This document shows, one piece after another, positions 1-44,333 of a stretch of DNA of 44,333 bases; position 1 is the first letter of the stretch; every line of letters starts with the position of its first letter. The stretch comes from Singulisphaera sp. GP187. Its GTDB lineage: Bacteria; Planctomycetota; Phycisphaerae; Phycisphaerales; SM1A02. The translations under genes were made by a program, and so were the position numbers. Location of the stretch: contig CAMBWI010000012.1 of assembly GCA_945871445.1 (NCBI GenBank), forward strand, positions 1 to 44,333, written 5' to 3'. The notes beneath the pieces are model-generated. The model was not told the origin of the DNA. It worked only from the letters and a program-made list of their open reading frames with translations, and made no database searches.

Positions 1-1
1 C

Positions 2-412
2 ACCTTCTCGACCTGCAATACTGCAAATCATGACACGAGACTTTCGGCGCAGACATCCTGCGAGACAAGCAGTGTTGTCGCTTGCAATGATGACGGAGTA
101 GGTTGTGCGACCTTTACCTCGATCATGACTGCAGATCTTAGCTGTGGTACTGAGTACATCATTGCTTTGGGTGGTTATTCCGCCACAACACCTCTTGGAA
201 CTGGAACGCTCAATGTGAGTATTGCGAGCCCAGTCTCTTGCGGTACGCCATGCCCTGGCGACTTCAACAACGACGGCCTGCGCAACGGCGCTGATCTTGC
301 CTTCATGTTGTCTGCTTGGGGAACAGCTGATGGTGATGTCAACGGTGACGGAACGACCAACGGAGCGGATCTTGCAGCTCTGCTCAGTGGTTGGGGTGAT
401 TGCCCACAGTAA
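2..412 (+). CDS. Secreted protein with C-terminal dockerin-like repeats (5' truncated)
   Basis: This is the C-terminal 136 residues of a larger gene; the reading frame is open to the left edge of the window, so the true start lies outside. The visible part has paired cysteines and a beta-rich stretch (CNDDGVGC, then SCGTEYIIALGG) closely resembling the region just before the C-terminus of the next gene. It ends in two acidic loops of the form D-x-N-x-D-G with spaced G-A-D-L, about residues 82-95 and 106-120, which fit the calcium-binding dockerin type I-like repeats common at the ends of secreted planctomycete proteins. The homologous end of the neighbouring gene suggests a tandem duplication. 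Its exact function cannot be told; the repeat may act in surface attachment or sorting. Confidence 0.8.
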   Translation, partial: TFSTCNTANHDTRLSAQTSCETSSVVACNDDGVGCATFTSIMTADLSCGTEYIIALGGYSATTPLGTGTLNVSIASPVSCGTPCPGDFNNDGLRNGADLAFMLSAWGTADGDVNGDGTTNGADLAALLSGWGDCPQ

Positions 413-438
413 GTTTCAGTGATTTAGATTCAAATAAC

Positions 439-473
439 CCCCCTCAGTTGAAAGACTGAGGGGGTTTTCTTTT
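439..473 (+). terminator. Intrinsic terminator
   Basis: A perfect 10-bp stem (439-448 with 455-464, CCCCCTCAGT/ACTGAGGGGG) with a 6-nt loop is followed directly by a T-rich run. It lies 26 bp after the stop of the partial dockerin-like gene and ends that transcript before the next gene at 534. Confidence 0.92.
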
Positions 474-533
474 CGGGAGTAAGTTTTTTTATCAATTGAG
501 AAAATTTATGTCAGATTTCAGTGATTCTCTCGT

Positions 534-2783
534 ATGTTGCCTATGTTGAAACCCGTCACATACCTATCAAATTTGCTTGCATGCTTGATCGCCGTGGTTG
601 CATTTCCAAACGGCTTTGCCCAAGCGCAGACTTGTCCACAGAAAGCAACTGGTTCTTGCTTTGTTCCTCATCTAACTCCAGGATGTGATGATTCAGTTTG
701 TTGCAATCTGGTTTGCGCTTTTGATTCATTCTGTTGCGAGACTGAGTGGGACTATCTTTGCGCTGAATACGCACGGAACAACTGTGAAGCTCCCCCGCCC
801 CCGCCGGAAGAATGCGGTTCTCCGTCTGCTGGTCTTTGTACTGTGATTCATAAAACTCCAGCCTGTTCAGATGCTGATTGCTGTGAAACAGTTTGTGAAT
901 TTTTGCCATACTGTTGTCTGGTCGCTTGGGATTTGAGTTGTGTTACTGCAGCATTCCAAGCCTGCCAATCGTCTTGTGCGGCAGAATGTCCGTCCAATTC
1001 AATGCCAGAGAATGAACCTTGCGATCCAAATGGAAGTGTAAATTCTCCTTGCATCGATGGGAGTCCAAATACCACACTCTTGACTCTTCAAAATTCCAAG
1101 ACGATTTGTGGGAAATTTCACTTTGTGAGTGGTGGAACTGACGGCTTACCAGATCTCGATGCTTACAAAATTGTTCTCCCAGATCCCGATGGTGATGGAT
1201 TTGCAAGAGTGAGCATTGATATTCAAGCTGAGTATGGAACAATTGACAGCGGAACTGTTCCAGTTTTTGTTGCGCTTTTATCGCAACCATGCGCACCACT
1301 CTCGAGTGCGGAGTTTTCTATTCAGACGAGTGGATGTTTCTCAAATAATCACATTGAATGCGTTTCCGCCGGCACTTGGTATGTCGTGGTTGCTCGCGGG
1401 ACTTTTCCAAATGCCTCAGAATTCACTTACGGTTGTCCAGAAGTACAAAATTACAATTTGAAAGTGAGCTGGGATAATGTGTGCTCCAATCAATGCGGTT
1501 CACCTGGAGATTGCTTTGCAAAGCACTCTACGCCTGGTTGTGAGATTGCAACATGCTGTAATTCAGTTTGTGCGATCGATCCAATTTGCTGCCTAAAAGC
1601 ATGGGATCAAATTTGTGTTGATTTGGCAGTATCTATCTGCAATCCACCCGTTCCTACCAATGATGAATGCTCGCAAGCGACTCAGATTTCTTTGGGCGAA
1701 GTTCCATTCACACTCATCCGCGCAACTGTCGGAAGTGGTCTCGTTCCAGCTGATTGCATTACGCTTTCTCCAGAAATTCTTGCTTCTTGGAGTATTGAAG
1801 ATCAAATTACTGGCACCCCGACCGGAACCTCCTACAACTACGGGCCTGCTGATTCTGGAGAATTGGTAGGTGGGACAATGCTTTCATGTGTCCACACAAA
1901 TCTATTAACGTTCTATGCGACAGAACCTGGTAATGGCTCAGATTATGCCTTGCGAACAAATTACTGGAGTGTCGGTGACTATTACCAGGTCAAGGTGAAC
2001 ACGTTCAATTATGGAAGTATTTCCATCTCGTGGGATCAAGCGCGGAACTCCTTAGGCCCAGCGACATCTGATCTCGTCATGAGCATAAATGGCGGTTCAA
2101 CATGGACACCACTGCTTTCCAATTATTCTGTCCTTATTGCGACCGGAAACACCGCTTGGAATACCGTTACATATCAACCTGCGTTTACTCGAACTGTTTC
2201 AGTGCCAGTAGCAGCTTCGAATCAAGCAAGCGTGCTCTTCCGTATGAAATCAACAGTTGCAGCCCTCGGAAACACCGGCGCATATCGCATTGACAACATT
2301 GTCATCACTGGCACTCGCTTAACTCCTATTGTCGGCGATGTTTGGTTTCGGCTGAAAAATGTACGAGGTCAGATTGCTGCTTCCACCTGTGGACCAGAAC
2401 CATTTAATACTGCTCTGCTTGTTTATCCGTATCCATGTAATGTGAACTCGACAGCAATCTCCTGCAATGACGACAACACAAATTGCGCAATAAATCAATC
2501 AAGTGCAACAGTTCTCTTTTCTGCTCAATGTGGAAGTGAGTATCTCATTCGTATTGCGAGTGTTGGAGGCTCTATTGGAGCTGGAACATTAAATGTGACA
2601 TCGACTCAACCCGCTTGCATCACTTGTCTCGCTGATTACAACAACGACGGTCAACGAAACGGAACAGATTTGGCCTATCTACTTTCTGGTTGGAACACGC
2701 CTGTCGCTGATGTAACGGGTGATGGAGTGACTGACGGCGCAGACCTCACGCTTTTACTGAGCGGATGGGGTGCTTGCCCCTAA
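534..2783 (+). CDS. Secreted Cys-rich repeat protein with dockerin-like C-terminus
   Basis: A 749-residue exported protein. The first ~31 residues form a signal peptide with a long hydrophobic core ending near AQA-Q. Three copies of a ~37-residue Cys-rich repeat follow, two near residues 45-150 and one near 330-370. The pattern is TPxC, CCxxVC, CC, WDxxC and a final C, so each has eight cysteines and an invariant Trp-Asp. The middle and later parts are beta-rich and unassigned. The last ~55 residues carry two dockerin-like calcium loops (YNNDGQRNGTDL and VTGDGVTDGADL). The start could also be the in-frame ATG at 543. The gene sits after a strong terminator and convergent to the acyl-CoA synthetase gene. 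I recognise the repeat style as planctomycete but not a function; a cell-surface or extracellular structural role is a guess. Confidence 0.85.
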   Translation: MLPMLKPVTYLSNLLACLIAVVAFPNGFAQAQTCPQKATGSCFVPHLTPGCDDSVCCNLVCAFDSFCCETEWDYLCAEYARNNCEAPPPPPEECGSPSAGLCTVIHKTPACSDADCCETVCEFLPYCCLVAWDLSCVTAAFQACQSSCAAECPSNSMPENEPCDPNGSVNSPCIDGSPNTTLLTLQNSKTICGKFHFVSGGTDGLPDLDAYKIVLPDPDGDGFARVSIDIQAEYGTIDSGTVPVFVALLSQPCAPLSSAEFSIQTSGCFSNNHIECVSAGTWYVVVARGTFPNASEFTYGCPEVQNYNLKVSWDNVCSNQCGSPGDCFAKHSTPGCEIATCCNSVCAIDPICCLKAWDQICVDLAVSICNPPVPTNDECSQATQISLGEVPFTLIRATVGSGLVPADCITLSPEILASWSIEDQITGTPTGTSYNYGPADSGELVGGTMLSCVHTNLLTFYATEPGNGSDYALRTNYWSVGDYYQVKVNTFNYGSISISWDQARNSLGPATSDLVMSINGGSTWTPLLSNYSVLIATGNTAWNTVTYQPAFTRTVSVPVAASNQASVLFRMKSTVAALGNTGAYRIDNIVITGTRLTPIVGDVWFRLKNVRGQIAASTCGPEPFNTALLVYPYPCNVNSTAISCNDDNTNCAINQSSATVLFSAQCGSEYLIRIASVGGSIGAGTLNVTSTQPACITCLADYNNDGQRNGTDLAYLLSGWNTPVADVTGDGVTDGADLTLLLSGWGACP

Positions 2784-2811
2784 CCCTTTGAATTGCGCCA
2801 TCGAGATCAAG

Positions 2812-2833
2812 TCAAACTAGTTTGATCAAACTA
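2812..2833. repeat. Overlapping perfect palindromes between convergent genes
   Basis: TCAAACTAGTTTGA (2812-2825) and AGTTTGATCAAACT (2819-2832) are both perfect palindromes that share their middle; the unit TCAAACTA occurs twice (2812 and 2826). The element lies between the convergent ends of the Cys-rich gene and the synthetase gene and runs into the stop codon of the latter. It may act as a two-way transcript end or a protein site; there is no T-run. Confidence 0.4.
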
Positions 2834-4283
2834 TTTTGAGCGACCTGCGCATGATCTTGCCAGTTGGATTGCGCGGGAGCGGATCGAGAAGTCGTATTTC
2901 TCTTGGCACTTTGAACTGCGCAAGATGCTCGCGACACCAAGTCCGAATCGCAACCTCATCGAAGGTCTCGCCTTCTTTTAACTCGACGAAGGCAATTGGT
3001 AGTTCACCACGGGATTCGTCTGGCATTCCAATGACCGCACTCGCCTTGACTGACGGATGACGGTCGAGGACTTCTTCGATCTCACGCGGAAAGACATTCT
3101 CCCCAGCGATAATCATCATTTCTTTGATTCGCCCTGTAATAAAAAGATGTCCATCACTATCGACGCGCCCCATGTCTCCAGTGCGAAAGAAACCTTGCTC
3201 ATCAAAGGCTGCTTTCGTTTCTTGGGGGAGATTCCAATATCCCGCCATCACATTTGGACCGTGGATACGAATTTCTCCTTCGCCGCCTTGTGGGACATCG
3301 TTTCCATCACTGTCGACGATTCGCTCTTGAACATTCTTGAGCGCACGCCCAACACTTCGCCACTTCCACTCTAAAGGCATGCACCAGTTGGTCACTGGCG
3401 CAGTTTCGGTAAGGCCATAACCCTCGCTGATACGGATGCCAAATCGTTCGAGGAATGAATCGGAAACTGCTTGCGGTAACGGTTCTCCCCCGCTGACAAC
3501 ATATCGAAGAGTGGCAAGATCTTCCTTGGTGGCATCTTTGACAAGTCTGATTGCGCTATACATAGACGGAATTGCAACGAGCACAGTTGGTCGATGTGTG
3601 CGTGATAAGGAAACAAGTTTACGGGGAACAAAGCGCGCGGTGTAAATCGCAAGGCAGCCGATCGCCAGAGGGAGAAGTGTGAGAACGGTTAATCCAAAGG
3701 TATGAAATTGCGGCAACACGCCCAGCATCGTGTCGGAACGATCAAACTGTGCTCGGTCGACGATCTGTTCGATGTTTGCATTGAGATTGCCTGCGGTCAG
3801 CATCACCCCCTTGGGTCGACCACTCGTCCCAGATGTGTACAAAAGCACCGCCAAATCGTCTGGCTTCATGCGTTTGGAAAACCGAACCGGAGGAATTCCG
3901 CCAAATTTCATTTGATCCATGCGGATTGGCGTCACTCCGCTTGGAAGACCACCGACCAAATCAACCATTGGGCCAACTGTGATGCATGCGTCAATTTCAG
4001 CATCTGCGCAGACATATTCCAAGTCGGATTTGGATAGCAAATAGTTCAATGGGACGATCGTTCGCCCAAGCATCCATCCTGCCATCACAGCTGGGGGGAA
4101 AAGCCCAGATGTTGGAAGCATGATTGCTATACGAGGCCGATCAGAGACGGAACTGATTTTCTTAGCAAGGTGCCACGCCACAAAGAGCAGTTCGAAAGCT
4201 CGCCACGATCGCTGATCATCAATGACTGCGACGCGCCACGGACGAAGCAATATGTTGCGTTGAATGTCTTGGAGCAATTTCAT
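2826..4283 (-). CDS. AMP-dependent acyl-CoA synthetase/ligase
   Basis: A 485-residue enzyme of the ANL (class I adenylate-forming) superfamily. It activates a carboxylic acid with ATP to an acyl-adenylate, then probably transfers it to CoA. The phosphate-binding motif YTSGTSGRPKG is at about residues 149-159. GYGLTETAP lies in the middle, RTGD followed by GRIKEMMIIAGENVFP marks the hinge, and NPTGKIMRR holds the C-terminal catalytic Lys. All core motifs are intact. At 485 residues it is slightly shorter than typical long-chain fatty-acid ligases, with a short N-terminal part. The substrate cannot be read from sequence; medium- or long-chain fatty acids are most likely. It is divergent from the SPOR lipoprotein gene, with starts about 40 bp apart. 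Confidence 0.93.
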   Translation of the reverse strand: MKLLQDIQRNILLRPWRVAVIDDQRSWRAFELLFVAWHLAKKISSVSDRPRIAIMLPTSGLFPPAVMAGWMLGRTIVPLNYLLSKSDLEYVCADAEIDACITVGPMVDLVGGLPSGVTPIRMDQMKFGGIPPVRFSKRMKPDDLAVLLYTSGTSGRPKGVMLTAGNLNANIEQIVDRAQFDRSDTMLGVLPQFHTFGLTVLTLLPLAIGCLAIYTARFVPRKLVSLSRTHRPTVLVAIPSMYSAIRLVKDATKEDLATLRYVVSGGEPLPQAVSDSFLERFGIRISEGYGLTETAPVTNWCMPLEWKWRSVGRALKNVQERIVDSDGNDVPQGGEGEIRIHGPNVMAGYWNLPQETKAAFDEQGFFRTGDMGRVDSDGHLFITGRIKEMMIIAGENVFPREIEEVLDRHPSVKASAVIGMPDESRGELPIAFVELKEGETFDEVAIRTWCREHLAQFKVPREIRLLDPLPRNPTGKIMRRSLKIV

Positions 4284-4324
4284 TGACTTGCGCCATTGGG
4301 TGGCATGATTGTAAGATACTCCAC

Positions 4325-5263
4325 GTGCAAGGATGCAACCGGCGCGAGTATCGCGCGATCATTTTATCGATTTGGAGTGCGCTTTTATTTGTTTGCGCTT
4401 CCTGCGAGAGCCAGCCGAAAACTGGAAATCTATCTTCTGCAGTCTCGCGGTATGAGGAAGGTCGATACGCAGTCGCACTGACCGAAAGTGAAAGCCTCGT
4501 TCGCAGTGCTGATCGTGCAACATCTGCACAAGGCGCATTGATTGCTGCAATGAGTTCTTACAAACTTGGAAATATTGATGAAGCACAGCGATTTGCAACG
4601 CAAGCCAGTTCTGCGCAAGATCGAAATGTCTCTGGTGGCGCATTGGTTCTGCTTGGCGACATAAAATTGTCGCAGCAGAATAGTCAGGAAGCTGCGAATT
4701 TCTATTCTCAGGCCGCGGCGAAACTTTCTGGATCTGATGCGATTCGTGCAAGTGATTGCGCAGAGCGTGCGAGTGCGATGGCGCAAACGCCAAGTACCCC
4801 CACTGTTGCCGTCATTGCAAAGGCGCGTGACAAATCAGAGGATGCGGAAATCGCACCTGCTGCTGCGTGGACACTGACCCCCAAGTCTGCAGGTGCTTCG
4901 ACTCAGAGTGTTGCAAAGAAAGAGAATCCCAAAACCGAAACCGTCCAATCGAAAGACCTTGCTCCAGTACCCGTTGTTGCAAAGTCAAAACCCGTTGGAA
5001 ACGCTGTTGCAGATCGCGAGTTCACAATTCGCGCTGGCAGTTACAGCAAGCAGTCCGCAGCCGAACAACGAAAAAAAGATTTGGCAAGTGACTTGAAACG
5101 CTCAAAGGCTCCTGCAGCTCGCATTGACACGATTCACACTGCCAAGGGAGAAGAACTTTTCGCAGTGCGTATTGGAACATGGTCTACGCGAGCCGAAGCG
5201 GAAAAAGTGCTCAATGTGATCGCACGCCGAGATTTGATGGTTGGAGCGATCGATCCAGATTGA
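4325..5263 (+). CDS. Probable lipoprotein with TPR-like region and C-terminal SPOR domain
   Basis: From the GTG at 4325 the product is 312 residues. It opens with a basic N-region and a hydrophobic stretch ending in LFVCASC, a weak lipobox. An earlier in-frame TTG at 4283 would add a poorly hydrophobic extension overlapping the start of the divergent gene, so GTG is preferred. Residues ~30-150 are helical and alanine-rich, with TPR-like spacing (YEEGRYAVALTES, SYKLGNIDEAQRFA, SQQNSQEAANFYSQA). A Pro/Lys-rich linker follows. The last ~75 residues (FTIRAGSYSKQSAAEQ to FAVRIGTWSTRAEAEK) match the SPOR domain, which binds denuded septal peptidoglycan. A role in envelope or division processes is inferred from that domain. 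Confidence 0.78.
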   Translation: MQGCNRREYRAIILSIWSALLFVCASCESQPKTGNLSSAVSRYEEGRYAVALTESESLVRSADRATSAQGALIAAMSSYKLGNIDEAQRFATQASSAQDRNVSGGALVLLGDIKLSQQNSQEAANFYSQAAAKLSGSDAIRASDCAERASAMAQTPSTPTVAVIAKARDKSEDAEIAPAAAWTLTPKSAGASTQSVAKKENPKTETVQSKDLAPVPVVAKSKPVGNAVADREFTIRAGSYSKQSAAEQRKKDLASDLKRSKAPAARIDTIHTAKGEELFAVRIGTWSTRAEAEKVLNVIARRDLMVGAIDPD

Positions 5264-5289
5264 TTTTGACTCTCTGCCGCGAAGCGGAA

Positions 5290-5703
5290 TCACTCATCAC
5301 GATTCATTAAGAATGTTGCAGTGTTTGCGAAATAGCGATTCATAACGGCACGGTCAGGCTGGGGGATTTTGGCATCTTCGAGCGCCCCCGTCATTGCTGC
5401 GACCCAGGCATTTCGCTCTGCGACGCCGATTGAAAATTGATGATGCCTCATTCGCAACCGAGGATGACCTTTTCGAATGCTGTAGGTCTCTGGTCCACCG
5501 AAATACTGGATCAGAAATTCCGCCTGATTTCGAATCGGTTCTTCAAGATCATTTGGAAACATTGGTCGCAGAAGTTGATCGATGGCAATCCTTGCGTAAA
5601 AAGCACGCGCAATACGCCAGAACGATTCTTCGCCCAGTCGAGCAAAGAGTTCTCGAGGGTCTGGTTCGTGGATGCTTTGAGATTCTTTGGGATTGATGGA
5701 CAT
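5290..5703 (-). CDS. Group II truncated haemoglobin
   Basis: A ~137-residue globin of the TrHbO (GlbO) type. It keeps the marks of group II: a B-helix FYARI Tyr, LRPMFP, then YFGGPETYSIRKGHPRLRMRH, which holds the glycine motif and the proximal histidine region, followed by FSIG. These small 2-on-2 globins bind O2 or NO and usually act in oxygen or nitrosative-stress chemistry. Several starts are possible; the in-frame ATG at 5703 (MSINPKES) gives the usual length and avoids overlap with the divergent gene at 5723. Upstream ATGs at 5724 and 5760 cannot be excluded, and no clear ribosome site decides. Confidence 0.9.
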   Translation of the reverse strand: MSINPKESQSIHEPDPRELFARLGEESFWRIARAFYARIAIDQLLRPMFPNDLEEPIRNQAEFLIQYFGGPETYSIRKGHPRLRMRHHQFSIGVAERNAWVAAMTGALEDAKIPQPDRAVMNRYFANTATFLMNRDE

Positions 5704-5722
5704 CGGTGCTATTCTATGAAGC

Positions 5723-6742
5723 ATGCGAATTGCCGTCATGGTCGCGTGGATTCTTTGCACTGTATTGCAGGCATCGTCGCCGACACAAACAGTTCCAACT
5801 TCAAAGATCCCCCCATCGTTATTGCGACCGATTCCTTCGACTGGTGGAATTCAACCTGCGGTCGATCCTGCGATTCTCAATCCATCCGATGGCACTGCTG
5901 GGACTCCGCAGTCTTATGAACGAAGTGCAAAGGACTTCGTTCAAACAAAGTTTGGAACGCGTCGTGGAGCGACGCGGATTCAGAATATCGCACTACTGAA
6001 TCAGTGGAAAGATCCATCGTCTTGGCAGCCACTGTGGGATGCGATGAAAAAAGAAAAGGATGATGTGAGATTGGCTTTCCTTGATCACCTTGCCAGTCAA
6101 GGTGGACTTGGTCAAGGAATGCTTGCCAAGATTGCAATACGCAGCGAAGAATCGACCATGCGGCACGAAGCTTCGAGACGAATTGTGCGTCCAGCATGCG
6201 ATGAAGTCATTGCAATTATTGAACTCGGTTTGCGAGATGAACGACACATTGTCGTCAATCAGTCTGGTTTGTTGGCAGGAAAAGTTGACGCATTTGCCGT
6301 GATTCCATCGCTCATCTTTGCGCAAGTCACCGCAGATGAAAAAAAAACCAAGGGCGACTTGGCTTGGATCGCCATTGGATCAAATACCCACTACATCGCA
6401 AATGTGACTGCGGTTGTCGGCGATAATTCGGGCGCATTTACTCCTGTGATTGGAAATCTGCAAACTGGAGTTTTGATGCGAGTCCAAGATGCGATGGTTT
6501 ACAACTATCGATCTGATGCACACCAATCGCTTATCTCGCTGACTTCGAGAGATTTTGGACAATCCACTGCGGGTATGGGTTATGACATGAAGCGTTGGTG
6601 GACTTGGTTCAACACCGAATATCTGCCTTTCAAGCAAGCGCAGGCAGCGAGTCAAATCGTTCCGGTAACTGACCCAGAAAAGCCCGATGCGCCTCAATCA
6701 CCGCCGCCCACGGCTCCGCCTGCTGAAAAAACCTCACTCTAA
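5723..6742 (+). CDS. Secreted hypothetical protein, HEAT-like helical
   Basis: A 339-residue protein with an N-terminal signal peptide (hydrophobic stretch AVMVAWILCTVLQA, cleavage near QASS), a Pro/Thr-rich linker to about residue 60, a helical core, and a Pro-rich C-terminal tail. Phrases such as LAFLDHLASQGGLGQGMLAKIAI and HEASRRIVRPA followed by VIAIIELGL resemble degenerate HEAT-type repeats. Planctomycetes encode many secreted proteins of this form. I recognise no catalytic motif. The stop overlaps the stop of the convergent aminotransferase gene by three bases. Confidence 0.75.
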   Translation: MRIAVMVAWILCTVLQASSPTQTVPTSKIPPSLLRPIPSTGGIQPAVDPAILNPSDGTAGTPQSYERSAKDFVQTKFGTRRGATRIQNIALLNQWKDPSSWQPLWDAMKKEKDDVRLAFLDHLASQGGLGQGMLAKIAIRSEESTMRHEASRRIVRPACDEVIAIIELGLRDERHIVVNQSGLLAGKVDAFAVIPSLIFAQVTADEKKTKGDLAWIAIGSNTHYIANVTAVVGDNSGAFTPVIGNLQTGVLMRVQDAMVYNYRSDAHQSLISLTSRDFGQSTAGMGYDMKRWWTWFNTEYLPFKQAQAASQIVPVTDPEKPDAPQSPPPTAPPAEKTSL

Positions 6743-7950
6743 ACCGCGCACGCTTCTGAACAGACTGCAGTCGAGAGAGCGAGATAGTCTTCAGGGCAGT
6801 TGTAAGCCTGCGCTGAAATTCGCGCGTACCACCCACCTCCCCAATCAATGATCGGGACTTCAATTTTATGCTTCTCATAGAGAGCAGCTTGAAAGTGTGC
6901 GACTGATGAGAATCGAGTAGAGATTGCAGATGGAAGTGGAATTGTTGCCATCGAGCCAATCATCGAACCGTCGAGGGGAGAAATTGAAGCAGTAGAAAAG
7001 TCCTCGCAGAGTTTTTTCTGCGCCCAAGTCGCAAGTTGATGATTGTGTTCGCAGATACCACCAGGAAATCCACTGCGAACGAATTCGATTGCGGTTGGAA
7101 TTGTCAACCACGGCGCAAAGTCACGAGTGCCTTGCCAATCAAATTCTTCTGCGAATCCATATCCGTGAAGATGACTTGTTGTTTCAGGATGTGTCCACGG
7201 CTCAGTCTCTGAAGATGCCACGAGAAAAGCAGATCCTCTTGGGGCGCAAACCCATTTATGCAAATTCCCTGTGTACCAATCTGCGCCAATCTCATCAATT
7301 TTCAAGTCAATCATTCCAGGCGCATGAGCACCATCAACCAAACAAAGAACACCTTGATTGCGACACGCGCGCGCAATTTCTGCGACTGGCAAGATGACTG
7401 CAGTTGGACTTGTGATGTGATCGACAATTACGAGGCGCGTCTTTTTATCGATGGCTTGCACAAATCTGTGAAAGATATTTTGATGATCCTTCAGAGGAAG
7501 AGGAATATCGACAATGACAGTCTCACAACCGAAACGTTCGCAGCAAAATTGCACGGCTTGGCGAACTGCGTTGTAGCCGTGATTTGTAAGCACGATTCGG
7601 TCGCCATTCTTCCAAGCAATGCTTCGAAGTACTGATCCAACACCAGATGTTGCATTGGTGACAAGTCCGATTCGATTTGGATCCGTGCCGACATAATCAC
7701 CGAGCAGGTGCTTGACGATGCCAAGGTGATCTTTCAATTTTCGGGCGATCATCTCTACGGGACGCGCTTCAAATTTGGCTCGCCATTCTTCAACGGCAAT
7801 TCGAACGGGTTCTGGGAGTGCGCCAAATGAGCCGTGATTGAGAAAAACGATGCCTTTTTCAAGCCTGTAAGCCTCGCAGACGGCTTTTTCGCATCTGGGA
7901 GGGGGTTGAGTGGGATCAAATTTAATCGAGGCAGGCATAGGAACAAGCAA
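6739..7950 (-). CDS. Class V PLP aminotransferase, isopenicillin-N-epimerase-like
   Basis: A 403-residue PLP enzyme of fold type I, class V. The opening FLNHGSFGALP and residues 95-105 (LVTNATSGVGSV, phosphate-binding region) are typical of the isopenicillin N epimerase/CefD-like branch. D206 in VDGAHAPG binds the pyridine nitrogen and K232 in GNLHKW forms the Schiff base. Members act as desulfurases, epimerases or lyases on varied amino acids, and CefD-like annotation does not imply antibiotic synthesis. No biosynthetic partners lie nearby, so the substrate is unknown. An in-frame ATG four codons later is an alternative start. Confidence 0.9.
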   Translation of the reverse strand: MLVPMPASIKFDPTQPPPRCEKAVCEAYRLEKGIVFLNHGSFGALPEPVRIAVEEWRAKFEARPVEMIARKLKDHLGIVKHLLGDYVGTDPNRIGLVTNATSGVGSVLRSIAWKNGDRIVLTNHGYNAVRQAVQFCCERFGCETVIVDIPLPLKDHQNIFHRFVQAIDKKTRLVIVDHITSPTAVILPVAEIARACRNQGVLCLVDGAHAPGMIDLKIDEIGADWYTGNLHKWVCAPRGSAFLVASSETEPWTHPETTSHLHGYGFAEEFDWQGTRDFAPWLTIPTAIEFVRSGFPGGICEHNHQLATWAQKKLCEDFSTASISPLDGSMIGSMATIPLPSAISTRFSSVAHFQAALYEKHKIEVPIIDWGGGWYARISAQAYNCPEDYLALSTAVCSEACAV

Positions 7951-7975
7951 GTCTAATTCAATTACGAAAAAGGGG

Positions 7976-8020
7976 TTGAACCCTTACAGGTGTCAGGCTA
8001 ACATATACCGTACAAATGTA
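7976..8020 (+). promoter_or_regulatory. Promoter for the ORF-lexA transcript with palindromic candidate operator
   Basis: TTGAAC (7976-7981) and TAACAT (7999-8004) are separated by exactly 17 bp, a good sigma70-type promoter. The expected transcription start, about 8011, falls on the inverted repeat TACA-AA-TGTA (8011-8020). A repressor bound there would block initiation. Because lexA lies downstream, self-repression by LexA is a reasonable guess, but the LexA box of this lineage is not something I can confirm from one site. Confidence 0.6.
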
Positions 8021-8057
8021 ATGTGATCCACGCAATGCAACCGATGAGAGTGAAATC

Positions 8058-8753
8058 ATGAAAAGAATCAATCAAATCACTTCCCGCTTCATTGGCCAAA
8101 GCCAGTTGCCAGACCGGAACCAGTTGCCGGGTCGTGCGCTTCAGGCACTCAGCGAGCCCATCGTTTGTCTTGGGCCTGGCGGAGATTTTGTCACTCAAAT
8201 CGTTGCAGATGAAATGGGCGAAATGATCTTTGTATCGCAGAATTCTGGCGACTCTTCAGGACAGACTTTGCAATTCATCGAGCAACCAATTGATTGGCTC
8301 GAAAGACTATTTGGAATTGGTGGCAGATTGGTTGGTCACACAGTTCAAGAGTCGCCACTTCAAGAAAAACCTCGAGGGATTTCAGCTGGGCCGATATCAA
8401 CAACACCAGCAAAAGCCCTCGAAATGATTCGCAATGGTCGAGGTCGTGGTGCTCCCCCACCAACTGTTTATGTCTATCGCCGCGTGACTGAAACGTATCC
8501 AATTGAATCTCAAAAAACAAGTCAATCGCATGAAACCGAAAGGATGAATCAACAAAATGAATCTCACACCAAAGCAAATGCGGATCTTCAACTTCGTTCG
8601 CCAGTTCAGAGTAATGAACGGATACTCCCCGACTCTGCAGGAAATTGCGGACGAACTCGCCGTGAGCAAAGTCACCGTGTTCGAGCATGTGGAGGCTCTC
8701 GTCGAGAAAGGCGCCCTGAAGCGCAACCCGAACAAGGCTCGCTCTTTATCTGA
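8058..8753 (+). CDS. Uncharacterised ORF overlapping lexA
   Basis: A 231-codon ORF and the first gene after the promoter at 7976. The first ~165 residues have ordinary composition (for example VCLGPGGDFVTQIVADEMGEMIFVSQ, and a Pro-rich APPPTVYVYRRV near 150) and look coded. The last ~66 codons run inside lexA in another frame and are Arg/Ser-rich, unlike the rest, so that tail may be a by-product of the lexA sequence. I recognise no family. The overlap of 197 nt is far larger than the 1-4 nt overlaps seen elsewhere in this window. A sequencing error hiding an earlier stop near 8540 is possible. Co-transcription with lexA suggests a possible DNA-damage link, but this is inference. Confidence 0.55.
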   Translation: MKRINQITSRFIGQSQLPDRNQLPGRALQALSEPIVCLGPGGDFVTQIVADEMGEMIFVSQNSGDSSGQTLQFIEQPIDWLERLFGIGGRLVGHTVQESPLQEKPRGISAGPISTTPAKALEMIRNGRGRGAPPPTVYVYRRVTETYPIESQKTSQSHETERMNQQNESHTKANADLQLRSPVQSNERILPDSAGNCGRTRREQSHRVRACGGSRRERRPEAQPEQGSLFI

Positions 8754-9174
8754 AGTGGATGATGCGGTTCGACCTGATGAAGGCTCTGGACTTTCATTTC
8801 CGCTCCTTGGACGGATTGCTGCAGGGATGCCGATCGAACGCTGCGCTCAAGATGAAAAAATTCAACTTGAGGAGATTTTTGGGCGTACCACAGCAAGGCG
8901 CGGCGAAATGTTTGCTCTGCAAGTTGAAGGAGAATCGATGCGTGACGAGGGAATTCTCGATGGCGATTATGTGATCGTAGAAAGAAGGTCAACGGCCCGA
9001 AACGGTGAGCGTGTTGTCGCTTTACTCGAAGATGGTGAGACCACGCTGAAGTCCTATTTCAAAGAGCGAAACGGAACAATACGACTTCAACCTTCGAATC
9101 CTGCATTTGAACCAATCATTGTGAATGAATGCACAATTCAAGGAGTCGTGATCGGCGTGATGCGCCGATACTGA
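8557..9174 (+). CDS. lexA: LexA repressor (SOS regulator, autoprotease)
   Basis: A 205-residue protein of normal LexA length. The N-terminal winged helix (residues 1-65, LTPKQMRIFNFV and SPTLQEIADELAVSKVTVFEHV) binds DNA. The self-cleavage site is Ala89-Gly90 in GRIAAGMP. The catalytic dyad is Ser127 (VEGESM) and Lys165 (ETTLKSY). It would repress SOS genes until activated RecA triggers cleavage. An AAAGGA sequence at 8539-8544 lies 12 nt before the ATG, somewhat far. It begins inside the preceding ORF in a different frame, so it may be translationally affected by it. The recX gene at 36829 is the other RecA-related gene in this window. Confidence 0.97.
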   Translation: MNLTPKQMRIFNFVRQFRVMNGYSPTLQEIADELAVSKVTVFEHVEALVEKGALKRNPNKARSLSEVDDAVRPDEGSGLSFPLLGRIAAGMPIERCAQDEKIQLEEIFGRTTARRGEMFALQVEGESMRDEGILDGDYVIVERRSTARNGERVVALLEDGETTLKSYFKERNGTIRLQPSNPAFEPIIVNECTIQGVVIGVMRRY

Positions 9175-9196
9175 TTTGAATCGACGACAAATTGAA

Positions 9197-10228
9197 TCAG
9201 TAGACGCTCGAAGGAAAATAGTAATCCTTCGCATTCTCTGGCAGAATCAAATCGACATCGATCACTAAGTGGCGAGGCATGAACTGTAATTTCTTCGCTC
9301 GTTGTCCACCAGTAAGGACGGTCGATGCCAATTCCATACCAATGGCGATCATTGATGGCGGATATGTAATGTCCGCTGGAAACATCGGATCTTTGTCCAT
9401 CACGCGCTTTACGATGTCTTTCATACCTGCCCCGCCAAGAATCCAGACACCTGTGATTCCCTTTTCTTCAAGCGCATTTTCTGCGCCGAGGGCCATGTCA
9501 TCGTCGGATGCCCAGATTGCATTGACCTTTGGTGATTTGGTCAACAAAGTCTCCGTCACTTCAAGAGCCTTTTGACGATTCCAATTTGCCGCTTGCTGGC
9601 CAACGATCTTGATCCCCGGTTCGGCCTGAAAGACTTCCAGTGCGGCAGTGACTCGTGCTGTGTTCACAGTGCAAGGAATGCCTTCAAGGATAATGATCTC
9701 GCCCTTTGCTTTGCCTTTGCCACCAAGTTTTTGCACCATAAATTCAGCACTCTTGCGACCGAATGCTGTGTTATCGCCTTCGATAAAAATATCGGCGACA
9801 GGCTTGAGAAATCCTCGGTCGACATTCACAATAAGGATTCCACGGCTATGGGCTTCTTCAGCGACTGGTGTGAGTGGCGCAGATTCCGTGGCAAGAATTA
9901 CAAGAGCGTCAACCTTCTTTGCCATCAAAGCTTCGATATCTGCGATTTGCTTTTCAGGAGTTTCAGCAGTTGCAATCGTCCAATCAATTTCTGGATGAAG
10001 CTTGGAACATTCTTTCGCCCACCACACAACGCCTGCAGTCCAACCATGATCTGCTGCAGGAATTGAAACGCCGATTTTTAACTTTGCGCTCGCCACTTGT
10101 ATGGCGGGAGAATGCGACACAGTGGACAAAGGAATTGGCTGTGCTGCGGAGAATCCAAAGAGTGTCAATCCCACAAGCGTGCAAGTAAGCAAAGATAAAA
10201 AGAAAAAATTATTTTTTGTTGGTCGCAT
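9197..10228 (-). CDS. Sugar ABC transporter, periplasmic substrate-binding protein
   Basis: From the ATG at 10228 (MRPTKNN) the product is 343 residues; an upstream GTG at 10255 would place extra residues before the signal. A signal peptide of about 30 residues is followed by a periplasmic-binding-protein type 1 fold of the RbsB group. KIGVSIPAADHGWTAGV starts the first lobe, DALVILATESAPLTPV and IVNVDRG lie in the binding region, and IWASDDDMALGAENAL sits in the second lobe. It would deliver a monosaccharide or similar ligand to the permease and ATPase encoded just upstream. The ligand cannot be named. The convergent lexA stop is 22 bp away. Confidence 0.92.
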   Translation of the reverse strand: MRPTKNNFFFLSLLTCTLVGLTLFGFSAAQPIPLSTVSHSPAIQVASAKLKIGVSIPAADHGWTAGVVWWAKECSKLHPEIDWTIATAETPEKQIADIEALMAKKVDALVILATESAPLTPVAEEAHSRGILIVNVDRGFLKPVADIFIEGDNTAFGRKSAEFMVQKLGGKGKAKGEIIILEGIPCTVNTARVTAALEVFQAEPGIKIVGQQAANWNRQKALEVTETLLTKSPKVNAIWASDDDMALGAENALEEKGITGVWILGGAGMKDIVKRVMDKDPMFPADITYPPSMIAIGMELASTVLTGGQRAKKLQFMPRHLVIDVDLILPENAKDYYFPSSVY

Positions 10229-10273
10229 ATTTAGCAAAGTACACGCTTTACACACTGTCTGCGAGTTGCAGAA

Positions 10274-11296
10274 TCACTCTCGAGAACTGCGCTGAACGAG
10301 CACCGCAAGAACGATCACTGCGCCTTTGACAGCTCCCTGCCAATACGGACTCACTCCAGAAATGGTCAAGATGTTGGTGATCATCCCCAAGATCAGCACT
10401 CCGACGACTGTTCCCCACACACGACCAAATCCGCCACGAAGGCTCGTGCCGCCGATCACAACCGCTGCAATCGCATCAAGTTCACTGCCAAGCCCCAGTT
10501 GCGAAGTCGAAACTGAATTCATTCGCGAGCTTTGCACAAGTGCTGCAATTCCAGCAAGAAGTCCCATGATCGCATAGACGCGCAATCGAACCCACGAAAC
10601 TGAAATCCCTGCATAACGGGCCGCAGTTTCATTTGCACCAACAGCCACAAGTTGTCGACCGAATCGAGAACGCGAAAGAAACCACTGTGCAATAATTGCC
10701 ACTGCGAAAAAAATCACTGTGCTGTATGAAATCGTCAGTGGCTTTCCAACTGCGTTGGCAAGTCCTGGAATTGGGATTCCGCCACGACCAAGCGCGCTGA
10801 ACATTGTTGCGCTTTGAGATCGAATCTCTCCAGCATCTGCGATGGCAAGTGAAATCGATCGAAACGCAGCAAGCCCTCCGAGTGTTGCGATAAATGGTGC
10901 AATACGACCAAAGACAACCAGTACACCATTGAATGTCCCTGCAAGAGTTCCAGCGAAGATCGTGACAGCACCGCTAAGCAAGACTGCATTCAATTCTGAA
11001 GTGCCATTCTCAATCAGCGCATTCATTGTGGTCATTCCAATAGCCGCCGCAAGAACCACCATACTTCCCACGGAAAGATCGATACCTGCGGAAATGATGA
11101 CAAGCGTCATGCCGACTGCAAGAATTCCAACGGGAGCATTGGAGTTGAGCATCGCTCGAAAATTTTCGGGGTTGAGAAAATCGAAACCTTGATTGAAAGT
11201 GCTGACTGCAAACAGAATGACAAATGCAACAAGAACACCCCACATCTCAAGTGCACGCTGCGAAGAGCGAAGTATGTTCGCCATTTGTGGGTTCAT
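10274..11296 (-). CDS. Sugar ABC transporter permease (RbsC-like)
   Basis: A 340-residue inner-membrane protein with about 8-10 hydrophobic segments, matching the branched-chain/ribose-type permease family (BPD_transp_2). Typical stretches are LAVGMTLVIISAGIDLSVGSM (two-part motif with GIDLSVG) near the N-terminus, ARYAGISV and GLLAGIAALV, and the coupling-loop region ELDAIAAVVIGGTSLRGGFG. The ATG at 11296 overlaps the stop of the ATPase gene as ATGA, so translation is likely coupled. A longer frame upstream lies inside the ATPase gene and is not credible. Confidence 0.94.
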   Translation of the reverse strand: MNPQMANILRSSQRALEMWGVLVAFVILFAVSTFNQGFDFLNPENFRAMLNSNAPVGILAVGMTLVIISAGIDLSVGSMVVLAAAIGMTTMNALIENGTSELNAVLLSGAVTIFAGTLAGTFNGVLVVFGRIAPFIATLGGLAAFRSISLAIADAGEIRSQSATMFSALGRGGIPIPGLANAVGKPLTISYSTVIFFAVAIIAQWFLSRSRFGRQLVAVGANETAARYAGISVSWVRLRVYAIMGLLAGIAALVQSSRMNSVSTSQLGLGSELDAIAAVVIGGTSLRGGFGRVWGTVVGVLILGMITNILTISGVSPYWQGAVKGAVIVLAVLVQRSSRE

Positions 11297-12858
11297 TTTT
11301 GCGAATCGCTTTCTTGAGAGAGTCCAGATGCGATACGAACGATTCGTTCTTGGCAATCTTTAAGTGCGAGTGTTTCACGCGGAATTTCACCGACGATTGT
11401 TCCTTTGCGCATCACGATGACACGGTGGGAGATGCCAATGACCTCAGGAAGTTCCGAACTAATCACAATGCATGCCAGTCCTTCGCGCGCAAGATTTGCG
11501 ATAATTCTATAAATCTCACTGCGTGCGCCGACATCAACACCGCGTGTTGGTTCATCGATGATCAACACATTTGGCTTTGTTTCAAGCCAGCGTGCAAGCG
11601 CAACTTTTTGTTGATTACCTCCAGAGAGAGTAGATATTGCTTGCATTGGCCTTGCACAGCGGATTTTGAAAGTATCAATCCAGTTTTTGGAAATCCGCTG
11701 TTCGGATTGAGAATCGATCACCATCCCACCAAGACGAGAAACCGTATCAAGCGACGGGAGCATCATGTTGGAGATAAAGGAAAGAGTGATATGAAGTCCT
11801 CGATGCTTGCGGTCCTCACTGACGTATGCGACCCCAGCCTCCATCGCTGATCGTGGATTGGCGAATCGAATGTCGCGCCCTTGGATTCGAAGGATCCCTT
11901 CACACGGTCGAATGCCGACGATCGCTTGCGCAGTTTCAGTTCGACCGCTTCCAACCAAACCAGCGATACCAAGAATCTCGCCAGGCGCGACAGCAAATGA
12001 AATATTGTGGGTTTTCTTGCTTGCACCAAATCCAACGACTTCGATTGCAGGGCTGGTACTGGATGAGTAAAACTTTTCAGGATAGATCGAAGAAAGTTCG
12101 TGGCCGACCATCGCATTCGCAAGTCGCCCTTCATCTGCGACAGCACCATCTTCACCTTGAATGACTCCACTTGGACCTCGCGCAAATGACTGAACAAGCT
12201 TTCCATCACGCAGAACAGAGATTCGATCTGCGATTGAAACCACTTCATCAAGATGGTGTGAAATGAAAAGAATGCAGCGACCTTCGTCGCGCAAGCGCCG
12301 CATCACAGCAAAGAGTTGATTGGATTCGACTTCGCCTAAGACAGCAGTTGGTTCATCGAAAATCAGGACGCGAGCATCACTTGCAAGACATTTCGCAATT
12401 TCAACAAATTGCTGTTGAGCTATTGAAAGGTCGGAAGCTGGCGTGGAAAGTTTGAAGTCAACGCCAAGTTGGCGAAGAAGTTGGCTAGCGCGAATGCGTT
12501 GTCGTTGTTGATCAACAGCCACGTTGAAGAATCTGGTTGGTTCTCGTCCGAGAAGGACATTCTCTGCGACATTGAGTGTGCCAATCAGATGCAGTTCTTG
12601 ATGCACCATCGCAATCCCTGCGCGGATCGCATCAGAAGGTCGAGTGAATTGCCTAGGTGTTCCATTGAGCGTGATCAATCCTGATGTCGGACGAATGACG
12701 CCAGAGAGAACTTTCATCATCGTGCTTTTGCCTGCACCATTCTCGCCGACAATCGCATGAATCTCACCAGTACAAAAAGAAATCGAGACTGAATCAAGCG
12801 CACGAACTCCTGGATAGTCGACCGTCACAGAGTTCAGGAGAAGAATTTCACGGTTCAT
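11293..12858 (-). CDS. Sugar ABC transporter ATPase, double-domain (RbsA/MglA type)
   Basis: A 521-residue cytoplasmic ATPase with two ABC domains. Domain 1 has Walker A GENGAGKST (residues 38-46), signature LSIAQQQ and Walker B VLIFDEPTAVL. Domain 2 has the degenerate Walker A GLVGSGRTE usual for this family, signature LSGGNQQK and Walker B VLIIDEPTRGVDVG. It powers uptake with the downstream permease and binding protein. The start ATG at 12858 is set by an AGGAAG ribosome site six bases upstream. The frame stays open to 12984, but that part encodes the 12-bp tandem repeat region and is unlike other family members. Confidence 0.95.
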   Translation of the reverse strand: MNREILLLNSVTVDYPGVRALDSVSISFCTGEIHAIVGENGAGKSTMMKVLSGVIRPTSGLITLNGTPRQFTRPSDAIRAGIAMVHQELHLIGTLNVAENVLLGREPTRFFNVAVDQQRQRIRASQLLRQLGVDFKLSTPASDLSIAQQQFVEIAKCLASDARVLIFDEPTAVLGEVESNQLFAVMRRLRDEGRCILFISHHLDEVVSIADRISVLRDGKLVQSFARGPSGVIQGEDGAVADEGRLANAMVGHELSSIYPEKFYSSSTSPAIEVVGFGASKKTHNISFAVAPGEILGIAGLVGSGRTETAQAIVGIRPCEGILRIQGRDIRFANPRSAMEAGVAYVSEDRKHRGLHITLSFISNMMLPSLDTVSRLGGMVIDSQSEQRISKNWIDTFKIRCARPMQAISTLSGGNQQKVALARWLETKPNVLIIDEPTRGVDVGARSEIYRIIANLAREGLACIVISSELPEVIGISHRVIVMRKGTIVGEIPRETLALKDCQERIVRIASGLSQESDSQK

Positions 12859-12866
12859 TTCTTCCT

Positions 12867-12914
12867 GATTTCTCTTGTGATCTCTTTGGTGATCTTTGTG
12901 TTGATCTTTGTGCC
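12867..12914 (-). repeat. Four 12-bp tandem repeats just upstream of the ABC ATPase
   Basis: On the plus strand the units are GATTTCTCTTGT (12867), GATCTCTTTGGT (12879), GATCTTTGTGTT (12891) and GATCTTTGTGCC (12903): an exact 12-bp period with GAT kept in all four. The block sits 9 bp before the ATPase start codon, within the 122-bp gap after trpA. On the transcribed strand the repeats are A/C-rich and include the ribosome-binding area. They may bind a regulator or affect translation. Alternatively they are a slippage-prone spacer. Confidence 0.75.
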
Positions 12915-12980
12915 CTTGCACTGAAGAAGATATTGGAGTCGATCTTGCCACCATCGAAGGAAGAAGGATAGGGTCGAAAC

Positions 12981-13793
12981 TCAATTGGAATTTGATGACG
13001 CAGGCAATCCAGTTCGCAGTCCAGTCGCAAGCAATCGAGTGAAGTCTGCGGCTGCTTTGACCGGATCTCCCTGGCTCATACGCCGAACAAGAGCGCTTCC
13101 AACAATCGCAGCATCAGCATATTTCGTGACTGCAGCGACATGCTCTGGAGTTGAGATTCCAAATCCTGCAGCAATGGGGAGTTTGCTAAATGATCGAATT
13201 GCGTTTACAGAGTCAGCAATCTCTGGACTTGATTTTTGCTCGCCGGTCAAACCAGATCGTGCGAGGAGATAGATGAATCCCCTGCATGAATTTGTGATCT
13301 GCGCCATGCGATCTGGCGAAGTTGTTGGCGCAACAAGCAGAGCAAGAGCCAAATCACGACTTTCACAAAGATGAGAAAGTTCACTGGCTTGCGAAAGATC
13401 CATATCAGGAACGATCAATCCATTGAATCCAGAATCAGCGGCCTGCGAAATAAAAGTTTTCGCTCCAATTCTTGTCACAATCGAAACGCTGACCATTGCA
13501 ATCAATCCGACTGAAGTTTTCGCACGGGCAACACGCACAGCATTGAAGACACTGTGCGGATCAGCGCCAGCTTGCAATGCATCATGCATGCTTGCAGAGA
13601 TCACTGGTCCATCGGCAATTGGATCGCTGAATGGAATGCCGACTTCGATGATCGAAGCTCCTGCATCTGCAATCGACTCGATCGCAGAAGTTGTCACATC
13701 CAAAGACGGATAACCGCCAGTAATGAACGGCATCAACGCAGTTTTCTTTTCGGCACGAAGAGAATCGAAGATGCGAGTTATCTGCGTTGACAC
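12981..13793 (-). CDS. trpA: Tryptophan synthase alpha subunit
   Basis: A 270-residue TIM-barrel enzyme that cleaves indole-3-glycerol phosphate to indole and glyceraldehyde 3-phosphate; indole passes to TrpB. MPFITGGYP, then ASIIEVGIPFSDPIADGP hold the catalytic Glu50 and Asp61. Phosphate-binding elements GFGIST and IVGSALV are present near the end, and the length is normal. No trpB or other trp gene lies in the window, so the pathway is dispersed here. The GTG start lies 32 bp after the 3' end of a co-oriented tRNA gene with no visible terminator between, so trpA may be read from the tRNA promoter. The sugar transporter genes follow on the same strand. Confidence 0.96.
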   Translation of the reverse strand: MSTQITRIFDSLRAEKKTALMPFITGGYPSLDVTTSAIESIADAGASIIEVGIPFSDPIADGPVISASMHDALQAGADPHSVFNAVRVARAKTSVGLIAMVSVSIVTRIGAKTFISQAADSGFNGLIVPDMDLSQASELSHLCESRDLALALLVAPTTSPDRMAQITNSCRGFIYLLARSGLTGEQKSSPEIADSVNAIRSFSKLPIAAGFGISTPEHVAAVTKYADAAIVGSALVRRMSQGDPVKAAADFTRLLATGLRTGLPASSNSN

Positions 13794-13825
13794 GAAGCGA
13801 AGAGTAGCGCCGTCGCTCTGGGAAA

Positions 13826-13899
13826 TGGGGCGGCTGGGATTCGAACCCAGGTCTCACCGATTATGAGTCAGGGGCTCTGGACCGCTGAGCTACCACCCC
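13826..13899 (-). tRNA. tRNA with CAU anticodon (Met or Ile2)
   Basis: A 74-nt cloverleaf on the minus strand. The acceptor is GGGGTGG/CCGCCCC with one G-U pair, D-stem GCTC/GAGC, and anticodon loop CTCATAA with anticodon CAT. The T-arm is CTGGG-TTCGAAT-CCCAG and the discriminator base is A; CCA is not encoded. The outermost anticodon-stem pair is mismatched (C-T). CAU may be elongator Met or lysidine-modified Ile2; the C1-A72 mismatch of initiator tRNA is absent, so fMet is unlikely. Choosing between Met and Ile2 needs a tRNA-identity model. Confidence 0.95.
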
Positions 13900-13979
13900 A
13901 ATGTAAAGACCATTCTGAGACAAAAACAAAGAGGATACGAAGACCAATCGAAAAAGCATACAAGTTTACTTGCCGAGAG

Positions 13980-13985
13980 TATGAT
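13980..13985 (+). promoter_or_regulatory. Candidate -10 element of the leader-secA promoter
   Basis: TATGAT lies 24 bp before the GTG of the leader ORF; the 17-bp-spaced -35 position (13957-13962, CATACA) is weak. Transcription would start near 13992, just ahead of that ORF. No better promoter is visible between the divergent tRNA and secA. Confidence 0.35.
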
Positions 13986-14008
13986 TTGGTGCCACAATAG
14001 CACGAACC

Positions 14009-14311
14009 GTGATTTCACTCCTGCACCCAACTCTCTTTGCCCTCCTACTGACGCTTGCGGCGTTGGGTGCTCCACTCGTCTGCAATGGAAGTTCCATCGT
14101 TTTCCGTGGTTCCAAGATTGTTGCAGTGGATTCGGATTTCAGGCATAGGGGAAGTGACAGTAGTGCAACTGCAAGAGCGATTCGGGCTGGCACTCTTTGC
14201 TTTCGCACAACAAAGCACAGTAGCAATCCTGCACAATTAACCAATCACTGGTCGCAAGTTTCGATCGAGACTTGTTTATCAGCAGTGCCTCCTCCGTACG
14301 TTCAGGCTTGA
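14009..14311 (+). CDS. Candidate secretion-monitor leader peptide upstream of secA
   Basis: A 100-codon ORF with a GTG start. Residues 9-25 form an unbroken hydrophobic stretch (LFALLLTLAALGAPLVC) like a signal sequence, although the N-region has no Lys or Arg. The mature part is polar and Ser/Arg-rich. The peptide ends SAVPPPYVQA, so three successive proline codons (14288-14296) lie four codons before the stop. No clear ribosome site precedes the GTG, and weak or absent Shine-Dalgarno sites are common in this window. It is the first ORF after the candidate promoter and ends 123 nt before secA. E. coli SecM, Vibrio VemP and Bacillus MifM are signal-bearing, poorly conserved leader peptides that pause ribosomes ahead of secretion genes. 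This ORF has the same layout but no sequence match to them. Whether it is translated is unproven. Confidence 0.45.
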   Translation: MISLLHPTLFALLLTLAALGAPLVCNGSSIVFRGSKIVAVDSDFRHRGSDSSATARAIRAGTLCFRTTKHSSNPAQLTNHWSQVSIETCLSAVPPPYVQA

Positions 14312-14376
14312 TGGGTCCCTAGCCCGCAACGGGCTTCGGACTCTGAAGACGCTTCATGCAAGCGTCCCCTGCGTAC
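14296..14376 (+). promoter_or_regulatory. Three-way-junction RNA element in the secA leader
   Basis: Pairing read by eye. P1 is GTACG-tt-CAGG (14296-14306) with CCTGCGTAC (14368-14376), nine pairs with a 2-nt bulge. P2 is GGGTCC (14313-14318) with GGACTC (14338-14343), one pair G-U, then a 2x2 internal loop and AGCCCG (14321-14326) with CGGGCT (14330-14335). P3 is GACGCTT (14348-14354) with AAGCGTC (14360-14366), a perfect stem with a 5-nt loop. A T-rich run (14379-14388) follows P1. The 5' arm of P1 lies on the last codons of the leader ORF, so translation should open P1. The element could attenuate or mask secA expression. I do not recognise it as a known riboswitch class. Confidence 0.65.
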
Positions 14377-14434
14377 ATCTTCTTTTTTATGACACCTCGG
14401 CGGACTCTCCCGCTTCTTTTGAAAGTTTTCTCAA

Positions 14435-17400
14435 ATGCCAATTCCAGTCATTGATTTTTTTATCCGTAAGACATTCGGAACACAAAACCAACGCATGGTG
14501 CGTCGCTATCTACGCATCGTGGATAAGGTCAGCGAACTGGAATCAAAATTCGCAGCGATGAGCGACTCCGAGATTCGTGGAATGATTCATATTTTTCGAG
14601 AACGTGTTCGTAAAGGCGAAAAGCCGTACGACATGATTCCTGAAATCTTTGCGTGCGCACGAGAAGCAATGGATCGTTCGGTTGGAATTCGCAACATTTT
14701 CAACCCAGCACTTGGATTCGATCCTCAGTGCCTCCCTGAATCAGCTCGCAAAGCATTTTTGGAAACTCAAGCGATGATGGCTGCAACATCTCCGCGCGAA
14801 CCTTCGGGAGACCTTCGTGGTTGTCATGGTGACATTCCTGGATGGCAATTGCTCGACATTCCAATCGTCGTCTATCAAGCGGTCCGCGAACTCCTTCCAA
14901 ATAGCCGACCACCATTTCGCGCACGACCATTCGATGTGCAAATCATTGGTGGAATTGTTCTCAGCGAAGGTCGAATCGCCGAAATGAAAACCGGCGAGGG
15001 AAAGACGATCGTTGGACCTTTGGCCTGCTATCTGGCAGCCGCAGAAGAGAAACAAGTCCATGTCGTCACGGTGAATGATTATCTTGTTCAACGAGATCGC
15101 GATTGGACATTCCCATTCTTTTATGCAGTTGGTCTGACTGTTGGCGCAATTCACCCGATGCATATGCAAAGGCCCAGTGAAAAAGGAACTGCGTATTCGT
15201 GCGATGTGGTCTATGGAACCACCAGCGAGTTTGGATTTGACTATTTGCGCGACAATATGAAAGTCCGCGCTATTGATCAAGTGCAGCGATCTCGTCACTT
15301 CGCAATCGTGGATGAGGTTGATTCGACGCTGATCGATGAAGCCCGAACACCTTTGATCATTTCTGGTCCCGCATACAACGCACAACCTCGATATGAATTG
15401 TCGAATCGTTTGGCGATTCATCTTGTTGGAAAGCAGAAAGAGTGGCAGGCTGCTGAAGACAAACTACAACATTGCCGTGCGCTGATGGCGGGCGCAGAAG
15501 GTGATATTCGAAACGCTCGTGACAAAAGTTTGGTGCCCACGATAAAGAAAAGATTTGACGATGCACGAAAGCAGTTGCCAGTTCTCGAGCGTGAGCGAGA
15601 TCGCTTTACTCAATTTTACGAACTTGAAATGGACAAAAAACGTGCGACGTTGACGCATGATGGTGTTGAAGAAGCACAGAAAGAAGCGAAGATTGGCTCG
15701 TTCTATGTTGGCGAAAATATGGATATGCCTCACCTTCTCGAACAATCTGTTCGTGCGCATACGGTCTATCAACTCGACCGTGATTATGTTGTTGCGGCAG
15801 ATGAGGATGGACAATTAGGCGTTGTCATCGTCGATCAAAACACTGGCCGAAAGATGGTTGGGCGTCAATGGTCAGATGGTTTGCATCAAGCTGTGGAAGC
15901 AAAGGAAGGCGTGCGTATCAAGGAAGAGACGCAGACGATGGCAACCATCACGATTCAAAATTACTTCAAACTCTATAAGCGTCTCTCTGGAATGACTGGA
16001 ACGGCGGATACAGAAGCAACTGAATTCCACGAAATTTATGGATTGTCGGTTGTGTCGATTCCAACAAATGTTCCGATCGTCCGTATCGATCGACAAGACC
16101 TTGTCTTCTTGTCTCAGAAAGATAAATGGGAACGCATCGTCGATGAGATCAAGCGCATCCATGACACGGGAGCGCCTGTTCTTGTTGGAACAACGAGCGT
16201 GGAAAAAAGCGAAATGCTCAGTCGCATGTTGACCGAAAAACATGGCATTCGCCACGAAGTTCTCAACGCAAAGCAACACGAACGCGAAGCGGAAATAATT
16301 ATTGGTGCAGGCCAACTTGGAGCGGTGATGATTGCAACCAATATGGCAGGTCGCGGTACGGACATCAAATTAACTCCACTGCAACCCGAAGCATTGATTG
16401 AACATTGGAAGAGGCGTGATATTGCGCCACGCGAAGCAGATGCCGCTGCAGGCGAAGAAGCATGTTTGGTTCACATTCATCGCCACCTCGCAAGTCAATC
16501 TATGAAATTGCCCGCCAAGGAACTTGAATCGATGAGTGCTGACGAAGTGCGAAGAAAATTGTTGCAACACTGGGTCACTGAAGCGAGTGATCTGCCACCC
16601 AAGAAGATTCAAACGATGTTGAACAAAGCGTTGGAATCCGAACTGGATCAAGCTGGATGGAGCATTCACCGTTTGAAGTTTTTCCCGACTGTTGATGAAC
16701 TAGGAGGACTTCATATCGTTGGAACAGAACGACACGAGAGTCGCCGAATTGATAATCAACTTCGAGGCCGTTCTGGTCGGCAAGGTGACCAAGGTCAAAC
16801 GCGGTTCTATCTCGCGCTTGATGACGATTTGATGAAGATGTTTGCTGGACGAACGACACTCAATGTGCTCAGTCGTATGGGGATGAAAGAAGGCGATGCC
16901 ATCGAAGCACCGATGCTTTCTCGTGCTGTCGAGAAAGCGCAGCGCAAAGTTGAAGAGCGAAACTTCCAGATGCGCAAAACCATTTTGGATTATGACGAAC
17001 CGATGGAAGTTCAGCGTCGAAACTTCTATGGTCGTCGGCAACCGATTCTTGAAGGTCGAGCCATCAGAGATGTCGTCTTAAAGTTTCTCGACGAAGCGGT
17101 CGCAGATGCGGCAGCGACCTATCTGTCGCCATTGCATATTCCAGGAGCGATTTCGCAGTGGGTTTGGGAGTCTTTTGGGGTCATGATCGATGCTGAAAGA
17201 TTCAAAGGCAAAGACCGTGATCAAGTTTTGAAAACAATTACAACCGATGCGCCTGAAGAGGCATCGTCGCAGATCAATGTCACTATTGGCGAATACATTC
17301 CAGATGATTCTGATCCTTCTGAATGGGATCGTGATGGAGTCATTGATTGGGCTCGCACTGCATACGGCGCTGTGATCACAGCAGAGATCATCGAGAAGGA

Positions 17401-18598
17401 AGGACGACTTGGAGTTGTTCAACGCCTCGAAGCTGCATCGCAAGCGAAGTTTGCAATGATTGATCTCAGTCCGCTTGAACCATATCTCCTGCCGGGATAT
17501 GGCGCAAAGGATTTGATGAACTGGGCGGAGCGAATGCTCGGCGTACCACTTGATGCAGAAAAGATGGGAGATATGCGAGATCCTGCTGACGCAACTCGAC
17601 GGATGCAAGAAGCTGTCCGAGTTGCATATCGCAAACGCGAAATTGAATATCCGATTGACTTTGCAATCGAATTTGTAAATATCAATATTCAAGCTTTCCC
17701 AGAAGCATCTTTGACTCAGTTTTGCGGTTGGGCCCGTGGACGATTCGAATTGAATTGGACGCCTCAGGCACTCCCATCTGCAGATCCTGCAGAACTTCGG
17801 CGAATCTTGTTGGCTGAAGCGCAATCATGGGATGCCAATCGCATCAACGATCGGGTCACGCGCATACTTGCTGCATTGCGTACAGCAACGCCAGGCGCAA
17901 CTGAAAACGCAGACCTTATGACCGATGCGATTGATGGGTGGTTGACTCAGAACATATTTGTCCGCTTGAGCGAATCCGAGCGAGCGGAGGTCAAGAGTGA
18001 TCCAGAAAGTTTTCTGCGGCAAAGACTCACGCGACTGCTTCGAGAAGAATTAGAGCAATTTGAACGCTTTGTATTGCTGCAGATTCTTGATCAAGCATGG
18101 AAGGATCATTTGCACAGTATGGATCAGATGCGCGATTCGATTTCCTTCCGTTCGTTCAGTCAAAAAGATCCTCGAATTGAATTCAAAAAGGAATCTTCCA
18201 GACTGTTCGGCGAGATGCTGTCCAATGTGCGAGAGCGAGTGACTGATTTGGTTTTCAAAGGCAAATTGTCGCCACAAGCGATGCGTCCGCCAACGCAACC
18301 AGTCGTCATGACTGAGGCGGAAATCGAGCAATCGACAGAAACTGCACCTGCAGCAAGTGCTGTGGCTCCAATTGGCTCGGTGGTTCCAACGCAAGCACAA
18401 GAGCGAGACATCGCAATTGCAGATCAAGCCGGCGCACCGACTGGTCGTGCCGCAGCAGCGGTCGCTGCATCAGGAACATCAATGAATCGACCACCGAAAG
18501 TTGTTGTGCCAATTGGTGGTCCGATGGCTGTCGGGCGAAATGAAACGTGCCCTTGTGGGTCTGGGAAAAAATACAAACAGTGCTGCGGTAAGAAATGA
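14435..18598 (+). CDS. secA: Protein translocase ATPase SecA, enlarged
   Basis: The motor that pushes preproteins through SecYEG. At 1387 residues it is about 1.5 times the usual ~850-950. Motifs are intact: Walker A KTGEGKT (185-191), Walker B region VDEVDSTLIDEARTP (292-306), the SGMTGTA motif (~518-524), TNMAGRGTDI (635-644) and QLRGRSGRQGD (775-785). A zinc-binding SEC-C tail CPCGSGKKYKQCC (1372-1384), used for SecB or lipid contact in relatives, is also present. Extra sequence lies in three places. One is a charged helical insert in the preprotein-binding region (~335-420). One is ~110 residues in the second nucleotide-binding domain (~645-755). The third is a ~200-residue expansion in the scaffold/wing region (~890-1160). 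The leader at 14009-14376 and its possible control role precede it, and tRNA-Lys follows. Confidence 0.97.
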   Translation: MPIPVIDFFIRKTFGTQNQRMVRRYLRIVDKVSELESKFAAMSDSEIRGMIHIFRERVRKGEKPYDMIPEIFACAREAMDRSVGIRNIFNPALGFDPQCLPESARKAFLETQAMMAATSPREPSGDLRGCHGDIPGWQLLDIPIVVYQAVRELLPNSRPPFRARPFDVQIIGGIVLSEGRIAEMKTGEGKTIVGPLACYLAAAEEKQVHVVTVNDYLVQRDRDWTFPFFYAVGLTVGAIHPMHMQRPSEKGTAYSCDVVYGTTSEFGFDYLRDNMKVRAIDQVQRSRHFAIVDEVDSTLIDEARTPLIISGPAYNAQPRYELSNRLAIHLVGKQKEWQAAEDKLQHCRALMAGAEGDIRNARDKSLVPTIKKRFDDARKQLPVLERERDRFTQFYELEMDKKRATLTHDGVEEAQKEAKIGSFYVGENMDMPHLLEQSVRAHTVYQLDRDYVVAADEDGQLGVVIVDQNTGRKMVGRQWSDGLHQAVEAKEGVRIKEETQTMATITIQNYFKLYKRLSGMTGTADTEATEFHEIYGLSVVSIPTNVPIVRIDRQDLVFLSQKDKWERIVDEIKRIHDTGAPVLVGTTSVEKSEMLSRMLTEKHGIRHEVLNAKQHEREAEIIIGAGQLGAVMIATNMAGRGTDIKLTPLQPEALIEHWKRRDIAPREADAAAGEEACLVHIHRHLASQSMKLPAKELESMSADEVRRKLLQHWVTEASDLPPKKIQTMLNKALESELDQAGWSIHRLKFFPTVDELGGLHIVGTERHESRRIDNQLRGRSGRQGDQGQTRFYLALDDDLMKMFAGRTTLNVLSRMGMKEGDAIEAPMLSRAVEKAQRKVEERNFQMRKTILDYDEPMEVQRRNFYGRRQPILEGRAIRDVVLKFLDEAVADAAATYLSPLHIPGAISQWVWESFGVMIDAERFKGKDRDQVLKTITTDAPEEASSQINVTIGEYIPDDSDPSEWDRDGVIDWARTAYGAVITAEIIEKEGRLGVVQRLEAASQAKFAMIDLSPLEPYLLPGYGAKDLMNWAERMLGVPLDAEKMGDMRDPADATRRMQEAVRVAYRKREIEYPIDFAIEFVNINIQAFPEASLTQFCGWARGRFELNWTPQALPSADPAELRRILLAEAQSWDANRINDRVTRILAALRTATPGATENADLMTDAIDGWLTQNIFVRLSESERAEVKSDPESFLRQRLTRLLREELEQFERFVLLQILDQAWKDHLHSMDQMRDSISFRSFSQKDPRIEFKKESSRLFGEMLSNVRERVTDLVFKGKLSPQAMRPPTQPVVMTEAEIEQSTETAPAASAVAPIGSVVPTQAQERDIAIADQAGAPTGRAAAAVAASGTSMNRPPKVVVPIGGPMAVGRNETCPCGSGKKYKQCCGKK

Positions 18599-18639
18599 CC
18601 AGAATTTCTCAAGACCGCTATACTTCCTGCCCGCATCGC

Positions 18640-18712
<73 letters not shown>

Positions 18713-18740
18713 TTTTTTCTTTCTGGGGGGCTTTGCGATC

Positions 18741-19652
18741 GTGACAAATTTACCGAGAAAATTCGGCGCTCCTGCACTTGTAGGAGCAATTGCATTTCTT
18801 CTACTTTTAGTCATTGCATTTCTTTTGTTTCAAAAAGGTCAAACGACGCTTTCTCTTTTGGTCATCGCCGCAGTCGTGGTGCTGGGCGGTGCTGCATTAG
18901 GGCTTGCCCACATTGTTCGGGAGATTTTCCGACTCCCTGCCACATTGTTTCAAGCTGGCAGCGATGCAGTGCGTGGCGTATTCGATTGGCTTGGTGGGAT
19001 TCTCAAACCAAAAGTAGAAATTCGCACCGCAATCTTGGCGGGAATCCGAAGATTTGACGATCATGGAAAACTTGTAGTGGGTTCGCTTCGCGTTGATGTC
19101 TTGGCGCAGATCGTCGAAACTTCCGCAGTTGGAACGGTGCTTGGTCAAGCTGCCGCACGCGAAGTTGGGGTGCAGTATTTCATTCCACTCGAACAAATCA
19201 CGATTGAAAATTTCCGCTGGAGTTTTACAGTCGATCAAAGCACAGGCGAACGAGGTATCGCTGTGTATTGCCAAATGCCATCTCCACAGGTCGATGAAGA
19301 GTTCATCGCAATTGACGAAGCAGTCATCGAAACACTTTCACTCGGCAGTGGAATACAAACCATCAATCCGTGGTCTGGGAAGAACGCTCTCACTTCGAAA
19401 GCCAAAAGCCAACTCAAGCCACGTGCACTCGAAATCGCCAAGCGTCCAGAGTGCATGCTTGCTGCCGAACGAATGGCTCGAGGCCACATCGAAAATCTTG
19501 TGCAATCAATTGCTATAAGTCTTTTACAACTTTCTGCGGGAAAAGTGCCGCCAGTCTCGGTTCTTGTTCAATTTCCCAATGTAGTGATAAATACCGTGAT
19601 TGCGCAGAAGTCGCTCAACGCAGAAGTATCGCCATCAGACCGCTCAGCGTGA
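18741..19652 (+). CDS. Membrane-anchored hypothetical protein
   Basis: A 303-residue protein. Two adjacent hydrophobic segments (about residues 11-30, ALVGAIAFLLLLVIAFLLF, and 37-60, SLLVIAAVVVLGGAALGLAH) form a membrane hairpin or anchor. A soluble domain of ~240 residues follows, mixed alpha/beta (for example LVVGSLRVDVLAQIVE, ERGIAVYCQMPSPQVD and IDEAVIETLSLG). That shape recalls DUF4230-type proteins, but I cannot confirm it. The GTG start has a GGGGGG ribosome-site-like run 10 bp upstream, just after tRNA-Lys. Its 3' end overlaps the convergent zinc-ribbon gene by 38 nt. Confidence 0.75.
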   Translation: MTNLPRKFGAPALVGAIAFLLLLVIAFLLFQKGQTTLSLLVIAAVVVLGGAALGLAHIVREIFRLPATLFQAGSDAVRGVFDWLGGILKPKVEIRTAILAGIRRFDDHGKLVVGSLRVDVLAQIVETSAVGTVLGQAAAREVGVQYFIPLEQITIENFRWSFTVDQSTGERGIAVYCQMPSPQVDEEFIAIDEAVIETLSLGSGIQTINPWSGKNALTSKAKSQLKPRALEIAKRPECMLAAERMARGHIENLVQSIAISLLQLSAGKVPPVSVLVQFPNVVINTVIAQKSLNAEVSPSDRSA

Positions 19653-19890
19653 GAATGAGAACAATCGTCAGCAAGATGAAGATTCCGCGCATCCGGTGCA
19701 TTTTAGAATTCTGCTTCATCTGAACACCATCCCATAAAAATGCGTGGCACCTCGGACAGATGTCTACGTCTTCTATGACCTGTTGGCCGCATTCCGGGCA
19801 ACGACCAACACATGGCGAAGAAAATCTTTCGACATCTTCCTCTGTTGGATCTTCATTTTTCTCAGAATCGTCTGGTCTCTCTAGCATCAT
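19615..19890 (-). CDS. Small zinc-ribbon protein with C-terminal membrane segment
   Basis: A 91-residue protein. An acidic N-terminus is followed by a four-cysteine zinc ribbon (CPECGQQ and CPRCHAF, ~residues 31-53). Residues 68-90 are a single hydrophobic tail anchor (GIFILLTIVLILTLSGLMAILL). The zinc ribbon would face the cytoplasm, with the anchor in the membrane. Start is ATG at 19890 or the adjacent ATG at 19887. The antiparallel overlap with the preceding plus-strand gene is 38 nt. Function unknown. Confidence 0.8.
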   Translation of the reverse strand: MMLERPDDSEKNEDPTEEDVERFSSPCVGRCPECGQQVIEDVDICPRCHAFLWDGVQMKQNSKMHRMRGIFILLTIVLILTLSGLMAILLR

Positions 19891-19957
19891 TGATTAGTAT
19901 GTCATCATCGTCGTTCTTTGTGTTCGACGTTCGCACTCATTCTTGAGGAGTAACTCA

Positions 19958-20521
19958 ATGGCTATAACCCCTTCCACCATGAATCCACTTGGAACTTCCT
20001 GTCCTACCTTCGCATTGAAAGACGCAACATCCCACAAAACAATTCGCAACACCGATTTCACAGGCAAACCACTCCTTGTGATGTTCATTTGCAATCACTG
20101 CCCATATGTCGTGCATATTCAAAGCGAATTGGCACGCATTGGTTGCGAGTACCCACCTCGTGGCATCGAAGTCATTGGAATTTGTTCCAACGATGAGGTG
20201 GCATATCCCAGTGATTCACCAATCAACATGATCGAGATGGCGAAGAAACAAGGATGGACTTTTCCATACTTGCATGATGCGACTCAAGAAGTCGCCAAAG
20301 CATTCGATGCAGCGTGCACACCTGATTTTTTCCTCTTCGATGCTGGTCACCAATTGGTGTATCGAGGTCAACTTGATGGAAGCCGTCCTCGCAGCGATGT
20401 GCCTGTGACTGGCGCAGACTTGCGAGCGGCACTCAACGCAATTCTTGAAGGACGATCTCCAGCGAAGAGTCAACAACCTTCGATTGGTTGCAACATCAAA
20501 TGGAGTACGCAAAGTCATTGA
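19958..20521 (+). CDS. Thioredoxin-like/AhpC-TSA family protein
   Basis: A 187-residue thioredoxin-fold protein of the peroxiredoxin-like group. CNHCPYV at residues 45-51 gives a CxxC pair in the position of the thioredoxin active site. The rest (GIEVIGICSNDEVAYPSDSP, then AFDAACTPDFFLFD with the cis-Pro region) fits that group. It has no signal peptide, so it is likely cytoplasmic. The start is fixed by GAGGAG at 19945-19950, seven bases before the ATG at 19958; an earlier in-frame TTG at 19943 overlaps this site and is rejected. It probably acts in thiol redox balance or peroxide reduction; the partner is unknown. Confidence 0.9.
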   Translation: MAITPSTMNPLGTSCPTFALKDATSHKTIRNTDFTGKPLLVMFICNHCPYVVHIQSELARIGCEYPPRGIEVIGICSNDEVAYPSDSPINMIEMAKKQGWTFPYLHDATQEVAKAFDAACTPDFFLFDAGHQLVYRGQLDGSRPRSDVPVTGADLRAALNAILEGRSPAKSQQPSIGCNIKWSTQSH

Positions 20522-20547
20522 AATCGTGATTTACAAAAAAGCATGGC

Positions 20548-20580
20548 AAAAGAAAAACCCCCGCATACGAAGTCGCGTGC
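20548..20580 (-). terminator. Terminator after tRNA-Asp
   Basis: On the minus strand, GCACGCG-ACTT-CGTATGC (plus 20563-20580) folds into a hairpin with one mismatch and one G-U pair. GGGGG and then TTTTTCTTTT follow. It lies 15 bp after the tRNA-Asp 3' end and ends the polA/tRNA-Asp direction. Confidence 0.75.
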
Positions 20581-20594
20581 GAAGGTTTGTGAAG

Positions 20595-20668
20595 CGAGGC
20601 GGACGGGAATCGAACCCGCAACCACCGGCGTGACAAGCCGGTACTCTAACCAATTGAGCTACCGCCCC
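20595..20668 (-). tRNA. tRNA-Asp (GTC)
   Basis: A 74-nt cloverleaf on the minus strand. The acceptor is GGGGCGG/CCGCCTC with one G-U pair. The anticodon stem CCGGC/GCCGG holds loop TTGTCAC, anticodon GTC. The T-arm is GCGGG-TTCGATT-CCCGT and the discriminator is G, as expected for Asp. CCA is not encoded. It lies ~110 bp downstream of polA on the same strand. Confidence 0.97.
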
Positions 20669-20776
20669 AAGTAACTCCGAAATCGTTGAACGATTCCGAA
20701 TAGGTGATGTTATCGCAGTCAGGATGTTCGTCAACCGCAGCGATATGTCGTGGTGCAAAATGAACAAATCCTGCAA

Positions 20777-23710
20777 TCAACTTGCATCAAACCAATTGAC
20801 ACCGTGAGAGAACTCCACACGAAGCGGAACTCGCAAATTTGCCGCAGATTCCATGCGCTTCACGATCCAAGGCTGTACGGCGCTCAAATCTACTTTGGGG
20901 ACTTCGAAGAGTAGTTCGTCGTGAATTTGCAGCAACATGCGCACATTTGGAAATGCAGACGGCAACTCTTTTTGGATATTGACCATAGCGATTTTGATCA
21001 GGTCGGCAGCTGTGCCTTGGACAACGGTGTTGATCGCCATTCTCTCTCCGAGTGAGCGTTCGCTTGTATTGGGCGACTGGACTTGCGGCACAGCGCGACG
21101 ACGACCATACAGTGTTGTCACGAAGCCATGGCTCTTGGCTTCTTCCACGCACTGAATGAGAAAAGCATCAATACGCGAAAAGCGCTGTCGATATCCATCG
21201 ATGATCTCTCGTGCGCGCGAAGGAGTTGTTCCGGCACCGAGTCGACGCGCCAAACCCCATGGCGTGATCCCATAGATGATCCCAAAGTTGACCATCTTCG
21301 CACCGCTGCGCTGTTGATCAGTCACTTGTGCAGGATCGATACCGTTCACTTCTGCAGCAACTGCAGTATGAATGTCAATGCCGGCTTGGAAAGCGGCGAT
21401 CATTGCTGGATCATTTGCCAAATGTGCAAGCACACGAAGTTCGATCTGTGAATAATCACATGCAAGCAGTTCGTACTGGGGCGGAGCGATAAATGCACGA
21501 CGAATATCCCTGCCAACCTCGGTGCGAATGGGGATGTTCTGCATATTGGGATCGCTCGAAGACAATCTTCCTGTCGCGGTACCAGTTTGATGAAATGACG
21601 CGTGAATGCGACCTGTCGTGGGTTGAATTGCGTGACGAAGCGCTTCGAGATAAGTCCCCACCAACTTCTTCAGCCGTCGATATTCGATCATCTGAGTCGG
21701 CAATTCGCTTTCGACTGTTGGATCACCTGCCAACCTCTCAAGAACTTCGATTCCTGTACTCGGTCCACCTTGCACTTTCTTTGAAGGTTTCAATCCAAGT
21801 CCTGGCGGCTGTTCGTTCGGCGAATTAAAAAGAACTGCTGCCAATTGTTTTGGACTGTCTGGATTGAATGCGTGAGGAGCAAGCGCAATGATCGAGTTGC
21901 GAAAATCTTCTGTCGTCGCTGAAAGTCGAAAACATTGCTTTTCCAACTCTGGCGCATCAACAAGGATTCCATTGAATTCCATTTCCGCCAAGACCTGTAT
22001 CAGAGGCACTTCGATTTTTCTATACAAATCGCCAAGTCCTTCCGCGTCGATTCGATCGGTTAAGAGTTGATCGAGGCGTAGAGCGATATCCGCATCTTCT
22101 GAGGCGTATGGCGCGGCGAGTGCGATTGGAACTTGGTCAAATGTTCGCTGAAAATCACCGCTACCAATCAAATCCTTGATTGGAACACAGGTATATCCCA
22201 ACTGAGATTGCGCAAGCGAATCGAGTGAGTGACTCATACGAGTTGCATCGACAACATAGGACGCAACCATAGAGTCGCCGACGAGACCACGAACGACGAT
22301 TCCGTGCCGTCGAAGAATTTGAATGTCGAACTTTGCGTTGTGCGCAACTTTCCCAATCGTGGCATCTTCAAAGAATGGACGAAGCAAATCAACCGCTTCG
22401 GAGATCGAACAATGCGAAGCAGGATCGGGTGAACGAGTTGGGATGTACACACCCTGCTCTTTGCCCCACGAGAGGCTGACACCGCAGAGGCGGGCGACAA
22501 CCGTATTGAGTGAATCTGTTTCAGTATCGAATGCAATCCGCAATCCTTTCGCAGAAGCATTTCGTGCATCCGAGATTACTTTTTTGATTTCATCAGTCGT
22601 TCGTGCAAGTGTGTACTGCGCACTATGAACTGGATGCGAGATTTCGATGGCAGCGTTCTGGGTCGATGTTGTTTGTTCAGCATCAATAAGTGATGCAAAG
22701 AGCGGAGCGTCGGCGGCATCGTCAGCCGAAGTGCGTCGAGAAACCTTTGTTGCAGGTGTTATGACACGAGGAGCTGTTTGCGTTGGCATACGCGAGTCGA
22801 TAGTGGCAATAGTCGATTGACCAGTCAGCAGAGTCTCCACTTCACCTCGCAAACGACCAAATCCTAGAACGCCCAATAGCGCCAAAATTGCTGGAACATT
22901 TGCTCGCTTCAAGTCCACACGAGCTGCTTCGTATGAAAAATTGATCTGACAATCATCCTTCAGCGCGACAAGTTGTCGTGCAAGTGCAAGTGTGCTTTGC
23001 GCGGCAACAATCGCATCCCGCCTCTTTGGCGTCAACGCATCGAGATTGGCCAAGAGCCCATCAAGCGAACCATATGTTGTGATCAACTGCGCTGCAGTCT
23101 TGGGACCGATACCAGCAACACCTGGAATATTGTCGGAAGTATCTCCCATAAGCGCAAGCATGTCTGCGACTTGATCAGAACGGACACCCTTTGTTTCGAA
23201 AAGTTGCTCAGGCCCAAGATCAATTCCAGTCTGAGGATCAAAGAGAGTTGTTTGCGCATCAACAAGTTGCGAAAGATCCTTGTCGCGAGAAACGATTCGC
23301 ATTCGCATCGAAGTTTTTTCGCGTTGGACTTTCCGAGCGATTGTGGCGATGACATCATCTGCTTCGACTTGCTCGATCGCAAAGACTGGAATGCCAAGAA
23401 GCTTCGTAAATTCGAGACACCGTTCGACTTGTCCATGAAAATCAAGTGGAGGCGGCGATCGATTTGCCTTGTACTGAGCATAAATCTGCGACCGAAAAGT
23501 GCGCTGGTCTCCAGCCGCGTCGATCACCAGCGCGAGAGATGTTGGCTTCTGTTCGCGCAGAAGGCGCATCATCATTCCGACAAAGCCATAAACCATATGC
23601 GTAGGCTCATTCGTCGTCGGGCTCGTCATTCCTCCGCGAATTGCGTAATACGCACGAAAAAACTGAGCGTGCCCGTCAACAACATAGAAAATGTCACTGT
23701 TGTCGGACAC
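20777..23710 (-). CDS. polA: DNA polymerase I
   Basis: A 977-residue, full-length, three-domain enzyme used in repair and Okazaki-fragment processing. Residues ~1-300 are the 5'-3' exonuclease (VVDGHAQFFRA, VEADDVIAT and GDTSDNIPGVAGIGPKTA). A linker rich in Ala/Thr follows. Residues ~370-560 are the 3'-5' exonuclease with its acidic residues present (DTET 395-398, D462, D539/D541), so proofreading is probably active. The polymerase domain has motif A DYSQIELRVLAHL (752-764), motif B RSGAKMVNFGIIYG (801-814) with Phe809 at the position that disfavours dideoxynucleotides, and motif C QIHDELLFEVP (928-938). The start is GTG. It follows the TlpA-like gene by 37 bp. Confidence 0.98.
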   Translation of the reverse strand: MSDNSDIFYVVDGHAQFFRAYYAIRGGMTSPTTNEPTHMVYGFVGMMMRLLREQKPTSLALVIDAAGDQRTFRSQIYAQYKANRSPPPLDFHGQVERCLEFTKLLGIPVFAIEQVEADDVIATIARKVQREKTSMRMRIVSRDKDLSQLVDAQTTLFDPQTGIDLGPEQLFETKGVRSDQVADMLALMGDTSDNIPGVAGIGPKTAAQLITTYGSLDGLLANLDALTPKRRDAIVAAQSTLALARQLVALKDDCQINFSYEAARVDLKRANVPAILALLGVLGFGRLRGEVETLLTGQSTIATIDSRMPTQTAPRVITPATKVSRRTSADDAADAPLFASLIDAEQTTSTQNAAIEISHPVHSAQYTLARTTDEIKKVISDARNASAKGLRIAFDTETDSLNTVVARLCGVSLSWGKEQGVYIPTRSPDPASHCSISEAVDLLRPFFEDATIGKVAHNAKFDIQILRRHGIVVRGLVGDSMVASYVVDATRMSHSLDSLAQSQLGYTCVPIKDLIGSGDFQRTFDQVPIALAAPYASEDADIALRLDQLLTDRIDAEGLGDLYRKIEVPLIQVLAEMEFNGILVDAPELEKQCFRLSATTEDFRNSIIALAPHAFNPDSPKQLAAVLFNSPNEQPPGLGLKPSKKVQGGPSTGIEVLERLAGDPTVESELPTQMIEYRRLKKLVGTYLEALRHAIQPTTGRIHASFHQTGTATGRLSSSDPNMQNIPIRTEVGRDIRRAFIAPPQYELLACDYSQIELRVLAHLANDPAMIAAFQAGIDIHTAVAAEVNGIDPAQVTDQQRSGAKMVNFGIIYGITPWGLARRLGAGTTPSRAREIIDGYRQRFSRIDAFLIQCVEEAKSHGFVTTLYGRRRAVPQVQSPNTSERSLGERMAINTVVQGTAADLIKIAMVNIQKELPSAFPNVRMLLQIHDELLFEVPKVDLSAVQPWIVKRMESAANLRVPLRVEFSHGVNWFDAS

Positions 23711-23747
23711 GCGCAGAACTTTTTATAAAGTTTGGTTGAAAGACAGA

Positions 23748-25136
23748 TCAGCCTTTCGTGCCAATCGCCTTGAGAATCTCGGCCTTCAGGTCTCCAGTCA
23801 AATCGCCTTTGGGATCAAAACCTGTATGAACATTCAAAACTTTTCCATCCATACCAATGATGACAGTTGCAGGAATTCCATCGAAACCATACTTCGTCAC
23901 AACACTTCCTTCGTGATCGAGAAGAGTTGGGAAAACAAATGCTTCCTTTGTCCAGTACGCCTTCGACTTCTCAACTGTGTTTTCACCGCGTTCCCAGACA
24001 TTGATTCCCAGCACAACAACAGGCTGCTTGGTTTCATCAACCCACTTGGCAAGTGCATTGATGGATGGGAGGCCCTTGCGGCAAGGTCCGCACCATGTTG
24101 CCCAGAAATCAACAACAACAATCTTTCCACGCAATTCAGCAAGCGTGTAAGTCTTTCCACCGAGATCCTGCAAAGAGAATCCAGGAGCCTCTGCGCCAAC
24201 TGCGATTGCTTCTGGCCGTGTTGGAAGCATTTCTTCTTGTGATGAAACCGCCTTGCGTCCCGCAGGGTCGAATGAAATCGCTGGCGTAAGCACATCCATT
24301 GTCTTGGGGTCTAGCATGAAGTTGACGGTGAATCGAATTCCAGCGGGTGCACCAGGAGGACTCATAACAAGTGACATTGCCGAGAGAAGCTTCGTCGTTG
24401 GATTGACCGTAAGCATCATGTCGCTCTCGCCGCCATCAAGAAGGATTTGCGCGGCTCCAGCTTTTTCTTGGTATCCAGAAACCTTCTCAAAGTTTGTCCC
24501 TCCGAAATTGAATGAGTCGATTGCCTTGCCAGGCGCGGCACTACGAAGTGCTAAATGCGGAATTGGAAATTCCATTCCTTGAAACTTTGTTTGCAGAGTG
24601 TTCATAAGAGTTCCATCAAGTGGCACTTGGACAAACTTCTCCGCCATTGACTCGTCAGAGAAGTAGACAGAACCGTTGACAGAAGTCAAATTCATTGTCG
24701 CAATCTTGAGTTGCAAATCTTGACCAGCTCCCATTGAAATGGAGATAGATTCTTTTTGTTCGCCACCAGGAATCTTGACTGTATATACAACCGTATCAGT
24801 CAGAGCTGGTGCAGCCTTGTACGCAGCAGCAACTTGATCAAGTATCGCAACACCCTTTGCGATGGCTTCAGGAGATTTTGCAGCCGCATCGAACGCCTCT
24901 GCGTTCATCGGAGATTTGGGGAACATTGCAGCCATCTGTTCTTCATCAATTGGAGCATTTGCGATATCCGCTTCGGTTGGAGCTGCAGGCGTTGCCTGTC
25001 CGGCAGCAGTTGGCGCGGTTGCGGGCGCGGTTGCGGGCGCAGTTGCGGGCGCGGTTGCGGGCTTTACATCTTGAGCAAAGAGTGATGATCCGATGACGAA
25101 AGTTGAGGCAGTGACGATTTGTTGAAGTGTGTTCAT
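23748..25136 (-). CDS. Secreted TlpA-like thioredoxin with N-terminal lipoprotein-fold-like domain
   Basis: A 462-residue exported protein. The ATG at 25136 (MNTLQQIV) begins a signal peptide ending near LFAQ, preceded by GGAAACG. A low-complexity Ala-Thr-Pro linker (ATAP repeats, residues ~25-55) follows, encoded by a 12-bp near-perfect repeat at 25021-25056. Residues ~75-310 resemble the DUF2092 fold (outer-membrane lipoprotein carrier-like), with SISISMGAGQDLQLKI and LTVNPTTKLLSAMSLVM. Residues ~310-462 are a TlpA/ResA-type thioredoxin with active site WCGPC at 348-352 and a cis-Pro motif GFDGIPATVIIG. It would reduce disulfides outside the cytoplasm. It stands between folK and polA. Confidence 0.9.
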   Translation of the reverse strand: MNTLQQIVTASTFVIGSSLFAQDVKPATAPATAPATAPATAPTAAGQATPAAPTEADIANAPIDEEQMAAMFPKSPMNAEAFDAAAKSPEAIAKGVAILDQVAAAYKAAPALTDTVVYTVKIPGGEQKESISISMGAGQDLQLKIATMNLTSVNGSVYFSDESMAEKFVQVPLDGTLMNTLQTKFQGMEFPIPHLALRSAAPGKAIDSFNFGGTNFEKVSGYQEKAGAAQILLDGGESDMMLTVNPTTKLLSAMSLVMSPPGAPAGIRFTVNFMLDPKTMDVLTPAISFDPAGRKAVSSQEEMLPTRPEAIAVGAEAPGFSLQDLGGKTYTLAELRGKIVVVDFWATWCGPCRKGLPSINALAKWVDETKQPVVVLGINVWERGENTVEKSKAYWTKEAFVFPTLLDHEGSVVTKYGFDGIPATVIIGMDGKVLNVHTGFDPKGDLTGDLKAEILKAIGTKG

Positions 25137-25152
25137 TTCGTTTCCAATATTC

Positions 25153-25668
25153 CTATGCAACGGTGGAATTTGTACGGGTGCGCCACATGACAACACCATC
25201 GTTTCCGCGTTCTGCAGGGAGGAAAGATACTAGCAGGTCACCCGTCGCTGGATGCCGAAGCACAGGGTCCAATTCGAGAAGTGGAATGATCACAAATGGT
25301 CGAATTGCAAGTCTTGGATGGGGTATTTCTAAGTTCGGCTCCATGAGAATTTGATTGCCAAAGAGCAGCAAATCCAAATCAATCGTTCGAGGAGCGTTTC
25401 TTTTATGGGGACTGCGAATTCTTCCCAGCGACCGTTCAATTTCCAAAAGTGCACTTAAAAAATCAAATGGGTTCAATTCAGTATGAATTTCGGCAGCTGC
25501 GTTGAGATATTTTGGCTGTGGCGGTCCGACTGGTTCTGTCTCCCACAGTGAACTGCACTGGATCAATCTGCATTTTGGAACAAGTCCAAGAAGTTCAAGA
25601 GCTCGATCAATTGTGCCAACACGATCGCCAACATTCGATCCGATACCAATGAACACACGATCTTTCAT
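25153..25668 (-). CDS. folK: 2-amino-4-hydroxy-6-hydroxymethyldihydropteridine pyrophosphokinase
   Basis: A 171-residue HPPK, which moves pyrophosphate from ATP to 6-hydroxymethyl-dihydropterin in folate synthesis. GIGSNVGDR opens the protein, WETEPVG with the N-A-A segment lies in the middle, and RTIDLDLLLFG carries the two metal-binding Asp residues. IPHPRLAIRPFV follows. Length and motifs are normal. Its ATG overlaps the cinA stop as ATGA, so the two are translationally coupled. No other folate gene is in the window. Confidence 0.97.
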   Translation of the reverse strand: MKDRVFIGIGSNVGDRVGTIDRALELLGLVPKCRLIQCSSLWETEPVGPPQPKYLNAAAEIHTELNPFDFLSALLEIERSLGRIRSPHKRNAPRTIDLDLLLFGNQILMEPNLEIPHPRLAIRPFVIIPLLELDPVLRHPATGDLLVSFLPAERGNDGVVMWRTRTNSTVA

Positions 25669-26984
25669 TTTACTCGCTCTGCATTCTTTGGAATCTCCCA
25701 GAGAACTGGAACATCGCTTTGACCAATCGCTGCGAGCCGAACAAGTTGCACAGCAACTCGAACGGCGCGCTCGCGAATCGTCGCTCGATCACCAGTAAAT
25801 AGAAAACATCTCGCACGCACAATCTTGGATGGGTTTTTTTCGTTGCGATCTGCAACGGCGATCCAAACTGTGCCGACTGGTTTGGTTTCACTTCCACCTG
25901 CAGGTCCTGCGATCCCGGTCGCACTGACTGCAAAGCGAACGCCAGCGCGCTCTGCTGCACCGAGTGCCATCGCACACGCGACAGACTCACTTACAGCGCC
26001 GTGAAGTTCAAGTAATTCTGGAGAAACTCCAAGCAAACTGATTTTCATTTGATTGGAATAGGTGATCCATCCCCCGCCAAACCATGCGCTCGAACCTGCG
26101 GCACTCGTGAGAAATGCCCCGATCCCGCCACCTGTGCAACTTTCTGCAACAGCGACTTGATCTTTCGTTCGCAACAAGATTTCTCCCAGAACTTGCGCAA
26201 GAGTGGTGTCATCTCTGCCAAATGCATATGGCGCCCAAGCGTGTTCGACTTCCTGTGCTGCGCGTTCCATCGAACCATCGCGTGCTGCAGAACCAACCGC
26301 ACGAATTCTCGCAGTGACAATCGCTCCACTTGCAGTTGTTCCTGCAAGCGGATTTGCATTGCGATCCATCATTGGTCGAATCCTTTCTGCAGCAACGCTT
26401 TCAGGTAGTCCGCAACTATGTATTGCGCACACATTCACAGAGACTCCACCTGCGAGAGAAACCATCGAATCAACAACCGGGAAAATTGCATCGCGCACCA
26501 TTGGTTGCATTTCGTTTGGTGGGCCAGGCAAGCAGAAAATAATCGCCTGACCAATTCGAGCGCACAATCCAGGCGCAGTCCCATTTGGATTTGCAATGCA
26601 CTTGGCACCAACTGGACAAAGCGCTTGCTTCGCATTCAACGCAGGCATCGGACGCCCTCGCGCCTCGAATCGTTTCCGAAGTGACTCGCGTGCATCGGCA
26701 TCTTCAACCAAATCGACTCCACCAAGTGCGTCTGCCAATGCCTCGCGGGTCAAATCATCATCAGTCGGCCCAAGTCCTCCTGTCAGGACAACAACCGAAG
26801 CATCGGTTGCAAGTTGAGAAATTGCAGCAGAAATCGCAGTCTTGTCATCGCTGACGGTTCGGTGTTCCATCACCAAAATTCCACGCCGTAGAAATTCCTG
26901 CGCAATCCAGCCTGCATTTCGCTCAGAAATCTGGCCAAGGGTCAATTCATCACCAATTGAAAGAACAGCGGCACGGAAGGACAT
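25665..26984 (-). CDS. cinA: CinA-family protein (nucleotide/NMN amidohydrolase type)
   Basis: From ATG 26984 (MSFRAAVL) the product is 439 residues. The N-terminal molybdopterin-binding-like domain (SIGDELTLGQISERNAGWIA, VVLTGGLGPTDDDLTREALA and LPGPPNEMQPM) is followed by the C-terminal CinA domain. VAVAESCTGGGIGAFLTS and VSATGIAGPAGGSETKPVG match the domain that deamidates NMN to nicotinate mononucleotide, while the N-terminal domain hydrolyses ADP-ribose in studied members. It thus probably serves NAD recycling. A longer open frame upstream (to 27170) overlaps the divergent pyrF gene and is rejected. Confidence 0.95.
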   Translation of the reverse strand: MSFRAAVLSIGDELTLGQISERNAGWIAQEFLRRGILVMEHRTVSDDKTAISAAISQLATDASVVVLTGGLGPTDDDLTREALADALGGVDLVEDADARESLRKRFEARGRPMPALNAKQALCPVGAKCIANPNGTAPGLCARIGQAIIFCLPGPPNEMQPMVRDAIFPVVDSMVSLAGGVSVNVCAIHSCGLPESVAAERIRPMMDRNANPLAGTTASGAIVTARIRAVGSAARDGSMERAAQEVEHAWAPYAFGRDDTTLAQVLGEILLRTKDQVAVAESCTGGGIGAFLTSAAGSSAWFGGGWITYSNQMKISLLGVSPELLELHGAVSESVACAMALGAAERAGVRFAVSATGIAGPAGGSETKPVGTVWIAVADRNEKNPSKIVRARCFLFTGDRATIRERAVRVAVQLVRLAAIGQSDVPVLWEIPKNAERVK

Positions 26985-27028
26985 CGGATGAGCGTATCGT
27001 CGAAGCGTTAGTATCTCATAAGGTGCCA

Positions 27029-27922
27029 ATGAAAAAATTACATCCTTCAGATCAACTCCTTGATGCGATCGATTTGATTGGATCGCCAGTTTGCGTTGGT
27101 CTCGATCCTGTCCTTGAGAAACTTCCAACATTACTTCGAACCCTTTCACCAATTGCGGCCATCTCTGCATTCAGCATTGGGGTTGTGAAGGCGCTCAAGG
27201 GAATCGTCCCTTGCGTCAAATTGCAATCGGCGTGCTATGAAAGATATGGACCTGATGGCATGCGAGTTCTGGCAGAAACCATGGCCGCCGCACGCGAAAC
27301 TGGACTTGTAACCATCCTGGATTCAAAGCGTGGCGATATCGGAATTTCAGCAGAACATTATTCCTCTGCGATGTATGGTGAATATGGTGCAGACTGGTCG
27401 ACAGTCAACGCATATCTAGGAATGGATGGCATCACTCCTTTCTTGGCGCGTGGCGGAGCGTTCGCGCTCGTTCGCACTTCGAATCCAGGGTCCGACGCGT
27501 TGCAATCCATTCAAACGGTTCACGGATTTTCCATAGCAGAAACCGTTGCAAAAATGGTTGCAGAAACAGGACAAACTCATATTGGCGTGCGGGGATTCAG
27601 TTCACTTGGTGCAGTTGTTGGCGCGACCAAAGCACGCGAAGCTGCATCGTTGCGTTCCCTGATGCCTCAACAAATCTTTCTTGTGCCTGGATTTGGTGCG
27701 CAAGGTGGGACCGTCGAAGATGTTCGCCCCTGCTTCCATAATGATGGTCGCGGCGCAATCGTGACGGCGAGCCGCAGCGTTCTCTACGCCACTGGCGACA
27801 ATCCAACAGATTGGATTTCGCCTATTCAGCGTGCGGCAGAATCTTTCTCGAGCGAAATCCGCACTGGTATTCTTGGCAGTGGAAACAATCGAAAAGCATC
27901 TTCTTCAACTGACCGACGATGA
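27029..27922 (+). CDS. pyrF: Orotidine 5'-phosphate decarboxylase, type 2
   Basis: A 297-residue enzyme for the last step of UMP synthesis. The catalytic motif LDSKRGDIG (D98, K100, D103) and its length place it in the type 2 (~280-300 residue) subfamily, not the shorter E. coli type. VCVGLDP near the start and FLVPGFGAQGG at the phosphate site support this. The ATG at 27029 starts the conserved part; an earlier in-frame start (26957) would overlap cinA. It is divergent from cinA with 44 bp between. Its stop overlaps the ATG of the next gene as ATGA. Confidence 0.97.
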   Translation: MKKLHPSDQLLDAIDLIGSPVCVGLDPVLEKLPTLLRTLSPIAAISAFSIGVVKALKGIVPCVKLQSACYERYGPDGMRVLAETMAAARETGLVTILDSKRGDIGISAEHYSSAMYGEYGADWSTVNAYLGMDGITPFLARGGAFALVRTSNPGSDALQSIQTVHGFSIAETVAKMVAETGQTHIGVRGFSSLGAVVGATKAREAASLRSLMPQQIFLVPGFGAQGGTVEDVRPCFHNDGRGAIVTASRSVLYATGDNPTDWISPIQRAAESFSSEIRTGILGSGNNRKASSSTDRR

Positions 27923-29505
27923 GTCGAACACAACTCTCCATAGCTCTTGCCGCCGTTGCGGTACTCACCGTGACACCTGTTTTGCTGTATCGCGGTGCCC
28001 CTTCTCAAACATCAAGTCGAACGCTGATTATTGTTACGCCACATAGCGAGCAGATCAGACAAGAATTCGCCGATGGATTCATTCGCTGGCATCAAAAAAC
28101 ATACGGAGAAAAGGTTGGAGTTGTCTGGAACACACCTGGGGGCGCAACTGACATTCGCCGAATGTTGGTGGCGCAGTACGAGTCTGCCTTGCGAACAAAT
28201 ACACAAATCGGTGGTGATGCTGACATCGTCTTCGGCGGAGGCTCGTACGAATTTGAACTGATGAGTCGTCCGATATCCGTCGGCTCTGGAGAATCGCGGC
28301 GCGAAACAACCATTCTCCAACCATGCGATTGGATGACGCCAGAAAAACTCGACAAGATCTATGGTCCAAATGAGATCGATGGACATCCGCTCTATGACAA
28401 GGAACTTCATTGGTTTGGAGTTGCGCTGAGCACATTTGGAATTTTGTCAAATACGCAAGAGTTCAAAGAACATGGAATAGAAATACCAAGCCTGTGGGCA
28501 GATCTCGCCGATCCACGACTCTTCGAAAATGTTGCCCTTGCCAATCCAGCTCAAAGCGGTTCAATGGCAACTGCGTTTGAAACAATTCTTCAGCGACTTG
28601 GCTGGAGACAAGGATGGCAAATTATGCGTCGTGCAGCTGCGAATACAAATCAGATTGTTGCAGCAGGATCTACCATTCCAACAACCGTGGGAAACGGCGA
28701 ATCATGGACTGGAATTGTTATTGATTTTTATGGCCGATATCAGGCGCAATCTCTCATATCTTCGGCGACGCAAAGTGGGATCGCTTCGATCGACCGTTTG
28801 GAATTCCAAACACCCAAAGGTCAAACCGTTGTAGACGCCGATCCAGTGGCAATTCTTCGTGGCGCGCCAAACGCAGAACTTGCGCAGCGTTTTCTCGAAT
28901 TCTGTCTTTCTTTGGATGCGCAGATGCTTTGGCAGTTGCCACATGGAAATGGCGAAATGTGCGGATATTCGCGACCTGAGAATTATTCGCTTCGCCGAAT
29001 GCCAATTCTTCGTGGGGCATATGAATGCTGCCAGAAATGCTTCGTCGATCAGATCAATCCATTTGATGACCAAACTGCAGTTGTCAAGGATCCAAATTTC
29101 CGCGATTTCGTTTCTCCAATTTTTGTTCCAATGGCGATCACCAACACAGATCTACTTCGCCAAGCATGGCAACGAATCTTTACGCATCCTGCCTATCCGC
29201 CCGACGGAAAAATCGTCAGCGCAGAAGATGTGAGTGACCCGACTCTGAAAAGTTGGATTGAAGCCTTTGATGCAATGCCAACGATTCCTGGACCTGGTGG
29301 AGTTTTATTCGATTTGAACGACCAGAAGTGTTTGTCAACTGTTCGAAATGGTTGGATCAAGGAAGGATTTGCACAAAGCGGATTGTGGGATGATCGAGAG
29401 CAGCCGTCCACGAAAATGCGCCGCGAGTTGAATGCATTCTTCGAGGCGCAATATCGAAAAATTATTGAGGCTGCTCGGACTGCAACAACTGTGAACAGGA
29501 TGTAA
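27919..29505 (+). CDS. Extracellular solute-binding protein, family 1 (iron(III)/putrescine-like)
   Basis: A 528-residue exported protein. An uncleaved anchor or signal (SIALAAVAVLTVTPVLLYRG, residues 6-25) is followed by an ABC-type type 2 periplasmic binding fold. LIIVTPHSEQIRQEFADGF begins lobe one, ADIVFGGGSYEFELM is a ligand-cleft loop, GILSNTQEFKEHGI and SLWADLADPRLFENVALANP are typical of the AfuA/FbpA group, and RRMPILRGAYE lies near the C-terminus. It is longer than usual (~330-380), with an extended C-terminal part containing a few Cys. No permease or ATPase lies next to it. It is translationally coupled to pyrF, an unusual pairing. Confidence 0.85.
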   Translation: MSRTQLSIALAAVAVLTVTPVLLYRGAPSQTSSRTLIIVTPHSEQIRQEFADGFIRWHQKTYGEKVGVVWNTPGGATDIRRMLVAQYESALRTNTQIGGDADIVFGGGSYEFELMSRPISVGSGESRRETTILQPCDWMTPEKLDKIYGPNEIDGHPLYDKELHWFGVALSTFGILSNTQEFKEHGIEIPSLWADLADPRLFENVALANPAQSGSMATAFETILQRLGWRQGWQIMRRAAANTNQIVAAGSTIPTTVGNGESWTGIVIDFYGRYQAQSLISSATQSGIASIDRLEFQTPKGQTVVDADPVAILRGAPNAELAQRFLEFCLSLDAQMLWQLPHGNGEMCGYSRPENYSLRRMPILRGAYECCQKCFVDQINPFDDQTAVVKDPNFRDFVSPIFVPMAITNTDLLRQAWQRIFTHPAYPPDGKIVSAEDVSDPTLKSWIEAFDAMPTIPGPGGVLFDLNDQKCLSTVRNGWIKEGFAQSGLWDDREQPSTKMRRELNAFFEAQYRKIIEAARTATTVNRM

Positions 29506-29552
29506 AAATCGCTCGCCAAGATTTGGCTTGGCTGCTTCTATACACTTCCATC

Positions 29553-29879
29553 GTGGAAAACAATGAATCACCAGAACACTTGGAACTTCGTCGCAGTGAA
29601 GGACTGGAAGTCCGCTGGCGCGGAGGGAGAGTCTCGTTTTTTCCAATTGCTTTTCTGCGGAGAATGTCGCCATCTGCAGATGCTCGCGCAATTCGCGAAT
29701 CATTAGCAGTCAATCCATTGACTGTTCTTTCCAGTTCTGCGAATCAACTTCCGCTGGAAGCTCTCACAGCAGAACTCGTCGGAAATTATGCGGTACGCAT
29801 CCGATTCAACGACGGTCACGACACAGGATTATTTTCGTGGAAATATCTGCACGAGATTGACCCGAACAAAGATAAATAA
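29553..29879 (+). CDS. DUF971 protein (GBBH-like N-terminal domain)
   Basis: A ~108-residue protein from the GTG at 29553. It matches the DUF971 family: LELRRSEGLEVRWRGGRVSFFPIAFLRRMSP at the start, and the family signature NYAVRIRFNDGHDTGLFSWKYLHEI near the end. In other bacteria such proteins sit near iron-sulfur and respiratory genes, but their role is unclear. The cysteines common in the PxxCxC part of many members are absent here (MSPSADARAI). A TTG at 29523 is an alternative start. It lies 47 bp after the solute-binding protein gene. Confidence 0.85.
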   Translation: MENNESPEHLELRRSEGLEVRWRGGRVSFFPIAFLRRMSPSADARAIRESLAVNPLTVLSSSANQLPLEALTAELVGNYAVRIRFNDGHDTGLFSWKYLHEIDPNKDK

Positions 29880-29888
29880 TGCTCATTG

Positions 29889-30395
29889 ATGCACAGCGAA
29901 AATCCAATGAACAGTGAATTCAAGGTCGAAAAATTGATAGTGCCAGCATCGCTTGAGATTGCAGTTCAATATCCATTCACACTTTCCTTGATTGTCACAC
30001 AAGCAAACTTGAGTTCGACAATTGCTCATGTCAGCAATGTCGAATATCTCAGGTGGATCGACCGCATCTCGGATTTACATGGAACGTCCTGCGGGCAATC
30101 TCGTCAGCAACTTCTCGCTCAAGAGCGAATGTGGTTTGTATCCCGCCATGAAATCGACTATCTGGCAGAAGCATTCGCACAAGATCGCCTTGGTTGTGCA
30201 ACTTGGTTTTCAAAATTCGGGCGAACAACGGTTCAACGCGAAACCCTCATCTGGAATCGTGATCAAGGGATTGCTATCTGCCGTGCATCAAGTCGGTGGG
30301 TTTTTATGGACCTCAAGACACGCAAACCGACTCGATTCGATGACATGCAAGTCAAGTCTTTCCAACTACTTGCAATTCCACCCAGCGAAGTGTGA
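29889..30395 (+). CDS. Hot-dog fold acyl-CoA thioesterase-like protein
   Basis: A ~168-residue protein. The segment AHVSNVEYLRWIDRISDLHG matches the 4HBT/YbgC-type thioesterase motif (HVNN-x-x-Y-x-x-W), and VQRETLIWNRDQGIAICRASSRWVFMDLKTRKPTRF fits the later strands. The Asp normally just before the helix (D-x-x-G-H-V-N-N) is not at its place (NLSSTIAHVSN), so activity may differ. Starts at 29889 and 29907 are both possible. It follows the DUF971 gene within 10 bp, so probably one transcript. Confidence 0.7.
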   Translation: MHSENPMNSEFKVEKLIVPASLEIAVQYPFTLSLIVTQANLSSTIAHVSNVEYLRWIDRISDLHGTSCGQSRQQLLAQERMWFVSRHEIDYLAEAFAQDRLGCATWFSKFGRTTVQRETLIWNRDQGIAICRASSRWVFMDLKTRKPTRFDDMQVKSFQLLAIPPSEV

Positions 30396-30578
30396 TCCGT
30401 AAAAAAAGGCAACGGATGCCATGAAATTTTACCTGAGGGACCAATTCCAAGAGTTGTCGCCATAAAAACCCTCATTTTATTCGCATTTATTTATTGAGCA
30501 AATCCCAACTTGTCCGAAATACTGTTCGTCTTGTTGGCGAACGAGTCAACCAGGCGACAAGCATCTTTCTCCCCTCCG

Positions 30579-30615
30579 CCCCGCCGACCTAGTTTCATAT
30601 GTCGGCGGGGTTTTT
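30579..30615 (+). terminator. Intrinsic terminator
   Basis: A perfect 10-bp GC-rich stem (CCCCGCCGAC 30579-30588 with GTCGGCGGGG 30601-30610) with a 12-nt loop and TTTTT after it. It closes the pyrF-to-thioesterase transcript. The 30396-30687 gap otherwise holds only a weak inverted repeat (TGAGGG 30434 / CCCTCA 30469) and the promoter at 30653. Confidence 0.93.
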
Positions 30616-30652
30616 CAAATACTAAATTCCTCAGAGAATGGCAACTATCGGG

Positions 30653-30681
30653 TTGACTTGCGAATTGACCCGTTCTAAAAT
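30653..30681 (+). promoter_or_regulatory. Strong sigma70-type promoter, apparently leaderless gene
   Basis: TTGACT (30653-30658) and TAAAAT (30676-30681) are 17 bp apart. The expected transcription start, about 30688, coincides with the ATG of the small lipoprotein gene, so its mRNA is probably leaderless or nearly so. Confidence 0.75.
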
Positions 30682-30687
30682 TACAGC

Positions 30688-30879
30688 ATGAAAACAATCA
30701 CAGTTCTTATGCTCTGCTCATCACTCGTACTTCTTGTAGGTTGTGGTTCGGATACTTCGAGCACGGAAGGGGCTACTGCAAAACCAGCTCTCAAACAACC
30801 GATCCCTGATAGCCCGAAGTCAAATATCGGAATTGAAAGTTCGACTGATGCTCCAGCCGGAGTGAAGAAAAACAAATAA
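30688..30879 (+). CDS. Small lipoprotein
   Basis: A 63-residue protein. Residues 1-18 are a lipoprotein signal (MKTITVLMLCSSLVLLVG) with lipobox LVGC and lipidated Cys19. The mature part of ~45 residues is rich in Ser, Thr, Ala and Pro with a basic end (GVKKNK) and no folded-domain signs. A strong promoter lies directly at its start, so it may be highly expressed. Function unknown. Confidence 0.78.
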   Translation: MKTITVLMLCSSLVLLVGCGSDTSSTEGATAKPALKQPIPDSPKSNIGIESSTDAPAGVKKNK

Positions 30880-30928
30880 CTGGATTCGTTCCAGTATTAC
30901 AAATTGATTGATTCGCGAACTGTGCGAA

Positions 30929-32098
30929 TCAACTCATCATTCGCCGAATGACGCTGAGTCCTTCGGCGAGTTTTTGTTCTGGCGCTGCGAAACTGATTCG
31001 TATGTGCGTGTCGCGTGAACTAAACACCACTCCTGGCACAACAATCAGTTTTTCTTGAACTGCACGCTCTCCAAATTGCGTTCCTGTGATCCCCATGCGC
31101 TTTGGGATTTCTATGAATGAATAGAACGCACCTTGCGATTGTGTGACATTGGTCACATCAGAAAGTGCTTTAACGACCATATCTCGGCGTGCGACATAAC
31201 GCTCGATGATCGGAGAAAGATCGACGTGAAAACATTCTGCTGCTGCCGCTTGCAGTGGCGTCGGTGCACACACGAATAAATATTGCTGCAACTTCGCCAT
31301 CTGCTGAATCAACGACTTCGGACCTGCGGCATAACCAAGTCGCCATCCAGTACATCCATAACTTTTTCCAAATCCACGCACAAGGAGCATATTCGCAGTG
31401 AATCTCGCTGGACTTGGACAGCGACCATCATCGAGAGCCTCTGGAAAAGTAAACGCATCGTAGATTTCATCTGAAACTAAGAGCACACCTCGCTCGCGAC
31501 AGAGTTCGACGATCTCCAAGAGTTCCGCCGAGGTCAAGACCACGCCACAAGGATTACTTGGGCTATCGATGATGACCATCTTTGTTCGAGGCGTGATCAG
31601 CGGCGCAATACGCTTCGCAGTCATTCGAAAATCAGGATATGTATCGCAAAGAACTGACTTCCCACCAGCCATTTTTACAAATTGCGGATACGCCACGAAA
31701 TATGGATCTGGAAGAATGACTTCATCGCCTGCTTCAACCAGAGCAAGTACAGCAAGAACCAACCCCCCAGTTGTTCCCACAGTCACCATCAGATCGCTTT
31801 CTTCGCTTGCCTTCCAACCAACATCTTTTTCAAGATGAGACCAAATAGCGGTTCGCAATTCAGGCAGGCCTTGCGTCAGTGAATATCCGTTGCGATCTTC
31901 TTCGATTGCTCGAATTGCAGCGCGTTTGATTCGCATATCCACAGGGAAATCTGGTTGTCCAATCGAGAGATTGATTGGATCCTTGATCAATGCACCAAGG
32001 TCAAATGCACGTCGAATACCTGAAGCATCAATTGACCTCACCCGATCAGTGAAAAGCTTTTCAAGATCCAACTCGCCCGCATTCTGCGAGGGGGTCAT
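30929..32098 (-). CDS. Class I/II PLP aminotransferase
   Basis: A 389-residue fold-type I aminotransferase of the aspartate/aromatic family (subgroup I-gamma-like). Key residues are visible: SPSNPCG (N182, substrate-side Asn), D210 and Y213 in VSDEIYDAF, the Schiff-base Lys245 in RGFGKSYGCTGWRLGY with R253, and a C-terminal region with the carboxylate Arg (HIRISFA). It probably transfers amino groups from aspartate, alanine or aromatic amino acids; the substrate cannot be fixed. It is the last gene of a close minus-strand operon, one base after the small basic protein gene. Confidence 0.94.
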   Translation of the reverse strand: MTPSQNAGELDLEKLFTDRVRSIDASGIRRAFDLGALIKDPINLSIGQPDFPVDMRIKRAAIRAIEEDRNGYSLTQGLPELRTAIWSHLEKDVGWKASEESDLMVTVGTTGGLVLAVLALVEAGDEVILPDPYFVAYPQFVKMAGGKSVLCDTYPDFRMTAKRIAPLITPRTKMVIIDSPSNPCGVVLTSAELLEIVELCRERGVLLVSDEIYDAFTFPEALDDGRCPSPARFTANMLLVRGFGKSYGCTGWRLGYAAGPKSLIQQMAKLQQYLFVCAPTPLQAAAAECFHVDLSPIIERYVARRDMVVKALSDVTNVTQSQGAFYSFIEIPKRMGITGTQFGERAVQEKLIVVPGVVFSSRDTHIRISFAAPEQKLAEGLSVIRRMMS

Positions 32099-32099
32099 A

Positions 32100-32396
32100 T
32101 CATTTTTTCTTGGCTGCTGGCGCTGCTACTGCAGTTGCAGGTTTAGCTGCTGCGGACTTTGCCCCTGCTGCAGGTGCTGCACCACCAACTGGTACTGCAA
32201 CTGCTGCTTCCTTCTTCGGTTTCTTCGCAACTGCTGCCTTGATCGATCGCACCTTTGGCAAAGAAAGTGCAGTGTTCTTGGTTGGATTGAAGAGATCGAG
32301 CTCCGTCAACTTTGCGATGCGTTCAGCTCGCGACAAGACATTGCGGTGTTGATTGAGTGCGCCGGACTTTTGTTTCAGACTTGGGTGAATGCTCAT
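32100..32396 (-). CDS. Small basic protein, TIGR04137-like, with Ala/Lys tail
   Basis: A 98-residue basic protein. The first ~52 residues, MSIHPSLKQKSGALNQHRNV then LSRAERIAKL and LPKVRSIK, match the small basic protein family (TIGR04137) of planctomycetes, verrucomicrobia and chlamydiae, whose role is unknown. Known members are usually ~70 residues. Here an extra ~45-residue Ala/Lys/Pro tail (AAVAKKPKK, then AAPAAKKK) resembles histone-H1-like or nucleic-acid-binding tails. Its ATG overlaps the stop of the upstream membrane-protein gene as ATGA. I infer a nucleic-acid or ribosome-linked role only from charge. Confidence 0.85.
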   Translation of the reverse strand: MSIHPSLKQKSGALNQHRNVLSRAERIAKLTELDLFNPTKNTALSLPKVRSIKAAVAKKPKKEAAVAVPVGGAAPAAGAKSAAAKPATAVAAPAAKKK

Positions 32397-33061
32397 GACG
32401 AACCTTTGAAGAGTTTGGGATAAAAATCGCGGAAGTCACCATTACCACGACCAAGCGCCTTCCACTTTGCGCCGACCGCACGAATATTTGCTTCCAGTGC
32501 CTTCACTGGTCCCCCAGCTCGATCATCCCACCCGAAACCGGGAAGGACATTGACTTGGGACCGAGCATTATGACTTGAAATCGCCACGGCATCAAGTCCT
32601 AAGCCACGACAAAATGCGACCATTTCTACTGATCGGTCAGCGGAAATCCCATCAGCAATGATGAAATAATTCAGACCTACCTGCCTTGGATCGCCAATTG
32701 GAGGCGGTCCGAGTGGTGATTGACCCGCATTTGCCGCCGCAGAAGCCGAAGAGTGTTGAATTTCTGGATTTCGGTCTGTTTGATTTTGAGATGGAACGCT
32801 CTTTCCAGAAGCATTCAAGAGCGGATCGCGTGTTTGCGCAAGTCCTTGACGAGCTTCAAGAGCAACATTTTCTGCTGCAGAAAATCCCATGCGATAGCCA
32901 ACAAAATAAATGCCAATTGCAATTGCGACGATGATTGCTCCAACAAGAATTGCAAATCCCATCGGAAGTCGTAGCGCTGGCGGAGCAGTTTTGATTGGCG
33001 AATCAACTACGCCATCTTTTGCTCGACGAGCTTCATAGAGAGTTTTTGCGCCCTTGGTCAT
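32393..33061 (-). CDS. Single-pass membrane protein, hypothetical
   Basis: A 222-residue protein from ATG 33061 (MTKGAKTL). A basic cytoplasmic part is followed by one transmembrane segment (LPMGFAILVGAIIVAIAIGIYFVGYRMG, ~residues 33-58), a Ser/Pro/Gln-rich linker, and a C-terminal alpha/beta domain. That domain contains LNYFIIADGISADRSVEMVAFCRGLG and VLPGFG, loosely like a SPOR-type ferredoxin fold, though no confident match is possible. It is 4 bp after acpS and overlaps the small basic gene. The longer upstream frame overlaps acpS and is rejected. Confidence 0.78.
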   Translation of the reverse strand: MTKGAKTLYEARRAKDGVVDSPIKTAPPALRLPMGFAILVGAIIVAIAIGIYFVGYRMGFSAAENVALEARQGLAQTRDPLLNASGKSVPSQNQTDRNPEIQHSSASAAANAGQSPLGPPPIGDPRQVGLNYFIIADGISADRSVEMVAFCRGLGLDAVAISSHNARSQVNVLPGFGWDDRAGGPVKALEANIRAVGAKWKALGRGNGDFRDFYPKLFKGSS

Positions 33062-33065
33062 TGTG

Positions 33066-33473
33066 TTAGAGAGTATCACCAGTTTGTGTGGATGAAATCC
33101 CAATGACGCTCGCAATCGCAAATCCACCTGAATGAGAAATTGATATCAACCAAGTTGCGATACCCCTCGATACTGCGATTTCTGCGACTCGCCCGCTGGT
33201 TGCGATCATCGGCGCACCTGAAGGCAGGACGCGAACTTCGATATCGGTCCAAGTCATGCCTGTTCTCAATCCCGTTCCTATTGCTTTCAGAACCGCTTCT
33301 TTCGCAGCGAATCGTGCTGCGAGTCGTTCAGAACAGCGCACGCCTCCAGACTTCGCATATTCCTGTTCGGTCGATGTGAAGACTCGTTGTAGGAATCGAT
33401 CGCCATGTTCATTCAGCATCCGCTGAATGCGTTCGATATCCACCAAATCAATTCCATGAGCGACAGCGTTCAT
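33066..33473 (-). CDS. acpS: Holo-[acyl-carrier-protein] synthase
   Basis: A 135-residue AcpS-type phosphopantetheinyl transferase, which loads the 4'-phosphopantetheine arm from CoA onto acyl carrier protein. GIDLVDIERI holds the metal-binding Asp9, and ERLAARFAAKEAVLKA holds Lys58 and Glu59. SISHSGGFAIASV near the end is the usual HS-x-x-x-A-x-A strand. Length is normal. The ATG at 33473 overlaps the stop of the isomerase-like gene as ATGA. It serves fatty-acid synthesis with ACP genes outside this window. Confidence 0.97.
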   Translation of the reverse strand: MNAVAHGIDLVDIERIQRMLNEHGDRFLQRVFTSTEQEYAKSGGVRCSERLAARFAAKEAVLKAIGTGLRTGMTWTDIEVRVLPSGAPMIATSGRVAEIAVSRGIATWLISISHSGGFAIASVIGISSTQTGDTL

Positions 33474-34255
33474 TTGACAAGATCTCCTGTCCATCGCTCG
33501 ATTGTCGCGCGAAGTCCCGCACGCGCATCGGTCCACTGACGCGCATCTGCGACTGGAGATGTGCGCAGCGGCAAACTTGCAAGAGTTGCTGCGTATTGCT
33601 GAAAATCAAGGCGAGAATTGCCAGGCTCATCTGGCGGACCACGCATTCCTGATCGCAGAAGATCGACGATGCGCGCAGTCACAATCGACACACCCAACCG
33701 AGCGACGAGTGTGGAAACATCATGGCCAGCAGCCATCAACATTGGAGGATCAATTCCGATGCCAAGAAAACTCGATGATTCGCACGACCACTTTCCTGTT
33801 GCTGCATCAAGTCCATGATCTGCAATCCAAATGCCTTCGTGTTGAGCATTGGTTTGAATTGTCTCTCGCACTTCGCGCAGTTGATCTTTGTTCTGATCCG
33901 TTTGTTCCGGAAGTGCGATACTGACCGAACATCGTCCAAGCGATCCAGCGAGTGTGATTGACTGTGTGACTGCATTGACGGCTCGATCAATAAATGCGGA
34001 ATCGACAAAGTGCGATGATGGAATCCAAAGATCTAACCCTGCACACGTCAAACCAAGTTTGCGCATTTGAACCATCAAGTCTTTGCGACCACTTGTGTCA
34101 AGATCGCGTGGGCGAGTACCGACTTGAGTTGCGGACAATTGCACTGCTCGATATCCCATCTGCGAAAGCGCTTGCAGTGCTTCTGCTGCTTCGCCCGCGA
34201 GTGGCGCGATGGTTCCTGCAAGTGGCTGCAATTGTGACGCGATATGACTGAGCAC
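33470..34255 (-). CDS. Sugar phosphate isomerase/epimerase-like TIM-barrel protein
   Basis: A 261-residue protein with the pattern of the AP_endonuc_2/xylose isomerase-like TIM-barrel family: ALSQMGYRAVQLSATQ at the first strand, LGLTCAGLDLWIPSSHF next, IWIADHGLDAATGKW in the middle, and LGIGIDPPMLMAAGHD towards the metal site. Some metal ligands of true isomerases are hard to place, so it may be a divergent member. The start is GTG at 34255, two bases from the divergent nth start. It is the first gene of the minus-strand operon running through acpS to the aminotransferase. Confidence 0.72.
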   Translation of the reverse strand: MLSHIASQLQPLAGTIAPLAGEAAEALQALSQMGYRAVQLSATQVGTRPRDLDTSGRKDLMVQMRKLGLTCAGLDLWIPSSHFVDSAFIDRAVNAVTQSITLAGSLGRCSVSIALPEQTDQNKDQLREVRETIQTNAQHEGIWIADHGLDAATGKWSCESSSFLGIGIDPPMLMAAGHDVSTLVARLGVSIVTARIVDLLRSGMRGPPDEPGNSRLDFQQYAATLASLPLRTSPVADARQWTDARAGLRATIERWTGDLVK

Positions 34256-34257
34256 GA

Positions 34258-34977
34258 TTGGAGGTTATCGTCTTGCGGTTGAAATCTTTGCCCTCAAACA
34301 AATTGCAACCTCTCAAGCGAAAGTCCCCTTTGCAGGTCGATCGCGCCAAACAATTGTGGAAGGCTCTCAGTCTGCGTTATCCCAATGCTCACTGTGCATT
34401 GAATTGGTCGCAGCCACATGAACTTCTGATTGCGACGATTCTCTCGGCACAGTCGACCGATGTCGGAGTGAACAAAGCAACCCCAGCGCTTTTCAAAGCA
34501 TTCCCGTCAATCGAGGCATTTGCCAAATGCGAGCCAAGCGAGATCGAACCATTTGTAAAGACACTCAATTTCTGGCGCAACAAGGCGAAGGCCGTCGTCG
34601 AATCGATGAAGATGATTCAAGAAGTCTTTGGCGGGAAAGTGCCATCAACAATGAATGAATTGTTGCAACTTCGTGGAGTCGCGCGCAAGACTGCGAATGT
34701 CGTTCTTGGAAATGCATTTGACAAAAATGATGGAGTTGTAGTTGATACGCATGTCGGTCGCCTTTCGCAGAGATTTGGACTCTCTCGCGAATCTGACCCA
34801 ATCAAAGTCGAGCAAGATTTGATGGCGCTCTTTCCGCGAAAGAATTGGTGCCAATTGTCACATCTTCTTATCGCGCATGGTCGCTCTGTCTGTAAGGCTC
34901 GTGGGAATACATGCAGAGAAGATGCAATTTGCAAAGAATATTGCTGCGAAGGGAAATTGAAACGCTCAATTCGCTGA
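34258..34977 (+). CDS. nth: Endonuclease III (DNA glycosylase/AP lyase)
   Basis: A 239-residue base-excision repair enzyme. The helix-hairpin-helix LLQLRGVARKTANVVLGNAF holds catalytic Lys144, and VVVDTHVGRLSQRFGL holds catalytic Asp163. The C-terminal cluster region is unusual: cysteines at 212, 219, 225, 229 and 230 give C-x6-C-x5-C-x3-CC, while the canonical spacing is C-x6-C-x2-C-x5-C. The third canonical Cys position is Asp222. A rearranged cluster is possible. The basic N-terminal ~25 residues extend beyond the usual start. The start codon is TTG at 34258 or a nearby one. Its 3' end overlaps the convergent lipoprotein gene by 12 nt. Confidence 0.93.
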   Translation: MEVIVLRLKSLPSNKLQPLKRKSPLQVDRAKQLWKALSLRYPNAHCALNWSQPHELLIATILSAQSTDVGVNKATPALFKAFPSIEAFAKCEPSEIEPFVKTLNFWRNKAKAVVESMKMIQEVFGGKVPSTMNELLQLRGVARKTANVVLGNAFDKNDGVVVDTHVGRLSQRFGLSRESDPIKVEQDLMALFPRKNWCQLSHLLIAHGRSVCKARGNTCREDAICKEYCCEGKLKRSIR

Positions 34978-36480
34978 TGTCGTTATTGAATCAGACGCGA
35001 TCGCGCCATCTTCGATTGGGCGCCACAATACAACCCCCATACCGCCGTACAAACTGACCCAACTCACTCCGTCATTTGTTCTACGGGCGAAAATATTGGT
35101 CACTGGTCCTTGAAGTCGAAGTCGACCGACACGAACCATCTTTGTTCCGTCCATTCTCCAAACATCAATTCCATCGTCGTGTCCAATCCAAAGATCTGAC
35201 CCAACTGTTGCGATCGTTCTTGCATGCGCCCCTTGTGGCATCTGAATCGTTTGCTTCGTTCCATTGTTTTCAACCACAACACGAGGCGCACTTTCGACGG
35301 TGTACACATCGCTATCAGCTCCCTCAATTGAGGCCTTGCCGAATTCTCCCAGTGCAACTGAGCTGGGTGGGTTGACTGTTTGGATCGGATTATTACTTGG
35401 CTCGCAAGAACCGCCAGTGATGTAAAGCCAATTCCCTTCATCGCTTCCAGCAACAATTCGTCGACCGTCGGAAAGAATTCGCTCAAGCTTTCCAGCCTCA
35501 CGTGTTGATGAGAAAAATTCGTCGGCAGGTCCGCCAACATCGGCTTCGAATCGATAGAGCGCACGCCCAAATGTCCCTGCAATTGCGTATGTATTCGATC
35601 CAACCATATCAATGTCGAGCGCACCTCGAACACGAATAGTCTGTTCATCGGTCAGTCCACCGTTTCCGATTTTCCAGGTGGTAATACCCTTGGGAGTAAC
35701 CGCCCACAACCTGCCAGCGATTTCGCGCAGCCGAATCACTTCTCCATGAACAGAAACTGCTGAGATTTCCTTCAGGTTGCTATCCAAGATTCCAACTCGT
35801 GCAGAAGTTTTTTCTTGATCCACGAATGCGATCGATGGCGATCCAGTGCGAAGTGATGAAATATTCTGAAGATCAGTCGCGCGCCCAAGAATAGAACTAT
35901 CAGAAAGTCGGATGATTTCTCCTTTACGAGTTGCCACTCGTCCAATTGCAGTTCCAACCACGCGACCGCAGACATCTCCTCCTGTCAGAAATCGCTCTCC
36001 AGTGTCAAGGCGAACAATTCCACCGAGTCCACTGACATATAAATCTCCGTCGACGACAGAAATACTTTCTGGGCGAACTCCAAGTGCCTTTTCATTGATT
36101 GTCTCAACAACCATAAGCGCAGTGGGATTTGTTCGATCGATTCGAAGAACTGCAGTTCGGTCAAGGACGGCGATCAGATCTCCTTGATACTTCACCAGAT
36201 CAACAAGCGCTCCTGAATTGCCAACTGGGAAGCACGTGAGTTTGTCAAGAACAGCAGCATTTTTCGTATCCAGCACGAGCAGATTGGGGCCAAAACCTTG
36301 AAACCAAACTCCATTATCCACCAGTGTTCGCCAATGCGTCCCGCCAACAGAGTGGCTGACATAGACCTCCTTCGGACGCTGGTCTGCTTGTGCGGTTGGT
36401 GTGTACGTCGTCAGGCATCCTCCAATTGGGAGAAGTGCGATCGAGAGAACAACAAAAAGTCGTGACAAATACTGAAGCAT
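34966..36480 (-). CDS. Large lipoprotein, beta-propeller-like
   Basis: A 504-residue exported protein. The signal ends in the lipobox IGGC (Cys22). The rest is almost all short beta strands with repeating patterns such as YQGDLIAVLDRTAVLRIDR, VDGDLYVSGLGGIVRLD, IAGRLWAVTPKGITTWKI, VGSNTYAIAGTFGRALYRFE and VGSDLWIGHDDGIDVWRMD. These fit blades of a propeller of the kelch/PQQ/WD type, though no exact family can be assigned. It likely sits on the outer face of the membrane as a binding scaffold. It is divergent from the TPR gene with 37 bp between. Confidence 0.8.
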   Translation of the reverse strand: MLQYLSRLFVVLSIALLPIGGCLTTYTPTAQADQRPKEVYVSHSVGGTHWRTLVDNGVWFQGFGPNLLVLDTKNAAVLDKLTCFPVGNSGALVDLVKYQGDLIAVLDRTAVLRIDRTNPTALMVVETINEKALGVRPESISVVDGDLYVSGLGGIVRLDTGERFLTGGDVCGRVVGTAIGRVATRKGEIIRLSDSSILGRATDLQNISSLRTGSPSIAFVDQEKTSARVGILDSNLKEISAVSVHGEVIRLREIAGRLWAVTPKGITTWKIGNGGLTDEQTIRVRGALDIDMVGSNTYAIAGTFGRALYRFEADVGGPADEFFSSTREAGKLERILSDGRRIVAGSDEGNWLYITGGSCEPSNNPIQTVNPPSSVALGEFGKASIEGADSDVYTVESAPRVVVENNGTKQTIQMPQGAHARTIATVGSDLWIGHDDGIDVWRMDGTKMVRVGRLRLQGPVTNIFARRTNDGVSWVSLYGGMGVVLWRPIEDGAIASDSITTSAN

Positions 36481-36517
36481 CTTTAAAAGTCTAGCGCAGA
36501 GTGCTATTCTGCAGCGG

Positions 36518-36832
36518 ATGAGCCAAGGACGGATCGAACTTCTGCAGAAAATGCTCGAAGCGGACCCAAAGGACGCCTTCTGCCGATACGGAATGGCGCA
36601 GGAATATTTAAAGGCAGGCGACTATCTCAACGCCGTTTTCTGGTTCGACAAGACGATCGAATCAGATATTGATTATTGCTATGCGTATTACCACAAGGCG
36701 CGCGCATTAGAGCAAGCTGGAAAATTACAAGATGCAATATCGACTTTACAAATCGGTCTTGCTCGAGCGCGTGCATCAGGTGATGCGCACACGATTTCGG
36801 AAATTCAATCTCTCCTTGATCAACTGACATGA
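36518..36832 (+). CDS. Small TPR protein
   Basis: A 104-residue, all-helical protein containing three tetratricopeptide-like units: ALFCRYGMAQEYLKAGDYLNA-like residues 20-45 (YGMAQEYLKAGDYLNAVFWF), YCYAYYHKARALEQAGKLQDAI (~53-74) and a third partial unit. There is no signal peptide, so it is cytoplasmic. Its stop overlaps the recX ATG as ATGA. It heads the plus-strand operon with recX and is probably a protein-interaction partner; its target is unknown. Confidence 0.85.
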   Translation: MSQGRIELLQKMLEADPKDAFCRYGMAQEYLKAGDYLNAVFWFDKTIESDIDYCYAYYHKARALEQAGKLQDAISTLQIGLARARASGDAHTISEIQSLLDQLT

Positions 36833-37503
36833 GTCGGCCAAGCGCTACGACATCTCGCAAAGTGTCGAACCGAAAGGTTGATAGAGTCGAGAGCGACTCG
36901 AAGGATCCGCGATGGGCAAAAATCTTTGTCAATGGAGTGACTCGCGCTGTGGCACGATTGCCTCGTGAATCTTTGACAGAACTTCGTATTCAAGATGGAA
37001 TGTCTTGGACTGCCACTGTTGCCAAGCGCGTTGAGCAATTCACCACACGGCGCGAGGCGCGAGAATATTCGATGGGAATGTTGGCTCGAAGCACTCAAAA
37101 TGGCACGACGATCGCACGCCGACTCGAGCGACGAGGATTCGATTCTTCCGTTGTTCACGAAACAATTGCACTTTTGAAAGCAGATGGATGGTTGAATGAT
37201 GACACGCATGCAGAGGTTCGCGCCGACAGTGTCGGTCGTTCGCGACCTGGAATGAGCGAGGATTTTCTTGCACAATCTCTCGAATGGGAAGGAGTCGATT
37301 CTGCTCGTGCACAGCGAGAAGCTCGGCGGGTGACTGGAAATCCAGAATCAAAAAAACGCGCGCTCGCACTTGCGCGCAAGGCAATTCGCGAGAGAGGCCG
37401 CCGAAATGCGCTTGCAATAGCAGCATCTTTACTTCGCAAGGGAATCGAGAGCGCTATCATCGAAGATGCGCTTCGCAAAGAAGGATTTGAATTCGATGAA
37501 TAG
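36829..37503 (+). CDS. recX: RecX-family regulator of RecA
   Basis: A 224-residue protein. The central and C-terminal part carries the RecX helical repeats: REYSMGMLARSTQNGTTIARRLERRGFDSSVV followed by ADGWLNDDTHAEVRADS (repeat 1-2), FLAQSLEWEGVDSARAQREARRV (repeat 2-3), and ALAIAASLLRKGIESAIIEDAL (repeat 3). RecX restrains RecA filaments. The N-terminal ~70 residues are an extended basic region. It is translationally coupled to the TPR gene, and no recA gene is next to it, unlike in many bacteria. Confidence 0.88.
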   Translation: MSRPSATTSRKVSNRKVDRVESDSKDPRWAKIFVNGVTRAVARLPRESLTELRIQDGMSWTATVAKRVEQFTTRREAREYSMGMLARSTQNGTTIARRLERRGFDSSVVHETIALLKADGWLNDDTHAEVRADSVGRSRPGMSEDFLAQSLEWEGVDSARAQREARRVTGNPESKKRALALARKAIRERGRRNALAIAASLLRKGIESAIIEDALRKEGFEFDE

Positions 37504-38044
37504 TATTTTTCCGATCATCTCTGGCACATTCATGCTCTTGCTCGTTGGCTGCACTGGCAATCTGAATCAAGTGGATGGGGTGATGGGAACTACACCCGAT
37601 TCAATTCCTGCTCTTGTTGCGAATCCTCCGTCAAGCATCTATCAGATTGAAGAACCATCGCTGCAAGGATTGGATCGTCGAAACTGGGAAGTTGTGAAAG
37701 TTGCTGTTCCGCGTGGTCAAGTGGAAGTTCAACCTACATATGCAGAAAATCTAAATCTTGCCACTGGCGTCGCTCGCGACAATGGCACCTACCCAACGAT
37801 AAAGACAGCGTTACAAGGAAACTCGACATCTGATTCAATCGTCTTTGAAGGAATCATCGAACCATTCTGGCCAGTTGCTCTTTTTGTTGCCGCACCAGTG
37901 CGAATGGTTGGCGGCGAATGGCCATTACAAACAAAGCGAGAGCCCAAAGCGAATTTCGAATTGGTTCCATCGATTGATTCGAATGCGAACGGCGTCAACT
38001 CTGACCCGAATTGGGCATGGGTTGAAAATCCAAAGCAACAATAA
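37496..38044 (+). CDS. Lipoprotein, hypothetical
   Basis: From ATG 37496 (MNSIFPII) the product is 182 residues. The signal ends at lipobox LVGC (Cys19). The mature part is polar with Pro and Asn; a hydrophobic patch FEGIIEPFWPVALFVAAPVRM lies in the middle. No known family. The start overlaps the recX stop codon region by 8 nt, and its own stop shares a base with the next ATG (TAATG), so it is coupled with both neighbours. Planctomycete genomes hold many such orphan lipoproteins. Confidence 0.75.
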   Translation: MNSIFPIISGTFMLLLVGCTGNLNQVDGVMGTTPDSIPALVANPPSSIYQIEEPSLQGLDRRNWEVVKVAVPRGQVEVQPTYAENLNLATGVARDNGTYPTIKTALQGNSTSDSIVFEGIIEPFWPVALFVAAPVRMVGGEWPLQTKREPKANFELVPSIDSNANGVNSDPNWAWVENPKQQ

Positions 38045-39036
38045 TGTCTCTGATGCGAGAACAAATCGCACTGTCAATTTCACTGTCAATTGCACTGGCA
38101 GTCTCTGCCCCCACTTCGTTTGCCCCCACTTCATTTGCACTGAGAATCCAATCTTCTACGCCTCTCGAACCAAAGCAACAATTGAAAGTCGCAGAGTCTG
38201 CTGCCCGCGACTTTGCTGGAATTCAAAATGTTGTTGCTTTTCATAGTGATTTTTATTCTGGCAGCGCCCCTGAGAGTGAAATTGGATTTCAAAGCTTGGA
38301 TTCGCTTGGAATCAAGACAATTCTCTCCGTCGATGGCGCAATTCCAGAAGTCAATCTCGCCCAGAAACACGGCATGCGATATGTGCATCTGCCAATTGGA
38401 TACGACGGCTTTGACGATGTACGCAAAGCGCAACTGGTGCGTGCTGTGCGCGATCTTCCAAAGCCGATTTATTTGCACTGCCATCATGGCAAGCATCGAA
38501 GCGCGGGTGCTGCGGGGACGGTTGCAGTATCACTTGGATGGTTGACGAATGATGAAGCACTGACGCTTATGAAAGTTTGCGGAACTGCCGCTGGATATAA
38601 AGGACTTTGGGCTTGTACTGCTGCCGCTACACCGATGACTGCAATTGCAATCGATGCTGCAAGTAACGATTTTCCTCAGATCACGAAGCCTGATTCTTTC
38701 ATCGCATCAATGGTGGCGATCGATGAAACATTTGATCGATTGAAACTTGCAGAGAAAAATGGGTGGAAGGCGCCTCAGGATCATCCAGATCTTGCACCAA
38801 TCAGCGATGCAGGCAAACTTGCAGATCTCTTTCGTTTGATTGGCGAGCCTCCAACAAAGTCAGGTCACGATGCAGATAAAATCGAAATGAGTGCGTGGTT
38901 TGCAAGCGATGAGAAGAAAGCCAATGATCTGGAGAAGATGATCGAAAGGCCTGATGCGAAGCAAGATGAAATGTCCCAAGTATTGTCTGCCATCACCGCA
39001 AGTTGCAAGCAGTGTCATGTGAAGTATCGAGATTGA
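38044..39036 (+). CDS. Exported tyrosine-phosphatase-like domain fused to a C-terminal haem (CxxCH) domain
   Basis: A 330-residue protein. A signal peptide (LSISLSIALAVSAPTSFA) includes a short duplicated APTSF unit. Residues ~55-200 resemble the dual-specificity/tyrosine phosphatase fold. The P-loop HCHHGKHRS (145-153) contains the nucleophile Cys146 and Arg152, and a DSLGIKTILSV strand precedes it. The last ~115 residues are helical and end with CKQCH (321-325), a c-type haem attachment motif. Its terminal position matches class II (cytochrome c'-like) proteins. An exported phosphatase joined to a cytochrome is unusual. A rhodanese-domain gene follows 37 bp downstream. Confidence 0.8.
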   Translation: MSLMREQIALSISLSIALAVSAPTSFAPTSFALRIQSSTPLEPKQQLKVAESAARDFAGIQNVVAFHSDFYSGSAPESEIGFQSLDSLGIKTILSVDGAIPEVNLAQKHGMRYVHLPIGYDGFDDVRKAQLVRAVRDLPKPIYLHCHHGKHRSAGAAGTVAVSLGWLTNDEALTLMKVCGTAAGYKGLWACTAAATPMTAIAIDAASNDFPQITKPDSFIASMVAIDETFDRLKLAEKNGWKAPQDHPDLAPISDAGKLADLFRLIGEPPTKSGHDADKIEMSAWFASDEKKANDLEKMIERPDAKQDEMSQVLSAITASCKQCHVKYRD

Positions 39037-39073
39037 AATGAAATTCGCATTTGTCCGCTAGGATCTTGCACAA

Positions 39074-39460
39074 ATGTCAACCATTCCCAATGAACCAAAC
39101 ACTGACGGATTGCCACACGGCTATCCATTCAATTCTCAATGGGAAATTACTCCCCGCGAACTTCACCGCCGTCGCACTGCAGGCGAAACAATTGTGCTGA
39201 TCGATTGTCGAACGAACACCGAGCGAGATATTGCACATATCAAAGGTTCGATTCATATCCCGATGCTTTCGCTTTCTCAGCACATTGATTCGCTGCGAGA
39301 ACACGAAACATCTGCGATAGTCATTCACTGTCATCAGGGAATGCGAAGTCTGAAGGTGACTGAAGTACTTCGACAAGCGGGATTCGATGATGTTCGCAGC
39401 CTTGCTGGCGGCATTCATCTCTGGTCGATTGATATCGATCCATCTGTCCCGATGTATTGA
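39074..39460 (+). CDS. Rhodanese-domain protein
   Basis: A 128-residue single rhodanese domain. [40 protein letters not shown] spans the first half, and the active-site loop HCHQGMRS has the catalytic Cys. [10 protein letters not shown]-type residues (LAGGIHLW) end it. There is no signal peptide. Single-domain rhodaneses carry sulfur as a persulfide or act as phosphatase-like sensors. It lies between the phosphatase/cytochrome gene and the VF530-type gene. Confidence 0.92.
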
Positions 39461-39483
39461 AGTTTGCAATTGCATTGCGCTCT

Positions 39484-39711
39484 ATGAACGACCACACAAG
39501 CGATCCACTTCACGGCATGACGCTTGAAGCGATATTGACTCTGTTGGTCGAGCGACACGGTTGGGAAACTCTTGCAAAGCGCATCAACATTCGTTGCTTT
39601 ACGAATGATCCAAGCATCAAGTCGAGCCTGACATTTCTGCGCAAGACCCCATGGGCGCGGCAGAAAGTCGAAGCGTGGTATCTCTATGATTTACGCAGAG
39701 GAATTGAGTAA
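39484..39711 (+). CDS. VF530-type DNA-binding protein (DUF2132)
   Basis: A 75-residue protein from ATG 39484 ([11 protein letters not shown]). The whole length matches the VF530/DUF2132 family: [48 protein letters not shown] and KVEAWYL. These proteins bind DNA; their cellular job is not settled. An upstream TTG at 39457 overlaps the rhodanese stop and is less likely. It closes the plus-strand operon; the following 166 bp are AT-rich with no visible terminator or gene. Confidence 0.93.
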
Positions 39712-39877
39712 AGCCTTGTTTGTCAATTGATGTGAAATGAATCCTGAATGAAAGATTGATGATATTTTTGAAACTTGCATAATCTCTTGCGCTGGGTTTC
39801 TCTTATAAACTTTTAACAAACCCCTCTTTTCACGCGAACTATATAGAACAAAAAACATGCAAACGTAGAGTTTTCTA

Positions 39878-41167
39878 TTACGGATTCCGCGCGACACGGA
39901 ACCCGTAGTCGGGGTATGTTTGGCCGTGGTTCGGCGACAACTCGAAGCGATATGACGCACGGAATGAGATGGGATCGCTGTTCCAGTTGCCGCCACGCAA
40001 CAAAGGAAACTTCCCATGCGCTGACCCCGTCGGATCAACTACTCCATCTTTGCAGAATTTGTAATAGACGCCGTCGTACCTATCTTGGCACAACTCATTC
40101 ACATTGCCGATCATGTCATAAAAACCTAGCGAATTAGCCTGTTTCTCACCAACTGGGTGAGTTTTTGAAAAAGCGTTGCGATGCCACGCAATTTTATCTA
40201 GATCGCCATAGGTCTGGTCTGTTGTTCCTGCCCTGCAGGCATATTCCCACTGCGCCTCTGTTGGCAATTGAAGTCCGCCTCCAACTTTATTCAAAAACAT
40301 TCTTACTTCTTCAACTGTAATACACTCGACAGGAAGTTTGTCGCCAACAAAGCGGCTTGGATTTTTATCCATCAACTTCATCCACTGCTCTTGCGTTACT
40401 TCGGTTCGACCGAGATAGAACGCCTTGGTGATCGTGACTTCGTGAGCAGGTTTCTCGTCCTCAGTTGCCTGTTTATCTCTCGGGCTTGCACCCATTGTGA
40501 ACTTGCCTGGAGGAACAAGCAGCATCTCGATACCGGTCAGACGATCCTTCACTCGCCACGGCAACTTTGTGTCGGTGATTCCATTAAAAAATTGCGTATT
40601 TCTGACAATCTTAGGATCGGGTTTCTCTTCGAGAACTTCCGCCCAAGAAAGACGAGATACTGATGCCGCAGGTACAGGGCTTTGAGTTGGTGTCTTCCCG
40701 CCTTGCCTAGCTTCTACAGGAGTTGCTACGGTTTTGGCGAAGTTGTAATCATTAAAAGTCTCAATCCACCAAAGAATTCCGAACACTAAAACGATAGCGA
40801 CAACGATAATAGTTTTAAAAGGCGCTGATGCCTTCAGTTTATCTTCGACTCGCTTCTTTTCCCTGGCCTTGCGAGCATCGTCTCGTGCGAGCGCCGTCTC
40901 CACTTCGTCTTGTGCGAGCGCCGCCTCCACTTCGTCTTGTGCGTGCGCCGCCTCCGCTTCGTCTCGTGCGCGCGCCGCCTCCGCTTCGTCTTGTGCGCGC
41001 GCCGTCTCCACTTCGTCTTGTGCGAGTGCAATCTCCGCTTCGTCTCGTGCGCGCGCCGCCTCCGCTTCGTCTCGTGCGAGTGCCTTCTGCGCTTCGGCTC
41101 GTGCGAGACTTTGCCACGGTCCTTCTAGGGCATCTTGAATTCGCTTGAGATGATCATCTTCAGGCAT
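39878..41167 (-). CDS. Membrane-anchored FGE-like (SUMF1) domain protein with coiled-coil repeats
   Basis: A 429-residue protein. Residues ~24-104 are eight 9-residue units of the type ARDEAEAAR, a charged coiled coil. Residues 117-135 are a transmembrane segment (FKTIIVVAIVLVFGILWWI). The C-terminal ~230 residues form the formylglycine-generating-enzyme-like domain with LLVPPGKFTMGA, TEVTQEQW, LPTEAQWEYACRAGT (301-315), GNVNELCQDRY and YGFRVAR. The two Cys needed for formylglycine synthesis are missing (RASYRFE where active enzymes have Cys), so it is probably a binding or structural relative. The long repeat tract sits on the cytoplasmic side. It faces a ~440-bp gap in which I see only the tRNA-like fragment at 41378. 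Confidence 0.88.
   Translation of the reverse strand: MPEDDHLKRIQDALEGPWQSLARAEAQKALARDEAEAARARDEAEIALAQDEVETARAQDEAEAARARDEAEAAHAQDEVEAALAQDEVETALARDDARKAREKKRVEDKLKASAPFKTIIVVAIVLVFGILWWIETFNDYNFAKTVATPVEARQGGKTPTQSPVPAASVSRLSWAEVLEEKPDPKIVRNTQFFNGITDTKLPWRVKDRLTGIEMLLVPPGKFTMGASPRDKQATEDEKPAHEVTITKAFYLGRTEVTQEQWMKLMDKNPSRFVGDKLPVECITVEEVRMFLNKVGGGLQLPTEAQWEYACRAGTTDQTYGDLDKIAWHRNAFSKTHPVGEKQANSLGFYDMIGNVNELCQDRYDGVYYKFCKDGVVDPTGSAHGKFPLLRGGNWNSDPISFRASYRFELSPNHGQTYPDYGFRVARNP
40878..41093 (-). repeat. 27-bp tandem repeats in the FGE-like gene
   Basis: Eight near-identical 27-bp units (plus-strand start TCGTCTCGTGCGAGCGCC or a close variant) at 40878, 40905, 40932, 40959, 40986, 41013, 41040 and 41067, with a partial ninth from 41094. 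Each encodes nine residues of the coiled coil. The tract is GC-rich and free of stops in several frames, which makes false ORFs there. It is likely variable in length between strains. Confidence 0.95.
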
Positions 41168-41377
41168 TCGTTTTCCTTAGTGTGGGAACATCGGTAAAGC
41201 CTGATCCTCCATCACTACATCGGTAAACCCCAGCGAGAATTTTTTTCGCATAAGTGCAGGTTATCACCTTGTGTGGTTACGAACAAACAATTTCATTTCG
41301 ATCCGATTGCGCATTTAACTTCTTGACCGTATTTCTTGCTTGTGGCTTTCTGCCTCATTTTCCGAGTGATTTATCAA

Positions 41378-41399
41378 AGCGGGCGAAGGGATTCGAACC
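41378..41399 (-). other. tRNA 3'-end-like fragment; start of GC-rich region
   Basis: Read on the minus strand, the 22 bases contain GGTTCGAATCCC followed by TTCGCCCGCT, like a T-loop and 3' acceptor. The T-stem does not pair fully and no 5' half of a tRNA is seen nearby. From here to the window end the sequence is clearly GC-richer. It may be an attachment-site scar of an integrated element. The rest of 41168-41609 has no gene I can support. Confidence 0.35.
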
Positions 41400-41609
41400 G
41401 AGCGCAGTGAGGTCCCAATCCCCGTCGCGGTTCGCAGAACTGTGGCGCTGACTTCGCGCAGCGAAAGCAGAGATCCCGCGGAGAGCGAGAGAGGCAAGTC
41501 CCGAGCAGTGGTGGAATGCGATCTCGGCGCGATCGCCAGCACCTTAGAGGCCAGGCGGTGCATCCAGCTTCGAAGTCGCGACAAGGATGGTCGCGCCGAA
41601 CATCATCGA

Positions 41610-43661
41610 TCACTTTTGTATTTTCATTCGAAACGGCAGCATCGGAATTTCTGCGCGGTTGACGATGTTCGCGCGCTCTGGATTGTTCTGCCATGCGTAG
41701 ACAACCTCTACCGGATCGGCGACGCCGGGCGCACTCAGCACGATGCCGTCGCGTCCACCATCCATGATCATCGCCTTCGCCCAGACGAACTTCCCGTCTA
41801 CACCGGCGAGTGCGAATCCTCCCGGTTCGCCAGACGTCGCGTGCAATCCGTCGGCGTGGACAAAGCGAAGACGAACCTTCGAACCGTTCTCGCGCGCAGC
41901 TTTTGCAATCTCTGGCCCTTGCCACGCCACCGACTTCTCGCCGTAGACCGTGTTGCGAGCCCACGCAGCGAGTCGATCGGCCACCTCGCGCTTGCGCTTG
42001 GGATGAATGTCCGCGGCATCGCCGAGATCGATCGCGCTCGCGAGGCCTGCATTTCCAGCAGCTTTGACGCCGTCAAGTTGCGCTTGTCGAAGCAGCGCCC
42101 ACGCACCCTGCGCTGGTTCGCTTTCGATGAAGGGCATAAATCCCGCGAGTTGCACAACGCCCCATGCCAGATCAGGATTGCCCGACTTTTCGCGCCAACT
42201 CTGAATGAGCAGCGGCAAGAGTTGTGCGTATTTTGCAGGCTCTCCGGCGTTTGACTCGCCCTGATACCAGAGCACGCCACGCGCCGGATACGCGATGCAC
42301 GGAGCCATCATCGCGTTGAAAATCGCCGCCGGCTCGTGTGGCTCAGTGCCTGGCCCCTTCGTGACATCACGAAGCGAAGGCACAGGAAGTCGCGGTACTC
42401 CACCGCCCTTTCGCCAGAGCCATTCACCCGCAAGCGAAACTTCCTCATACGAACCTTCAAGCCCCAGACGCATCGCGCCAGGTGCAATGCCGCCCTCGCC
42501 ATGCATATCGAGCACTGCGATCGTGATGCGATGAATACCGCTTGTGAGTCCACGAGGAATCTCGTACGCACGCGGCGCAGTCCAGTTGCCGATCGTGGAA
42601 CCGACCTCGACGCCGTCAATCGTCACGCGATCGCCATCATCAATCGGGGGAAGCCAGAGGATGCACGGCTTCGACGCCATCGCCGCAGGAACTTCGAACT
42701 CGCGCGTAAACCAAACAAATCCATCGAAACGCTCGATCGATTTGTCGACCTCTGTAAAAAACGCTGGCAGTACTGTCTTCGCCCAACCAGCTGGAAAATT
42801 ACTCTCACGTTCTGGCATCGACCAGTTTTCCTTTGCGCCGATCTCGCCGGCGAAAGCCTTGTTCCAATACTCAGTGCGCGCAGAGTTGAAACGCACAAGT
42901 TCCTTTGCGGCTGCGATGTCGCGCGAATCTGGCGTCGTCGCTTCAAACGCAGCGATCTGCGCGGAGAGTTTGTCGGCGGTCGACTTGAAGTCTGACTTCG
43001 CCATCACATCAAGCGGAATCCACGGTTCGATGCGCGTACCGCCCCATGAAATATCGACGAGCCCGATCGGGACCTTCAAGTCGAACGCGCGTGCAAGATC
43101 CACGCCGAACCACCAACCAATTGCTGTGAATGAACCAACAGTTTCTTGAGTTGCAACACGCCATTCACCTGGAACGGTTTCGCTGGGACGATTCGCTGTG
43201 ACGTGTGGCGCCTTAAACGATCGAATCGGTAGTTTCGCAGCAATCTCTTTTGCCCGCGTTGCTTCGTTACACGCATCGACACTCCACTCCATATTGGACT
43301 GACCAGAGCAAATCCAGACCTCGCCAACGAGAACATCTTGGACGCGCACCTCGCCGCTGGCAGTTGAGACGATGAGCTCGCGCGGTTCAAGCGCAGCCTC
43401 CATCGCTGGAAGCAGAACGAGAAAGCGTCCATCTGCGCCCGCCACGCCCTCGACCTTCATCGAGCCGAACGACACAGAAATTTTCTCGCTCGGCATCGCG
43501 CGGCCACGCACCGCCACCTCACGCCCGCGCTGCAAGACTGCGTGGTCTCGGAACACAGGGTCGAGACGCACGTCGGTGCTTGCAAACGACCCTAGATTTG
43601 CGAAAAGAATAAATACGCTGGTGACGATTGATTGGGAAATCACCGAAGAATTGAAGTGCAT
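41610..43661 (-). CDS. Sialate O-acetylesterase-like esterase (SGNH/SASA family)
   Basis: A 683-residue secreted enzyme. The signal peptide is residues 1-27 (SIVTSVFILFANLGSFA). The catalytic Ser122 lies in CSGQSNMEW, with GWWFGVDLARAF and DISWGGTRIEPWIP following. A beta-sandwich insert (CILWLPPIDDGDRVTIDG and the AYEIPRGLTSGIHRITIAV region) occupies ~residues 330-420. WYQGESNAGEP comes next, and DIHPKRKREVADRL provides the Asp/His pair near the C-terminus. It would remove acetyl groups from sugars such as sialic acid or polysaccharide chains. Codon use is much richer in G and C than in genes before 41 kb, which suggests transfer or a different genomic segment. Confidence 0.93.
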   Translation of the reverse strand: MHFNSSVISQSIVTSVFILFANLGSFASTDVRLDPVFRDHAVLQRGREVAVRGRAMPSEKISVSFGSMKVEGVAGADGRFLVLLPAMEAALEPRELIVSTASGEVRVQDVLVGEVWICSGQSNMEWSVDACNEATRAKEIAAKLPIRSFKAPHVTANRPSETVPGEWRVATQETVGSFTAIGWWFGVDLARAFDLKVPIGLVDISWGGTRIEPWIPLDVMAKSDFKSTADKLSAQIAAFEATTPDSRDIAAAKELVRFNSARTEYWNKAFAGEIGAKENWSMPERESNFPAGWAKTVLPAFFTEVDKSIERFDGFVWFTREFEVPAAMASKPCILWLPPIDDGDRVTIDGVEVGSTIGNWTAPRAYEIPRGLTSGIHRITIAVLDMHGEGGIAPGAMRLGLEGSYEEVSLAGEWLWRKGGGVPRLPVPSLRDVTKGPGTEPHEPAAIFNAMMAPCIAYPARGVLWYQGESNAGEPAKYAQLLPLLIQSWREKSGNPDLAWGVVQLAGFMPFIESEPAQGAWALLRQAQLDGVKAAGNAGLASAIDLGDAADIHPKRKREVADRLAAWARNTVYGEKSVAWQGPEIAKAARENGSKVRLRFVHADGLHATSGEPGGFALAGVDGKFVWAKAMIMDGGRDGIVLSAPGVADPVEVVYAWQNNPERANIVNRAEIPMLPFRMKIQK

Positions 43662-43706
43662 CGCTTGATAGTAATTCGCTTTTAACTTTGTCGCAGACGA
43701 GCGCGC

Positions 43707-44333
43707 TTAGTGCGTAAGGATGACGACAGTCGGACCGCCGGATCCCATCATCGAAGTCGCTTGTGATTCCGCTGAATCCTGTGATTCAGTTGGGTGCCTC
43801 ACGGACTCAACTGAGATCGTGGACCCCGCGCAGAGCCGAAAGGGCTCAAGGAAGACCCAAGGTTCGGAGAGCCGGTCGTTCCAACTGGGAATATCGAGCA
43901 GTGTGACCGACAGTCCGTCAGCCGACAGTGCGCGCACGCACAGCGACTTGGTGTAACCATCCGCCCTTACATGTATGGCGATCGCGAGCGTGTCCTCCTC
44001 GATGGTCACGGGTCGAATCTCATTGAGTGATAATGGATGAAGCACCCGTGCCCCCAATTCTGCTGGGATGAGGTCGATCGATGTCGTCGTTGGTTCGATT
44101 TTTCCGCGTGCGTCGGTATGAACCTCTGCCACGATCACAGAATCTCGTGGGATCGAAATCGCGAAACCTTGTGGAAGCATCCACCGAGGTGAAAGGCGCG
44201 AAACTGCGCCGGCGGATCCAGACGCAACGAGCCCAATATCGCCGAGTGCGTCGTAGCCTGGGTCAGGGTCGGCTGCATCAAGTCGTGTTGCAAATCCAGC
44301 TGAATCAGTGAGGAGCGAGACTTCGTGGATGAG
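43707..44333 (-). CDS. Copper type II ascorbate-dependent monooxygenase-like protein (5' truncated)
   Basis: The C-terminal ~208 residues of a gene whose frame stays open to the right window edge; a Met at 44180 is internal. The part LPQGFAISIPRDSVIVAEVHTDARGK resembles the LP-x-G ... (L/V)-x-x-x-VH-Y/T ... G-K segment of PHM/DBH-like copper monooxygenase C-terminal domains, whose single His binds copper. A beta-rich domain and an Asp/Ser-rich end follow. In planctomycetes such domains are often part of larger exported proteins with cytochrome or thioredoxin domains. The match is moderate and the rest of the gene is not visible. It lies 45 bp upstream of the esterase gene on the same strand. 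Confidence 0.5.
   Translation of the reverse strand, partial: LIHEVSLLTDSAGFATRLDAADPDPGYDALGDIGLVASGSAGAVSRLSPRWMLPQGFAISIPRDSVIVAEVHTDARGKIEPTTTSIDLIPAELGARVLHPLSLNEIRPVTIEEDTLAIAIHVRADGYTKSLCVRALSADGLSVTLLDIPSWNDRLSEPWVFLEPFRLCAGSTISVESVRHPTESQDSAESQATSMMGSGGPTVVILTH

Follow-up and report, generated by a model that had tools for sequence, protein, structure and literature searches.

A putative uA_LPPP-type arrest leader upstream of secA in a member of the Phycisphaerales

Results and Discussion

The secA locus and its leader ORF

The window analysed here is a 44,333-nucleotide stretch of DNA (contig CAMBWI010000012.1 of GenBank assembly GCA_945871445.1, Singulisphaera sp. GP187). Its secA gene, both of whose NCBIfam equivalog matches exceed the cut-off, is preceded on the same strand by a short ORF that ends with the stop codon TGA (14309-14311), 123 nt before secA [Table 1]. 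Because the tRNA-Met gene upstream sits on the other strand, the leader and secA make up a rightward unit of their own. Three tRNAs were the only Rfam matches at the gathering threshold in the whole window. The translation of the leader, MISLLHPTLFALLLTLAALGAPLVC...CLSAVPPPYVQA, ends with SAVPPPYVQA, the Pro codons CCT CCT CCG being followed by four residues (YVQA) and the stop. Its most hydrophobic 15-mer, by which alone the signal was judged, has a mean hydropathy of 2.29 and is conserved in the genus. Searches of Pfam, NCBIfam and PDB sequences with the leader ORF returned no match, and no plasmid DNA similar to the leader region was found. Re-reading confirmed what a first-pass annotation of this DNA had described, namely an ORF opening at GTG 14009 with a hydrophobic N-terminus, three prolines near its stop and a place just before secA; the weak points that it had conceded stand as well, these being the GTG start, no clear ribosome site and no basic n-region in the leader.

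Table 1. Features of the leader region and of secA in the window
Feature	Position	Strand	Remarks
tRNA-Met(CAT), upstream of leader	13825..13900	-	opposite strand
Promoter-like element	13970..13998	+	TTGCCG 13970-13975, 17-nt spacer, TGC + CACAAT 13993-13998 (extended -10)
secA leader ORF, uA_LPPP-type (putative arrest peptide)	14009..14311	+	GTG start, 100 aa
Hydrophobic signal-like segment	14018..14083	+	codons 4-25, LLHPTLFALLLTLAALGAPLVC
Pro-Pro-Pro codons, residues 94-96	14288..14296	+	PPP end in 93/93 scanned regions
Long-range stem, 5' arm (GTACG..CAGG), codons Pro96-Ala100	14296..14306	+	predicted; pairs with 14368-14376
Hairpin inside long-range stem (CGCTT / AAGCG)	14350..14364	+	two pairs changed on both sides, 5 cells
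Long-range stem, 3' arm (CCTG CGTAC)	14368..14376	+	predicted
Hairpin 20 nt before secA start (GGCGG / CCGCT)	14399..14414	+	97% of cells paired
secA, presumed regulated gene	14435..18598	+	NCBIfam NF009538.1 926.5 bits, TIGR00963.1 866.9 bits

Just upstream of the GTG lies a promoter-like element. All 18 genus members share its TTG, 17-nt spacer, TG before the -10 and CACAAT, and in all 18 the first in-frame start codon (GTG in 15, TTG in two, ATG in one) comes 6-12 nt past CACAAT, the distance in the window being 10 nt; the reading frame over the element differs between species. A strict consensus promoter scan returned nothing at the element, which has 8 of 12 matches by count against a threshold of 9. 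The promoter reading therefore rests on conservation, from which we infer promoter activity. If CACAAT is a -10 box, the mRNA would start at, or within a few nucleotides of, the start codon; assuming a distance of 6 nt from the -10 box to +1, its predicted 5' end falls about 4 nt before the GTG. Such a nearly leaderless message would explain why no ribosome site is seen on the leader. A literature search for leaderless messages and promoters of Planctomycetes returned one paper, which deals with another organism.

Conservation of the leader and selection on its reading frame

A protein search covering 60 related genomes plus the own genome identified stop-free leader homologues adjoining secA in 15 of 18 same-genus relatives (33-73% identity, E 0.006 or better), and by position the leader is present in all 17 same-genus relatives with a secA match (G017 has none). 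One named sequence neighbour of this SecA, among the matches listed, is a Phycisphaeraceae MAG (63% identity). Across the window's order, an ORF of at least 40 codons in which no more than 8 residues separate PPP from the stop was counted on the + strand in 93 of 93 scanned secA-upstream regions, against 3.4% in dinucleotide shuffles and 3/93 on the reverse strand. The observed tail after PPP is 1-7 residues long and the stop lies 70-305 nt before the secA match. These regions derive from 97 genomes with a secA match. Setting aside G060 and G090, whose matches were all weak, and G083, where the contig ends, left 94; G041, with 129 nt upstream, was then skipped, and each of the remaining 93 offers 250 nt or more before secA. 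G017, G065, G066 and G084 had no secA match. A hydrophobic 15-mer with a mean hydropathy of at least 1.6 occurs in 91 of the 93 (the exceptions are G032, at 1.59, and G071, at 0.86 and with 262 nt upstream only), and the spacer from the signal to the second proline exceeds 30 residues in all except G071 (92/93). The leader is universal, not patchy, in the 93 scanned regions of the order, which contrasts with the general patchiness of arrest peptides in a 2024 survey (PMC10987492).

Among seven genus members the in-frame pN/pS ranges from 0.25 to 0.71 and is below 1 in all 21 pairs. In all pairs but one (20 of the 21; the exception is G011/G009) the leader frame has a lower value than either of the other two forward frames, in an alignment that was built on the protein and so favours the leader frame somewhat. 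By segment, in six species, pN/pS is 0.31 over the first 30 codons, 0.68 in the middle and 0.31 over the last 15 codons. Judged from these sequence comparisons, the leader frame is under purifying selection within the genus, most strongly at the hydrophobic N-terminus and over the last 15 codons, and the leader ORF is a real gene rather than a product of chance. The synonymous bias that the first-pass annotation had proposed as a check was thus borne out; of the two outcomes that it had held to speak against its reading, loss of the frame in relatives and absence of a Pro-rich end from homologues, neither was seen, the frame being kept and the PPP end present in every scanned region.

The same data bear on two other explanations of the locus. 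It is hardly credible that the region is a non-coding secA leader consisting of promoter and RNA structure only, with the ORF open by chance: the conserved promoter-like element and the covarying stems described below agree with such a view, but neither the lower pN/pS than in both other forward frames (20/21 pairs) nor the PPP-ending ORF in 93/93 regions against 3.4% in shuffles does. Very unlikely, too, is a small exported protein without arrest function that precedes secA by coincidence. Its hydrophobic N-terminus and its open, selected frame would be in keeping with this, and no Pfam, NCBIfam or PDB-sequence match contradicts it; yet variation is greatest in what would be the exported part (pN/pS 0.68), and the last codons are conserved, as is the PPP end (93/93), the opposite of what is expected for a mature secreted protein. 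Conserved ends with a free middle are instead what a substrate monitoring secretion needs, namely a fixed signal and a fixed arrest motif joined by a free spacer.

Relationship to uA_LPPP and other arrest peptides

In a survey of 30,175 genomes that looked for uORFs ahead of secA, secDF and yidC, Fujiwara et al. (2024) described uA_LPPP, a group of secA uORFs from the Phycisphaerales, UBA1161 and WQYP01 of the Planctomycetota; it has 52 members with XPPP among their last 15 residues, the motif being LPPP in 45, and 50 have a predicted signal (PMC10987492). One member gave full arrest in the PURE system with B. subtilis components (fAP 1) and strong arrest in vivo (TAI 22.4), whereas on E. coli ribosomes its arrest was weak (fAP 0.51, TAI 1.59) (PMC10987492). 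When B. subtilis components were used, alanine at Leu110, Pro111 or Pro111/113 weakened the arrest; in the E. coli system it was weakened by the Pro change and not by the Leu change, and toeprinting placed Pro112, the second proline of L110PPP, in the P-site (PMC10987492).

The window leader resembles this group in being a same-strand secA uORF from a planctomycete with a diverged N-terminal part, a long spacer and PPP within the last 15 residues; its hydrophobic N-terminus may, going by hydropathy, correspond to the signal of the group. Its VPPPYVQA end agrees with the XPPP accepted by the collection rule of PMC10987492, under which the Leu of the majority motif, replaced by Val in the window, is not required. 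The spacer, from the end of the 15-mer to the predicted arrest proline, measures 70 residues where the group is defined by more than 30, and the conservation of the C-terminal motif among homologues that characterizes uA_LPPP is found here in the PPP end (93/93). By analogy with the published toeprint (PMC10987492), the predicted stall would occur when Pro95 (14291-14293) occupies the P-site and Pro96 the A-site. Neither a near-leaderless promoter arrangement nor an RNA stem, as predicted here for the window's genus, figures in the account of uA_LPPP in the available excerpts of PMC10987492.

The distribution of PPP leaders across the class was followed in a set of 50 genomes (10 loci and 40 hand-picked stretches across families, which do not take in all secA matches; the contig-edge loci of G168 and G153 were left out). 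One further family member, G173, adds to the 93 of the window's order; beyond the order a PPP leader occurs in 13/13 members of family f11 and in 4/10 of f9, and the other 26 genomes of the set, outside the window's order, f9 and f11, have no consistent PPP leader apart from one isolated match in G125. Judging from the description of uA_LPPP in PMC10987492, PPP leaders in the window's order, f11 and part of f9 would fit the three orders of that group.

The first-pass annotation had called the leader a possible new arrest peptide, separate from SecM. Its kind is not new, uA_LPPP having been published in 2024 (PMC10987492); the separation from SecM holds, since the SecM motif F-x4-WI-x4-GIRAGP, as given in PMC10987492, is absent from the window C-terminus (CLSAVPPPYVQA). 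An IRAG at codons 58-61 was considered as a trace of SecM homology and rejected as chance, relatives having IQAG, IRTG or VRTG. Like SecM of Enterobacterales, the window leader bears a signal, lies directly before secA, presumably arrests near its C-terminus and is followed by intergenic RNA structure; unlike the situation in SecM, the secA of the window offers no Shine-Dalgarno (SD) sequence to sequester. With the RAPP-type peptides (ApdA, ApdP, RQH family) the leader shares Pro-Pro at the presumed arrest point and a place before Sec genes, and their stall, in which the P-site holds the third residue of the motif (PMC10987492), can be likened to that predicted here. It differs from them in having three prolines and no Arg/Gln/His-Ala/Gly/Asp before them, the motif (R/Q/H)-(A/G/D)-(P/G/S)-(P/G) being absent from SAVPPPYVQA. 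Ordinary EF-P-relieved polyproline stalls likewise involve PPP and occur at Pro-Pro bond formation (PMC4176338), but in leaders of the window's type, which precede secA, PPP keeps a set distance of 1-7 codons from the stop, and both the hydrophobic N-terminus and the residues ahead of PPP are conserved.

Loss of the leucine before PPP in the window's genus

Leu directly precedes PPP in none of the 18 leaders of the window's genus versus 69/75 in other genera. The residue at this position in the genus is V in seven leaders, including that of the window, A in five, N in four, and T and G in one each; Ala stands two before PPP in 16/18, and the fourth position before PPP is held by Leu (13), Phe (4) or Val (1). 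Outside the genus (75 members) the commonest residues before PPP are L-L-D-L. The window leader is, as far as its sequence can tell, a Leu-less version of the uA_LPPP kind. Since the residue before PPP is reported to set the strength of the stall in E. coli, where Leu is among the weak ones (PMC4176338), its replacement in the genus should matter. PPP peptides with and without the Leu, translated by related ribosomes, form a natural series with which to test how the residues before the prolines set stall strength. We note that a subclade of the genus (G002, G005, G010, G008) has an end, F-A-[A/G]-N-P-P-P-[M/I]-G-A-stop, that is far more fixed than the rest.

RNA structure between the leader and secA

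An RNAalifold prediction on seven species, with covariation scored on the same sequences from which the structure came, pairs the last five codons of the leader with the intergenic region in a long-range stem that encloses one hairpin and is followed by a second [Table 1]. In the long-range stem 95% of cells are paired and two pairs show changes on both sides (3 cells), among them a double change by which Tyr97 becomes His in G007 and G015, with a matching change in the non-coding arm. Four of the five pairs of the hairpin nearest secA are invariant, which makes it uninformative either way. The predicted structure as a whole has 94% of its cells paired, and all shifted registers fare worse. 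Double-change cells number 9 against 3.4 in shuffles (0/500) and the covariation score is 0.238 against 0.145 (0/500); two of the five covariation measures were unremarkable, pairs with a double change numbering 5 versus 2.9 (32/500 shuffles) and pair types showing no excess (11 versus 11.1, 364/500). The long-range stem appears in the single-sequence minimum-energy folds of the own genome (G000), G011, G007 and G015 and is absent from those of G016, G012 and G009.

Over all 93 regions, pairing of the codons after PPP with the downstream RNA amounts to 9.5 kcal/mol versus 7.8 in shuffles (Wilcoxon p 2.5e-6, a value overstated by kinship), and the leader RNA folds more stably than its shuffles do (mean z -1.37); where a secA match began off ATG, the match itself was taken as the secA start in this pairing and stability test. 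In the seven species of the stem, tail-downstream pairing hardly exceeds that of shuffled sequences (z -1.01 to 1.03, mean about 0.1), and the stem therefore rests on covariation rather than on stability.

A ribosome halted at the predicted site, which we take to reach about 15 nt past the P-site by the toeprint rule, would have its edge at about 14306 and cover the 5' arm. How this would act on secA is less apparent. No SD match of at least 4 nt precedes secA in any of the 18 genus members (14410-14437 in the window and its equivalents in the relatives), whereas one is found in 59/93 regions of the order, all of them among the 75 other-genus members (59/75). In a folding model with the ribosome footprint at PPP masked, the median gain in access to the secA start is 0.09 kcal/mol and the mean 0.69; the gain is above 1 in 28/93 regions and averages about zero in the genus. 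For the SD and masking tests, a secA match that began off ATG was given the nearest in-frame start within 75 nt. Sequestration of an SD, with CCTCC of the PPP codons or ACCT of the D/N-L codons as anti-SD, was rejected as a general mechanism, since the genus has no secA SD and masking opens the secA start inconsistently. With no general gain from masking and no secA SD in the genus, the stem may act otherwise (through a standby site, mRNA decay or transcription), may reinforce the stall, or may have an effect that the folding misses. As regards transcription attenuation, the long-range stem is followed by T-rich stretches in 5/7 aligned species, G007 and G015 not being among them, and a terminator scan did not flag the stem. 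The conserved stem together with the missing SD provides a testable alternative to SecM-type control.

EF-P and the PPP end

The PPP end could also make the leader a sensor of EF-P activity or of Pro-tRNA supply, tuning secA to general translation capacity. PPP alone stalls ribosomes deprived of EF-P (PMC4176338), missing EF-P is what the authors suggest may underlie the arrest of uA_LPPP in E. coli extract (PMC10987492), and EF-P is encoded before secA in some related families that have no PPP leader. Such a sensor, however, needs neither a hydrophobic N-terminus nor a fixed spacing, and these are conserved in 91/93 and 92/93 leaders, respectively; the conserved N-terminus in particular speaks for the sensing of secretion over that of EF-P. 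Furthermore, the published uA_LPPP member stalls strongly in living B. subtilis (PMC10987492), a bacterium that has EF-P. On balance we consider an EF-P sensor unlikely and favour a leader that monitors secretion.

In the class set, EF-P precedes secA on the same strand in 10/50 genomes (L250, L245, L246, L244, L258, L239, L240, L262, L263, L264), all from families without a PPP leader; two of these loci were confirmed by Pfam, and small ORFs may exist between the two genes in some. Within upstream stretches of mostly 1-1.5 kb, EF-P was found before secA in 0/94 regions of the window's order. A literature search returned no paper joining elongation factor P, secA and gene neighborhood. The own genome does encode EF-P (G000, contig C7, about 55390-55990, - strand; L311), and the tip of its loop (TPGNLRAF) is Asn rather than Lys or Arg. 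Given the tip residues of the E. coli and B. subtilis proteins, polyproline relief in the own genome may be of another kind than in those two bacteria.

A possible mechanism of secA control

Weighing the sequence evidence and the analogy with the published member, we hold it to be highly probable that the leader ORF encodes a uA_LPPP-group arrest peptide which monitors Sec export and raises SecA through leader RNA altered by the stall. The leader would be translated from a nearly leaderless mRNA, made from a promoter just before the GTG, and its hydrophobic N-terminus would go to the Sec translocon. After about 95 residues, once Pro95 has reached the P-site and Pro96 the A-site, the ribosome would halt as a result of the Pro-Pro-Pro tract and the residues preceding it (C-L-x-A-V). 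Active export would pull on the chain and end the arrest, and poor export would prolong it; the stalled ribosome, covering codons 96-100 and thereby the 5' arm of the stem, would then change the fold of the leader RNA and increase SecA synthesis. We infer arrest of the window peptide, its release by export and its effect on secA, the last step, from the stalled ribosome through the leader RNA to SecA, being the weak one.

The general proposal of the first-pass annotation, a leader of the secretion-monitor type with arrest at a Pro run, finds support in the order-wide conservation of N-terminus, spacer and PPP and in the arrest of the published member (PMC10987492). Several points argue against this explanation: the published member needs its Leu on B. 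subtilis ribosomes (PMC10987492) and all 18 genus leaders are without it; the leader has no basic n-region; EF-P, a reliever of Pro stalls, is encoded in the own genome; and the proposed control of secA is weakened by the inconsistent masking gain, the missing SD and the mixed support for the stem. As it stands, the locus would represent a secretion-feedback leader confirmed from raw sequence in a little-studied phylum.

A more far-reaching reading, which we put forward as tentative and rather doubtful, joins these observations. The genus would have a re-engineered PPP secretion monitor in which Leu has been replaced by another tunnel motif (L/F-x-A-[V/A/N]-PPP), the message is near-leaderless and, before an SD-less secA, the effect of the stalled ribosome is not to free an SD but to block the long-range stem, in which the last five codons serve as the 5' arm. 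Class-wide, the leader slot of secA would be held, depending on the family, by a PPP leader, by the GGLYGP-stop leader described below or by the EF-P gene, linking polyproline relief to SecA control.

A possible second type of secA arrest leader in other families

Two other families of the class, f8 and f19, have an ORF with the end G-[G/S]-x-x-G-P-stop in 37/42 secA-upstream regions (L265-L306), those of G203, G204, G205, G217 and G229 being the ones in which it was not found. This ORF looks like a second type of secA arrest leader, a type not named in the available excerpts of PMC10987492, and a main-text literature search for the string GGLYGP returned nothing apart from a text on silk. The most hydrophobic 15-mer ends 40-98 residues before the end of the leader in 36 of the 37, and 166 residues before it in G227. 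GGLYGP or GGLHGP forms the end of 28 of these leaders, and the spacing G-x3-GP is as in the GIRAGP of SecM, with Pro as the last residue.
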